This document shows positions 1 to 53,582 of a DNA stretch of 53,582 bases, one piece after another. Source of the stretch: Candidatus Termititenax sp. (GTDB lineage: Bacteria > Margulisbacteria > Riflemargulisbacteria > GWF2-35-9 > DYQY01); assembly GCA_020719045.1 (NCBI GenBank), contig DYQY01000001.1, positions 1 to 53,582 of the forward strand. Direction: 5' to 3'. Positions within the stretch are counted from its first letter, which is position 1; each line of letters starts with the position of its first letter. A program made the translations under genes and the position numbers. Under the pieces are notes generated by a model. That model saw only the letters and a program-made list of their open reading frames with translations. It had not been told where the DNA came from and did no database searches.

Positions 1-300
1 TTTATTAATCTAATGCGAAATGCTGAAACAGCAATGGCAAAAGAAGGGAATATTACTATCGAAACCTCAATTGATTACAATTTATTGTTAATTAAATTTA
101 TTGATAATGGACACGGTATTCCTAAAGAAAATATTGAAAAGATATGGGAACCGTTCTTCACAACAGAAAAAGACACTGGACATGGACTCGGATTATCTAT
201 ATCCCACAATATCATTCAACAACATCAAGGCTCAATTACTGTTGAAAGTGAAGTAAATAAAGGTACTACCTTTACTATTCGGCTACCACTTGCTCTTTAA
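1..300 (+). CDS. Sensor histidine kinase, C-terminal ATPase part (5' truncated)
   Basis: This is the C-terminal ATP-binding (HATPase_c) part of a two-component sensor kinase. The frame is open to the left edge, so the gene starts outside the window. The N box begins at the first codons (FINLMRNAETAM), the G1 box is DNGHGIP, the F box is WEPFFTT and the G2 box is GHGLGLS. The arrangement is typical of NtrB- or PAS-type kinases with a compact catalytic domain ending in a TFTIRLPL strand. Its stop lies 26 bp inside the convergent response regulator gene. The regulator is a plausible partner, but opposite orientation means they are not in one transcript. The sensing domain cannot be seen. Confidence 0.9.
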   Translation, partial: FINLMRNAETAMAKEGNITIETSIDYNLLLIKFIDNGHGIPKENIEKIWEPFFTTEKDTGHGLGLSISHNIIQQHQGSITVESEVNKGTTFTIRLPLAL

Positions 301-796
301 CATTATTAGCTACTTTAAGCTCTTTGATCTTTTGTCTCATTAATTTACGCTTTGATTCAACCGCTGAGAAATAATCATAATCCTCAATAATAAGTTTTAA
401 AACTGCAGCTAATTCTTCTTGTTCAACTGGCTTATTAAGATAATCACAAGCATATTCATTCATTGCTGTCCTATAATACTCTTCTTCCTGATATGCTGTT
501 AAAAAGATTACTGGACAGTATCTTTCGAACATTCTCCATTTTTCACGCTTCCTTAATTTCTTAATGAATTCTGTGCCATCCATATTAGGCATACGCATAT
601 CTAATAAAATACAACTTATCCTATTACCAGAAAAACCCATGAATCGACTCTGATTACGAATCTGCTTTAATCCCTCAAATCCATCTTTAGCCCAGATAGC
701 TTTATACTTTCCTATAGCTTCTATTTTCTTTAGAATAGCCTGTGCTTGTTGCACATCATCCTCAACTAATAGTATTACTTTTCTTCTGAAGCCCAT
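275..796 (-). CDS. Response regulator, receiver domain only
   Basis: Single-domain response regulator of 173 aa. The acidic pocket is E12-D13-D14, the phosphoacceptor is D66 in LLDMRMPNMDG, the switch Thr is T100 in FLTAY, and the conserved Lys is K122 in YLNKP. No DNA-binding or enzymatic output domain follows. The last 45 residues are charged and probably helical (ESKRKLMRQKIKELK), possibly a coiled-coil contact. It would act by protein-protein contact or as a phosphorelay step. Its start overlaps the end of the upstream membrane protein gene by 22 bp, so the two are probably co-transcribed. The kinase fragment ending in its 3' end is a candidate partner. Confidence 0.88.
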   Translation of the reverse strand: MGFRRKVILLVEDDVQQAQAILKKIEAIGKYKAIWAKDGFEGLKQIRNQSRFMGFSGNRISCILLDMRMPNMDGTEFIKKLRKREKWRMFERYCPVIFLTAYQEEEYYRTAMNEYACDYLNKPVEQEELAAVLKLIIEDYDYFSAVESKRKLMRQKIKELKVANNVKEQVVAE

Positions 797-1245
797 GAAA
801 ATGCATCCTCCATATATGTTTTAAACTTATAATCCGTTCTTTTTTGTATCTGCATCTTTAAAACAACTTCTTGCCACTGATCAATAGCATAAATGAATCC
901 AAGTATCGGACCAATAATGCTTCCAGCAATTACCTTAAATGGCCACAACACTAATCCCCAAATCCCATATATTAATAAAAATAATATTACAGGTGGTTCT
1001 TTTTCTTCTTTTTGATAACTTAAATCTTGTTGTTCCTTCTTATCCTTTAACTTGTTCCATAACTTTATGCTTTCTCCAGGAAACCATTTTTGCATCTTAT
1101 ATTTTTCGTTAAAGTGGTAATAAATAAACTCGAATGTTCCAATAGTCGTACCTATTGTTCCACAAAAAAATCCATAAATCACCCAAAGAATCATGGTTAA
1201 AGGTAAATATATTGTAGAAATGAAAATAGTAATTATTTTATTCAT
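775..1245 (-). CDS. Small membrane protein of unknown function
   Basis: I do not recognise this 156-aa protein. It has a hydrophobic N-terminal stretch (about residues 4-37, rich in Gly and Thr), a charged middle with KDKKEQQ and QKEEKE, and a second hydrophobic stretch (about 86-120), followed by a short polar tail. This suggests two to four membrane passes with the charged loop on one side. The start is ATG. Its stop overlaps the response regulator start by 22 bp, so translation is likely coupled; it may be a membrane partner of that regulator, which is inference from order only. Confidence 0.6.
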   Translation of the reverse strand: MNKIITIFISTIYLPLTMILWVIYGFFCGTIGTTIGTFEFIYYHFNEKYKMQKWFPGESIKLWNKLKDKKEQQDLSYQKEEKEPPVILFLLIYGIWGLVLWPFKVIAGSIIGPILGFIYAIDQWQEVVLKMQIQKRTDYKFKTYMEDAFSWASEEK

Positions 1246-1299
1246 GATATCTTACATTATTATGTGCCCAATATTAAAAATATTAAACAATTTTTATGA

Positions 1300-1321
1300 T
1301 TGAGGTCTAGTAGACACTCAA
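1300..1321 (-). other. Imperfect inverted repeat downstream of the crtB-like gene
   Basis: On the minus strand TTGAG, a one-base bulge, then GTCTA pairs with TAGAC and CTCAA. It lies just after the stop of the squalene/phytoene synthase-like gene. No clean U-run follows, so it could be a weak terminator or processing site at the end of the five-gene operon. Confidence 0.35.
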
Positions 1322-1338
1322 ACGATTTTGACTTCTAA

Positions 1339-2199
1339 CTATCTCTTAAAGATAAAAAGCATAATCTTTCTTAAGAAACTTGTTCGAGCTCTCTTAGTAA
1401 AAACATCATACTTATTTTTCTCAATCTGAGTAAGTATTGCTGAATATAACACTATTGCTGTAGATACTGCTAGCCTACCACTCTTATCTAATAGCTCTAC
1501 ACCCTGTTTGGAAGAATTATAAAGATTTCTAGCTCTATCAATCTGAAATTTCATGAAATCAATATACAGGTCATTAATCTTCCACTTTTTAAAGTCATCA
1601 ACAGCCAACCCAAAGGAATCAAGCTCATCCTTTGGCATATAAACTCTATCTCTTAACAGCAAGTCTTCCTTTATATCTCTTAAAAAATTAGTTACCTGCA
1701 TTGCATAACCCAAGTCCTTTGCATAATCCAAGGCTTTTGCATCTGAAAAACCTATTATGTAGCTCATCATAATTCCAACAACACCTGAGGAACCATACAT
1801 ATATTTTTCTAACTCCTCATAATTCTTATACTCCTTCTTGGTTAAATCCATTAGCATTGCATTTAAAAAAGCTTCACTATATTCATATGGAATCTGATAC
1901 TCTTGAAACACCCAACTGGCCGCATTTAACACTGGATCATCGTGTGTCTTATACTTAAAGGCCATCTGCCAATTAGCTATCCATTGTCTTAAACTTTTAT
2001 TCGCATCCTTAGTTTCTGAAGAATCAACTATTTCATCAGGAATCCTAAAAAAAGCATACAGCGCATAAGTAGCTAACTTCTGCTTTTGAGAAAAAAATTT
2101 TGTTACAAAGTAATACGATGTGCCATATTTCTTCTCTATTTTCCTACAATACTCTAAATCTAACTTTAATTTACTATCCATCAATCTGCTCAAAGCCAT
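1339..2199 (-). CDS. Squalene/phytoene synthase family protein
   Basis: Head-to-head prenyl synthase family, 286 aa, the usual length. Both Asp-rich Mg-diphosphate motifs are present: DEIVD at residues 55-59 and NFLRDIKED at 171-179, followed by the DRVYMP segment typical of CrtB, HpnC and HpnD. It should condense two C15 or C20 prenyl diphosphates into squalene or phytoene; which one cannot be told from sequence. It is the last gene of the overlapping minus-strand operon and overlaps ispH by 26 bp. The start at 2199 has GAGAGGAG almost touching the ATG; an internal ATG at 2181 would give a smaller overlap. Pairing with ispH is metabolically consistent, since IspH makes the IPP and DMAPP precursors. 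Confidence 0.88.
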   Translation of the reverse strand: MALSRLMDSKLKLDLEYCRKIEKKYGTSYYFVTKFFSQKQKLATYALYAFFRIPDEIVDSSETKDANKSLRQWIANWQMAFKYKTHDDPVLNAASWVFQEYQIPYEYSEAFLNAMLMDLTKKEYKNYEELEKYMYGSSGVVGIMMSYIIGFSDAKALDYAKDLGYAMQVTNFLRDIKEDLLLRDRVYMPKDELDSFGLAVDDFKKWKINDLYIDFMKFQIDRARNLYNSSKQGVELLDKSGRLAVSTAIVLYSAILTQIEKNKYDVFTKRARTSFLRKIMLFIFKR

Positions 2200-3043
2200 A
2201 CTCCTCTCTAAGCATTTTTGCTAAATCCTGAACCAAATATTCTGGCGCTGATGCCCCAGCTGTAACACACAAGCAACTCACACCCTTCAACCATTCCTTA
2301 GTTACTTCTGACGCCTCATCAACTAAGACAGACTTTGCACCTAAACTTTCTGATATCTCCTTTAGCTTTTTTGAGTTTGAGCTATTCGCTGAACCTATTA
2401 CAATAAATGCATCACATTTATCGGCATACTCTTTTACTGCCTGCTGTCTTGCACTGGTTGCAAAACAAATATCTTCTGTTTTGGGAAACTCAACATTATT
2501 AAGCCTACTTGCAATAATGTTTCTAAGCTCTTCAGTATCAAACATATTAAGCGTTGTTTGATTAAGCACCATATACTTTTCATACCCAGCTGCCTTGTCT
2601 ATATCAGCCTCAGTTTGAACAACTGTTATTTGGTCTGGTGCTTCAGCAACAACACCAATAGCCTCGTCATGACTTGGGTTACCAATATAAATAATATGAT
2701 ATCCCTTGTTAGTATATTTCTGCACTTCAGCATGAACTTTCTCAACAAGATGACAAGTAGCATCAACAACCATAAGGTTTTTGTTCATAAAAAATGAACG
2801 TATTTTTGGAGAAACTCCATGAGCACTAAATATTACCACTGCACCATCTGGAACTTCTAAATGGTTCTGCGTAAAAATAACTCCACGAGCCTTAAGTCTA
2901 TTAACAATTGTTTTATTGTGAACAATCTCGTTATATATATATATTTGCCTATCGGTATACTCAGCTAACGCCGTATCTGCAATCTCAAGTGCATTCTTAA
3001 CTCCAAAACAAAAACCTCTTGGCTCAATTAAGATAAATTTCAT
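2174..3043 (-). CDS. ispH: 4-hydroxy-3-methylbut-2-enyl diphosphate reductase IspH
   Basis: Last enzyme of the MEP isoprenoid pathway, making IPP and DMAPP with an oxygen-sensitive Fe-S cluster. At 289 aa it has the normal length. The three cluster cysteines are C12 (GFCFGVKNA), C97 (DATCHLVEKVH) and C193 (EDICFATSARQ). The substrate motifs SAHGVSP, GNPSHDEAIG, NQTTLN and SANSSNSKKL are intact, as is the ending TAGASAPEYLV. It overlaps the upstream membrane protein gene by 4 bp (ATGA) and the downstream prenyl synthase by 26 bp, so it sits inside one polycistron. Identification is secure. Confidence 0.97.
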   Translation of the reverse strand: MKFILIEPRGFCFGVKNALEIADTALAEYTDRQIYIYNEIVHNKTIVNRLKARGVIFTQNHLEVPDGAVVIFSAHGVSPKIRSFFMNKNLMVVDATCHLVEKVHAEVQKYTNKGYHIIYIGNPSHDEAIGVVAEAPDQITVVQTEADIDKAAGYEKYMVLNQTTLNMFDTEELRNIIASRLNNVEFPKTEDICFATSARQQAVKEYADKCDAFIVIGSANSSNSKKLKEISESLGAKSVLVDEASEVTKEWLKGVSCLCVTAGASAPEYLVQDLAKMLREEYGFEQIDG

Positions 3044-3660
3044 TTTTTCTTCACAAACAATAAAGGAAAAACAATATCACTGAAACAGCAAGGTATCCAT
3101 ACTGCTAAAAACAAAAACACCGCAATAAATAAACTTTGATAAACACTAAAGGCCCCAGCCTGTGACTGCATTATATGAAACAAAGAAGCTGCCGTACTTA
3201 ACAAAACATGCCCAGCATGTGGAAAATGCGTATCTTTAACAAGAAAAGATAATCCAACCCCAAAAAAAGCAGCCAAATTAATTACTATAGGCATTTCAAT
3301 AATTCCAATGTGAGGATGCGCATGCTCTAGTCCTAAAAACAATTCAGCCCAATATGGAACTATTGAATCACTTAAAGTTGCTATTCCAATGGAACCAAAA
3401 TACCCGATAAGAAACACTACGAAATAACCACCAGCTGTTTTTTTCTCTCTTTTTTGATAATTACTAAAAACTGTTGCTGTTACTAATGCACTCAAAACAA
3501 CATGCAACGGATGGGATATCTCAAACAGTTGACCAGCAACCTCCATATTTAAAAAATCAGGAGCGATAAGTCTAATTAAAAACATAAACAAAACAGCTAT
3601 AGCTGCTCCAGAAAATGTAAATCTAAAGTGTTCCTTAAGTTCATTTAGTATAGTTATCAT
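3040..3660 (-). CDS. Polytopic His-rich membrane protein, unknown
   Basis: I do not recognise this 206-aa protein. About six hydrophobic segments can be seen (near residues 13-31, 45-65, 75-95, 115-140, 145-165 and 172-200). Histidines cluster around the membrane segments: SHPLHVV, LEHAHPHIGI and DTHFPHAGHV. This is compatible with metal binding but proves nothing. I chose the ATG at 3660 because GGGAGGT lies 5-6 nt upstream; an upstream TTG at 3675 has no such support. The gene overlaps the HAD gene by 20 bp and ispH by 4 bp. Co-transcription with a TonB-dependent receptor suggests a role in uptake across the inner membrane. Confidence 0.7.
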   Translation of the reverse strand: MITILNELKEHFRFTFSGAAIAVLFMFLIRLIAPDFLNMEVAGQLFEISHPLHVVLSALVTATVFSNYQKREKKTAGGYFVVFLIGYFGSIGIATLSDSIVPYWAELFLGLEHAHPHIGIIEMPIVINLAAFFGVGLSFLVKDTHFPHAGHVLLSTAASLFHIMQSQAGAFSVYQSLFIAVFLFLAVWIPCCFSDIVFPLLFVKKK

Positions 3661-4321
3661 CTTTACCTCCCACAATATCCATTATATCAGCTGGCTTAGC
3701 TACAATATAAGTAGCTCCGTTATTTACTAATTCTTGCTCTGTCCTAAATCCCCACAAAACACCTACACCTATCATACCTGCATTTACAGAAACTTGCATA
3801 TCCACATCCGAATCTCCTACATAAATAATCTCTGACGGACTTACACTCAATTCCTGAGCAATCCTTAATAGCATTGTAGGGTCAGGCTTTTTGGGAATAC
3901 CTTCATCAAGTCGCTCTCCATAAACAACCTCAAACCTATTAGGAAGTATAGTTTCTATCATTGCAACAGTGCTTGCGTGAGGCTTATTGGAAAAAACAGC
4001 CATTTTTATACCAATCATCTTAAGGGAATCTAACAGTTCAGCAATGCCTTCAAATGGAATAGAAGTCTCAAGCCACTTCTTACTATAGTGTTTTCTGAAC
4101 CTCTCAACAAAATCATTTACGGTTTCCTCGTCTGACATTTCTTTTGGTAAAACACCGTCAACTAGCCTATCTAAGCCACTTCCAACCAAGTACTTATATT
4201 CTTCCTCTGTAAAGTTTGGTAAAGATAATTCATCTAAAGCGAGATTCATAGCATTTGAGATGTCTGTAATTGTATCTACTATCGTACCGTCCAAATCAAA
4301 AACAATAGCTTTTATTCCCAT
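3641..4321 (-). CDS. HAD-superfamily phosphatase, phosphoglycolate phosphatase-like
   Basis: HAD hydrolase of 226 aa in the Gph/PgmB group. Motif I is VFDLDGTIVDT (nucleophile D10, acid/base D12), motif II is the S of FSNKP, motif III the K in KKPDPTML, and motif IV the acidic pair in YVGDSDVDM. A helical C1 cap sits between motifs I and II, as in phosphoglycolate phosphatase. Substrate specificity is uncertain for this family, so I leave out a gene symbol. Its ATG shares a base with the TonB receptor stop (TGATG), and its stop lies inside the next gene, so translation is coupled throughout. Confidence 0.88.
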   Translation of the reverse strand: MGIKAIVFDLDGTIVDTITDISNAMNLALDELSLPNFTEEEYKYLVGSGLDRLVDGVLPKEMSDEETVNDFVERFRKHYSKKWLETSIPFEGIAELLDSLKMIGIKMAVFSNKPHASTVAMIETILPNRFEVVYGERLDEGIPKKPDPTMLLRIAQELSVSPSEIIYVGDSDVDMQVSVNAGMIGVGVLWGFRTEQELVNNGATYIVAKPADIMDIVGGKDDNYTK

Positions 4322-6393
4322 CAGAACTTAACGCTTACTCCAAAAAGTGGTGTCATGGGCATCATCTTAACTGACGTCTTAACTGAATAATCATCGCTCC
4401 ATACATAGCCATAAATATTGTCAGCATTTAAAATATTTGCCACACCCATATAAGAGTACCCAGCAAACCCATCAAAAGGCCAAATAGGCTTCTTATGCTG
4501 GATGATTAAGGTTATATTGCTGTAGTTTGGAAGCCTTGATTGATTAAGCTTAGCCAAATTATCAAGGTAACCTATTCTCGCGTTTGCTGAAGTTGCACCA
4601 GTTATGTCCGTATATGGACGTCCTGTGTGATACTGCCAATCCAAAGCTAAGCTCCAATCTTTAAATATATCCCACTCACTTGATATGCTAAAAGTATCTT
4701 TCTGATCATGCTGAGACGGATATTTGCCTCTTGCATCTATATAGTAAGCTTCTTGATTAGTGTAAGCCATCATTGCTTTCCAGCCATCACTCTTTTTCTT
4801 CTTAAACAGCAACTCCAATCCTGTTGCAGCACCGCTCTTGTTGTTATCATAACCTGTAATCATCCCCTGATTATTTATCTGCTCACTAATCAAAGAGTTA
4901 TAATTCTTTTGAAAAAGAGAAAAAGAAAACTCAGCAACAGTTCCGAAGTTATGTTCTATTCCTAAATTATACTGAATAGCTTCTTCTGGAAATAAATCTA
5001 AATATTCAGCACTAACAATTTTCGGGCTATATTGAGCATATTTTCCCACAGATAATTTAAGAGTTCCGCCTTCATCATTTATCACCTTTAAGCCAACTCT
5101 TGGCTGGAAAGATTTTGAATTAGATAAAGCAGTATCAGTAATAAAGCTATATCTGAGACCTGCATCCAAGAATAATTTATCTGGAACCAAAGTTTGTTCA
5201 TTTTGGATATAAGCGCCATACAGAGAATACGCTTTATTATAGTCTTCCGAAGAAACCGCCTGTGCTATTCCAGGGTAACTATAATTACCTAAAAGATGTA
5301 AGTTATTGGATTCCTTGCCTGTTCTTTCCTGTCTATAGAATAAGCCTGAAGATATTAAATTATCCTTATTTTCTTTGTATTGAAGATCTGTCTTAATATA
5401 ATATGGCTCTTGTCTTAATCTTTCAGAAACCCAATCAGAACCAACTAAGCTATCTCTACTTATTGTCGTGTTCTCCATACCTACAATAAAGTCAGTTTTT
5501 AGCTTATCGCCCCAATAGCTACTAAGCTTTGTTTGAAAAAAATTTCTCCTTGATACTGAAGAATGCTCTCCTGATTGACCAAGGTTAAAGTCTTTGTTCC
5601 CTATCTTATAAAAATCATAATATGTCTTAAAGTCAATGAAAAGCTCTTGTTCAGAAGAAAGCTTCATAAAAAACTTCTGACCATAGTTCTCTAAATGAGG
5701 TGCAATCCTATTAGCTGACTGATTCATCGCCTGAAGCAAATAATCATAATATGTGCGTCTAAGTGATATTAAAAAAGAACTTTTGCCTCTTAAGATAGGT
5801 CCCTCAACAACAAACTGAAGGTCTGATAAACTCTGCCCAGACTCCATCCTATACTGATACTTGTCACCTTCTCGTTCTTCAATATCAATAACCCCACTCA
5901 AAGCATCTGGGTAACAAACTGGGATACCAGACGTATATAATTTTGTTTCCTTAATAAGGTTTGGGTTAACCAAGCTACCCTTACCATCAAAGACAAACGC
6001 TTCATAAACTGGCTGACCATTTACCATGGTTATGGTTTCATAAGGACGTCCGCCTCTAAAATACAAAGATGCGTCATAATCTCCAGCATCAGAAACACCA
6101 GGAAGCTCTCTGTGGGCCATCTTTACATCAGGAAAAACTGTTAACCTGTTTTTCTCTTTATAATCTTCAGCGCCGATACTATATACAGAACCAGCTCCTC
6201 CACTGGAAGAAAAAGACGACTGCTTGGACTCATCTTTAACCTGCTCTAAAACCTCTAAATTATCTCTGACAACCGCTTTAACCACCTCTTTAAGATTAGT
6301 TCCCCTACTGTTTAAAAAATGAGTATGATTACTTGTCACAGAGAAGGAAACTGCTGAAAACAAAAAGATATAAAGAAATACAAGCCTATTCAT
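4321..6393 (-). CDS. TonB-dependent outer membrane receptor
   Basis: Outer-membrane ligand-gated channel of 690 aa. It begins with a signal peptide (hydrophobic residues 4-19). The plug domain follows at about residues 80-180 with GDYDASLYFRGGRP, TITMVNGQPVY and ALSGVIDIEE, which match the plug core. The rest is alternating aromatic beta strands ending in LFGVSVKF, with a terminal Phe as expected for a BAM substrate. It heads the overlapping operon with the HAD phosphatase, His-rich membrane protein, ispH and prenyl synthase. The ligand is unknown. GGGG precedes the ATG, and a TATAAT box and a CRP-like palindrome lie upstream. Confidence 0.93.
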   Translation of the reverse strand: MNRLVFLYIFLFSAVSFSVTSNHTHFLNSRGTNLKEVVKAVVRDNLEVLEQVKDESKQSSFSSSGGAGSVYSIGAEDYKEKNRLTVFPDVKMAHRELPGVSDAGDYDASLYFRGGRPYETITMVNGQPVYEAFVFDGKGSLVNPNLIKETKLYTSGIPVCYPDALSGVIDIEEREGDKYQYRMESGQSLSDLQFVVEGPILRGKSSFLISLRRTYYDYLLQAMNQSANRIAPHLENYGQKFFMKLSSEQELFIDFKTYYDFYKIGNKDFNLGQSGEHSSVSRRNFFQTKLSSYWGDKLKTDFIVGMENTTISRDSLVGSDWVSERLRQEPYYIKTDLQYKENKDNLISSGLFYRQERTGKESNNLHLLGNYSYPGIAQAVSSEDYNKAYSLYGAYIQNEQTLVPDKLFLDAGLRYSFITDTALSNSKSFQPRVGLKVINDEGGTLKLSVGKYAQYSPKIVSAEYLDLFPEEAIQYNLGIEHNFGTVAEFSFSLFQKNYNSLISEQINNQGMITGYDNNKSGAATGLELLFKKKKSDGWKAMMAYTNQEAYYIDARGKYPSQHDQKDTFSISSEWDIFKDWSLALDWQYHTGRPYTDITGATSANARIGYLDNLAKLNQSRLPNYSNITLIIQHKKPIWPFDGFAGYSYMGVANILNADNIYGYVWSDDYSVKTSVKMMPMTPLFGVSVKF

Positions 6394-6423
6394 CTCTACC
6401 CCATCTTAAAATCATTCATCAAA

Positions 6424-6437
6424 GTGATTACTATCAC
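6424..6437. promoter_or_regulatory. CRP/FNR-like palindrome in divergent promoter region
   Basis: GTGATTACTATCAC reads as GTGA-N6-TCAC, with an A on the 3' side. This matches nine of ten positions of the E. coli CRP consensus TGTGA-N6-TCACA. It sits between the TonB receptor (minus) and the exported protein (plus). Its centre is about 45-48 bp upstream of the likely plus-strand transcription start, near a class II activator position. The regulator is unknown. Confidence 0.5.
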
Positions 6438-6461
6438 ATTATTTATATGTTATCCTATTTA

Positions 6462-6472
6462 GTATTATACTG
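6462..6472. promoter_or_regulatory. Shared -10 region for divergent promoters
   Basis: The palindrome AGTATTATACT carries TATAAT on the minus strand (6464-6469), facing the TonB receptor operon, and TATACT (6466-6471) on the plus strand, facing the exported protein gene. Clear -35 boxes are not seen, which fits activator-dependent transcription. Confidence 0.5.
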
Positions 6473-6492
6473 TACATTATCTCGGGGATATA

Positions 6493-7305
6493 ATGAAAAA
6501 ACTATTACTATATTTTTGTGTTTATTGTTTGTTATCTGTTCTTTATGCAAATGAAAAACCAACAGCTTCCTTTGCGATTGATTATCTAAACAAATCTGAA
6601 ACACACATTTACCAAACATTTAACAGCACAAATATTACTAATGCCGATCTATCATTTGAAGAATATAGCAATTATCTTTTAGACTCATTTAAAGATATTC
6701 CTTTTTCTAAAATTCTTTACACTCCCACAAACTATCTCTGGTCTTCAGGAAACATTGTCTTTCTATTTGATGAGTCAAATATTGCTTCTGTCCTATTTCA
6801 AACAATACAAAGCGAAAAAGACTTTCAACGAATTGTTAATGCACATACAAAAAAATTTGGTGAACCTATTCTTTCTTCAAAACAAGGCAAAACCTCTAAA
6901 TACGTTTGGGAAACGAATACAGGGAATATATATTTAAGCCACCTTGTTCGTCCTCTTGGTTTTACTTTACAAAACATGCTCACAGAAACCCCTCACCCAG
7001 GGTTTGCTTTTATTGACTTAGATGGAGTTAATTTTTCAACTTCCATGGGAATTTGGAAACTACTTAAAGAAAAAAACGTTATTGATGCAAATGGTCTAGC
7101 GATATATAAAGATTTAGGGAAAAACCTTTTAGCTCTTGATACTATTCTAGAACCTATTGGTCTTTCTTCTACAAATATCCAGAAAATAAAAGTTATGCTA
7201 ATCTCAACAACCTATGGTGAAACGAACATCCTCTACCTTAACAAAAATAATGATTTTCTTCTTAACCGCACGGAAGACGAAGATTCAGAACTTATGATAC
7301 AATAA
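6493..7305 (+). CDS. Exported protein of unknown function
   Basis: I do not recognise this 270-aa protein. It starts with a Sec signal peptide (MKK, then [16 protein letters not shown], probable cleavage after LYA), so the mature protein should be periplasmic or membrane-associated. The rest is soluble, with mixed alpha/beta composition and no repeats or recognisable catalytic motif. GGGG lies 5-8 nt before the ATG. It ends 5 bp before ruvB, which has no Shine-Dalgarno sequence, so ruvB is probably translated by coupling to it. A link to RuvB function is not implied. Confidence 0.65.
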
Positions 7306-7310
7306 ATCAC

Positions 7311-8336
7311 ATGGAACGTAACCAATCCGTTGACCCAACCTACGAAGAACCTATTTTAGAGACCTCTCTTAGACCAAAATCTTTTGATCAATACATTGGA
7401 CAAGAGAATATTAAAAAAAACCTAAAAATTCTTATCCAAGCAGCAGTCGAAAGAAAAGAAACCATCGACCACTTGCTTTTCTATGGTCCTCCTGGACTCG
7501 GAAAAACTACTCTAGCCAACATTATTGCTCATGAAATGAACGTAAACATTAAAACCACTTCTGGTCCAGCAATTGAAAGACCTGGCGATTTAGCCGCTAT
7601 CCTTACAAACCTTCAAGAACACGACATCTTATTTATAGATGAAATACACAGACTAAGCAAAGGCGTAGAAGAGGTGCTCTATCCTTCAATGGAAGACTAC
7701 AAGCTAGACATAATCATTGGAAAAGGGCCTTCGGCAAGGTCTATCAGGCTTGATATTCCTAAATTTACTCTTATTGGTGCTACAACAAAAGCTGGAATGC
7801 TTTCATCACCGCTAAGAGATAGATTTGGCTATGTTGCCAAGCTCAACTTTTACACCCAAGAAGAGCTTCTTCAAATTATCTATCATTCTGCCAATACTCT
7901 CGGCATAAAAATCGAAAAAGAAGCTGGTGTGGCTCTTGCAAAGAGAAGCAGAGGAACGCCAAGACTAACAAATAGACTTCTAAAAAGAGTAAGAGACTGG
8001 GCTCAAGTTCAAAAATCACCTAACATTACAACTGACATTGTAAATGAAGCAGTTGAATCTTTAGGCGTTGATAAGCTTGGTCTTGATGAACACGACAGAA
8101 TGTTATTAGCAACAATTATTGAAAAGTTTAATGGAGGACCCGTTGGACTAGACACCATTGCTGCCGCACTTTCCGAAGACAGCAACACAATCGAAGATGT
8201 TGTTGAGCCATATCTTCTACAGCTAGGGCTTATTGATAGAACAGCAAGAGGAAGAGTTGCAACGAAAGCAGCCTATACTCACCTTGGGCTTAAAGCCCCT
8301 GCTACTTCCAACATAGAACAAAAGAACTTGTTTTGA
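7311..8336 (+). CDS. ruvB: Holliday junction branch migration ATPase RuvB
   Basis: Hexameric AAA+ motor that drives branch migration with RuvA. At 341 aa it is full length. It shows the N-terminal [11 protein letters not shown], Walker [10 protein letters not shown] (residues 59-67), Walker [11 protein letters not shown], sensor GATTKAG, arginine finger region SPLRDRFG, and the winged-helix C-terminal domain beginning near [13 protein letters not shown]. Neither ruvA nor ruvC is next to it. It follows the exported protein by 5 bp and is followed after 3 bp by a small conserved gene, suggesting one transcript. Confidence 0.98.
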
Positions 8337-8339
8337 TTA

Positions 8340-8840
8340 ATGAAATCATTACTTGATTTAAGCAAATCAAAATCAGAAAAAGAATACAAAGTTGGAATGA
8401 TTATTAAGATTAACGACTTAATGTTAACCGACTATTCATATAAACTCACAGAACCAGTTGGACAGAATTATCATCCAGACTTTAAACCTGAATACACACC
8501 TCCAGAAATGCTAAAGTTTGGAGTTTTTGAAAGGAAATATCTTAATGACTGTACAGATGAGTTTCCAAAAGAATGGTATGAAAATGCTTGGGACAAGCTC
8601 TCAATTGTTGCCAATGAGAGTCTTAATTACTTCAAAATCAAATCCAGACAGCCTCTATCTGTGTGGATTGAGAAGGACTGGATAAAACTAGGCGATCCAG
8701 ACATAAGACAAATAAAACGATGGAAAGCATTCAATCGACATGCTGGACAAATAGTCGCAAACTGTGAACCAAAAGACATGTCCTGCAGACCTCGCCAATG
8801 CCAAGCACTTCTGCAGTGGGCATACAACCCATTTATTTAA
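8340..8840 (+). CDS. Conserved hypothetical protein
   Basis: A 166-aa soluble protein without a named function. The pattern MLKFGVFERKYLNDC..EFP..W, then PLSVWIEKDWI, DIRQIKRWKAFNRHAGQI and a Cys/Arg-rich RQCQALLQWAY tail is one I recall from uncharacterised proteins in many bacteria. The conserved Trp, Arg and Cys residues hint at nucleic acid or metal binding, but this is not established. It starts 3 bp after ruvB without its own promoter, so it is probably co-transcribed. Confidence 0.7.
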   Translation: MKSLLDLSKSKSEKEYKVGMIIKINDLMLTDYSYKLTEPVGQNYHPDFKPEYTPPEMLKFGVFERKYLNDCTDEFPKEWYENAWDKLSIVANESLNYFKIKSRQPLSVWIEKDWIKLGDPDIRQIKRWKAFNRHAGQIVANCEPKDMSCRPRQCQALLQWAYNPFI

Positions 8841-8845
8841 ATCAC

Positions 8846-8884
8846 CTTTATCTTTAGTCTTTTATCTTTAGTCTTTTATCTTTA
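8846..8884 (+). repeat. Short tandem repeat, 14-bp unit, about 2.8 copies
   Basis: The unit TTTTATCTTTAGTC is repeated almost exactly, starting right after the previous stop codon. The last partial copy runs into the TATAAT box of hisB. Such a repeat can vary in copy number and could change the upstream part of the hisB promoter. Confidence 0.8.
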
Positions 8885-8888
8885 TAAT
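8883..8888 (+). promoter_or_regulatory. Putative -10 box of a leaderless hisB promoter
   Basis: A perfect TATAAT lies 7 nt before the hisB ATG, and hisB has no Shine-Dalgarno sequence. A transcript from this box would start at or next to the ATG. No good -35 hexamer is visible in the repeat upstream. Confidence 0.5.
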
Positions 8889-8895
8889 AGAAACT

Positions 8896-9480
8896 ATGGA
8901 AAGAAAAGCTTCGCTTACAAGAAACACCAAAGAAACACAGATTTTTGCTGAGTGGAATCTTGATGGACGTGGAATATACTCCCATAAAACTGGAGTTCCA
9001 TTCCTTAACCATATGCTCGACCTGTTTGCAAAACACGGATACTTTGATTTAACTATTGAAGCAACTGGCGACATTGAGGTTGACCATCACCACCTAGTAG
9101 AAGACCTAGGCATTGTAATGGGTCAAATTTTTAAAACAGCACTTGGCGATAAAAAAGGCATCAAAAGATACGGATTCTTTTCTCTTCCAATGGATGAAGC
9201 ACTTTCGCTTGTTAGTATTGATATCAGCAACCGTCCTTTTCTAAACCTAGAGGTAGAGTACGGTGAACAACTACAAGCATTTGACCATTCATTAATTAAA
9301 GAATTTTTCTCAGCCTTTGTTCTAAATGCTGGTATAACTCTGCACATAAACGTTATTTCTGGTGACAACACTCATCATATTGTTGAATCCATTTTTAAGG
9401 GATTCGCTAAAGCACTCGACATGGCAATCCAAAAAGAAGAAAGAGAAAGCGACGTTCCTTCAACAAAAGGAATTATTTAA
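8896..9480 (+). CDS. hisB: Imidazoleglycerol-phosphate dehydratase
   Basis: Sixth step of histidine biosynthesis, IGP to imidazole acetol phosphate. It is the monofunctional type of 194 aa, without a phosphatase domain. Metal and active-site motifs are present: RNTKET near the N terminus, FLNHMLDLFAKHG, DIEVDHHHLVEDLGI, and DNTHHIVESIFKGFAKAL. No other his gene is in the window, so histidine genes are dispersed. The pyrR start lies 10 bp after its stop, so the two may share a transcript. Confidence 0.97.
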   Translation: MERKASLTRNTKETQIFAEWNLDGRGIYSHKTGVPFLNHMLDLFAKHGYFDLTIEATGDIEVDHHHLVEDLGIVMGQIFKTALGDKKGIKRYGFFSLPMDEALSLVSIDISNRPFLNLEVEYGEQLQAFDHSLIKEFFSAFVLNAGITLHINVISGDNTHHIVESIFKGFAKALDMAIQKEERESDVPSTKGII

Positions 9481-9490
9481 GCTTAAACGC

Positions 9491-10012
9491 ATGACAACTA
9501 ACATAAAGCACAGCGTTGACGACCTTATATCAAGAATCACGGACGATATTATTGACGAGTATGAGGACTTTTCCTCTGTTATCCTTTTTGGCATAATTAC
9601 CAGAGGACTCCCGCTTGCTCAAAGAATAGCAAAAAAAATATTTGATAAAACTGGTGAGAAAATAATTGTTGCTGGACTAGATATTACCCTATATCGAGAC
9701 GACTTATCTCTTAAATCTAACGCCATACAACTACAGAACACAGAGATTACAGAAGATATTACGGATAAAGAAATTATCCTTGTTGATGATGTATTCTTTC
9801 ACGGAAGAACTGCCAGGGCAGCAATCGAAGCTGTACTCAATCTAGGTAGACCAAAAAGAATAGAACTTGCTATACTAATAGACAGAGGTTACAGAGAACT
9901 ACCTATCTCTGCCAACTTTACTGGTATTACAATTAATACAAAAGAAAAAGACCAAATCAAAGTTTTGCTACAAGAAACTGACGGAGAGGATAAGATTATA
10001 ATCAATGACTGA
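9491..10012 (+). CDS. pyrR: PyrR-type uracil phosphoribosyltransferase / pyrimidine regulator
   Basis: PRTase-fold protein of 173 aa. The PRPP-binding motif is IILVDDVFFHGRTARAA (typical PyrR), with GIITRGLPLA and the RGYRELPI segment. PyrR binds UMP and attenuates pyr mRNA in Gram-positives and has weak UPRTase activity. I chose the ATG at 9491; longer in-frame starts would lie inside hisB. Its stop overlaps ftsH by 8 bp. No pyr biosynthesis gene or PyrR anti-antiterminator is visible nearby, so the regulatory role is unproven. Confidence 0.9.
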   Translation: MTTNIKHSVDDLISRITDDIIDEYEDFSSVILFGIITRGLPLAQRIAKKIFDKTGEKIIVAGLDITLYRDDLSLKSNAIQLQNTEITEDITDKEIILVDDVFFHGRTARAAIEAVLNLGRPKRIELAILIDRGYRELPISANFTGITINTKEKDQIKVLLQETDGEDKIIIND

Positions 10013-11921
10013 TAAAGAAAACAAAGAAACTAACAACATTAAAGACAAGCAAGACGTTAAGGACAAACAAGAAAAGCAAGAAGCTCAAAATAAAAATAAC
10101 AAACCTAAAAAAGACAAAGAACCAAAAAAGCTTAACTTAAGATTCTTTTTCCTAGGAATAATTATTTTTCTTTTTATCTTATCTATTTTTTCTCCAGGTG
10201 CTATTGAATCTAGCAAATTTAAGCAAATAAACTTTTCTCAGCTACTAGCCATGGTTAATAGTAAGCAAGTTAAAGATATCTCCATTAATAATGTATCAAT
10301 GTCCGCACAAGGCAAACTTGCTGATGGCACTATGTTTCAAACTAACATTATCAATTATCCCGGCCTGCTTGAATCACTTCAATCATCAGGAGCACAAATA
10401 TCCATAAAAAATGCAGATAACGGTATTATGGTGCAAGTTCTTATCCAGCTATTACCTTTCTTAATTATTATTGGTATCTGGTTCTTCATCTTTAGACAAG
10501 CGCAAGGTGTTAATAATCAAGCTATGTCGTTTGGGAAAAGCAGAGCAAAACCATGGAAAAAAGAAGGCAATGAAAGAAAAATTACTTTCAAAGATGCTGG
10601 TGGCATCAAAGAAGCAGTTGAGGAGCTTGAAGAAATTGTAGATTTCCTTAAGAAACCTGAAAAATATATAAACATTGGAGCTAAAATTCCAAGGGGTGTA
10701 CTTCTTATGGGGCCACCTGGAACAGGAAAAACTCTTTTAGCCAAAGCTATTGCTGGCGAAGCAGATGTGGCATTCTTTAGCCTAAGCGCTTCAGAGTTTG
10801 TAGAAATGTTTGTAGGTGTTGGTGCTAGCAGAGTAAGAGACCTATTTGCACAAGCTAAAAAAAGCCAACCAGCTATTGTTTTCATAGATGAAATAGATGC
10901 CGTTGGAAGACACAGAGGCGCTGGATTTGGTGGTGGGCACGATGAAAGAGAACAAACACTAAACCAACTCTTAGTTGAACTTGATGGCTTTGACGACAAA
11001 TCATCTGTCATAGTTATAGCCGCAACCAATAGACCAGATATCCTTGATAAAGCACTTTTAAGACCTGGAAGGTTCGATAGACAAATAGTTATTGATGCTC
11101 CTGATATTGTTGGAAGAAAAGAAATTCTCGAAATACATAAACGAAAAAAGAAGATAGCTCCAAGCGTAGATTTAGAAGTAATCGCAAGAAGAACACCTGG
11201 TTTTTCAGGCGCTGATTTAGCAAACGTTATTAATGAGGCAGCCTTACTTTCTGCAAGAAGAAACAGAAAAACTGTTGGCATGAAAGAACTTGAAGAAGCA
11301 ATTGATAGGCTTATTGCTGGTCCTCAGAAAAAAAGCAAAATCATGGAAGAGTCAGAACGTAAAACAATTGCTTATCATGAACTTGGACATGCAATTGTTG
11401 CAAAATCTCTTGTTGCAACTGACCCTGTTCATAAAATCTCAATACTTCCAAGAGGAATGGCGCTTGGCTATACATTACAGCTACCAGAAAAAGATAAGTT
11501 CCTCCGCTCAGAAACTGACTTAAAAAATGATATCACTATTCTAATGGGCGGTAGAGCTGCTGAAAAAGTTTTCTTAAACGACATTACCACTGGCGCCAGT
11601 AATGACATCAAAAGAGCAACAAAGTTAGCACACGACATTATTTGTAAATATGGGATGAGCCCATTAGGAAACAGGGCTTTTGGTAAAGATCAAGAAAATG
11701 TCTTCTTAGGTAGAGACTTTGGCGATCATGCAAAAGACTATAGTGAACAAACCGCAACAGAAATTGATAATGAACTTAACAAGGTTTTAGATGATTGTTT
11801 TAAGGTTGCTTTGGATATTATTAAAAATAATAAAACAAAACTCGAAAAAATTGCTGATGTTTTACTTAAAAAAGAAGTGTTAGAAGGTAACGAATTTGAG
11901 GCACTTCTTAATAAGAAATAG
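10005..11921 (+). CDS. ftsH: ATP-dependent zinc metalloprotease FtsH
   Basis: Membrane-anchored AAA+ protease of 638 aa that degrades misfolded membrane and regulatory proteins. The first 45 residues are extremely rich in Lys, Asp and Asn and precede the first transmembrane segment (about 46-66), a longer cytoplasmic head than usual. A periplasmic domain follows, then a second membrane segment near 145-163. Walker A GPPGTGKT is near residue 236, Walker B is IVFIDEIDAVGRHRG, and the zinc site is HELGH near 459. Family motifs are intact. Its start overlaps pyrR by 8 bp. Confidence 0.98.
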   Translation: MTDKENKETNNIKDKQDVKDKQEKQEAQNKNNKPKKDKEPKKLNLRFFFLGIIIFLFILSIFSPGAIESSKFKQINFSQLLAMVNSKQVKDISINNVSMSAQGKLADGTMFQTNIINYPGLLESLQSSGAQISIKNADNGIMVQVLIQLLPFLIIIGIWFFIFRQAQGVNNQAMSFGKSRAKPWKKEGNERKITFKDAGGIKEAVEELEEIVDFLKKPEKYINIGAKIPRGVLLMGPPGTGKTLLAKAIAGEADVAFFSLSASEFVEMFVGVGASRVRDLFAQAKKSQPAIVFIDEIDAVGRHRGAGFGGGHDEREQTLNQLLVELDGFDDKSSVIVIAATNRPDILDKALLRPGRFDRQIVIDAPDIVGRKEILEIHKRKKKIAPSVDLEVIARRTPGFSGADLANVINEAALLSARRNRKTVGMKELEEAIDRLIAGPQKKSKIMEESERKTIAYHELGHAIVAKSLVATDPVHKISILPRGMALGYTLQLPEKDKFLRSETDLKNDITILMGGRAAEKVFLNDITTGASNDIKRATKLAHDIICKYGMSPLGNRAFGKDQENVFLGRDFGDHAKDYSEQTATEIDNELNKVLDDCFKVALDIIKNNKTKLEKIADVLLKKEVLEGNEFEALLNKK

Positions 11922-12016
11922 TCTACAATCCTTATTCTACAAGCATTTTTAAAAAAAATGTTTAAAGCCTATAAATTAGAGGTATAAGCTATTTACTAAT
12001 AGAGAACCAAAATAGA

Positions 12017-12046
12017 TTGAAATATATTGGTATTCTAAATTAGAAT
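12017..12046 (+). promoter_or_regulatory. Promoter of the PorV-like/TPR gene pair
   Basis: TTGAAA (12017-12022), an 18-bp spacer and TAGAAT (12041-12046) form a good sigma-70-type promoter. The start would be near 12053, giving a leader of about 47 nt with GGGGGAAGAGGG before the ATG at 12100. A 17-bp inverted repeat covers the -10 box. Confidence 0.6.
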
Positions 12047-12047
12047 A
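12031..12047. repeat. Inverted repeat over the -10 box
   Basis: TATTCTAA and TTAGAATA are separated by one A: perfect 8-bp arms. Because it covers the TAGAAT -10 box, it may be an operator. The 178-bp gap between ftsH and the next gene otherwise holds only an AT-rich hairpin (CATTTTT/AAAAATG near 11944-11960) that could end ftsH transcription weakly. Confidence 0.5.
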
Positions 12048-12099
12048 AGAATGTACCGATAATTAAACAAAGGTATCTCTTTGGGGGAAGAGGGCAAAA

Positions 12100-13338
12100 A
12101 TGGGGACTAAAAAACATATTATAAAATTACTCTTACTAAGCTCCATTGCTTCAGTTGTTATGGCACTATCTGGTGGACAACCTGGCGCATTCCTTAGCTA
12201 CGGCGGAAATGCTAGAAGTATTGGATTAGGTAGAGCATTCTTAGCAATAGCAAATGATGCTTCTGCTGTCATGATAAACCCTGCTGGCATGATACAAGTT
12301 AAAAACATGGAAGCTTCATTTTTCCAAACTGGCCTATATGATGGATATTCTTTAATGGGACTTAATCTTCTTTACCCTCAAGTAAATAACACTTTAGGGT
12401 TTTCCTTTACCCAGCTTGCATCTCAACCAATGGACTTGCGTGATGTATACAATGACACACAAGGTTCCTTTACTGATTCACAAATGGCCATAGGACTTTC
12501 ATATGCTCAACCAATTCTTCTACCAGAACTATCTGTTGGTGTTTCTGGTAAGTTTGTTAATAGAGCACTTCACACTCACACTGATTCAAGAGTACTGGCA
12601 GATACTGGTCTTTTATACCGTCCTTTTCCATTTCTATCGTTTGGTGCAATGATTCACAACTTGGTCGATTTCCAGTTAGGTGATGACTCTAAAGACAAAT
12701 TCACACCATTACCTAGAGCTGGTGTTGCTTACAAGGACAAATACCTAACTATAGCCTTTGATATTGAAAATGATTTAGAAAACTGGTTCCTTGGTTCAGA
12801 GTACACTGTAAATGAATTTATTACCTTAAGAGGTGGGCTTAACTATGAATCTACAAACTTTGGATTTAGCTTGGCTTACAGCGCTATCCGTTTCGATTAT
12901 GCCTTATCTAATGATGAGTTGGGCATGAACCACAGATTCTCTTTTAATCTAGGCGTTGGCCAACTAATTAATGGCTTCCAGAAAGACGCATCAGTTGATT
13001 GGAATAAACAGTCTATTGAAAAATACAATGAAGGCTTCTTCCTATTTGCTCTAGAAGATATGAAGAAAGCATATATTCTAAATCCAAATGACAAAGATGT
13101 TAAAGATAGACTTGATAGACTTAACAAAATAGAAGAAATCAGCGATAAACTTAACCTTGATGTTAAGACAGAAAAACAAGTATGGCCAAAATACAAACAA
13201 GCGAAAGATGCCTTTGATAAGGGAGATTTTGAAAACGCCTACAGGCTTGCTAAAGAACTTAAACAACAATTCCCAATAAATGCTAACGTATTAAAATTAC
13301 TTGAAAAAATTGAGAAGTCCGGAAAAGTAAAAAAATAA
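12100..13338 (+). CDS. PorV/UPF0164-like outer membrane protein with C-terminal TPR region
   Basis: A 412-aa exported protein. After a signal peptide (KKHIIKLLLLSSIASVVMA) comes the typical opening of PorV/UPF0164-like barrels: GAFLSYGGNARSIGLGRAFLAIANDASAVMINPAGM. Alternating beta strands follow to about residue 295. The C-terminal ~115 residues are helical, with TPR-like repeats (SIEKYNEGFFLFALEDMKKA, KDAFDKGDFENAYRLA). It is probably an outer-membrane barrel with a periplasmic helical tail. It shares an operon with the TPR protein 12 bp downstream. Exact role is unknown; family members serve in secretion or transport. Confidence 0.78.
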   Translation: MGTKKHIIKLLLLSSIASVVMALSGGQPGAFLSYGGNARSIGLGRAFLAIANDASAVMINPAGMIQVKNMEASFFQTGLYDGYSLMGLNLLYPQVNNTLGFSFTQLASQPMDLRDVYNDTQGSFTDSQMAIGLSYAQPILLPELSVGVSGKFVNRALHTHTDSRVLADTGLLYRPFPFLSFGAMIHNLVDFQLGDDSKDKFTPLPRAGVAYKDKYLTIAFDIENDLENWFLGSEYTVNEFITLRGGLNYESTNFGFSLAYSAIRFDYALSNDELGMNHRFSFNLGVGQLINGFQKDASVDWNKQSIEKYNEGFFLFALEDMKKAYILNPNDKDVKDRLDRLNKIEEISDKLNLDVKTEKQVWPKYKQAKDAFDKGDFENAYRLAKELKQQFPINANVLKLLEKIEKSGKVKK

Positions 13339-13350
13339 AAGGAGTCAGCC

Positions 13351-13920
13351 ATGAAAAGAAATATCTATCTAATAACCTTCATCTCTGTATTAATTATAAG
13401 CTGTAGTATTTATGCTGCTCCTACTACTACTGCTGCCCAAACCAATGATGAACTCAAAACACTTGATGAACAAAAAATGATGCTCGATGCACTTCGAAGC
13501 TTTGTCGATAATGACCCAAAAGCTGCTGATGAAATGGAATACATAATCCAAAAAAGAGAAGATGTTGCCAGGGAAAAAGCCAATAAACTTTTAGAACAAA
13601 TGGCAGTTAGCACACCTGATGAAAAACAAGCAGAGCTTAATATGGGTGAGCTTGATTTTGTTTCTAGAAAACTAAATATGGCGCTTGTCTACTTTTATGA
13701 AACAAAATACTACCTAACAATCCAAGAATGTAACAATGTTATTAGAGTAGATACTAAAAACACACTTGCTTGGATAAGAAGAGGTTCAGGTTACTATATG
13801 CTAGAAAACTATGAGCAAGCTAAAAAGGATTGGGAAATTGCTCTTAAGCTAACTCCTACTGAAGAGCAAAAAACTGATTTAAATAAATATTTAACTAAAA
13901 TTGCTGAAACGACTAAATAG
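13351..13920 (+). CDS. Exported TPR-repeat protein
   Basis: A 189-aa protein with a signal peptide (MKRNIYLITFISVLIISCSIYA, likely cut near YAA). The middle is helical and charged. The C-terminal half has TPR-like helices: KLNMALVYFYETKYYLTIQECNNV and AWIRRGSGYYMLENYEQAKKDW. AGGAG precedes the ATG. It lies 12 bp after the PorV-like gene, which also has TPR helices, so the two proteins probably work together at the envelope. The stop abuts the convergent gene with no gap. Confidence 0.7.
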   Translation: MKRNIYLITFISVLIISCSIYAAPTTTAAQTNDELKTLDEQKMMLDALRSFVDNDPKAADEMEYIIQKREDVAREKANKLLEQMAVSTPDEKQAELNMGELDFVSRKLNMALVYFYETKYYLTIQECNNVIRVDTKNTLAWIRRGSGYYMLENYEQAKKDWEIALKLTPTEEQKTDLNKYLTKIAETTK

Positions 13921-15186
13921 CTAAGACCTTTTTAATACTAGTCTTGTCTTACTAAAAAGCTGCTCAAGTAAACTAACGTCTTCACGAAGTAGTTCTTTAT
14001 TACGTCTTGCAACAACTATTTTTGCTGTTTCTAAAAATTTTTCAAACAAAAAGGTATCTCTCTGACCATCAACTATCCAAGAAAAAGGTGAAACTCTCTT
14101 GGGAATCTTAGAACCAACTACATTAACGCCTATCCCAATGATAGTTCCAGTGTTTATTAGTGTCCCAATACCGAACTTACAATGATCACCAATTATGCTT
14201 CCAAGCATCTTAGTTCCTGTATTACATTCACAATCTCCTAAATCCAAAACAATCTCTTTATAATTATTCTTTAAATCACTAGTAGTTGTCATTGCACCAA
14301 AATTAACCCACTCACCAATATATGAATGACCAACAAATCCAGCATGATACTTATTCGTGTTTGCTAAAAATACGGTTCCCTCAACCTCTCCTCCGATTCT
14401 ACAATTCTCGCCAATAGAGGTATTCTCTCTTATATACCCAGGATATATTTTCGCACCATTGTCTATAAACGCTGGACCTTCAATCAAAACATGTGACTTT
14501 ATCTCTACGCCACTTCCTAAATATACCGGTCCCTTGCTTGCATCAATATGAACAAAAGGAGCTATCTGGGTATTCTTTCCAATATAAATATCTGGCTCAT
14601 TTGTCAGAACTGAATTATTGCCAACATTTGATAAAACTAATCCACCTTTGTCCACCATATTAAAATCATCTACAAGTATTGAGCCATTCTCTTTTATTAT
14701 CTGCCAGATACTCTCTACTCTCTTTGCCTCAACGCTCTTTACCTTATACCCCTGCTCTTGCCTAAAATGGCTAATTACAAATTTATCGGTTATTTTTTGC
14801 GAAACTATCTTTTCAACAATTGAAGGCAACTTGCTTCCCTTTAAACGAAAACAAATAACTTTATCACCATTAACAAGAAGAAACTCATCATCACCAAAGC
14901 TTTCTATCTCTTGTTTTAACTCATTACTAAACAAAACCTTTCCATTAATAAAAAGGGTATCTAGTCCAACATTCAAGGTATTATGAAAAAAAGCTTGATA
15001 CCTTTGTCTTACAACACCCTTAAGCTGTTCCCTATAAAATAAATGATATCTAGCTTCTGGATAAAGAAAAAAAATACGCTCAAGAAATGAAAACATTCCA
15101 GCCTTTAGCTCAAATACAGCTCTAAGTTGATCTAATGGATTAAATCCTGACTCTTCAATATCTTCATAAACAACAATATTTTTCAT
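13921..15186 (-). CDS. GlmU-like sugar nucleotidyltransferase with left-handed beta-helix
   Basis: A 421-aa protein matching the alternative GlmU type (nucleotidyltransferase-like N domain plus hexapeptide acyltransferase-like C domain). The N-terminal part has FNPLDQLRAVFELKAGMFSFLERI in place of the classical GlmU pyrophosphorylase loop. From about residue 190 there are hexapeptide turns (IYIGKNTQIAPFVHIDA, IKSHVLIEG, AKIYPGYI, TSIGENCRIGGEVEG). It probably makes a UDP-aminosugar for the cell wall, but the substrate is inferred. A TGATAGAAT extended -10 box lies 7 nt before the ATG; it is also 26 bp after rsmE and may be co-transcribed. Confidence 0.8.
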   Translation of the reverse strand: MKNIVVYEDIEESGFNPLDQLRAVFELKAGMFSFLERIFFLYPEARYHLFYREQLKGVVRQRYQAFFHNTLNVGLDTLFINGKVLFSNELKQEIESFGDDEFLLVNGDKVICFRLKGSKLPSIVEKIVSQKITDKFVISHFRQEQGYKVKSVEAKRVESIWQIIKENGSILVDDFNMVDKGGLVLSNVGNNSVLTNEPDIYIGKNTQIAPFVHIDASKGPVYLGSGVEIKSHVLIEGPAFIDNGAKIYPGYIRENTSIGENCRIGGEVEGTVFLANTNKYHAGFVGHSYIGEWVNFGAMTTTSDLKNNYKEIVLDLGDCECNTGTKMLGSIIGDHCKFGIGTLINTGTIIGIGVNVVGSKIPKRVSPFSWIVDGQRDTFLFEKFLETAKIVVARRNKELLREDVSLLEQLFSKTRLVLKRS

Positions 15187-15202
15187 GTATTATATTCTAT
15201 CA
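15187..15202 (-). promoter_or_regulatory. Extended -10 promoter for the GlmU-like gene
   Basis: On the minus strand TG-A-TAGAAT ends 7 nt before the ATG, and there is no Shine-Dalgarno sequence. A leaderless transcript is likely. The same nine bases occur in front of tig. Confidence 0.45.
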
Positions 15203-15212
15203 TATTTACAGC

Positions 15213-15911
15213 TTACTCTGCGAGATAAAAACTTCTTATCACGCTAAGCGCTGCTATTGCTGCTGTTTCAGCACGCATTATACTCTCTCCAAAACTAACA
15301 ACTGGCACCATTTTCTCTTGTAAGAAACTTAACTCTCTACCTGAAAACCCACCCTCTGGACCAACAAGAACGCCAAGGTTATCAGAAGGAACAATCTTAT
15401 TCATAAACTCGAGTATTCCATTTCCCTTTACTCTTTCACCTAAACAAAAAATATTTGGAATTACTATTGCTTCACTAAAACTTATTGCTTTTTCAATAGA
15501 AGGAACACTATATCGCTCACTCTGCATTGCTGCTTCTTTGGCTATTAATGCTAGTCTAGTATAGTTAATAGCTCCAAGCTCAGATACTCTTTCTGTCATC
15601 ACAGGAACTACGGAGTCTACTCCTAGCTCAACTGCCTTTTGAACAACTAACTCCATATTACTTTTCTTAATAACTGATTGGAATAACGTAATTTTTGTTT
15701 TACTTTGCTTCTTTTCAAAAACTGTTTTTACTTTAAAAGTTGCTTGATTCTTACTTAACAATATAAGCTCAGCATCAACATAACTATTACCACTGGTTTC
15801 TATTATTTTAAAAAACTGACCAGCTTTCTGACGTCTCACCTGCAAATGTGCAACATCTGCGCCATTAATGATTATTTCTTCTCCAGTAATACTATCTACA
15901 AAAATATGCAT
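15213..15911 (-). CDS. rsmE: 16S rRNA m3U1498 methyltransferase RsmE
   Basis: SPOUT-class SAM methyltransferase of 232 aa acting on U1498 of 16S rRNA. The N-terminal PUA-like part contains HLQVRRQKAGQFFKI. The SPOUT knot motifs are LVGPEGGFSGREL and RAETAAIAALSVI. The middle KAVELGVDSVVPVMTERV is also typical. The ATG has no Shine-Dalgarno sequence but sits exactly where transcription should start from the upstream promoter. Secure identification. Confidence 0.96.
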   Translation of the reverse strand: MHIFVDSITGEEIIINGADVAHLQVRRQKAGQFFKIIETSGNSYVDAELILLSKNQATFKVKTVFEKKQSKTKITLFQSVIKKSNMELVVQKAVELGVDSVVPVMTERVSELGAINYTRLALIAKEAAMQSERYSVPSIEKAISFSEAIVIPNIFCLGERVKGNGILEFMNKIVPSDNLGVLVGPEGGFSGRELSFLQEKMVPVVSFGESIMRAETAAIAALSVIRSFYLAE

Positions 15912-15917
15912 ATCATA

Positions 15918-15946
15918 AGTATAGTTCAGAGCTTTTATAGTGTCAC
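15918..15946 (-). promoter_or_regulatory. Leaderless promoter of rsmE
   Basis: On the minus strand GTGACA (15941-15946), a 17-bp spacer and TATACT (15918-15923) precede the rsmE ATG by 6 nt. The predicted start is the A of the ATG. Hexamers match five of six bases each, the best leaderless example in the window. Confidence 0.65.
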
Positions 15947-16026
15947 TATTTTTGACTTAGCTTTACAAGAGAAAGGTGTTCATCTATTCTTATTAGATAT
16001 AAAATATTATCAAAAAGGCAAATCTT

Positions 16027-16941
16027 ATGACAAGCAGCAGTCAAGACCTTGAAAAAATATTATCTGAGCTTCAAGCAAACAATAAAAACATATTTAATGT
16101 TCTTGAATTTTTCGAACTAAACGAAAACATTGCTCTTTTTAGAGCTATCCTTAAAAATATAAAACAAGAAACATACAGAGAATTATTTATAGAATATCTA
16201 TCAACACTCCTTACCTTTAACGAGACACTGGAGAAAACATCTTTCGTGTTAACACATGAAACTGAAAAGATTAACACTTCAATTCAAAGTAGCTATGACT
16301 TTACCACTCTTTCTGAAAGCAAAAATACTTTCGTTGAGGAGATTTCCAAAATTTATCCTCTTCTGAAAAACAAACTTTTGTATTCATATATAGTCACTGT
16401 TTATGGTAGATTGCTTAAATATAACTTAACACCAAAATCATTAGAGGCTCTATATACTCTTTTTTCTAAATTAGAACTTCTCATTACTAACAGAAAAAAT
16501 ATTGTTACGCAGCTACTAGTTTATGATGAAGAAATAAAAGCACTTTTTAGAGACCACCTAAATGACCTTCTTACAAAAAACTATGCTAAACAAATTCTCG
16601 CTGGAATCTCCAAAACGATAAGAATTACTGCACACCTTTCAGACACTATTTCTCTAGATGTAGTACATAGCTTATCCTATTTTAAACAGGAAAAAGCTTC
16701 CAAAGAAACTCTGGTACTTGCAAAACAATTTACGGATGACGTGCTTCAGAAATTCTTTAAAGATGAGTACTTTGAACAAAACGTTAGTCTGACACTTAAC
16801 TCCTCGAAATATAGAGACCTTAAAAAAATTCTTTCCGCTGCTTTAGTGAATCGCTCCAAGGATGAACTCATGTCCAATCACAACAGTGCAGAAGCTCTAA
16901 TATATAGACTACTTATATCCAACAAAAACAGCATTTCCTAG
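16027..16941 (+). CDS. Helical protein of unknown function
   Basis: I do not recognise this 304-aa protein. It is predicted to be almost entirely alpha-helical and soluble, rich in Leu, Lys, Asn and Ser, with no Cys or Trp and no signal peptide. It resembles ARM/HEAT-like or coiled helical proteins in composition only. AAGG lies about 10 nt before the ATG. It is monocistronic, between divergent rsmE and the GAPDH promoter. Confidence 0.55.
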   Translation: MTSSSQDLEKILSELQANNKNIFNVLEFFELNENIALFRAILKNIKQETYRELFIEYLSTLLTFNETLEKTSFVLTHETEKINTSIQSSYDFTTLSESKNTFVEEISKIYPLLKNKLLYSYIVTVYGRLLKYNLTPKSLEALYTLFSKLELLITNRKNIVTQLLVYDEEIKALFRDHLNDLLTKNYAKQILAGISKTIRITAHLSDTISLDVVHSLSYFKQEKASKETLVLAKQFTDDVLQKFFKDEYFEQNVSLTLNSSKYRDLKKILSAALVNRSKDELMSNHNSAEALIYRLLISNKNSIS

Positions 16942-16962
16942 CGCAAAATTAGTCTATTTTGT

Positions 16963-16992
16963 TTGACCTTGTTATAAAAAACATGATATATT
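16963..16992 (+). promoter_or_regulatory. Promoter of the GAPDH gene
   Basis: TTGACC (16963-16968), an 18-bp spacer and TATATT (16987-16992), with an extended TG dinucleotide at 16984-16985. This is among the strongest promoters in the window and suits a highly expressed glycolytic gene. Confidence 0.75.
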
Positions 16993-17040
16993 TCATTAAA
17001 TCAAAACGGTCGAATACTTAAAAACAACTAACGGAGGTAA

Positions 17041-18060
<1,020 letters not shown>

Positions 18061-18076
18061 AGATAACTTAGTTACA

Positions 18077-18120
18077 ATCAAAGAAAAAGCCCGGTTCAAT
18101 GACCGGGCTTTTTCTTTGAT
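18077..18120. terminator. Strong bidirectional intrinsic terminator
   Basis: A perfect 19-bp stem (18077-18095 with 18102-18120) and a 6-nt loop, with a GCCCGGT/ACCGGGC core flanked by A and T runs. Because of the symmetry it should stop transcription from both the GAPDH gene and the convergent glutamate-synthase-like gene. Confidence 0.92.
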
Positions 18121-18166
18121 AATTATTTTCTAGATAATATCTGCAAAGGTTCTGCGACATTACCAC

Positions 18167-18188
18167 CTGGGGAGCTTTCACTCCCCAG
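18167..18188. repeat. GC-rich hairpin after the glutamate-synthase-like gene
   Basis: CTGGGGAG and CTCCCCAG form an 8-bp stem with a 6-nt loop in the 3' region of the minus-strand gene. No U-run follows on either strand, so it is more likely an RNA-stabilising hairpin than a terminator. Confidence 0.5.
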
Positions 18189-18199
18189 TATTAAAAAAA

Positions 18200-19840
18200 C
18201 TAAGAATTAATTATCTTTTTCGCACTTTCGTCTTGTACGTCTGTAACAAATGGTATACCTGTTACTGCTTCTGTTTCTCGGTTCAAAGAAAACAAATCAT
18301 CTCTACTTATATTTTCTACATTGAACTTTCTTGCTCCAGCCAATAGTTGTTGTAAACCAGCTGCTAATTTGTCTGCTAGTGTCCATATAGCAATAGCACC
18401 ATAAGGAACATTCTTCATTTCGTTCTTACCAACTTTTGCCTGTACATCATAGTAACCAGCGAAAATCTCTTCTGCGCTAGCACCTTCTTCTGCAACTGAC
18501 TTAGGTAAGGATGTCCAATTACCATTAACCGTAGCTTTACGCTCTGGTTTAAGTACCCCTTCGATATTTGAACCTAAGTAGCCAGGAATCATAACTGACC
18601 TGCCCTGACAAACTAATTTTGTAAAAGGAGCACCAAGCGCTAGTGCCTTGAATATATGGTCTTCTCTTACTAATCCACCAGCAAAAGCCATGTCTACAAC
18701 TTTTGTGCCTTTAGCGGCAAGCATTGTTGCATATTCCACAGCTTTTGATTGTAAATGTAGTGAAGGTACGCCCCATGTTTCCATCATATTCCATGGGCTC
18801 ATTCCTGTTCCACCACCTGAACCATCAATGGTAAGAAGATCAAGACCTGTCTCTGATGCTAATTTAATAGCCATAGCCAAAGCTTCCATACCATAAGAAC
18901 CTGTCTTTAAGGAAATTCTTGAAAAACCAAGTCCTCTTAAATGCTTAACTGCTTTTACAAAGTCTTTTGCTACTTCTTCTGGACTATTAAGACTTGTATA
19001 TCCTAAACGACTATGTCTAGCAAAAGATTTAATAGCTCTATTCTTATAAGCTTCTTTTACTTCTGGCTTAGTTGGATCTGGGTCTACAATGTATCCTCTT
19101 TCTTTTAGGAATACTGCATAATCAATATCAGTTACTTGGATTTCTCCACCGATATCTTTTGCTCCTTGTCCCCACTTAAGCTCAATTACTATCTTATCTC
19201 CGTACTTCTTCGCCATGTACTCTGCAACACCGTTTCTAGTATCTTCCACATTTAGCTGAACGATTATCGCACCATAACCATCATAGTACTTCAAGAATGT
19301 ATCTACTCTTCTTTCAAGTTCTGGTGCTTTTTCTATTACACCATTTTTCATAATAGATAGCTTATCTACACCAACTACGTTTTCACCAACCACGATTGGA
19401 AAACCAACTAAAGCTGCACCAGCAGCAAAAGATTCCCAATACTTCGCTGCAATAAAAGTAGAACCTAACGCACCACTCATAATTGGTAGTCTAAACTTTG
19501 TTTTAACTTTATTACCAAAAGAGCCTTCGATTTTTACATTTGGGAAAATACAATCATCAGCATTTGTTGTTAAACCTTTTGCTAAACCATGTGCCCCATA
19601 ATTATAACCATTAATTCTTAGATTATTATAGTTAACGCCAAGGTGAGTAGTATTTGAGCTACCTGCAGTTATAGAGCCGAAATCTCTTGGATATAGAATC
19701 TTTCTTCCTTTAATACTTGATAACCATGTCTCACATTTTCCCTGACAATCAGACTTACATAGTGTGCAAAGACCTGATTCACAAGGGTTACCTCTATTTG
19801 CTGTTCCTAACGCGTCGTTTGTTTTTGGCCACTGTATCAT
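18200..19840 (-). CDS. Glutamate synthase-related FMN-binding protein
   Basis: A 546-aa protein with the FMN-binding TIM barrel of the glutamate synthase large subunit (domain 2). Core motifs are MSGALGSTFIAAKYWE, VELKWGQGAKDIGG-like and IDGSGGGTGMSPW. A Cys cluster CESGLCTLCKSDCQGKC (about residues 19-35) may bind Fe-S. The C-terminal 3Fe-4S cysteines of classical GltB are not evident, and there is no glutaminase domain, so real GOGAT activity is uncertain. I chose the ATG at 19840 because GGAG lies 7-10 nt upstream; an upstream TTG at 19888 would cut into the leader RNA. It lies downstream of a GAF-ANTAR antiterminator gene and has a candidate ANTAR hairpin in its leader. Confidence 0.85.
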   Translation of the reverse strand: MIQWPKTNDALGTANRGNPCESGLCTLCKSDCQGKCETWLSSIKGRKILYPRDFGSITAGSSNTTHLGVNYNNLRINGYNYGAHGLAKGLTTNADDCIFPNVKIEGSFGNKVKTKFRLPIMSGALGSTFIAAKYWESFAAGAALVGFPIVVGENVVGVDKLSIMKNGVIEKAPELERRVDTFLKYYDGYGAIIVQLNVEDTRNGVAEYMAKKYGDKIVIELKWGQGAKDIGGEIQVTDIDYAVFLKERGYIVDPDPTKPEVKEAYKNRAIKSFARHSRLGYTSLNSPEEVAKDFVKAVKHLRGLGFSRISLKTGSYGMEALAMAIKLASETGLDLLTIDGSGGGTGMSPWNMMETWGVPSLHLQSKAVEYATMLAAKGTKVVDMAFAGGLVREDHIFKALALGAPFTKLVCQGRSVMIPGYLGSNIEGVLKPERKATVNGNWTSLPKSVAEEGASAEEIFAGYYDVQAKVGKNEMKNVPYGAIAIWTLADKLAAGLQQLLAGARKFNVENISRDDLFSLNRETEAVTGIPFVTDVQDESAKKIINS

Positions 19841-19883
19841 TTCTGTCTCCTTTTTTTTATTATTTAACTCAAAAAGAATAACT

Positions 19884-19932
19884 ACCAACTACACAGTTGA
19901 TTGCCGTAAAAACCTTTCGACGTTGAAAGATT
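19884..19932 (-). promoter_or_regulatory. Candidate ANTAR-responsive dual-hairpin leader RNA
   Basis: On the minus strand the first hairpin pairs AATCTTTC with GAAAGGTT (one U-G pair) around the hexaloop AACGTC, with A at position 1 and G at position 4 as in known ANTAR targets. Nine nt later a second hairpin ATCAAC/GTTGGT carries the hexaloop TGTGTA, which keeps G4 but has U1. A U-rich stretch (TTATTCTTTTT) follows. The element lies between a GAF-ANTAR gene and the gene it would control. Confidence 0.6.
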
Positions 19933-19942
19933 GCTTACTTTA

Positions 19943-20635
19943 TTAAGTTAGCTTAACTTGCTCTGCTACTATAACAATATCCGCAATGTCTCTCATTGAC
20001 TTACGGTTATCCATGGCAAACTTTTGTAACTTTAGATAAGCCTGTTCTTCACTAAGGCCATTATCTCGCATCAAAATTCCTTTAGCTCTCTCGACCCTTT
20101 TCCTTGTCTCTAGCTCTTCCTGAATAATCTTACTTTTCACCATTAAGTCTGTATTCTCTATAGCAACTGCTGCTTGATTTGCTATTGCGGTAATAGTACT
20201 AATTTCCGTCTTAGAAAACTTATGTTCTTCTGAGGTATAACAATTCAATACACCAATAACTTTATTCTTTACACACAAAGGAACTGAAAGCAATGACTTA
20301 AGACTTTCTTGTTTAGCGATATCTCGATACTTATATTCTTTGTCAGCCGTTACATCCTTTACATAAATTATTGTATTACTGCTTGCAACCTTACCAGCAA
20401 TTCCCTCATTAAGCTTAAGTGGTCCCTTATTGTTATAGGCTTCACTAATACTCTGCGTGGCTCGTACCTCAAGTTCTCCAGTTTGTTCATTAATAAGCAT
20501 CAAAGAACAAATCTTAGAGCTTAATAGTTCTGCTGTAACAACAACAATCAGCCTAAGGATATCTTCCAGATACTTGTCTGATGTTATTGCTGAACTAATT
20601 TTTGATAACGCTTTTAGTTGTGCATTTATTGTCAT
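19943..20635 (-). CDS. GAF-ANTAR domain transcription antiterminator
   Basis: A 230-aa regulator. The GAF sensor domain spans about residues 20-165 (LSSKICSLMLINEQTGEL, LNEGIAGKVASSNTIIYV, SLLSVPLCVKNKVIGVLNCY, AIANQAAVAIENTDL). A helix leads into a C-terminal ANTAR domain (ERAKGILMRDNGLSEEQAYLKLQKFAMDNRKSM). ANTAR proteins bind paired hexaloop hairpins in nascent mRNA and block terminators, often at nitrogen-assimilation genes. No receiver domain is present, so the input is a ligand or redox signal through GAF. It lies 102 bp upstream of the glutamate-synthase-like gene with the same orientation. Confidence 0.93.
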   Translation of the reverse strand: MTINAQLKALSKISSAITSDKYLEDILRLIVVVTAELLSSKICSLMLINEQTGELEVRATQSISEAYNNKGPLKLNEGIAGKVASSNTIIYVKDVTADKEYKYRDIAKQESLKSLLSVPLCVKNKVIGVLNCYTSEEHKFSKTEISTITAIANQAAVAIENTDLMVKSKIIQEELETRKRVERAKGILMRDNGLSEEQAYLKLQKFAMDNRKSMRDIADIVIVAEQVKLT

Positions 20636-20668
20636 AATGATACTTTTTTATATTGATTACACTAAAAA

Positions 20669-20677
20669 ATTATATCA
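20669..20677 (-). promoter_or_regulatory. Extended -10 promoter of the GAF-ANTAR gene
   Basis: On the minus strand TG-A-TATAAT lies about 33 nt before the ATG, giving a leader of about 27 nt. No clear -35 is seen. The 231-bp gap up to the flavoprotein gene holds nothing else I can name. Confidence 0.55.
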
Positions 20678-20866
20678 TAGTAAGTTTAAGAAAAAAACGG
20701 CACAACCCATATAAATAAAGGGATACAGCGAATTATTATAATCACTATTCGGTAGTTTTGAAGCAATCAACGTCAAAAAAAATATTTTTGTTTGCTGTTT
20801 TTCAGAATAGGTCTTTTTGGTAACTCAATATGCAACATATTTCTGCTAATATGCTATTTTTAATAA

Positions 20867-22918
20867 CTAGCTATACTCTACTTTTTTGTTACCTTTTCTA
20901 ATTCCTGCTGTTGGACAATTATTTACAATCTCATCACAAGCAAGACAATCAACCTCTTTCATCTCACCATTAAATGGTGGTTTTACCCTTGAGCTAAAGC
21001 CTCTTCCAGTTAAACCCAGAAGTTTATAGTTATCGTTAGCTTCTGCTATTCTTATACAAGATGCACAGTTTATACATTTATCAGTTTCAAGCACCACTTC
21101 ATCATTTGAGTCCTTCTCATATTCCCGACTCTCTCCCTGAAACATTTTTGTATCAACATCATATAACTCAGAGTATTCCTTAAGCTTACAGTCATTAACC
21201 TCTACGCACCCACACAATAGGCATCTCTCTGCCTCATATTTCAGCTGTTCATCACTTGCTGGTAACTCAATTACATTAAACCCTTGTTTTCTTTCCTCAA
21301 TTGAAATGTGAGGTATTATCATCCTAGATTTTTTCTCGTAAGTAGCAAACATTACCTCTGGAAGCTCACATAGCTCACCTGTTACAGAGCTAAATAATTT
21401 CTTCTCTCCAAAAGCAACTGCTTTCATTAAATAATTATCTATTGCAAAAGCTGCTTTCCTTCCAGCAGCCACAGCGGTAACTACTAAATCTGGACCTGTA
21501 ACACAATCTCCTGCTGCAAATACTTTTTCGTTCCTTGTTTGCATATTGCTCTTATCTATTTCTGGAATACCTCTTTTTCCTAAAATATCCAAAGGCATAA
21601 ACGATGAATCTACCCTCTGGCCTATTGCCATAATCATTGTATCTACTTGCAATTCATACTCGCTTCCCTTAACTGGGATTGGGCTTCTCCTACCAGAAGC
21701 ATCCGGCTGGCTAAGTTCCATCTTAATACAAGTAACCTTCAGCTTATTTTTTACTTCTTCACATTTTACTGGTGCAGAAAGGTACTGAAACTCCACACCT
21801 TCTTCTATTGCTTCAGCGACCTCATCTTTACCTGGCATCTCTTCTTCGCTTCTACGATAAAGGATTGTTGTTTTTACTCCCATTCGCACAGCTGTCCTTG
21901 CAGCATCCATCGCTGTATGCCCACCACCAACAACCACTGTCTCGTTACCTATCTCTCTAGGTGTATGTTTTGCAACCAGCTCTAAATACTTAACGGCTGG
22001 CACAACTAACGATGAGTTTTCACCTGGAATATCCATTGAAGAAGATATTTGTGCTCCATTAGCAAGTAGCACAGCATCTGAACTCTCCATCAACTCTTCA
22101 AAACTAATATCTTTACCTACTTTTGTATTATAAAGAATCTCTACACCTAACTGAGCAATAATTGCATCCAGCTCTTTATCGATAATATCTTCTGGTAATC
22201 TGTAGTAAGGGATACCATATCTAGTCATTCCACCATGCTTTGGATGAGCCTCATAAACTTTTACTCTATGACCACTTAGTGCTAGAAAATAACTTGCTGT
22301 CATTCCTGCTGGACCTGCCCCAACTATGCTAACAACTTTACCAGTATCAGAGGCTTTCGCTGGCAGAAATGGACCACCTTGCTCAATCTCTTTATCAGAA
22401 ATATAGCGCTTCTGGATACGAATACTTATTGGCTCATCTACCCTATTCCTCCTACAAACCTTTTCACAAGGCGCAGGACAAACCCTACCAAGAATATTTG
22501 GGATAGGTGCTTTCTGTCTTATTAGTTTTGCTGCTTCTTGGTATTTTCCCTCGCCCTCTAAAGCAAGAAAACCCTGAATGTTAATATTTGCTGGACATCC
22601 TTCTACCATACAAGGAGCCAAGCAATCTCCAAAATGGTCTGACATTAGTAATTCTAAAGCCATCTTACGAATACCTTTTACTCGCTCATTATCTGTTTCA
22701 ACAATCATGCCGTCAGAACATGCTGTTGAACAAGATGGAACAATGCCTGCTCTTCCATTCTTAATCTCAACAACACAAACAAAACAACTTCCATATGGTG
22801 CAAGCTCTTTAACATGACAAAGGGTTGGTATATATATGTCGTTTTCAGCACAAACACTCAGAATCGTTTGTCCTTCATTAAAAAAATATTCCTTACTATT
22901 AAGTATTACTCTGCTCAT
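20867..22918 (-). CDS. Fe-S flavoprotein: 2Fe-2S/GltD-like NAD(P)H oxidoreductase (StnC/NfnB-like)
   Basis: A 683-aa multidomain redox subunit. It starts with a 2Fe-2S ferredoxin domain (CHVKELAPYGSCFVC, then SCSTAC), followed by an NuoG-like DHFGDCLAPCMVEGC motif. The GltD-type Fe-S motif is GRVCPAPCEKVCRR, the FAD motif is VVSIVGAGPAGMTASYFLALSG and the NAD(P) motif is VVVGGGHTAMDAARTA. The C-terminal part has Cys pairs (CLLCGC, CINCASCI, CLACDEIVNNCPTAGI). No hydrogenase H-cluster or molybdopterin domain is present. It overlaps the NuoF-like gene by 4 bp. The architecture matches the third subunit of Sporomusa-type transhydrogenases, which couple NADH, NADPH and ferredoxin; the actual reaction is inferred. 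Confidence 0.87.
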   Translation of the reverse strand: MSRVILNSKEYFFNEGQTILSVCAENDIYIPTLCHVKELAPYGSCFVCVVEIKNGRAGIVPSCSTACSDGMIVETDNERVKGIRKMALELLMSDHFGDCLAPCMVEGCPANINIQGFLALEGEGKYQEAAKLIRQKAPIPNILGRVCPAPCEKVCRRNRVDEPISIRIQKRYISDKEIEQGGPFLPAKASDTGKVVSIVGAGPAGMTASYFLALSGHRVKVYEAHPKHGGMTRYGIPYYRLPEDIIDKELDAIIAQLGVEILYNTKVGKDISFEELMESSDAVLLANGAQISSSMDIPGENSSLVVPAVKYLELVAKHTPREIGNETVVVGGGHTAMDAARTAVRMGVKTTILYRRSEEEMPGKDEVAEAIEEGVEFQYLSAPVKCEEVKNKLKVTCIKMELSQPDASGRRSPIPVKGSEYELQVDTMIMAIGQRVDSSFMPLDILGKRGIPEIDKSNMQTRNEKVFAAGDCVTGPDLVVTAVAAGRKAAFAIDNYLMKAVAFGEKKLFSSVTGELCELPEVMFATYEKKSRMIIPHISIEERKQGFNVIELPASDEQLKYEAERCLLCGCVEVNDCKLKEYSELYDVDTKMFQGESREYEKDSNDEVVLETDKCINCASCIRIAEANDNYKLLGLTGRGFSSRVKPPFNGEMKEVDCLACDEIVNNCPTAGIRKGNKKVEYS

Positions 22919-24681
22919 AATTTACTCACCGCACCTACTGGGCAAACCTTTTCACAATTACCACATTTAATACACTTCTCTTGATGAATATAATGTGGTT
23001 TTTTAAGCGACCCTGAAATAGTGTCAACTGGACAATTCTTTGCACATTTTGTACAACCAATGCACTTCTGCTCATCTATTGTGTATATTACTAGTGCTTT
23101 GCAAACCCCTGTCGAGCATTTTTTCTCGTTTATATGTTCAAGATATTCACTCTCAAAATACCTTAGTGTTGTCATAACAGGGTTTGGTGCTGTTTTACCA
23201 AGCGCACATAAAGACGCCACGCCAATGTTCTGAGCAAGAGCTCTCAGTTTATTAAGCTCTTCCATATTTGATTTCCCTTCAGTCATCCTAGTAAGGATTT
23301 CTAACATCCTTTTTGTGCCAATCCTACAAAAAGTACATTTTCCGCAAGACTCACTCTGAATAAACTGCAAAAAATACTTTGCTAAATCAACCATACAAGT
23401 ATCCTCATCTACCGCTACCATTCCGCCTGAGCCAACAATGGCACCCGTACTCATTAAGCTTTCATAGTCAACTAGGGTATCAAACATTTCTGCAGGGATA
23501 CATCCTCCAGAAGGACCACCAAGCTGTACAGCTTTAACTTCTTTATTAGTGGAAGAACCTCCACCAATTCCATAAATAATATCTCGCAAAGAAACACCCA
23601 TCTCTATCTCAATAAGCCCTGCATTTTTAATTTTTCCTGCCAATGAAAACACCTTTGTGCCAGGACTCTTTTCAGTACCAAGCGCACTAAAGCTGTCAGC
23701 ACCTTTTCTAATTATCCAAGGAATGTTTGCTAGAGTTTCAACATTATTAATATTTGTTGGCTTTTCCCACAATCCTTTTGTAGCTGGAAAAGGAGGTTTA
23801 ATTCTTGGCATGCCTCTTTGACCTTCAACCGAAGCAATAAGGGCTGTTTCTTCGCCGCAAACAAAAGCTCCTGCTCCTTCTTTAATAATTATCTCAAACC
23901 CAAAACCTGAATTAAGGACATTCTCTCCAAGCAAATTTGACTCTTTAGCATCAATAATTGCTTTTCTAAGCCTCATTATTGCCAGTGGATACTCTGCTCT
24001 ACAATAGATGTATCCCTTGCTCGCACCAATGGCATAACCACAAATAATAAGTCCTTCGATAACCCTATGTGGATCTCCCTCCATAACAGCTCTATCCATA
24101 AAAGCACCTGGGTCACCCTCGTCAGCATTACAGATAACGTACTTTTGTTCGCTCTGTGCTTTTCTAGCCAGATCCCACTTAATACCCGTGCTAAACCCAG
24201 CTCCACCTCTTCCACGAAGACCAGACTTCTTGATGTTTTCTATCACTTCTTCCGGGCTGATATTATTCAAAACTTTTTTTAAAGCAACATAACCATCTTT
24301 TTCCAGATAATCATTTAGTTTGTCTGGATTAATTATTCCGCAGTTTTCCAAAACTATCCTGTTTTGTCCTTTAAGTTTTTTATCTTTTTCAATAACTAAT
24401 ACCTTAGAAGAAAGCAACTTCTTGTTAGTTAAATTTTCTAATAAAAAAGGTATCTGTTCTGCTGAAAGATTAGCTAGTAATAGGGTCTTTCCTTTTATGA
24501 TTGTTTCAATTAGTGGCTCTAAATGACAAAACCCATTACAAGAAGTATAGTCGATTTCAATATTCTGGAAGTTCTTAACTTGCTCTTCAAGCTTATCATA
24601 AATTGCTCTTGCTCCTGCTGCGATACCACAAGTGCCCATCCCAACTTTTAATAACACTGACTGGGGGAGCTTAGAATTCAT
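22915..24681 (-). CDS. NuoF/HydB-like NADH-binding flavoprotein subunit
   Basis: A 588-aa subunit that binds NAD(H) and FMN. Domains in order: thioredoxin-like 2Fe-2S (GTCGIAAGA then SCNGFCHLEP); NuoF 51-kDa core with GLRGRGGAGFSTGIKW, CNADEGDPGAFMDR and GAGAFVCGEETALIASVEG; SLBB segment LGGPSGGCIPAEM; 4Fe-4S motif SCGKCTFCRIGT plus a distal Cys; and a C-terminal 2[4Fe-4S] ferredoxin with CIGCTKCAKNCP and CIKCGNCEKVCP. The extra ferredoxin domain is typical of bifurcating HydB-type subunits rather than complex I. It overlaps the NuoE-like gene by 11 bp and the GltD-like gene by 4 bp. Confidence 0.93.
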   Translation of the reverse strand: MNSKLPQSVLLKVGMGTCGIAAGARAIYDKLEEQVKNFQNIEIDYTSCNGFCHLEPLIETIIKGKTLLLANLSAEQIPFLLENLTNKKLLSSKVLVIEKDKKLKGQNRIVLENCGIINPDKLNDYLEKDGYVALKKVLNNISPEEVIENIKKSGLRGRGGAGFSTGIKWDLARKAQSEQKYVICNADEGDPGAFMDRAVMEGDPHRVIEGLIICGYAIGASKGYIYCRAEYPLAIMRLRKAIIDAKESNLLGENVLNSGFGFEIIIKEGAGAFVCGEETALIASVEGQRGMPRIKPPFPATKGLWEKPTNINNVETLANIPWIIRKGADSFSALGTEKSPGTKVFSLAGKIKNAGLIEIEMGVSLRDIIYGIGGGSSTNKEVKAVQLGGPSGGCIPAEMFDTLVDYESLMSTGAIVGSGGMVAVDEDTCMVDLAKYFLQFIQSESCGKCTFCRIGTKRMLEILTRMTEGKSNMEELNKLRALAQNIGVASLCALGKTAPNPVMTTLRYFESEYLEHINEKKCSTGVCKALVIYTIDEQKCIGCTKCAKNCPVDTISGSLKKPHYIHQEKCIKCGNCEKVCPVGAVSKL

Positions 24682-25126
24682 TCAATATTCCCCTCAATTT
24701 ATCTGCTGTAAGTTTGCCATAAACTTCGTTATTAATCATGATTGCTGGTGCAAGTGAACAACAACCCAAACACGCAACCGTCTCCAAAGTAAACTTATTA
24801 TCTGCTGTGGTCTCACCTATCCCAATACCTAGCTCTTCGCTAATAACATCTATCAAGTTGTCAGCACCACGCACATGGCAAGCAGTTCCTTTACATATTC
24901 TTATTAAGTTCTCTCCAGAAGGTGTAAGCTTGAATTGGCTATAAAAAGTAGCTATACCGAAGAGCCTGTTTTCTTTAATATCTGTCTTACTACAAACTTC
25001 CTTCATTTGTTCTTTGGAAATAAACCCATAATCATGTTGAATTGCTTGAAGAATTGGTATAGCAGCAGCTTCTTCTCTGCCACACATAGCTATAATCTGA
25101 TCTATATTTCTTGCATTGTCAGACAT
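24671..25126 (-). CDS. NuoE/HydC-like 2Fe-2S subunit
   Basis: Thioredoxin-fold 2Fe-2S subunit of about 151 aa. The helical N-terminal part is GREEAAAIPILQAIQHDYGFI. The cluster cysteines are in CKGTACHVRGA and ETVACLGCCSLAPAIMIN, and the end is YGKLTADKLRGIL. It partners NuoF-type subunits in complex I and in electron-bifurcating hydrogenases and transhydrogenases. It is the first gene of the three-gene operon. The start is ambiguous: I use the ATG at 25126; a GTG at 25150 would add eight residues and neither has a clear Shine-Dalgarno sequence. Confidence 0.9.
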   Translation of the reverse strand: MSDNARNIDQIIAMCGREEAAAIPILQAIQHDYGFISKEQMKEVCSKTDIKENRLFGIATFYSQFKLTPSGENLIRICKGTACHVRGADNLIDVISEELGIGIGETTADNKFTLETVACLGCCSLAPAIMINNEVYGKLTADKLRGILNEF

Positions 25127-25234
25127 AACAATAATGTTACTATGAAGCACCTTATAAGAAAAGAAAAAAGCGCCTTATTAATCTATTTTCTGTCTTATCC
25201 ACAATTTAATTTTCATTACCAAGCAACCTTTTCT

Positions 25235-25265
25235 AACAATTTATTAGCAATTATACAAAATTGTT
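25235..25265. promoter_or_regulatory. Divergent regulatory region: inverted repeat over a minus-strand -10 box
   Basis: AACAATTT (25235-25242) and AAATTGTT (25258-25265) form perfect 8-bp arms around 15 bases. A perfect TATAAT faces the NuoE-like gene inside the loop (25250-25255, minus). The position between the redox operon and the glutamate synthase operon fits an operator, but an RNA hairpin is also possible. Confidence 0.45.
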
Positions 25266-25284
25266 TCATCTCAACAGCTTAATA

Positions 25285-25313
25285 TTGACCATTAATGCGT
25301 TTTGTAAGAAAAT
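25285..25313 (+). promoter_or_regulatory. Putative promoter of the glutamate synthase operon
   Basis: TTGACC (25285-25290), a 17-bp spacer and GAAAAT (25308-25313). The start would be about 25320, 3 nt before the ATG, so the mRNA would be nearly leaderless. The -10 box matches only four of six bases. Confidence 0.4.
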
Positions 25314-25322
25314 ACCTAGGCG

Positions 25323-26441
25323 ATGTGCAGAATAGGTGCAATAAAAAGTCTTAATCCAATCCATCCATCAATGGCGCTAACCCTTATGTTGTCTCAACAA
25401 AAAGGTCACGACAACTCTGGCTTTGCGATCGTCATGAAAGACCTCTATGGAATATTTGAACCATACAAAGATAAACCATTGCTCTCATATTCATGTACAG
25501 AAAAAGGCAAAACAATTATTGAAGAATTTATGATGGAAAAAGGTTTTTCTAAAAAAATATTTAGATGGGAACCTCCTGTAAAACCTTTTAAAGGTATGGA
25601 TTTTGCCAAAATGCCCTTTTATGGTTTTGATGTTTTTAACTATCCTGATAACTTAATGAATGCTCCTTGGGAAACTAAAGAAGACGCTCTATTAGACACA
25701 AGACTTGAACTAAGAAAATTACTCGAAGAAACAGGGGATGGGTTTGTTTTTTCTTTTTGGCCAGATGTTTTAACCCTGAAAGAAATCGGTAATCCAAACC
25801 ATATCGGTGAATACTTTGACCTTTGGACAAAAAGAGATGATATTTTATCTAAAAATATCGTTATCCAATACAGACAGAACACTAACTACGAAATCGTTCG
25901 CTACGCAGCGCATCCTTTCTTCTTACAAGGATACACGCTTTGTGCTAACGGCGAAAATACCTTCTATGTAAAAAACAAAGAATGTCAAAAAAGCCTTCAC
26001 AAAGGATATATCGGATTTGAATCTGACTCACAGTGTTTCTTATACACACTGCACTATATACATCATGAGCTTAAATGGCCACTGCCTTACTATAAACATG
26101 TAATTACCCCTCTTCCTTTTGAAGATATTGATAAAATGGAAGCAGAAAAACAAAAATCATTATATAAAATAAGAGAATCTCTAGCTCACTTAGAGATAAA
26201 TGGTCCTAATACTATTATTGGATTACTACCAGACAATTTAATGTTTACTTGCTGTGACTCAAAGAAGCTTAGACCTGTAGTTGTCGCATCTGACGGCGTT
26301 ACGACTGTTATCACCTCGGAAGTATGTGGCGTAAATGATGTTCTTCCAAACAGAGATCCTGAAAAAGACATCTACCCTAACGAGCGAGAAATTGTTGCAA
26401 TAACTAACGACATGGAGATAAAAAGATGGAAGCAACAGTAA
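25323..26441 (+). CDS. Glutamate synthase glutaminase (class II amidotransferase) subunit
   Basis: A 372-aa protein equivalent to the first domain of GltB, encoded separately as in archaeal-type glutamate synthases. The Ntn nucleophile is Cys2 (MCRIGAIKS), followed by LSQQKGHDNSGFAI. Cys2 fixes the start. It would hydrolyse glutamine and pass ammonia to the FMN subunit. The stop overlaps the next gene by 16 bp. The start codon follows a possible promoter by only a few nucleotides and has at most a weak AGG upstream. Confidence 0.88.
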   Translation: MCRIGAIKSLNPIHPSMALTLMLSQQKGHDNSGFAIVMKDLYGIFEPYKDKPLLSYSCTEKGKTIIEEFMMEKGFSKKIFRWEPPVKPFKGMDFAKMPFYGFDVFNYPDNLMNAPWETKEDALLDTRLELRKLLEETGDGFVFSFWPDVLTLKEIGNPNHIGEYFDLWTKRDDILSKNIVIQYRQNTNYEIVRYAAHPFFLQGYTLCANGENTFYVKNKECQKSLHKGYIGFESDSQCFLYTLHYIHHELKWPLPYYKHVITPLPFEDIDKMEAEKQKSLYKIRESLAHLEINGPNTIIGLLPDNLMFTCCDSKKLRPVVVASDGVTTVITSEVCGVNDVLPNRDPEKDIYPNEREIVAITNDMEIKRWKQQ

Positions 26442-28072
26442 AGATTAACGAAATAACGCAAAACGACCTCGACTGGAAGATTTGCTATGACAGCGAAAGA
26501 TGTACTCGTTGTGGAAAATGTATAGCAACCTGCACATTCAATGCTCTTGAAATGCAAGTAGAAAAACGAGCATACACAGCAGTAGAACCTGAACTAGATA
26601 ACCCAACAGCACATAAAAGAAAATTTAAAGCTGTTCCTGTTGTAAAACAAATATCAGACCTTAATCATAAGTGTGTTGGTTGTGGAATGTGCGAAAAAGT
26701 TTGCCCTAACGAAGCAATTAAACCTGAAAGAAACATCGATTCTAGAGAAGCTTTAATTAACCATCCTGGTGGTAGCCCTATAAAAAGAGGTGGCAGAACC
26801 AATTTAAGCACTGAAAGAACTTTAGATAAAATTAAAGTTGGAAGAATTTCACAAATGACAGACCCATCGCTTGATGCTCAACGTCATACCTTTGACCTAA
26901 AGACTCCTTTTGGTAGAATTCTCGGACCTGAAGAACTTCCTACTAAATTTATTGATGATGAAATGAAAATAGAAGGACCAACTCCTCCTGTTAGATGGAT
27001 TTATCCTATTATTATTGGTGACATGTCAATCGGCGCTCTTTCAACAAGAGCATGGGAAGCGATTTGTATTGCAACTGCCTACCTAAACGAAAAACACGGC
27101 ATTCAAATAAGAATGTGTTCTGGCGAGGGTGGGATGCCAATAAAATTATTAAAATCAAAATATCTAAAATATATGATTCTACAAATAGCTTCTGGTCATT
27201 TTGGCTGGAACAGAATTATTAAAGCTATGCCAGAAATGGTTGAAGACCCAGCTGGAATCCTAATCAAGATTGGACAAGGTGCAAAACCAGGCGATGGTGG
27301 TCTATTAATGGCTGCTAAAGTTGCTAAGCATATTCAAGAGATTAGAGGCGTACCTAAGTCCGACCTTCTCTCTCCTCCAAACCATCAAGGGCTATATAGT
27401 ATTGAAGAATCTGTTCAAAAGATGTTCTTATCAATGAACGCAGCGTTCCAGTTCAGAGTACCAGTTGCTATTAAAGTAGCAGCATCTTCCTCTTCTGTTT
27501 CTGTTTATAATAACCTTCTACGTGATCCTTATCACATCGTTGGTGGCTTCTTTATGGATGGAATACAAGGTGGCACAGGTGCAGCCCACCAAGTTTCTCT
27601 TGACCATACAGGTCATCCAGTTATTTCCAAAGTTAGAGACGCATATCTTGCTGCTACTGCTCAAGGAAAGCAAGGAAGAATACCTCTCTTTGCAGGTGGT
27701 GGTATGGGAATGACTTACGATTTAGCAGCTGACGCATTTAAGGCTATTTGCCTTGGTGCTAATGGAATTTTTGCTGGAAAAATATTTATTCAACTGCTTG
27801 GTTGTATTGGTAACGATAACGGAAGATGTAATCAATGTAACACTGGTCTTTGCCCTACAGGAATATGTACTCAGGACTACAGGCTAGTACAACGACTTGA
27901 TATTGATAAAGGCGCAGAGGCGATTGTTAACTACATGCTTAACGTTGACACAGAACTTAAGAAAATGATGGCTCCGATTGGAAACAGCTCGCTACCTGTT
28001 GGTAGAAGCGACGCTTTAGTTTCTGTTGATAAAGATATTGCTAGTAAACTACAAATACCATTTGTTTGTTAA
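26426..28072 (+). CDS. Glutamate synthase FMN subunit with N-terminal ferredoxin domain
   Basis: A 548-aa protein equivalent to GltB domain 2, the site where 2-oxoglutarate is aminated. An N-terminal 2[4Fe-4S] ferredoxin domain has CTRCGKCIATC and CVGCGMCEKVCP. The FMN barrel shows IIIGDMSIGALSTRAWE, IKIGQGAKPGDGG, GIQGGTGAAH and FAGGGMGMTYDLA. The 3Fe-4S cysteines are in CIGNDNGRCNQCNTGLCPTGIC. It overlaps the glutaminase gene by 16 bp and is 9 bp before the GXGXG-GltD gene. Together the three genes make a complete glutamate synthase. Confidence 0.93.
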   Translation: MEATVKINEITQNDLDWKICYDSERCTRCGKCIATCTFNALEMQVEKRAYTAVEPELDNPTAHKRKFKAVPVVKQISDLNHKCVGCGMCEKVCPNEAIKPERNIDSREALINHPGGSPIKRGGRTNLSTERTLDKIKVGRISQMTDPSLDAQRHTFDLKTPFGRILGPEELPTKFIDDEMKIEGPTPPVRWIYPIIIGDMSIGALSTRAWEAICIATAYLNEKHGIQIRMCSGEGGMPIKLLKSKYLKYMILQIASGHFGWNRIIKAMPEMVEDPAGILIKIGQGAKPGDGGLLMAAKVAKHIQEIRGVPKSDLLSPPNHQGLYSIEESVQKMFLSMNAAFQFRVPVAIKVAASSSSVSVYNNLLRDPYHIVGGFFMDGIQGGTGAAHQVSLDHTGHPVISKVRDAYLAATAQGKQGRIPLFAGGGMGMTYDLAADAFKAICLGANGIFAGKIFIQLLGCIGNDNGRCNQCNTGLCPTGICTQDYRLVQRLDIDKGAEAIVNYMLNVDTELKKMMAPIGNSSLPVGRSDALVSVDKDIASKLQIPFVC

Positions 28073-28081
28073 GGAAATATA

Positions 28082-30397
28082 ATGAAAACAATAAAAACAG
28101 TAACAGGACAGAAAAGATTATCAACCCAACAACTACTACAGGAAATATACTCTGCAGTAGATAAAGGTGAAACAAGCATTTCTATTGATGCCTGTGGTCA
28201 ACATGACATTGGTGGCCCAATCTGGAACAAAGATGGCAAGGTTCTTACTTTTAATATTAAAAATCCTGGTCAACGTGTTGGCTCAATGTGTTTACCAAAC
28301 ACCAGAATTATTGTTGATGGCTCAGCTCCTGCTGATGTAGGTTGGCTAAATGCTGGTGGAGAAATAATCGTCAAAGGTGACGGTGGAGATACTTCTGCTC
28401 ACTGTGCTGCAGCTGGTAAAATATTTATTGGTGGAAGAGTTGGAACAAGGTCTGGCTCACTAATGAAGCATGACCCTAAATTTGAAGCTCCTGAATTCTG
28501 GGTGCTTAAAAATACTGGCAGTTTTTCATTTGAATTCATGGGTGGCGGTGTTGGTGTTGTCTGTGGCCATGATTCTGAGGCCTTTGAGTCTGTTTTAGGC
28601 GACAGAGCATGTGTTGGCATGGTTGGCGGAGTAGTTTACGTTAGGGGCGCACTAAAAGGCGTCTCAGAAGAAGTTACAGTATCTGAACTTTCAGTTAGCG
28701 ATATTGCTTTCCTGAAAGATGGCATTCCAGACTTCCTAGAAAAAATCGGAAAAAAAGATTTAGAAAAGCAACTTACTAAATGGGCTGATTGGAAGAAAAT
28801 TGTTCCTTTATCCTATGAGAACGCTCACAAAAAATCAGGTTCAAGTATTAAAAATTTCAGAAAAGATGCTTGGGTAGAAGACGGTATCTTCTCTGACGTA
28901 TTTCCTGATACTGGCAAATTAGTAGAGCTCATAACAACAGGTAGAGACAGATTGCGTTACCCTAAATGGGAAAACAAAAAGTTTGCAGCTCCTTGTGAGT
29001 TTAATTGTCCTGCAGGAATTCCTACGCAAGAAAGATTTAATCTACTTAGAAAAGATAAAACTCAGGAAGCGTTAGAACTTATCTACCAATACAGTCCTTT
29101 CCCAAAAACAGTTTGCGGGGAAGTTTGTCCTAACCTATGCATGACGGACTGTACAAGAAAAGACGTTGACCAGGCTATTGATATTCAGGGTTTAGGTACT
29201 GCTTGTGATATGCAAGTAACAAAGCCTGTAACAACCAAAAAACAAAAGATAGCTATTGTTGGTGCTGGTGTAGGTGGATTAACAACTGCTTGGCATCTAC
29301 GCCTAAAAGGCTACCCTGTCACGGTTTTTGATAAGGATAGCAACATCGGTGGAAAACTTGCAAATGCAGTATCAAGGGAAAGACTTCAAGATGGATCTCT
29401 TCAAAAGGATTTAGAAAAGTTTTTTGAGCTTGGTATTGATTTCAAGTTAAACACACCTATTACAGCTAAGGAATATATCAAACTTAAATCAGATTTTGAT
29501 TATGTTGTACTTGCAACTGGTGCTTATGCTCCAAAGGTTCCTCCTTTCCCAGGAAAAGAAAGACTTATGTATTCTTTAGATTTTCTTGCAAAAGTTAACA
29601 AAGGCGAAAAACCAAAAATCGGCAACAAGGTTATTGTTATTGGTGCAGGCAATACTGGTATGGACGTTGTCTTTGGTGCTTACAAATGTGGCGCAAAAGA
29701 AGTTACTTGTATCGATGTACAGAAGCCAGCTGCTTTCGCTAAAGAGATAGAACATGCCAAGAGCTTAGGTGCAGAGATTCGTTATCCTGTTTTTACAAAA
29801 GAGATTCTTGCTGACGGATTACTAACTTCTGATGGTGAAACAATTAAAGCTGATACTGTAATCCTAGCAATCGGTGAAGTGCCTATTCTTAACCATATTA
29901 CTGACCCATATGAAACAACTAGAGGCTACATCAACGTAAAAGATAACTACCATTTAGGCGATAATGTTTATGCTATCGGTGATATTACAAAACTTGGTCT
30001 GCTAGTAGATGCAATAGGTCATGGTCGTGAACTAGCTAACATTCTTGATGCAAAAGCAACCAATCAGCCATATGCGCCTGTTATTAAAAAACTTGTCAGC
30101 AGAAATAACTTAGTTACAGCTTATTTTGACAAAGCTCAACCAAAAGACATCTGTGGTGGTTGCGCAGACAAAAGCCGTTGTATCAGCTGTGGGACATGTA
30201 GAGACTGTGAAATCTGTAAGGATAGCTGTCCTGAATTAGCAATTACTAGAGAACTAGATAAAGATGGTAACGCAGAATACATTGTTAACGAAGACAAATG
30301 TATTGGTTGCGGTATCTGTGTATCTATTTGCCCATGTGGTATTTGGAATCTTTATTCAAATTCTCCATATCACCCAGTCGAGGAAATAGAGGAGTAA
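28082..30397 (+). CDS. Glutamate synthase GXGXG domain fused to GltD-like oxidoreductase and ferredoxin
   Basis: A 771-aa fusion. Residues 1-240 are the GXGXG beta-helix (GltB domain 3): GQHDIGGPIWNKDG, VDGSAPADVGWLNAGGE, FMGGGVGVVCGHDSE. A GltD module follows with FNCPAGIP and VCGEVCPNLCMTDC, then FAD motif IAIVGAGVGGLTTAWHL and NAD(P) motif VIVIGAGNTGMDVVFGA. The C terminus has several Fe-S motifs (CGGCADKSRC, CGTCRDCEICKDSC, CIGCGICVSICPCG). GXGXG and GltD are usually separate, so this fusion ties the electron-input subunit to the large subunit in a single chain. Confidence 0.92.
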   Translation: MKTIKTVTGQKRLSTQQLLQEIYSAVDKGETSISIDACGQHDIGGPIWNKDGKVLTFNIKNPGQRVGSMCLPNTRIIVDGSAPADVGWLNAGGEIIVKGDGGDTSAHCAAAGKIFIGGRVGTRSGSLMKHDPKFEAPEFWVLKNTGSFSFEFMGGGVGVVCGHDSEAFESVLGDRACVGMVGGVVYVRGALKGVSEEVTVSELSVSDIAFLKDGIPDFLEKIGKKDLEKQLTKWADWKKIVPLSYENAHKKSGSSIKNFRKDAWVEDGIFSDVFPDTGKLVELITTGRDRLRYPKWENKKFAAPCEFNCPAGIPTQERFNLLRKDKTQEALELIYQYSPFPKTVCGEVCPNLCMTDCTRKDVDQAIDIQGLGTACDMQVTKPVTTKKQKIAIVGAGVGGLTTAWHLRLKGYPVTVFDKDSNIGGKLANAVSRERLQDGSLQKDLEKFFELGIDFKLNTPITAKEYIKLKSDFDYVVLATGAYAPKVPPFPGKERLMYSLDFLAKVNKGEKPKIGNKVIVIGAGNTGMDVVFGAYKCGAKEVTCIDVQKPAAFAKEIEHAKSLGAEIRYPVFTKEILADGLLTSDGETIKADTVILAIGEVPILNHITDPYETTRGYINVKDNYHLGDNVYAIGDITKLGLLVDAIGHGRELANILDAKATNQPYAPVIKKLVSRNNLVTAYFDKAQPKDICGGCADKSRCISCGTCRDCEICKDSCPELAITRELDKDGNAEYIVNEDKCIGCGICVSICPCGIWNLYSNSPYHPVEEIEE

Positions 30398-30463
30398 ACT
30401 CTCTTCGCTCATTAAAGACTTCTACATCCTTCCCGCAACGGCAACTTCGCATAGCCGCAAACG

Positions 30464-30727
30464 TTGTGTGCAAGCAAGACGAACGAAAATAGGCAGACAA
30501 ATATAAATAAAAGACCTATATTAAACACGCAAATTTCAATACAGGATTTCAAAGACTTTTATTGGAATAAAGAGGAATTGGTTGATTTTTGTCGGTCAGA
30601 GAACTTAGATAAAAGGGGCGCACACTTAAAGGACGGAACCTTTAAACATACTCAAATCCTTCCCTTTTCAAGGGAAGGTGTCAGCCGGTCACTGAGCGAA
30701 GCCGAAGTGAAGCTGACGGAAGGGTAA
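30464..30727 (+). pseudogene. Remnant of a SAP-like/DUF6434 protein gene
   Basis: An open frame of 87 codons starting at TTG. Its residues 18-50 (RPILNTQISIQDFKDFYW, then NKEELVDFCRSENLD) resemble the start of small SAP-like DUF6434 proteins as I remember them. The expected continuation of the SAP fold is missing; instead the frame runs through the REP-like repeat. I read it as a truncated gene with repeat DNA at its 3' end. There is no Shine-Dalgarno sequence. Confidence 0.45.
30658..30724. repeat. REP-like structured repeat
   Basis: A perfect 9-bp hairpin CCTTCCCTT/AAGGGAAGG (30658-30678) is followed by GTCAGC (30680-30685) pairing with GCTGAC (30712-30717) around CACT/AGTG. CCTTCC at the left also pairs with GGAAGG at 30718-30723. 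The inner CACTGAGCGAAGCCGAAGTG resembles a dispersed repeat common in bacterial genomes. Its right end supplies the -35 of tsaD. Confidence 0.75.
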
Positions 30728-30741
30728 TTACAAGCTATAAT
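30713..30741 (+). promoter_or_regulatory. Leaderless promoter of tsaD
   Basis: CTGACG (30713-30718), a 17-bp spacer and a perfect TATAAT (30736-30741), ending 6 nt before the ATG. The -35 lies in the REP-like repeat. tsaD has no Shine-Dalgarno sequence, so the mRNA should begin at the start codon. Confidence 0.6.
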
Positions 30742-30747
30742 AACCAC

Positions 30748-31773
30748 ATGATACATATAACTATTGGTATTGAATCTTCTTGTGATGAAACATCTGTTGC
30801 CATTGTAGAGAATGGAACCAAGGTTTTATCTAATATTATTTATTCACAAATAAAAGACCATCAAAAATACGGTGGAGTTGTACCAGAGATGGCTTCAAGG
30901 CTCCATGTAATGAACATAATTCCTTGTATCAAAAAAGCAATAAGCGAAGCAAACATAAAACAAGAAGACATTAGCCTAATAGCTACAACAAAAGGTCCTG
31001 GACTACTAGGTGCACTCAGCACAGGACTAACAGCAGCTAAAGCTATTGCATACACACTTAAAAATCCTTTCATCGCTGTACATCATTTAGAAGGACACAT
31101 CTACTCTAATCTATTAGATGATAACGCTATTTTCGAATATCCATGTTTAGCGCTAGTTGCCTCAGGTGGACACACTCAACTTATCCTTATAAACACACCT
31201 TTTGAATATCAACTTGTAGGAAACACGCTAGATGATGCTATTGGTGAAGCGTTTGATAAGTCTGCAAGAATTGCTGGACTTGGCTATCCTGGTGGACCAA
31301 TAATCGATAAGCTTGCCAAAGAAGGTGATCCTAAAAAATATAGATTCCCTCCTGTAAGAACTGAGAATCCTTTAGACTTCAGCTTTAGTGGACTAAAAAC
31401 TGCTGCTCTTAACCTTAGCAAAGAACTAAATCTGCTTGAAGAACCTAAAGATAGTCAGCTAATGAAAGACTTCTGTGCTTCACTACAAGACAAACTCATC
31501 TCTGAGTTAACTAATAAAACATTTACAGCAGCTGATAAGTTTAAAGCTAAACAAATAATTATTGCTGGTGGGGTTGCAGCTAATTCCTTCCTTAGAAAAA
31601 ACCTCTCTGAGCGAAGTGGTTACAATATTTCAATGCCACCGCTTAAATACTGCACAGATAATGCTGCAATGATGGCATGTGCTGGATACTTCAGATATCT
31701 TAATGGAGAAACAACTACTCTAGATATTGAGCCAAAAGCTAATTTGAACCTGTTCCAATCAGTATCCAGGTAA
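30748..31773 (+). CDS. tsaD: tRNA N6-threonylcarbamoyladenosine synthase subunit TsaD
   Basis: ASKHA-fold ATPase subunit (341 aa, normal length) that transfers threonylcarbamoyl to A37 of ANN-decoding tRNAs with TsaB and TsaE. The N-terminal motif is GIESSCDETSVAIV, the metal-binding HHLEGH is present, and ALVASGGHTQL, GEAFDKSARIAGLGYPGGP and GGVAANSFLR follow. The conserved DNAAMMACAG segment is near the C terminus. tsaB, tsaC and tsaE are not in the window. It appears monocistronic, with a leaderless promoter. Confidence 0.98.
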   Translation: MIHITIGIESSCDETSVAIVENGTKVLSNIIYSQIKDHQKYGGVVPEMASRLHVMNIIPCIKKAISEANIKQEDISLIATTKGPGLLGALSTGLTAAKAIAYTLKNPFIAVHHLEGHIYSNLLDDNAIFEYPCLALVASGGHTQLILINTPFEYQLVGNTLDDAIGEAFDKSARIAGLGYPGGPIIDKLAKEGDPKKYRFPPVRTENPLDFSFSGLKTAALNLSKELNLLEEPKDSQLMKDFCASLQDKLISELTNKTFTAADKFKAKQIIIAGGVAANSFLRKNLSERSGYNISMPPLKYCTDNAAMMACAGYFRYLNGETTTLDIEPKANLNLFQSVSR

Positions 31774-31840
31774 TTACACCTTTCTCAACTTTTACATTAT
31801 ACTTATCCTTGAATATCTCTGGAGGTGCCTTTGTTTTCAT
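31739..31840 (-). CDS. Possible 33-aa small protein (uncertain)
   Basis: A short frame starting at ATG with GGAG 6 nt upstream. Residues 1-20 are charged and the end is hydrophobic (GVITWILIGTGSN). It overlaps the 3' end of tsaD in antisense. It may be a chance frame or the start of a decayed gene. Nothing else of note is visible in the 176 bp between tsaD and trpA. Confidence 0.2.
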   Translation of the reverse strand: MKTKAPPEIFKDKYNVKVEKGVITWILIGTGSN

Positions 31841-31949
31841 GAAATACTCCAATCTAAACATTTAGCTTAATACCAAACTTGTATATTAATGCCTATTCCC
31901 TTTAACGGTGTTTCTTAAACATTTCTCTTATCGTAAATTATGAATGGAA

Positions 31950-32684
31950 TTATTGAACAGAACTAAGAAAATTCCTTACACCAATAGTTCCTGATGAATT
32001 AAACAAGTTAATAACATGGCTTCCAATAACAGCTCCATCAGAAATGCCTCTTAGTTGCTCAACATGCTCTTTAGATGAAATACCAAACCCAGCAAGCACT
32101 GGTAGTTTCGTATAGCCTTTTAATCTTCTTACAAACTGCTTGCCCTCTTCGCTTATCTCTTTCATTGCACCAGTGATACCAACTTTAAGCGTGGTATAAA
32201 CAAACCCTTCGGACTGACTAATAACATCTTTAAGACGACTGTCTTCCATGTCAGGAGATACAACCTGAATGGGACAAATGCCTTTTCCTTTTACCAAAGA
32301 AACATAATCTAGCCTCTCATCAAAGGGTACATCGGGAATAATAAGTCCATCAATGCCAACTCTGCTACACTCTTTTACAAAAGCTTCCATGCCATATCTA
32401 AAGGGAATATTCACATAACTCATAAACAATAGCGGTATATTAACCTTATCCCTTACAGACGCCACTAGCTCAAAACAATCACTGACAGTCACCCCATTAT
32501 CTAAGGCTTTCTGACTAGCCTCCATTATAGTTGGTCCGTCTGCCATTGGGTCTGAAAAAGGAATCTGTATCTCAATTAAACTAACACCAGAATCAGCCAT
32601 CGTCAGGATAAGCTCTCTACATGTATCCATGTCTGGATACCCTGCTACCACATGGGTCATAATACTGAACTTATTTTTTATCAT
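31950..32684 (-). CDS. trpA: Tryptophan synthase alpha subunit
   Basis: Cleaves indole-3-glycerol phosphate to indole, which is channelled to TrpB. At 244 aa it is slightly short but complete. Motifs include YPDMDTCRELI, LIEIQIPFSDPMADGP with the catalytic Glu, GIDGLIIPDVPFDE with the catalytic Asp, TLKVGITGA and VLAGFGIS, then GAVIGSHVI. It is the last trp gene. Its ATG lies 20 bp after the inserted DUF559 gene and would have been 2 bp after trpB before that insertion. Confidence 0.97.
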   Translation of the reverse strand: MIKNKFSIMTHVVAGYPDMDTCRELILTMADSGVSLIEIQIPFSDPMADGPTIMEASQKALDNGVTVSDCFELVASVRDKVNIPLLFMSYVNIPFRYGMEAFVKECSRVGIDGLIIPDVPFDERLDYVSLVKGKGICPIQVVSPDMEDSRLKDVISQSEGFVYTTLKVGITGAMKEISEEGKQFVRRLKGYTKLPVLAGFGISSKEHVEQLRGISDGAVIGSHVINLFNSSGTIGVRNFLSSVQ

Positions 32685-32696
32685 TTCTATTCATTA

Positions 32697-33146
32697 CCTC
32701 ACCCCTAGCCCCTCTCCATCCTAACGGACGGAGAGGGGAACTTTATTATCTCATCAAGAACACTTGATAAGTTATCTAAAACTTTACCATTAGTAAATCT
32801 AACTACATGATATCCTAAATTGACTATCAGTTCTGATCTCAATTTATCATAATCTTCTTGAAATAAATGAATACTACCATCTATCTCAATAACAAGTTTT
32901 TTAATTGGAACATAAAAATCTGCAACGAACAATCTTCTTCTTTTTTCATAAACAAAACTAATTGGATGTTGTCTTTTTACTTTAAACCCAAGCTTATTAT
33001 TTCTAACTGCCTGCCAAATTATAAACTCACTAGAAGTTTGTTCTTTTCTCAAATTACGAACAATTTCTTTAAATGACATTTTTGTCTTCCCCCTCTTTGT
33101 TTTGAGTAGAACGAGAAGTGGAGAGGGGGTCAGGGGGTGAGATGGT
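32697..33146. mobile_element. DUF559 insertion element between trpB and trpA
   Basis: A 450-bp unit carrying one DUF559 gene. It is bounded by inverted repeats CTCACCCCTAGCCCCTCTCC (32698-32717) and the complement of a 22-bp right copy (33120-33141). Each end also has an inner complementary copy (CCCCTCTCC/GGAGAGGGG; CCCCCTCT/AGAGGGGG) that can form hairpins. The direct repeat TTCATTA flanks it at 32690-32696 and 33147-33153. Collapsing that repeat restores a normal 400-aa TrpB stop 2 bp before the trpA start. No transposase is encoded. Confidence 0.72.
32705..33079 (-). CDS. DUF559 domain protein (Vsr/restriction endonuclease-like fold)
   Basis: A 124-aa protein of the DUF559 family, distantly related to very short patch repair endonucleases. 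Motifs are [53 protein letters not shown] with the D..E.D core, and [12 protein letters not shown]. The function is not established. The start at 33079 has GAGGGGGA about 9 nt upstream and overlaps the extended trpB stop by 11 bp; a longer frame to 33151 would read through the repeat. It has no metabolic link to tryptophan and sits in an insertion element. Confidence 0.85.
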
Positions 33147-34346
33147 TTCATTAGTCAAAAACTTCTTCCAATTATCATTATCTAAAGCCTTTGCTGTTAT
33201 AAAAATGTCTTTATCTCCTCTACCGGAAATGTTAACAACAACTATTTTATCCTTAGAAAGTTTTGGGGCTTCCTTTAATGCATAAGCAACTGCGTGCGAA
33301 GACTCAAGCGCTGGAATAATTCCCTCTGTCAGAGAAAGTAACTTAAACGCATCCAAGGTCTCTTGGTCTGACACACTTACATATTCAACCCTCTTTGCTT
33401 TGTGAAGATACGCATGTTCTGGGCCAATACCTGCATAATCAAGACCTGCACTTATTGAATGTGTATCACTTAACTGACCATCCTCGTTCTGTAAAAAATA
33501 TGATCTATAGCCTTGAACAATTCCTTCTGTCGGAGTACCTACTGATAGTCTCGCTGCGTGCTCTCCTATCTTATTACCTGTTCCACCAGCCTCTACTCCA
33601 ATAAGCCTTACTCCATCGTTTATAAAGTCACTAAACATGCCGATTGCATTTGAACCACCGCCAACACAAGCGATACAGACATCTGGCATTCGTCCCTCTT
33701 TGTCTTCCATCTGTTGTCTAATCTCTTTACCTATCACAGACTGAAAATCCCTTACAATTGTCGGATAAGGATGAGGCCCTAAGGCAGACCCTAAAAGATA
33801 ATATGTGTCATCAAGGTTCTCTATCCAATACTTGAAGGCTGCATTAACTGCATCCTTGAGCGTTCGTGTTCCATACTTTACAGAAACAACCTCTGCTCCT
33901 AATAGCTTCATTGAAAAAACGTTTGGATATTGTCGCTTAATATCAACCTCGCCCATAAACACCTTACATTTCATGCCTACTTTTGCAGCAACTGTCGCCG
34001 TGGCTACACCGTGCTGACCTGCACCTGTTTCAGCTATCAAATATTTCTTCCCCATTCTTTTAGCTAGTAAAGCTTGTCCAACGGCATTGTTAATCTTGTG
34101 TGCACCTGTATGATTAAGGCTTTCTAATTTCAGATATACCTTTGCGCCACCAAGCATTTTGGTAAGGTTCTCTGCATAATACAAAGGGGATGGTCTACCA
34201 ACATAATTGTTAAAAAGATTCGCTAGTTCAGCATGGAATCCTTCTTCCTTAATTGACGCTTCATAGCACTTTTCCAGCTCATCAAGAGCAGGAATAAGCA
34301 TCTCGGGGACAAATCGTCCTCCAAACTGTCCGAAATATGAATTCAT
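33069..34346 (-). CDS. trpB: Tryptophan synthase beta subunit with insertion-derived tail
   Basis: PLP enzyme that condenses indole and serine. The start is [15 protein letters not shown]. The PLP lysine is in [15 protein letters not shown], the phosphate loop is [12 protein letters not shown], and the [11 protein letters not shown] and GRGDKD motifs are intact. It has 425 aa; the last 25 (from TISPPDPLS) read through the end repeat of the DUF559 element and are not part of the family. Without them it has 400 aa, the normal length. It overlaps trpC-F by 4 bp (ATGA). Confidence 0.97.
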
Positions 34347-35710
34347 TTCTTTTTACCTTTCGCTACAGCAACTATCTCGCTACATTTTACTATATCTTTG
34401 TTGCCTGGACTAAGCTCAACTGAACTATTTACATCTATCTCTATTTGGGGAACCTTTAATACTTCCCTGACATTAGCTAATCCAATCCCGCCAGCAACAA
34501 TTATGTTCTTAGTCTTAATATAGGCTTTTTCAATCAGCTCTATAGGAATACTTGTACCAGTTCCACCATAGTTATCCTTTGAGTAAGTATCCAAAAGAAA
34601 CTTCGTTCCTTCTGGGAAATCATCAATAATATTTAAAGAACTTTCATCTTTAACCCTTATCACCTTCCAGAAAGGAAGACCTAACTCTTTACAGAACGCA
34701 GGAGACTCATCACCATGAAGCTGAACAATATCAATCTTTGCTTGTTTGTATATTTCTCTAATTCTATCTACATCTTCGTTAACAAAAACTCCTACCTTAA
34801 TTACCTTATTACTCTTAAATTCAGCTACTTTATGAGGAGCAACATATCTTGGTGATTTCTCATAAAAAATAAAACCCAAATAATCAACGCCTAGCGCTGC
34901 TAAGGCATCAAAATCATTTATTGAAGTAATACCACAAATTTTTATCGAACGCTGACCTAGTAAATCATTTATCTTTGTCCGCACATCTCCACTTACCAAA
35001 ATAGACTCTCCAATAAGTGCTCCAGCAAAACCAGCTTCTTTGAGCCTCTCAATAACCTCATTATTCTTTATTCCAGATTCACTGATAACCTTAATCTCCT
35101 TAGGTATCATTGCTTTCAACTTAAAGGAAGTCTCAATATCCACTTTGAATGTTTTAAGGTCTCTGTTATTTATTCCAAGCATAACAGGCTTTAATGCTAA
35201 GGCTCTATTTAACTCTTCTTCATTATGTATCTCAACTAATGGAGTCATTCCATAACTAACTATAAGGTCATAAAGCTCTTTGAGTTTTTCGTCATCAAGA
35301 CAAGCAACTATAAGCAAAACAAGGTCTGCACCAAGTTCATATGCTTCATAAACCTGATAAGGATCGATTATAAAGTCTTTTCTAAGTACTGGAATGGTAA
35401 TCGCTTGTTTAACCAGCGACAAATCAGCCTTGGCTCCATGAAAGTAGTTCTTCTCTGTTAAAACAGACACGGCAGATACACCAGCTCGCTCATATGCTTT
35501 TGCCAGCTCTACAGGAAGATAATCATCGACAATCACACCTTTTGATGGACTGGCTTTCTTACATTCAGCAATTAAAAAAAACTCGCCATCATCAACCTTC
35601 AAAGGCTTATCTTGCCTGGTCAAAGTAATTCTTGCTCTATCAAATAGCTCAAAAAACTTTTTCTCATCCTGCGCTATCTGACTAGTAATCTTAACTAAAA
35701 TATCATCCAT
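34343..35710 (-). CDS. trpCF: Indole-3-glycerol phosphate synthase / phosphoribosylanthranilate isomerase fusion
   Basis: A bifunctional 455-aa protein. Residues 1-255 are Trp[61 protein letters not shown] and GALIGES. Residues 256-455 are Trp[37 protein letters not shown] and [14 protein letters not shown], then VAGGIG. The TrpC-TrpF fusion order matches that of E. coli. It overlaps trpD by 8 bp and trpB by 4 bp. Confidence 0.96.
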
Positions 35711-36713
35711 TAGTTACCTTTATAAGTTCATTTAACTTCTTAAGTGCCTTACCAGAATCAATCGATTCTTTTGCCATCTCTATCCCTACTTTTATGTCAA
35801 CTTCTGGCAAACATAAAGCAATAGCAGCTCCAGCATTTAATAAAACGATATCTCTTTTTGGCCCAAGACTACCTTTAAGAATAGATAGAGCTATTTCTTT
35901 ATTTACCTCTGAATCGCCACCCTTTAACTCTTCAGCTCCTACCAAAGAAAAACCAAACATCTCTGGATTAATAATCTGTTCTTTCAACTCACCATCGATA
36001 AGTAGAAATGCCTGAGATGTCGTTGTTAAGGTTATCTCATCTGTTCCATCATTCCCATGGACAACTAAAGCCCTCTTCACTCCTATATTACGAAGCACTT
36101 CAGCAAATACTCGTGTCAAATCCTTGCTGTATACACCAACAAGCATCGTATCTGCAAAAGCAGGATTTGCTAACGGTCCCAAAATATTAAAAACAGTCCT
36201 TATTTTAAGCTCTTTTCTAACCGGCATCACATGCTTCATGGATGGATGTAATCCTGGGGCAAAAAGGAAGGCTAATCCTACCTCACTTAAAGATTTCTCT
36301 AAAATCCTTGGTTCAGCATCTAAGTTTACTCCCAAAGAAGAAAAAACCTCCGCAGACCCGCATTTTGAAGTAACTGAACGGTTGCCATGCTTAGCAACTA
36401 CAATACCAGCTCCAGAAGCTACAATTGCTGAAAGTGTTGAAATATTAAAGGTGTTGGAATGGTCTCCACCTGTTCCTACAATATCTAGAATAGCAGAGTC
36501 AGTTTTAACGTTTATCTTTCTTCCCTTATTTCTCATTACTTTAATAAACCCAGTTATCTCGCTTATGGTTTCGCCTTTCATTCTCAATGCCGTAAGCATA
36601 GCCGCAATAAACTCATTACTTGCTTCACCTGAAGTAAAATGGTCCATCACAAGATTAGCCTCTTCCTCCGTAAGGTCCTGCTTATTAATAACTTTGTCTA
36701 ATAATTGTTTCAT
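35703..36713 (-). CDS. trpD: Anthranilate phosphoribosyltransferase
   Basis: Transfers the phosphoribosyl group of PRPP to anthranilate. 336 aa, normal length, without a TrpG fusion. PRPP-binding and substrate motifs: DIVGTGGDHSNTFNIST, VAKHGNRSVTSKCGSAE, LFAPGLHPSMKHVMPVRKELKIRTVFNILGPL region and VHGNDGTDEI. It overlaps trpG by 4 bp and trpC-F by 8 bp. Confidence 0.97.
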   Translation of the reverse strand: MKQLLDKVINKQDLTEEEANLVMDHFTSGEASNEFIAAMLTALRMKGETISEITGFIKVMRNKGRKINVKTDSAILDIVGTGGDHSNTFNISTLSAIVASGAGIVVAKHGNRSVTSKCGSAEVFSSLGVNLDAEPRILEKSLSEVGLAFLFAPGLHPSMKHVMPVRKELKIRTVFNILGPLANPAFADTMLVGVYSKDLTRVFAEVLRNIGVKRALVVHGNDGTDEITLTTTSQAFLLIDGELKEQIINPEMFGFSLVGAEELKGGDSEVNKEIALSILKGSLGPKRDIVLLNAGAAIALCLPEVDIKVGIEMAKESIDSGKALKKLNELIKVTNG

Positions 36714-37291
36714 GACCTCTCCCTCGAACCACTAGTTATAAAATTATTTAAGATTTCCATCCCATATTCTGATCCGATAGACTCAGGATGAAACTGTACT
36801 CCCTCTATATCTAATGACTTATGCCTAACACCCATAATCTCATTATCTGGAGTTCTTGCTGTAATTTCTAGCTCTGGTGATAATGTTGCTTCTTCAATCA
36901 CTAACGAGTGATATCTAGTTGCCTTGATCTCGCTTGGTAAACCACTAAAAACGCCTTTTCCATCGTTAATCATCATGTCTATCTTCCCATGACAAACCTG
37001 TTTTGCTTTAATAATGTTTGCTCCAAAAAAATGACCAATAGCTTGGTGCCCCAAACAAATCCCCAAAATAGACTTAACGCCTTTAAACTCTTTGATAACC
37101 TCAATTAAAATACCTGCATCTTCTGGTCTTCCTGGCCCTGGAGATAGAACAATATGATTAGGGTTAAGAACTCTGATATCATTAATTGTAATCTCATCAT
37201 TTCTTTTAACTAAAACTTCTTGTCCAAGCCTTAAAAAATATTGGGCGATGTTATATGTAAAAGAATCATAATTATCTACAATAAGTATCAT
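36710..37291 (-). CDS. trpG: Anthranilate synthase glutamine amidotransferase component
   Basis: Class I glutamine amidotransferase of 193 aa that supplies ammonia to TrpE. The start MILIVDNYDSFTYNIAQYF is classical. The catalytic Cys is in GICLGHQAIG and the His/Glu pair is in GVQFHPESIG. It overlaps trpE by 20 bp. As no other anthranilate/PABA synthase amidotransferase is seen here, it could also serve folate synthesis. Confidence 0.97.
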   Translation of the reverse strand: MILIVDNYDSFTYNIAQYFLRLGQEVLVKRNDEITINDIRVLNPNHIVLSPGPGRPEDAGILIEVIKEFKGVKSILGICLGHQAIGHFFGANIIKAKQVCHGKIDMMINDGKGVFSGLPSEIKATRYHSLVIEEATLSPELEITARTPDNEIMGVRHKSLDIEGVQFHPESIGSEYGMEILNNFITSGSRERS

Positions 37292-38714
37292 TTATCTTTA
37301 TCCCTTCTGTGATGGTCTTTAGTAAAGCATTGGCCTTGTTAATCGTTTCCTGATATTCATTTTTCGGAATAGAGTCATAAACAATCCCAGCGCCTGCCTG
37401 AACAGAAGCCAACCCATCTTTTAACACTATTGTTCTAATTGTAATACATGAGTCCATATTTCCATTGTACCCCAAATTCAAAACCATTCCCCCATAAGGA
37501 CCTCTTCTGTCTGATTCAAACTTGGATATAAGCTCCATCGCTTTTACTTTTGGTGCACCAGAAAGTGTGCCAGCTGGAAACGTTGCTCTAATAACATCAA
37601 AAACATCATACTTTTTATCTAATTTTGCTTTTACAGTAGAAACAATATGCATCACATGAGAATAACGTTCGATGGTCTGATAATCCACAACCTCAACAGA
37701 CCCTGGTTCTGCTATTCTACCTAAATCATTTCTTCCAAGGTCTACAAGCATTATATGTTCTGCTATCTCTTTTGGATCGCTTAATAAATCCTTTTCAAGC
37801 TCCATATCCTCTTCTAGGCTCCTACCTCTAGGTCTCGTTCCTGCAATCGGCTTAAGTAAAACCTCGCCATCCTGTGAACGAACCATTACTTCAGGAGACG
37901 AACCAATTATCTGAAAATCACCCATATCTAGAAAGAACAAATATGGTGACGGATTCATTGTCCTTAAGATACGATACAACTGAAATGGGCTAGCTTGGGT
38001 CTTAATACTGAACCTTTGCGAAAGCACTATCTGAATAATATCTCCATTTGCTATATGCTCTTTTGCCTTATCTACCATGTCAGTAAACGATTGCTCATTA
38101 AAATTAGAATTAATCTCCTTCTCGCTATGCTCCACACCTTTTAAATCAACCGTGAATGATGAATTAAGCTTCTTCTCAATATCTGATAGCAGTCTATTTG
38201 CCTCGTTCTCATCTGGGCTATTCTCTTCTTCTGACACTGGAACAACTGCTGTAACAACTCGTTCGACTGCATCATATATTAAAACCACCTCAGGAATAAC
38301 AAGAATCCCATCAGGCAAAGTTGCTTTATCTTGTTTCACATCTATGTTCTCAAAATATTGAACTGTCTCATAACCAAGATAGCCTATTGCACCACCCCAG
38401 AAAGGAGGCAAGTTGACTGTTTCTTGAACATCAAACTTTGCAAAATATTTCCTAACTTCGTTTAAAGGATTGTCAGCTATAAAACCATAGGTATTATACA
38501 TAGCCTTATTTTTATAATGCTTAAAAGTAACTTCTTTCCCTCTAAACTCAATCTTTGTTCTTTTGCCAATGCCAATAATTGAGTGCTGTCCAACATATTT
38601 ACCCTGTTCAACAGACTCAAGTAACTGATCTCCTCCCACCTTGAGAAACAAGGATAATGGAGTATCGAAATCTGCTATCCACTTTTTATATATCGGTCTA
38701 ACTAAATAACTCAT
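37272..38714 (-). CDS. trpE: Anthranilate synthase component I
   Basis: Makes anthranilate from chorismate with TrpG. 480 aa from the ATG at 38714 (MSYLVRPIYKKW). The feedback-inhibition motif LLESVEQGKYVGQHSIIG is intact, so the enzyme should be inhibited by tryptophan. Catalytic motifs are PIAGTRPRGR, IMLVDLGRNDLGR, HVMHIVSTV, FPAGTLSGAPKVKAMELI and QAGAGIVYDS. I chose 38714 because it matches family N termini and lies just after the promoter; the frame extends upstream to an ATG at 38825 but through the promoter DNA. It heads the operon. Confidence 0.96.
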   Translation of the reverse strand: MSYLVRPIYKKWIADFDTPLSLFLKVGGDQLLESVEQGKYVGQHSIIGIGKRTKIEFRGKEVTFKHYKNKAMYNTYGFIADNPLNEVRKYFAKFDVQETVNLPPFWGGAIGYLGYETVQYFENIDVKQDKATLPDGILVIPEVVLIYDAVERVVTAVVPVSEEENSPDENEANRLLSDIEKKLNSSFTVDLKGVEHSEKEINSNFNEQSFTDMVDKAKEHIANGDIIQIVLSQRFSIKTQASPFQLYRILRTMNPSPYLFFLDMGDFQIIGSSPEVMVRSQDGEVLLKPIAGTRPRGRSLEEDMELEKDLLSDPKEIAEHIMLVDLGRNDLGRIAEPGSVEVVDYQTIERYSHVMHIVSTVKAKLDKKYDVFDVIRATFPAGTLSGAPKVKAMELISKFESDRRGPYGGMVLNLGYNGNMDSCITIRTIVLKDGLASVQAGAGIVYDSIPKNEYQETINKANALLKTITEGIKINDTYCR

Positions 38715-38735
38715 GTTACTATGCATAGTAACATG
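38712..38735. promoter_or_regulatory. Perfect 24-bp palindrome over trpE -10 and start codon
   Basis: The arms CATGTTACTATG and CATAGTAACATG meet with no spacer. It covers the trpE -10 box, the predicted transcription start and the ATG. It contains ACTA-N4-TAGT, close to but not the same as the E. coli TrpR operator core (ACTA-N6-TAGT). A dimeric repressor site controlling the trp operon is the simplest reading; the regulator is not in the window. Confidence 0.7.
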
Positions 38736-38752
38736 TCTTTGCCTTGAGTCAA
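38725..38752 (-). promoter_or_regulatory. trp operon promoter
   Basis: On the minus strand TTGACT (38747-38752), a 16-bp spacer and TACTAT (38725-38730). The start would be near 38718, 4 nt before the ATG, and there is no Shine-Dalgarno sequence. There is no room for a leader peptide or attenuator. Confidence 0.6.
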
Positions 38753-38769
38753 CATCTATTTTAACTGTC

Positions 38770-38798
38770 TTTTCACATATAGCTTTTAGCTTTATACT
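38770..38798 (+). promoter_or_regulatory. Leaderless promoter of the SemiSWEET gene
   Basis: TTTTCA (38770-38775), a 17-bp spacer and TATACT (38793-38798), 7 nt before the ATG. The bases just before the ATG (AACCTCC) cannot act as a Shine-Dalgarno sequence. Divergent to the trp promoter, 18 bp apart. Confidence 0.5.
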
Positions 38799-38805
38799 AA
38801 CCTCC

Positions 38806-39060
38806 ATGCAAATAGCAACTATCATTGGAACAATAGCGGGAATATTAACTACAGTATCTTTCTTGCCACAGGCAATTAAGGTATGGCAATCTAAGTCAGC
38901 AAAAGACCTATCTTTGATAATGTATATATTTTCCTCTGTTGGTGTCTTTCTCTGGATGATTTACGGAATAATGCTAAATGAACTACCTATTATTATCCCT
39001 AATTTCTTCACACTAATACTAGCTTTGTTCATCCTAACTATTAAAATTATTTACAAATAA
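38806..39060 (+). CDS. SemiSWEET / PQ-loop family transporter
   Basis: An 84-aa protein with three transmembrane helices (about residues 3-22, 35-55, 60-80) and the SemiSWEET PQ motif in SFLPQAIKVWQSKSAKDLS. SemiSWEETs work as dimers that move small sugars or other solutes. I chose the ATG at 38806 because it matches the family N terminus; longer frames would start inside the trp operator. It is divergent from trpE, with which it shares a 91-bp promoter region. The substrate is unknown. Confidence 0.88.
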   Translation: MQIATIIGTIAGILTTVSFLPQAIKVWQSKSAKDLSLIMYIFSSVGVFLWMIYGIMLNELPIIIPNFFTLILALFILTIKIIYK

Positions 39061-39115
39061 TTAAAAATAAATAAATTTCATTGAGATTTTTTAAATATTG
39101 ATTCGATATTTTACA

Positions 39116-40333
39116 ATGAAAAAGAAAATTATTAGCTTAACAAACCATTTTTCGATAGACCACTCAAGGCTTTACAAAGGACATCCCATAATCGACTATA
39201 GTCACTATCTGCTTGATATGCCAAAGGTGCTAGCTGACATAGAGTTGGTTGCTGCACATTTTCACAGAAAAGGTGTGACCCAAATTATCGGAATCGCAGA
39301 CAAAGGACTTATCTTTGCAGAACTAATTGCACACCGGCTAGGACTACCCCTGATAGTGGCAGGTGAAGGACACAAAATGCCAGGACAAATGTTGTCTGTT
39401 GATATTGAGCCTAATAATAGAGTTCAATACCTTCAGATTTATAGAGGAGTAATTTCTCACGGACATGAAACATACGGGATTGTTGATGAAATAACAACTT
39501 CTGGAGAAACATTATTTGACACAATTCGAACACTAGAAGACCCACACAAATCTTGCGGAGCCACCTTTTCATTCATTTCCAATACAGCTGCACTAAATCC
39601 AGCCTATAGTGCTGCCTTTGAGGCAAATGTTTACGCTTCTTCTTACCTTTTTCAGAATGGAAATATTGAACACTCAAGGATACCTATTAGTTCTCCCTAT
39701 ATTATTCCTCCAAGTTTCAATCCTAAAACTATTGATGAACTGAAAGAAAACATTATCGTCTACCTAAATAAACTTAAGGGAAACATTCTTTGGACCAACG
39801 TTGACCATATACTTGCAGATCAACAGCTTATGAACGCAGCATGTGACTATATGGTTGAGCCATTTCTTAATCAAAAGGTGGATAAAGTTGTAGCTCTTGC
39901 AGTAAGAGGTTTCCACTTTGGAGCGCTCGCAGCAAAAAAGCTTGGAGCTGGGCTAATACTTGCAGAAAAAAGAGAAAAAATAATGAGTGACCATGTTGAG
40001 AGTACCCTATACGGAATGGAATATGCAGCACAACTGGAAATGGCTATAAAAAAGGGGCTTATTAAGCCTGGAGATAGAGTCCTAATTATTGATGACATTC
40101 TTGCAACAGGCGGAACATTAAATGCAGCCATTGAACTAGTTGAAAGGTTTGGAGCTACTGTTGTAGGAGCAAGCTGCTTAATAAGAATAAGCGACGTGTT
40201 TGATGATCCGAAAATCGGCATGAAAGTAGATGACAAAAAACACCAAATAACAACTCCACTAAACTTTAGTAATGAAGAGCTAAGACTCAAGGAAGAAAAC
40301 CACAAATCAAAAATACGCAATTTTATTAGATAA
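39116..40333 (+). CDS. Tandem phosphoribosyltransferase-domain protein
   Basis: A 405-aa protein made of two PRTase-like halves. The C-terminal half (about residues 205-380) looks like adenine PRTase: VALAVRGFHFGALAAKKLG, LAEKREKI, and the PRPP loop VLIIDDILATGGTLNAAIEL. The N-terminal half repeats the layout (IIGIADKGLIFAELIAHRLG, LIVAGEGHKMPGQ) with an altered loop YGIVDEITTSGETL, where the second acidic residue is Glu. The two halves could be catalytic and regulatory. I chose the ATG at 39116; a TTG at 39098 is less likely. A possible -10 (GATATT) ends 5 nt before it. Confidence 0.75.
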   Translation: MKKKIISLTNHFSIDHSRLYKGHPIIDYSHYLLDMPKVLADIELVAAHFHRKGVTQIIGIADKGLIFAELIAHRLGLPLIVAGEGHKMPGQMLSVDIEPNNRVQYLQIYRGVISHGHETYGIVDEITTSGETLFDTIRTLEDPHKSCGATFSFISNTAALNPAYSAAFEANVYASSYLFQNGNIEHSRIPISSPYIIPPSFNPKTIDELKENIIVYLNKLKGNILWTNVDHILADQQLMNAACDYMVEPFLNQKVDKVVALAVRGFHFGALAAKKLGAGLILAEKREKIMSDHVESTLYGMEYAAQLEMAIKKGLIKPGDRVLIIDDILATGGTLNAAIELVERFGATVVGASCLIRISDVFDDPKIGMKVDDKKHQITTPLNFSNEELRLKEENHKSKIRNFIR

Positions 40334-40381
40334 TAAAAATCAACAAGCATATTTTATTATTACACTAAATATTTTTCAAAA

Positions 40382-43195
40382 TTAGTATTTAAAGAGATAA
40401 AAGATAATTTCTGGGAAGCGGGCGTAGATTAGTTTCGTGCGCTGATAGTTATTAAAGTCTCTACCATTAAGCATTGTTTCTTCATAAACCTTTATTTTGC
40501 TCTTTAAAGAATCAGGCATTGATTCGTAATCAACATCCCATAATGGCTCTGAAGTAAGTGCCTTGTTTTCGATCGTATACTCTATGCGATGGTCTTGTCC
40601 TGGCAATAAACTTATTACAAGCAAGCTGCTTAACGCTACCATATCATACTGTGGGGACATTTCATATTGCCCCTCATCAGAAGGTTGAGCACTATACATG
40701 GTTGTACAAACAAACTTTGTATCATTTCTTGAACTACTAATCTTAAGTCCAATATTAGAAATCTTATCCTCTAAATAAATACTATCCTTAAAAAACTGTT
40801 TAACTTCGCCATTAAGTGGGAAACTTCCTCCATCAAGCCTATAATTATCTCCTTCGTACCAATCAAGAGTTATTGGGAAAACGACAACAGGATTAAAGGA
40901 AATAACTCCATCTGATTTGTTCCAAATCTCTATCGCTACTTTATTACTATTTGTATGATATTTTTTTATTATATTAACTTCTTTTCCACCATAAAGAGCC
41001 CTACTAACAAAAGTAAGCATAGTTCCCCCATCAAACTCATCTTGATACAAAGCATCATCCAAATACTCTATATTTGGCATATCTAGCTCAATAAATGGCT
41101 TAAGTGGACGATTAATGACATCCGAAGGCATTAACCAAACTTGACCCATAGCTGTTGGATATGGTGATAGCATAGCTATTTCATTATCAAACACGTTCAT
41201 TTGTGTTGGGTAGGTCTTTTTAGCTAAAGAGATATCCTTAACACCTGCTAAGTCTAATGCAGTAACTAATTCGTGCGATGATGTTGTCCCGCCAGCTTTA
41301 GCTACTAAAGCAAAATTTTCTACATCTTCTCTTCCAGCAACCATTTCCTTTAATAATGAAGAATAGCCTTCCCTGTGTCTACAAAAGCCAGCCACAATTG
41401 GATGAAGATTTTTTACATTGCTTGCAAATACAACATTACCTCTTTTGTCTATAATACGAATATCGTCATCTATTTTAACAAAGGTCCATATCTCATCCCC
41501 AATGCTCACTGTTTTAAATAACCTTGATGACTCATATAGTAGCGCTGCTAAGCTTGCTAACTGAAACCCTATATGGAGTCTAAAAAACAGAATGGACGCT
41601 CCTCCAAAAAAACCAATAAAGTTTGGGCAACTAGCCCTGTTTTTATTCCAAATATGAAACATATTTCCACACTGCGAACGATCATCGAATAAGCTGTTAC
41701 AAATACTATCACTTGAAAAGTTATTTACATTTAACTCGTTATAAAAAAACTTGGATAGTTCATAATTAAGCTTAATCTCAGGATACTTTGACAGCTGACC
41801 GTTCTGCCAGCTAACTGGCTTTCTAATAAAATCTAAATACCACTCTATGTCTTGACTACTAATGCTTAGTTCTCTCAACTGTTGTTCATCTAATGTACGG
41901 ATATCCTGAACACCAGCAAGACCCTTCTTTAAAAACTTAATTGTAAGATTTCTCCACCTATCTACCCTATGTGGCTCATTGTTCCAAATAATGGAAAACT
42001 CTTTGTATGAACTTGGATTTATTAATCCTATTTCGCTTAAAATTGGGTTATGTTCTTCTATTTCTTTCATGTGATAAGGGTTGAACATGTTTCCAGACTG
42101 CTCGATGTATCTTAAAAAATGTCTGTTTTCCTCAAATGCAAACTGATAGGTTCCAGTCCAACTTCCATTCTTTTCAAGATCGTCTACAAAAAATACAAAC
42201 AAAGGTTCAAGCAATGCTAATCCATTCTTGGCATCACTCAAAAAACGTTCACACTCTTCACTTAGCTCACTTGCTCCCTGAACGGAAAAATTGTCTCTCT
42301 CATACGCATATTTATTTATTAACTCTTCATATTTGCCAATAAACCAATTAACTGCTTGCTTCTGATTATCTGTCCAAGCACTATTCATTAGATTAAAAAA
42401 GTATTGATTAACCTCTGCTGGCGAAGCTTGTGGCATAATTGCTCTTAAATGATTAGAGCTAACAAATATTTTTAGTCTTGGATACGTTGGGTTAATCCAC
42501 CCAGTAAAAACATTTCCAGTCCAATCTCTTGGCAAAGAATGCTCAATAACGTTTTGATCAACTATTATATAAATGCTATCTCTGTCTTTAAAAAGATAGT
42601 TTGTTTCAGCTACCTTACTAATTATCTCTGATGTTTTCTCCTCAAAGAATCTTTCAGGTATCCAAACCACGGGAGCGATTGCCTGCTCACCGAACATATC
42701 ATTAACTTTATAGTAAAAAGCATTAATTGCAGCGACTGAAAACTCAATATCGTCTGGACCAATAAAGGCCTCATCAAGCACACCACCTGCGATTTTTAAA
42801 TGTCCAGTAGCAACTAAGTTCTTGATTCTTTCATATAAGGCTGTACTCTTATACTTAAGTTCATCTAGGTTTGCATCTGCCAAATGTAAATATAAGCAAA
42901 CATCTCTTTCCTTCTTGGGCGAATCAAAGAATAAATACTCTAGCTCCTTAATACATGGCTCCAGTGTTCTATTATTCTTTATAACAAACTGATCTTTGCC
43001 TTGCATTGTTTCATTCTGTCTTGGCTGACAAAAATGGTGAAGCTGTAAGTGTGAAACCTGAATTTTACTATCAAAAAGACTGTAAATCTCTCCAAGAAGC
43101 TGCCTTTGCAGCATCTGTACAGCCGGATTATCAGCCGACTGCTTAAGTGTATCTGCCGCTGATAATGAAAACCACTTTATTGAATTATCCCCCAT
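40382..43195 (-). CDS. GH57-like glycoside hydrolase / glucanotransferase-type protein
   Basis: A large 937-aa cytoplasmic protein resembling GH57 4-alpha-glucanotransferase/amylase proteins with DUF1925/1926-like C-terminal beta domains. Recognisable pieces: HLKIAGGVLDEAFIGPDD (aligns with the GGYYEP motif), APVVWIPERFFEEKTSEII (aligns with W..ERVWEP), and VFFVDDLEKNGSW (aligns with the GDDxEKFGxW region carrying the acid/base Asp). The HQP motif is altered to FCQP, and I could not place the nucleophile Glu with confidence, so activity may be changed. TATAAT lies 10 nt before the ATG. Confidence 0.68.
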   Translation of the reverse strand: MGDNSIKWFSLSAADTLKQSADNPAVQMLQRQLLGEIYSLFDSKIQVSHLQLHHFCQPRQNETMQGKDQFVIKNNRTLEPCIKELEYLFFDSPKKERDVCLYLHLADANLDELKYKSTALYERIKNLVATGHLKIAGGVLDEAFIGPDDIEFSVAAINAFYYKVNDMFGEQAIAPVVWIPERFFEEKTSEIISKVAETNYLFKDRDSIYIIVDQNVIEHSLPRDWTGNVFTGWINPTYPRLKIFVSSNHLRAIMPQASPAEVNQYFFNLMNSAWTDNQKQAVNWFIGKYEELINKYAYERDNFSVQGASELSEECERFLSDAKNGLALLEPLFVFFVDDLEKNGSWTGTYQFAFEENRHFLRYIEQSGNMFNPYHMKEIEEHNPILSEIGLINPSSYKEFSIIWNNEPHRVDRWRNLTIKFLKKGLAGVQDIRTLDEQQLRELSISSQDIEWYLDFIRKPVSWQNGQLSKYPEIKLNYELSKFFYNELNVNNFSSDSICNSLFDDRSQCGNMFHIWNKNRASCPNFIGFFGGASILFFRLHIGFQLASLAALLYESSRLFKTVSIGDEIWTFVKIDDDIRIIDKRGNVVFASNVKNLHPIVAGFCRHREGYSSLLKEMVAGREDVENFALVAKAGGTTSSHELVTALDLAGVKDISLAKKTYPTQMNVFDNEIAMLSPYPTAMGQVWLMPSDVINRPLKPFIELDMPNIEYLDDALYQDEFDGGTMLTFVSRALYGGKEVNIIKKYHTNSNKVAIEIWNKSDGVISFNPVVVFPITLDWYEGDNYRLDGGSFPLNGEVKQFFKDSIYLEDKISNIGLKISSSRNDTKFVCTTMYSAQPSDEGQYEMSPQYDMVALSSLLVISLLPGQDHRIEYTIENKALTSEPLWDVDYESMPDSLKSKIKVYEETMLNGRDFNNYQRTKLIYARFPEIIFYLFKY

Positions 43196-43248
43196 AGTAA
43201 TCTCGATTATATTCCAACAAAATCTTCTTTACTATGTTTTTGAGTTTT

Positions 43249-43680
43249 TTAATCCGAAAATTCTATATCGTTCTGCTCGTTCTTCCTATTAATTGCTTCC
43301 ATAACTACTGCCTTATTTAAAGAAGGATATTTATTCAAAACTATGTTGAATTTATCTTTAATGAACTTAAGAACTGTCATATCTGTCGTTGCTATAACTG
43401 TTGCTGTTGCTTTTCCTTTTCCCAAAAGAGACATTTCTCCAATTATATCGCCTTGCTTTACCTCTGCGATATGATTATTGTCCCTAATTACTCCAGCTTT
43501 TCCTTCTACTATGAAAAACAAAAAAGGGCTTTTTACGCCCTGTTTATAAATAACTTCACCTTTAGCTATCTTGTTAGTAACTGCTCTTGAAAAAATATCA
43601 TCAATAGCAATCTTTGATAACCCAAACCTTGTTTGAAAGTCTTCTGAAATACCTGAAATAAGATCTTTATTATCAGACAT
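43249..43680 (-). CDS. Stand-alone cyclic nucleotide-binding domain protein
   Basis: A 143-aa protein made of one cNMP-binding beta roll: GEVIYKQGVKSPFLFFIVEGKAGVI, then VKQGDIIGEMSLLGKGKATATVIATTDMTVL. The phosphate-binding cassette (GEMSLLG) lacks the usual Arg just after it and has KGKATATV instead. No DNA-binding HTH follows, unlike CRP. It shares one base with the upstream ArsR-type gene, so the two are co-translated, and it may be a sensory partner of that regulator. Confidence 0.85.
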   Translation of the reverse strand: MSDNKDLISGISEDFQTRFGLSKIAIDDIFSRAVTNKIAKGEVIYKQGVKSPFLFFIVEGKAGVIRDNNHIAEVKQGDIIGEMSLLGKGKATATVIATTDMTVLKFIKDKFNIVLNKYPSLNKAVVMEAINRKNEQNDIEFSD

Positions 43681-43967
43681 TAGCTTCTAGAAATGCCGAA
43701 ATATTCCTTTAAAAAGCCATCGTAAACTTCTGACATGTTTTTTGTGTTCACACAATAAAAAACGTTTCTACCTTGCTTTCTTGAATCGAGCAGTCCTACG
43801 TTCTTTAAGTAGTTCAAATGATGAGAGGTTGTGGATTGTTCCATAAAAAAACTTTTCTCTATATCAGAAGCACATAATTCGCCTTCTCTAAATAATTTTA
43901 GAATTATTTCTAGTCTTTCCTCATTTGCTAACGCTCTAAAAAGTTTTATGTATTTGTCTTTATCCAC
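43680..43967 (-). CDS. ArsR-family winged-helix transcriptional regulator
   Basis: A 95-aa HTH protein with LFRALANEERLEIILKLFREGELCASDIEKSF and the recognition helix region MEQSTTSHHLNYLKNVGLLDSRKQGRNVFYCV. The classic ELCVCDL metal site is replaced by ELCASDIE, leaving one Cys, so alpha3-type As/Cd sensing is unlikely. The start is GTG with AGGAGG 8 nt upstream. It lies 12 bp after serS and one base overlaps the cNMP-binding protein gene. Confidence 0.9.
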   Translation of the reverse strand: MDKDKYIKLFRALANEERLEIILKLFREGELCASDIEKSFFMEQSTTSHHLNYLKNVGLLDSRKQGRNVFYCVNTKNMSEVYDGFLKEYFGISRS

Positions 43968-43979
43968 GATATGTTCCTC

Positions 43980-45242
43980 CTAATTTATATTAATTATCTC
44001 TGTTTTTAAATAATCTTGCAATAAGAAAGGCACTTTTATGCTTCCGTCTTTTTGTTGATAGTTTTCTAAAATTGCGGCAACTGTTCTTCCTATAGCAAGC
44101 CCTGAGCCGTTTAGTGTATGAACTAGCGTGGTGTTACTTTGTGCATCTTTGTATCTTATTTTTGCTCTTCTTGCCTGGAAATCCAAGAAATTACTACAAG
44201 AAGATATTTCTCTATACGTGTTTTGTGATGGTAACCAGACCTCTAAATCGTAAGTTTTAGCAGATGAAAAACCTAAATCGCCTGAGCAAAGTTGTACTTT
44301 TCTATATGGAAGTTCCAATTTCTGCAAAATATCCTCTGCATCTGCTGTGAGCTTTTCCAGCATTTGCATACTTTCTTCTGGCTTTGAATACATTACTAAC
44401 TCAACTTTATTAAACTGATGCTGTCTAATAAGGCCTGCGGTGTCTTTACCATAACTTCCTGCTTCTTTTCTAAAACATGGTGTGTATGCACAAAACAACT
44501 TTGGCAATGATTCGCCTAGCATAATCTCATCAGCATATAAGTTAGTTACAGGAACTTCTGCTGTTGGAATTAAATATAATTGCCCGCTTTCTTCATCGCT
44601 TGCACACTTATATAAATCTTCCTCAAACTTAGGCAACTGACCTGTCCCTTGCATTGTTTGTCTTGTAACTAAAAAAGGTGGGAGTATTTCTAAATAACCT
44701 TTTGCAGAGTGCGTCTCAAGCATAAAGTTAATAAGAGCTCTCTCTAGTTTAGCTCCATATCCTTTATAGACCGTAAATCTACTACCTGACAGCTTAACTC
44801 CTCTCTCAAAATCCAGAATGTCTAAATCCTTGCCGATTTGGTCATGCGATTTAACCTCAAAATCAAATTTCTTTGGCTCTCCCCATTTAAAAACTTCAAT
44901 ATTATTATCAGAACACTCGCCAATTGGAGTATCTTCAGTAATAACGTTAGGGAAATATAACGATTTTTGCTCACAAACTGCTTGTTTTTCCTTTTGCTCA
45001 ACCATTAGTTGCTTAATGGTTTCTGATAATTCTTTTAGCTGATTAAGCTGTTCCTGCGTTGGCTTTCCTTTTGGGGTAAGCCTATTTTGCTCAGCTTTCA
45101 ATTGTTCAACTTTAGTCAAAATCTCTCTATATTCTTTGTCTTCCTTTATCCATTCATCAAGAATAACTGTGTCCTGTTTTCTTGCTTGTAAGCATTTTCT
45201 TACAAAAGACTCTTCTTCTCTTATCATCTTAGCTGCTAGCAT
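43980..45242 (-). CDS. serS: Seryl-tRNA synthetase
   Basis: Class II aminoacyl-tRNA synthetase of 420 aa. The N-terminal coiled-coil tRNA-binding arm is at about residues 30-100. Motif 2 is [26 protein letters not shown] and motif 3 is [20 protein letters not shown]; the TAEVP serine-binding loop is present. It overlaps the dCMP deaminase gene by 7 bp and leads into the ArsR/cNMP pair. Confidence 0.98.
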
Positions 45243-45772
45243 TTGAAGTTATACCTTTCTCTTTCTTCGTCTGAAAGTTCAACATTCTGTATCTTTTCTT
45301 TCTCGTATGATTCCTCAAAAAGACATACTTCTATTTTAGACTCCATAAGCATTTGAACCGAAAGCTCATCAGGGTAATAACCCTTAAATACTATGCGCTC
45401 AATTCCTGCATTAATCATCATTTTAGAACAAATTACACATGGCATATGTGTGCAATATAAGGTTGCCCCACTAATATTAACGCCATGTCTTGCTGCTTGA
45501 ATAATAGCGTTCTGCTCGGCATGTAGGCCCCTACAAAGCTCATGATGCGTTCCGGAAGGCACTTGCAACTGATCTCTAAGACATCCAACCTCTGTTGCAT
45601 GCTTCATGCCGTTTGGTGCCCCATTATATCCCGTAGATAGAATCTGCTTATCTTTCACAATTACTGCTCCGATTTTACGCTTCAAACACGTAGCACGAGT
45701 CGATACCTCTTCAGCAATATTCATAAAATATGTATCCCAGCTTGGACGCTTTAGATATGCTTCTTTATTCAC
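45236..45772 (-). CDS. dCMP deaminase (ComEB-like)
   Basis: Zinc deaminase of 178 aa that converts dCMP to dUMP for dTTP synthesis. The zinc motif is [11 protein letters not shown] with the distal [18 protein letters not shown]; substrate-binding NGAPNG and [13 protein letters not shown] are also present. It lies 9 bp after glyA and 6-7 bp over serS. Co-transcription with glyA is sensible, since one-carbon units from GlyA feed thymidylate synthesis. Confidence 0.94.
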
Positions 45773-45781
45773 AAATATCCC

Positions 45782-47026
45782 CTAAGAATACAATGGAAAT
45801 TTAGCACAAAGATTAGCTACTTTGCCTGCAACTTCCATATGAACTTTCTCGTCTTCAATATTCTCTAATACGTCAGCAATTAAATTAGCAATCAAAATCA
45901 TTTCTGACTCTTTCATTCCTCTTGTTGTCATTGCAGGGGAACCTATTCTAATTCCACTAGTTATAAAAGGACTTTCTGTCTCAAATGGAATCGTGTTCTT
46001 ATTAACAGTTATTCCAACTTCATCCAGAGTAGCTTCTGCTTGTTTACCAGTTAAACCTTTTGCCTTAACATCTACAAGTAGTAAATGATTATCCGTTCCC
46101 CCTGATACTATCCTAAACTCTCTTTCAGATAAAGTTCTAGCAATAGCAGCTGTATTTTTAACAACTTGCTCTTGATATGTCTTGAAACCTGGCTCAAGTG
46201 CTTCTTTAAATGCAACTGCTTTTCCAGCAATAATATGCATTAATGGTCCGCCCTGAATTCCGGGAAATACTGCTCTGTTTATATCTTTAGCATACTTTTC
46301 TTTGCAAAGAATTAGCCCGCCTCTTGGTCCTCTTAATGTCTTATGCGTTGTTGTTGTTACAACATCACAAAAAGGAACTGGGTTAGGATGTAATCCAGTT
46401 GCCACAAGACCAGCTATATGAGCCATATCAACGAATAATAACGCACCAACCTTATTAGCAATCTGCTTCATTCTTGCAAAATCAATAATTCTTGGATATG
46501 CACTTGCTCCTCCAACTATCATCTTTGGCTTATGTTCAACTGCTAACGCTTCTAACTTATCGTAATCGATTCTTTCATCTTCTTTGGAAACACCATAAGC
46601 AACAAACTTGTATAAAAGACCTGAAATATTTAATGGATGACCGTGTGTTAAATGCCCACCATGCGAAAGGTCTAGACCTAAAACCACATCTCCTGGACTT
46701 AGTAACGCCTGATAAACTGCTGTGTTAGCTTGAGCGCCTGAATGAGGCTGTACGTTTGCATGCTCAGCACCAAATAATTCCTTTGCTCTATCAATTGCTA
46801 ACTGTTCTGCAACATCAACATGCTCACATCCACCATAGTATCTTTTACCTGGGTATCCTTCAGCATATTTATTAGTAAGTACTGAACCACAAGCTGCCAT
46901 TACAGCTCTTGAAGTAAAGTTTTCAGAAGCAATAAGCTCTATTTTGTTTTGCTGTCTATTTAACTCCTTCTCTATTGCATCGGCTAACATTGGGTCTACT
47001 TGTTTGGTATATTCTAATGAAAACAT
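45782..47026 (-). CDS. glyA: Serine hydroxymethyltransferase
   Basis: PLP enzyme that converts serine to glycine and makes 5,10-methylene-THF. 414 aa. N-terminal [33 protein letters not shown], the PLP lysine in [16 protein letters not shown] and [11 protein letters not shown] are all intact. AAAGGAG precedes the ATG by about 6 nt. It is the first gene of the glyA-dCMP deaminase-serS-arsR-cNMP operon. Confidence 0.98.
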
Positions 47027-47111
47027 ATGAGCTCCTTTTCTTTCTGAAATTAGATATGTGTATTTTAGCTCATTTTAGGAGAACGGTGAATACACCATAT
47101 TAAATTAATAT

Positions 47112-47152
47112 AAAAATAAACCCCAAGTTGGGGGAAGTTGGGGTTTATTTTT
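47112..47152. terminator. Intrinsic terminator downstream of hsp20
   Basis: AAAAATAAACCCCAA (47112-47126) pairs perfectly with TTGGGGTTTATTTTT (47138-47152) around an 11-nt loop. It lies between the end of the hsp20-like gene and the glyA start, both on the minus strand, so it should end hsp20 transcription before glyA. Confidence 0.88.
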
Positions 47153-47172
47153 GGATGAAAACCAGAAGGTTT

Positions 47173-47508
47173 TTATTTTATTTTGATTTCGAGTTCTTTT
47201 GGTTTCTTTTCCTCTGCTTTAGGAATTACAACCTCAAGTATCCCGTTATCCGTCTTTGCATTAATTTGCTCACCTTTAACATTCTCAGGTAGAGTAAAGC
47301 TTCTTTTAAACGACACTTTCCTTATTTCCTTAATGTCGGTTCTTGGAGCAAAACGCATTCCTCCTGTTTTATGCCCTGCAGAATATGTGTTTAATGCATC
47401 AAAAAATCCATTGAATACATCAAACTCTCTTAGTGGATTGTAACCTCTGTACAGTAGTGTCCGGTAGTTTTTCAGCCGTCCGAGTTGCTTGTAAAAAGTT
47501 TCTTTCAT
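47173..47508 (-). CDS. Small heat shock protein (Hsp20) with internal deletion
   Basis: Alpha-crystallin family protein, but only 111 aa. The N-terminal arm and first strand end at RFAPRTDIKE; then it jumps to VSFKRSFTLPENV, the last third of the crystallin domain, followed by INAKTDNGILEVVIPK and a Lys/Glu tail. About 45-50 residues (middle strands and dimerisation loop) that family members have are missing, in frame. It may be a decayed chaperone or a new short form. I use the ATG at 47508; an upstream TTG at 47577 is unsupported. It is divergent from tig. Confidence 0.75.
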   Translation of the reverse strand: MKETFYKQLGRLKNYRTLLYRGYNPLREFDVFNGFFDALNTYSAGHKTGGMRFAPRTDIKEIRKVSFKRSFTLPENVKGEQINAKTDNGILEVVIPKAEEKKPKELEIKIK

Positions 47509-47612
47509 TGCTATTAATTGCAATAATTTTATTAAGCATGACAAGTTATCGTTGAAAAGTTCTAGATATACACACAAATTGTTGCTCTAAGATTTCTCAA
47601 TCTTGTAAACCG

Positions 47613-47639
47613 TGATAGAATTGTTTATTAAATAGGAGG
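47613..47639 (+). promoter_or_regulatory. Extended -10 promoter and RBS of tig operon
   Basis: TG-A-TAGAAT (47613-47621) is identical to the element before the GlmU-like gene. AGGAGG (47634-47639) is 12 nt before the tig ATG at 47652. An out-of-frame ATG at 47642 opens a 6-codon frame (MILNES) that may be chance. Confidence 0.55.
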
Positions 47640-47651
47640 CGATGATTTTAA

Positions 47652-48956
47652 ATGAAAGTTAATGAACTTAAAAAAGACGGTAGTTTAGTTACGTTGGAAC
47701 TTGAGGAAGGTTACTCGGAATTAGCTAGTTATGTAGATATAAAGTATAAAAAAGAAGTAAAAAACATGAAAGTGCCTGGATTTAGAAAAGGTAAAGCACC
47801 TAAAGGTATTTTTATTAGTTATTATGGTAAAGAACGACTAGATTTTGATGCACTTATTGAGATGTTAAATGCTAAATACCCAACAATCGTTCAGGAAAAT
47901 AACTTAGAAGTTATTGATCAGCCAAAGGATTTTGACATTGTTCAACTAGAAGAAGGAAAACCAATTAAGGTTAAGCTTTCAGTTGAAGTTAAGCCAGAAG
48001 CTAAGATTTCTAAATACAAAGGACTTAAGCTAGAAAAAGACTTTGTTAAGGTAACAGACGCTGATGTTCAAGCAGAGCTAGAAGCACTTGCTGATAAGCA
48101 TATTGATTACGATTTAGATGATAATGCTGCAATTAAAGACGGTGACTTGGTTACGGCTAGTATTAACGCAACGATTGGGTCAGAGCCATATTCTCCCTGG
48201 ACAAGAGAAAGTGATGTGTTTAAAGCTGGCAAAAGTATTATTGGTCCAAAGTTTGATAGTGCATTATATGGTCTAAAAGCGAATGAAGAGAAAACTTTTT
48301 CAATAGAGTTTCCTAAAGATACTCCTAATAAAGAGATTGCTAATAAAGCAGTTGATTTTACTGTAAAAATTAACAAAGTTAAGTCAGCAAAGATACCAAA
48401 AATTACTGACGAATTTATTGCAGAAAAAACAGAAAGCATGTCATTAGCTGATTACAAGAAGGAAACTGAAGAAAAACTTAGAGCTAATATGGAGCTTGCT
48501 TCCGAGAATAAGCTTAAAGAAGATGTTTCTAAATGGGTTATCGATAATGTAAAGGTTGATGTTCCAAGAGTAATGATTGAAAGAGAAATCGATTATTTGC
48601 TTAAGAGAATGGAAAACGGTCTTCGTATGTACAATATGGGATTAGATAGTTATTTAAGTATTGTGAAAAAGTCTATTGAGGAATTGCGAAGTGACTATGA
48701 AAAAGAAGCTATGGATACAGTTAAACTTAGATTAGGTCTTGAAGCTATAGCAACAGAAGAAAATATTAAAGCTTCAGCTGAAGATATAGCGGAAGAGATT
48801 GAAGAGTCTATTAAAGACCAAAAAGATGAAGCAACAAAAAGTGATTATCGTAAACAGCTAGAGTCTGTTAGGGAAAACATTGCTGAATCTGTTACGAGCA
48901 AGAAAGTTATAGATTTTATTCTTGAAAACGCAAAGATAAAGAAAAAAAATAAATAA
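47652..48956 (+). CDS. tig: Trigger factor chaperone/peptidyl-prolyl isomerase
   Basis: Ribosome-bound chaperone of 434 aa. The ribosome-binding signature is VPGFRKGKAPKGIF (GFRxGxxP). A PPIase (FKBP-like) domain follows at about residues 150-235 and the helical C-terminal arms to the end. It is the first gene of tig-clpP-clpX-lon, a classic order in bacteria. Spacing to clpP is 15 bp. Confidence 0.96.
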   Translation: MKVNELKKDGSLVTLELEEGYSELASYVDIKYKKEVKNMKVPGFRKGKAPKGIFISYYGKERLDFDALIEMLNAKYPTIVQENNLEVIDQPKDFDIVQLEEGKPIKVKLSVEVKPEAKISKYKGLKLEKDFVKVTDADVQAELEALADKHIDYDLDDNAAIKDGDLVTASINATIGSEPYSPWTRESDVFKAGKSIIGPKFDSALYGLKANEEKTFSIEFPKDTPNKEIANKAVDFTVKINKVKSAKIPKITDEFIAEKTESMSLADYKKETEEKLRANMELASENKLKEDVSKWVIDNVKVDVPRVMIEREIDYLLKRMENGLRMYNMGLDSYLSIVKKSIEELRSDYEKEAMDTVKLRLGLEAIATEENIKASAEDIAEEIEESIKDQKDEATKSDYRKQLESVRENIAESVTSKKVIDFILENAKIKKKNK

Positions 48957-48971
48957 AGAGGAGATGACAGT

Positions 48972-49556
48972 ATGAATTTAGTGCCTATGGTCATTGAGCA
49001 AACTGGAAGAGGGGAACGTTCTTATGATATTTACTCTCGTTTATTAAAAGAAAGAATTATTTTTGTAGGTGGAGAGATAAATGACGATTCAGCTGATTTA
49101 GTTGTTTCTCAGTTACTATTTTTGGAAGCAGAGAACCCAGAAAAAGACGCTTTTATGTATGTAAACAGTCCTGGAGGGGTTGTAACCGCTGGTCTCGCTA
49201 TTTTCGATACTATGAGATACATCAAGACGCCTGTCTCAACGATTTGCTTAGGACAAGCTGCAAGCATGGGTGCTATTTTATTAACAGCAGGAGCTAAAGG
49301 TAAGCGTTATGCATTGCCAAGCTCAAGGATTATGATTCATCAGCCATTAGGTGGTGCTCAAGGTCAGGCAACTGATATTGAGATACAGACAAAGGAAATT
49401 CTTAGATTAAAGCAATATCTAAATGAGATTCTAGTTGAACAAACTGGTCAGCCAATGGATGTAATTAAAAAAGATACAGATAGGGACTTCTTTTTGTCAG
49501 CACAGGAAGCAGTTGCTTATGGGCTTATTGACGAGGTTTTAGTCTCTAAGGCTTAA
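48972..49556 (+). CDS. clpP: ATP-dependent Clp protease proteolytic subunit
   Basis: Serine peptidase of 194 aa forming the double-heptamer chamber used by ClpX. The catalytic Ser is near residue 98 ([11 protein letters not shown]), His near 123 ([12 protein letters not shown]) and the Asp in TDRDFF. The N terminus [25 protein letters not shown] is typical and short, with little propeptide. AGGAG precedes the ATG. clpX starts 4 bp after its stop. Confidence 0.98.
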
Positions 49557-49560
49557 CTAT

Positions 49561-50796
49561 ATGACAAAAGATAAGAAGATTTGTATATTCTGTGGTGTGA
49601 CTGAAAAAGAAGCTGATTACTTCTTTAAAAGTGACCTAGAAGGATACGAAGATAATTATATTTGTGATAAATGTCTTGAGGCAGGTCATGAAATAATTAA
49701 CCAAGCAGCAGCTGGTAAGGATTTTGAGTTAAAGGTAATTAAGCCAAAAGAGATTAAGAACTATCTGGATCAGCATATTATTGGTCAGGATACTGGCAAG
49801 AAAGTAATATCTGTAGCTGTGTATAATCATTACAAAAGACTACTTCATGTTTCACAAGCGCTTAGTAATGATGTTGAGATTCAAAAATCTAACATTTTAT
49901 TAGTAGGTCCAACAGGATCAGGAAAGACTTTATTTGCACAAGTTCTAGCAAAGTTACTAGACGTTCCATTTACAATCGCTGATGCTACAACACTAACAGA
50001 GTCTGGCTATGTTGGAGAAGATGTTGAGTCTGTTATTTTTCGTTTATTACAAATAGCTAATGATGATATTGAGAAAGCGGAGCGAGGTATAATTTATATT
50101 GATGAAATAGATAAGATTTCTCGTCTTAGTGAAAACCGTTCAATTACTAGAGATGTTTCAGGAGAAGGTGTTCAGCAATCATTACTCAAATTGTTAGAAG
50201 GAACTGTTGTTAATGTTCCGATGCATCCTGGAAGAAAACATCCACATGATGATTTTGTACAAGTAGACACAAAGAATATCCTCTTCATCTGTGGAGGAGC
50301 TTTTGATGGTTTAGATGAAATCATGGAAAAGAGAATGAATAAGGGTGTTATTGGTTTCCTAAGTGGAGACGGTGACGATGCAGAAGCTCAAAAGCAAGTT
50401 GAGACAGAAGACCTTATTAAGTATGGAATTATTCCAGAACTTGTAGGCAGATTACCAATAGTTTGTTCACTGGAAGCATTAACAGAAGAACAGATGGTAC
50501 AGATTTTAACAGAGCCTAAAAATGCTTTGGTTAAACAGTACAAGAAATTGATGGAATATGATAATGTAGAATTAGAGTTTACGGTTGAGGCTTTGAATGT
50601 TATTGCAAGATTAGCTGTTGATAAAAAGATGGGGGCAAGAGCTTTGAGGGCAATCACTGAGCAATTAATGTTAGAATATATGTATGACCTTCCTACAGAT
50701 GAAAAGAGTAGTAAGAAAGTGAAAATCAAAATAACAGAGAAAGATATCATTGGCAGATTCCCCAAAGCAGAAAAGCTCGGGAAAAATGTGGCATAA
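49561..50796 (+). CDS. clpX: ATP-dependent Clp protease ATP-binding subunit ClpX
   Basis: AAA+ unfoldase of 411 aa. The N-terminal zinc finger is [14 protein letters not shown] with CDKCLE. Walker A is GPTGSGKT, Walker [11 protein letters not shown], pore loop GYVGED, sensor regions near [10 protein letters not shown] and GARALRAI. The IGF-type loop that docks to ClpP seems to be IGFLSGDG. It overlaps lon by 11 bp. Confidence 0.98.
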
Positions 50797-53164
50797 ACGA
50801 CAACCAGTAATACCTCTTAAAAATATTGTCATTTACCCTAATATCATTATCCCTGTGTTTGTTGGAAGAAATCGCTCTTTACATGCGTTACTAAGTATAG
50901 TTAAAGATGTTTCCAATAAGTCAAAAGAAATAATTTTTGTTCTTCAATCAAACGCAAATGACGAACCAATCTCCGAAAACTTATATGGTGTAGGAATTCT
51001 GGCTGAGTTAACTAGTATAAAGCGATTAGACAAAAGTACATATAAGGTATTAGTTAACGGCATGAAACGTGTTGCTTGGCAGAAAGTGGAGGATAATGGC
51101 AAGTTCTTTACTGTAAAATCAATCGTGCTTGAAACCATTGATACATTAACTTCTGAACAAAAGATTGCTTATCAAAGCAGAATTTCCGAGACACTAAAGA
51201 CGTATCTTAATTTTCATAAAAATATCTCAGCAAAAATTATTCAAGAAATGATAAACGAGTCCTCGCTTGAGCAAATGATTTATGTGATTTCTCATTTTCT
51301 GATGTTTCAAGTTGAGAAGAAGCAAGGTATTTTGGAAGAAAATGATTTGAAAACAAGGGCAGATATGTTGCTTGATTTGCTTGAGTCAGAAACAGAAATA
51401 ACGGAGCTTGAGGATAACTTGCATGTTGCAGTTAAGGAAAGAGTGGAGAAAAGTCAGAAGGAATTCTATCTAAAAGAAAAGATGAAAGCTATCCAAGAAC
51501 AGTTAGGTTCTGATACTGAGTATATTGATGAGATTAGTGACTATAAAGAAAAAATAGAAGCATCAAAAATGCCAGATGATGTAAAGAAGAAGGCGCTTAG
51601 GGAAGTAGCTAAGTTAAGAAACGTATCAAATATGTCAGCCGAGTCAGGTGTTATTAAGGGATACCTGGAATGGTTATTAGAAGTTCCTTGGTCTTCTAGT
51701 TTTAATAAAGATGATTTGGATATAAGCTCCTGCAAAAGGCTACTTAACATGAACCATTATGGTTTAGAGAAGGTTAAGGAAAGAATAATTGAGTTTCTTG
51801 GAGTAGTTAAGCTTACTGGTAATGTTCAGGGGTCAATACTTTGTTTGGCTGGTCCAAGTGGAGTAGGCAAGACAAGTATAGTTAAATCTATTGCTCAGGC
51901 AATGGGTAAAGAGTTTTTTAAAATATCACTAGGTGGCCTTAATGATGAGTCGGAGTTAAGAGGTCATCGTAGAGCTTATGTTGGAGCAATGCCGGGCAGG
52001 ATTGTTCAGGCACTACATTCAACTGGGAAGAGAGACTCCGTGATATTGCTTGATGAGATTGATAAGCTTTCTACAAGGCTTAATAGTAACCCATCAGCAG
52101 TGCTCTTAGAGATTTTAGATCCAGAGCAAAATAAGCAGTTTTATGATTATTATTTAGAGGTTCCTTATGATATTAGCAATGTATTATTCGTAGCTACAGC
52201 AAATAATGTTCAGGATATTCCTTCTCCGTTACTTGATAGAATGGAAGTTATAAAGTTAAGTGGATATTCACTTGAAGAGAAGCGAAGTATTGTAAAAGAA
52301 CATCTTTGGCCTAAGCTTGTTAAAGCACATGGATTAGATGTAAATGATTTAGAGATATCAGACGGTGCAATAGATGAGATAATTATAAAATACACAAGCG
52401 AGTCAGGACTAAGGCAACTCGAAAGGGAATTGTCGACTATAATAAGGAAGATGGTTCTAGAAAAACTTGCAACCAACAAGAAAACAAAGATAACGACTAA
52501 AATGGTAGTTGACTTGTTAGGTTTTTCTAAGTATTCATATAACAACATTCCTGATAAGCCAACAGTTGGAACAGCGATTGGTTTAGCCTACACTGAGCGT
52601 GGTGGTGCAATAATGCCTATAGAGGTTTCTGTCTTTAAGGGTGGAGGAGAAGTTAAGTTAACTGGCAAAATGGGTGAAGTGATGCAAGAGTCAGCACAGG
52701 CAGCTATAAGCTATGTTCGGTTTGTTTCTGCTCGTTTAAACATTAAGTCATCATTCTATAAAGACAATGATATTCACATTCATATTCCAGAGAACGCAGT
52801 TCCAAAGGATGGTCCTTCTGCTGGAGTGACAATTGCGGTTGCTTTAATATCGGCCCTAAAGGGAGAGTGTGTGAATAATAATGTGGCTATGACGGGCGAG
52901 ATTTCCTTGCATGGGAAGGTTCTCCCGGTTGGTGGACTCCGAGAGAAGCTCATGGCTGCTGAGCAAAATTCCCTTAAGACCGTTTTTGTTCCAAGACAGA
53001 ACCTGGAAGAGGTACGCTCAATAAAAGATTCATTTATAAACAACATAGAAATAATAGGGATTGATATGGCAGATGAAATATTTGATAGAATTTTCGTCTT
53101 TAAAAAACAAAAATTTAATGATAAAAAGCCACTTAAGAAAACAAAACTTAAATGGCTTAGTTAA
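50786..53164 (+). CDS. lon: ATP-dependent protease Lon
   Basis: Soluble LonA of 792 aa. The N-terminal substrate domain begins [22 protein letters not shown]. Walker A is GPSGVGKTS, Walker [13 protein letters not shown]. The protease Ser is in KDGPSAGVT near residue 677 and the Lys in [12 protein letters not shown] near 720. I chose the ATG at 50786, which overlaps clpX by 11 bp; a TTG at 50750 would extend further into clpX. It completes the tig-clpP-clpX-lon operon. Confidence 0.97.
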
Positions 53165-53177
53165 TGAATTCTTGTAT

Positions 53178-53199
53178 AAAAAAACAATAAAGTCTTTAT
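53178..53199 (-). terminator. Possible weak terminator of the right-edge gene
   Basis: On the minus strand ATAAAG-A-CTTTAT is followed by TGTTTTTTT. The stem is short and AT-rich. It lies between convergent lon and the partial gene. Confidence 0.3.
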
Positions 53200-53212
53200 G
53201 TCTAAAATTATT

Positions 53213-53582
53213 TTAATTAACTTTAATAAAAGCTCCATCTCTAAACACTAAGCCAGTTGTATCTGTCACGGCATTTTCTTTACTTATACCTCCAACAATT
53301 CCACCACCATCACCTAACTTGTCTATAGTAACACGTAAAAATTTATGCCATTTTTCACCAGATGGATCTTGTTTGGCTATTTCAGAAGTATCAAAAATAT
53401 ATACCTTATAGTTTGGAGTGTTTTTTAAACCAACCTGGAGATATACATAATCAGCAAAAGTTCCTTTTCTCGACATTTCTTTTGGATCGCTGACTGCTTT
53501 CACGTCAGGATAGTCTTTCAATAATGAATCAAGTGGGTTAGTAGATAAGTCGGGAGCTTCAGTGTTTATGCCAGTAGTTTTA
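53213..53582 (-). CDS. Unknown protein, C-terminal part (truncated at the right edge)
   Basis: The minus-strand frame is open to the window edge (visible part starts KTTGINTEAPDLSTNPLDSLL), so the gene begins outside. About 122 residues are seen. They are polar and end in LVFRDGAFIKVN, with Gly-rich GDGGGIVGGISKENAV. I do not recognise a family. The visible part has no membrane segment. Confidence 0.55.
   Translation of the reverse strand, partial: KTTGINTEAPDLSTNPLDSLLKDYPDVKAVSDPKEMSRKGTFADYVYLQVGLKNTPNYKVYIFDTSEIAKQDPSGEKWHKFLRVTIDKLGDGGGIVGGISKENAVTDTTGLVFRDGAFIKVN

Follow-up and report, generated by a model that had tools for sequence, protein, structure and literature searches.

The ends of mobile DNA have long been known to form hybrid promoters. 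In insertion sequences, and in MITEs such as Correia elements, the mobile end provides an outward-facing -35 that pairs with a resident -10. Another set of described systems is the REP sequences and REPtrons: short palindromic extragenic repeats occur in tens of copies, inverted copies flank the gene for a DNA-cutting enzyme (RAYT, or TnpA_REP), and repeat and enzyme are paired. For REPs that bear a CGTC tag no dedicated transposase was found, and promoter roles of repeats are called speculative (PMC3733652). Nucleases with a DUF559 domain have been described in other settings: one such gene is placed in the EDxHD homing family (PMC9403480), and in Legionella, segments with transposase and DUF559 genes that occur repeatedly are reported to be hotspots of recombination (PMC12308824).

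The window considered here is the whole stretch of 53,582 nucleotides analysed, from Candidatus Termititenax sp. An initial annotation had proposed that the edge of a repeat-rich scar became the promoter of tsaD, an essential gene for tRNA modification. We regard this as the best reading and as fairly probable: the edge of the repeat would have become half of the tsaD promoter by way of an insertion, or another junction-forming event, with a small mobile repeat at its right edge, and two further cases strengthen it. That mobile ends can complete promoters is not in itself new; this case would add the involvement of core genes (tsaD and ispD), recurrence at a fixed spacing, and dependence on a variable arm. 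The features of the region are as follows.

30398-30654, the scar, between the upstream oxidoreductase gene and the repeat
30426-30434, + strand, ATCCTTCCC, possible stub of another repeat copy's left end (a weak, post hoc assignment)
30464-30727, + strand, open reading frame with a truncated SAP_new25 remnant (Pfam PF18953), reading on into the repeat
30655-30725, + strand, two-hairpin repeat element AATCCTTCCCTT..AAGGGAAGGTG-arm-GGAAGGGT (multi-copy; single-stranded DNA fold z -3.6)
30658-30678, + strand, hairpin 1, fixed stem CCTTCCCTT/AAGGGAAGG (core-pattern search)
30680-30717, + strand, hairpin 2, variable arm GTCAGC/GCTGAC with a nested GGTCACTGAGC..GAAGTG palindrome (arm comparison, shuffles)
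30713-30718, + strand, CTGACG, candidate -35 inside the repeat (promoter scan, sister comparison)
30718-30725, + strand, GGAAGGGT, fixed right end of the repeat (copy alignment; sister similarity starts at 30726)
30736-30741, + strand, TATAAT, -10 box, conserved in the sister species
30748-31773, + strand, tsaD (TIGR03723, 404 bits, cut-off 296)

Read from 30655 to 30725, the repeat consists of AATCCTTCCCTT-TTC-AAGGGAAGG, then TG, a self-pairing arm and GGAAGGGT. Its core, CCTTCCCTTTTCAAGGGAAGG, would be expected by chance 0.01 times in the window. With up to 3 mismatches allowed, 17 copies were found in the genome that carries the window, versus 0 for a reversed control pattern, and what had been annotated as a REP-like repeat is indeed a dispersed two-hairpin element. 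Core matches numbered 63 in 6 of the 38 genomes searched, all from the same order: 17 in the window's own genome (G000), 14 in its sister (G001, the only same-genus genome in the sample), 19 in G002, 9 in G005, 3 in G006 and 1 in G004. The core was not found in G003 or in any of the 31 genomes outside the order.

The frame of the repeat is fixed, and its second hairpin is free to vary provided that pairing holds. Among 49 copies with both ends extracted (those whose right end lies within about 62 nt, a set that leaves the ispD copy outside), 44 distinct arms were counted, and for 42 of the 49 the fold of the arm was equalled by 5 or fewer of 100 shuffled sequences. The ends are constant, AATCC on the left and GGAAGGGT on the right (GGAAGGGG in one copy). 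As regards the terminal inverted repeats and target-site duplication of MITEs, AATCCTTCC is able to pair with GGAAGGGT, a constant duplicated flank was not seen among the copies, and the comparisons yielded no clean empty site. In several copies, that at tsaD included (L040, L041, L051, L112), the GGTCACTGAGC..GAAGTG palindrome is a second palindromic repeat nested in the variable arm.

The repeat resembles REPs in being short, palindromic, mostly intergenic (its positions are near gene ends) and multi-copy. It differs from them in having two hairpins, one fixed and one freely varying, and in its ends: no constant tag-like sequence, whether GTAG or CGTC, was found beside the arm among the copies compared. 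Many arms do terminate in GACGG, which reads CCGTC on the opposite strand and recalls the palindromic CGTC-tagged REPs (PMC3733652), but such a tag is not constant among these copies (GGGC, GGCC and CGGT also occur as arm ends), and stems and lengths differ. A RAYT-type transposase (PF01797, Y1_Tnp) was not found in 7 of 8 genomes, own and sister among them, and gave one weak match in G005; with no Y1_Tnp in either species, we rejected classification of the repeat as a RAYT-linked REP. Assignment to an Rfam family was likewise rejected: the window gave no hit at gathering scores, and 30398-30760 gave none up to E 1.

The copy at tsaD folds as two hairpins not only as DNA but also as RNA (-28.6 kcal/mol, z -3.0), and the nearest neighbour on the right side of the repeat is a gene stop in 19 of the 49 copies. 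Both facts would suit a hairpin, of RNA or DNA, whose function is to end or protect the transcript of the upstream glutamate-synthase-like gene and to insulate tsaD, without contributing any part of a promoter. We consider this quite unlikely, since the right ends of the other 30 copies face a start codon, no Rfam match was obtained, and the scan, which detected no T-run, does not identify an intrinsic terminator.

Every part of the promoter that had been described before tsaD is present: CTGACG, 17 bp, TATAAT, 6 nt and the ATG. CTGACG lies inside the repeat as claimed but is not its last sequence; the repeat runs on through GGAAGGGT to 30725 and therefore takes up 7 nt at the start of the spacer as well. 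The combination scores 10/12, the best of 7 promoter-like sites in 3 kb. Because 8.1 such sites are expected by chance in this interval, the match by itself proves nothing, and a further site, scoring 9/12, lies inside the scar at 30494-30522.

The sister species is more informative. Before its tsaD, 18 of the 20 nt preceding the ATG are identical to those in the window, with the same TATAAT and the same 6-nt gap, while eight 10-nt windows farther upstream share only 0-3 of 10 positions each in an ungapped comparison. The blastn match between the two species begins at L041:1569, which is window position 30726, the first base past the repeat. Because the similarity stops at the repeat's edge, the -10 of tsaD is read as inherited and the upstream half as exchanged at that edge. 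The layout is that of a hybrid promoter: a -35 from the element, a -10 from host DNA (TATAAT also precedes the repeat-free tsaD of the sister) and 17 bp between them. The proposal that a repeat insertion rewired the tsaD promoter gains from this comparison, the sister having kept the -10 and its 6-nt gap and carrying unrelated sequence exactly where the repeat begins. It is limited by the sister's own -35 candidate, TTATCA at 17 bp, which matches the consensus at 4 of 6 positions, as does CTGACG.

The same arrangement recurs. The repeat end GCTGACGGAAGGGT, followed by 10 nt, TATAAT, 6 nt and ATG, also stands at G000:C3:808 and at G001:C42:15829, so that examining other copies for -35 use, as the initial annotation had suggested, produced two more genes with identical 17-bp and 6-nt spacings and lends the rewiring proposal further weight. 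The first is a TIGR00375-like gene that falls below the cut-off of that model and which we take to be of the PHP type (PHP-domain); the second is ispD-like (TIGR00453, 179.6 bits, cut-off 181.3) and is cut by the contig end. The genus has 31 copies, of which 27 have an intact right end, and among these 5 arms end in TGAC and 22 do not. TATAAT lies at exactly +10 in 3 of the 5 TGAC-ended arms versus 0 of the 22 others (Fisher one-sided p 0.0034, a post hoc comparison). Two of the three repeat-end promoter cases are in one genome and share ATTAC[AC]AGC flanks. In the sister, the TIGR00375-like gene has neither repeat nor TATAAT upstream; it directly follows another open reading frame, and homology begins at the ATG.

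Counted by itself across the 8 genomes, the pattern GGAAGGGTN{4,20}TATAAT shows no numerical enrichment (5 occurrences versus 4 of the reversed pattern). Two of the five are in coding sequence with no repeat, and the three at repeats have one common gap length. The two extra GGAAGGGT...TATAAT matches with a 17-nt gap (G000:C13, G006:C23) were set aside; no repeat is present there and they look like coding sequence.

These results bear on the alternative that the repeat is inert debris, that tsaD is driven by the -10 alone, by upstream read-through or by a promoter in the scar, and that CTGACG is coincidental. The chance frequency of promoter-like sites in the region and the second site in the scar agree with it, as does a -35 signal that is weak genome-wide in the sampled loci: at 42 leaderless-type sites the mean best match to a -35 was 3.0, versus 2.5 at shifted positions. 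Set against these are three genes at which the arm type, the 17-bp spacing and the 6-nt gap recur exactly, and the conservation of the -10 in the sister, and we think the alternative unlikely. In many genes the ATG is preceded, at a distance of 6-7 nt, by a TATAAT-like box (for example at window positions 7310, 8895 and 30748), a pattern suggestive of widespread leaderless mRNAs in the genus.

The events at tsaD can then be pictured as follows. A junction formed by recombination or insertion would lie upstream of the gene, with the small mobile two-hairpin repeat as its right edge. The -10 box would have been inherited, as would its 6-nt distance to the ATG, at which the tsaD mRNA would probably be leaderless; all sequence beyond the 10 nt that precede the -10 would have given way to the repeat. 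Since the variable arm of this copy ends in GCTGAC, the right end GCTGACGGAAGGGT would happen to place a -35-like hexamer, CTGACG, at 17 bp, the ideal spacing. Copies with a GCTGAC arm lie at the same position before at least three genes of the genus; we infer that selection kept them there, and from the shared placement the repeat end would act as a portable -35, active as a promoter half. This would differ from the hybrid promoters of MITEs and insertion sequences in that the -35 belongs to a variable arm, so that only some copies can supply one.

The direction of the change is less clear. The sister carries AATCCTTCCC, identical to the 10 nt of the repeat's left end, upstream of its tsaD, and elsewhere in the 62 kb of the sister genome that were searched this sequence occurs only at real copies. 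It may be what remains of an older copy, which qualifies the claim that the window's lineage was rewired; insertion at tsaD may have preceded the divergence of the two species. The repeat was not found within 600 nt upstream of tsaD in four other loci of the order and one of the class. It is therefore not ancestral in all relatives: tsaD loci of the same order in another family are without it. The initial annotation had named ancestry of the repeat in all relatives as something that would refute its proposal.

We accordingly weighed a history in which the repeat at tsaD predates the species split and decayed in the sister, which perhaps replaced its -35 by TTATCA, the window's lineage not having been rewired at all. 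The left-end stub, as the only occurrence outside a repeat in 62 kb, fits such a history, and so does its distance to the -10, 63 nt compared with 58 nt in a minimal copy (judged by eye). The sister, however, has no trace of the second strand of hairpin 1, of the arm or of the right end. The upstream gene differs too: the 771-aa oxidoreductase that ends at 30397 in the window (glutamate-synthase-like GXGXG and Pyr_redox_2 domains by Pfam) has no true homologue in the sister in a check of gltD-tsaD synteny (best match 26% identity), and the tsaD site has therefore been rearranged. On balance an older repeat seems somewhat unlikely.

Another route to the same promoter would be exchange of the variable arm within a resident repeat, with no insertion of a whole element. 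Two orthologous repeat sites were found between the species of the genus, L055/L114 and L042/L120; at both, the arms are almost wholly different yet still self-complementary, and the arm GGGACCGCTTTAGCGGT, at L055 in the window's genome, is identical to that of a different sister site, L113, the orthologous site L114 having a different one. It seems that arms can pass from one site to another. This evidence comes from two orthologous sites only, independent insertion at the same place would produce the same picture, and in the other genus pair most orthologous arms resemble each other; that the tsaD -35 arose by arm exchange is, in our judgement, doubtful. Insertion or junction at the repeat's edge is the reading we retain.

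The truncated SAP-like coding remnant that had been described as running into the repeat is supported by a match to SAP_new25 at 30542-30622 (E 1.5e-9, above the cut-off) that covers model positions 1-27 of 51 only, within the open reading frame at 30464-30727. In the search of 38 genomes this was the only SAP_new25 match in the window's own genome; longer matches (positions 1-47 and 1-50) were found in two others, G016 and G003. The 9-mer ATCCTTCCC at 30426-30434 is its sole further occurrence in the window beyond the repeat itself. Just before the repeat, GGACGGAA at 30631-30638 resembles the right end of another copy (GGACGGAAGGGT) and may be a second eroded copy beside the SAP remnant.

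A more surprising lead than the tsaD promoter is the link between the repeats and DUF559 genes. DUF559 (PF04480) was found in 8 of 8 genomes and in 27 of the 38 of the phylum sample, with 68 matches. At two orthologous loci of one genus (G002:C3 4363-4772 and G005:C164 18349-18758) the gene lies between inverted copies of the same repeat family as that at tsaD. For a broader view we scored the best inverted match between the left and right 250-nt flanks of 54 of the 68 matches, 14 fragments or weak matches being left out, with a threshold of 12. This score was reached by 37 of the 54 loci (14 of 26 in the class, 23 of 28 in the rest of the phylum), compared with 7 of 400 random blocks and 1 of 28 tsaD loci. 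Against a harder control of mismatched DUF559 flanks, the 95th percentile was exceeded by 16 of 26 loci in the class and 20 of 28 in the rest of the phylum. Between genera, similarity of DUF559 correlates with similarity of the flanks (Spearman 0.215, 0 of 2000 permutations as high; 1257 pairs among 52 loci, two more having been dropped from the 54), a correlation to which shared descent of whole loci may add.

The window holds the only DUF559 gene of its genome:

32705-33151, - strand, DUF559 (Vsr-like) nuclease gene (PF04480, E 4.7e-25) between trpB and trpA, names that we presume from the translations

It has inverted repeats of another type, CCCCTCTCC, at about 32697-32738 and 33090-33141. 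If a DUF559 nuclease is the mover of the tsaD repeat, that mover is therefore absent from this 99% complete assembly. A CCCCTCTCC-type repeat overlaps the 3' end of the trpB reading frame (33069-34346, - strand) and encodes its last residues (23 letters).

The linkage of gene and repeat, from which the idea is drawn, suggests that DUF559 may mobilise hairpin repeats, and the tsaD repeat would probably have been spread by such a Vsr-like nuclease acting on hairpins. As in REPtrons, inverted copies flank the gene of a DNA-cutting enzyme, the difference being that the enzyme is of the PD-(D/E)XK type and that 7 of 8 genomes lack a Y1 transposase. The Vsr-like homing endonucleases of the EDxHD family share the Pfam domain PF04480 (PMC9403480, PMC12907096); they differ in that DUF559 is here tied to flanking hairpin repeats, and an unsystematic look noticed no link to introns, inteins or cytosine methylases. 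In the DUF559 literature, as represented by extracts that include PMC12907096, PMC8836110, PMC9403480 and PMC12308824, we found no tie of the domain to hairpin repeats. Through this linkage DUF559, which is widespread and of unknown function, would gain a role, and hairpin repeats in genomes that lack RAYT transposases would have a candidate mover. More tentatively, and with somewhat less than even confidence, we propose that a large and unrecognised class of two-hairpin repeats is mobilised by DUF559 nucleases, as a REPtron with a Vsr-like nuclease in place of a Y1 transposase, in which the second hairpin would be an exchangeable cassette and GCTGAC arms a portable -35 recruited for essential genes such as tsaD and ispD.

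Outside the phylum, four DUF559 matches exceeded the cut-off in 23 genomes, and the flanks of four matches were inspected. One Oscillatoriales locus has inverted hairpin flanks, and a Ruminiclostridium locus has two-hairpin repeats downstream only, within 200 nt (L213, L212); given these hairpin repeats near DUF559, the link may reach beyond the phylum.
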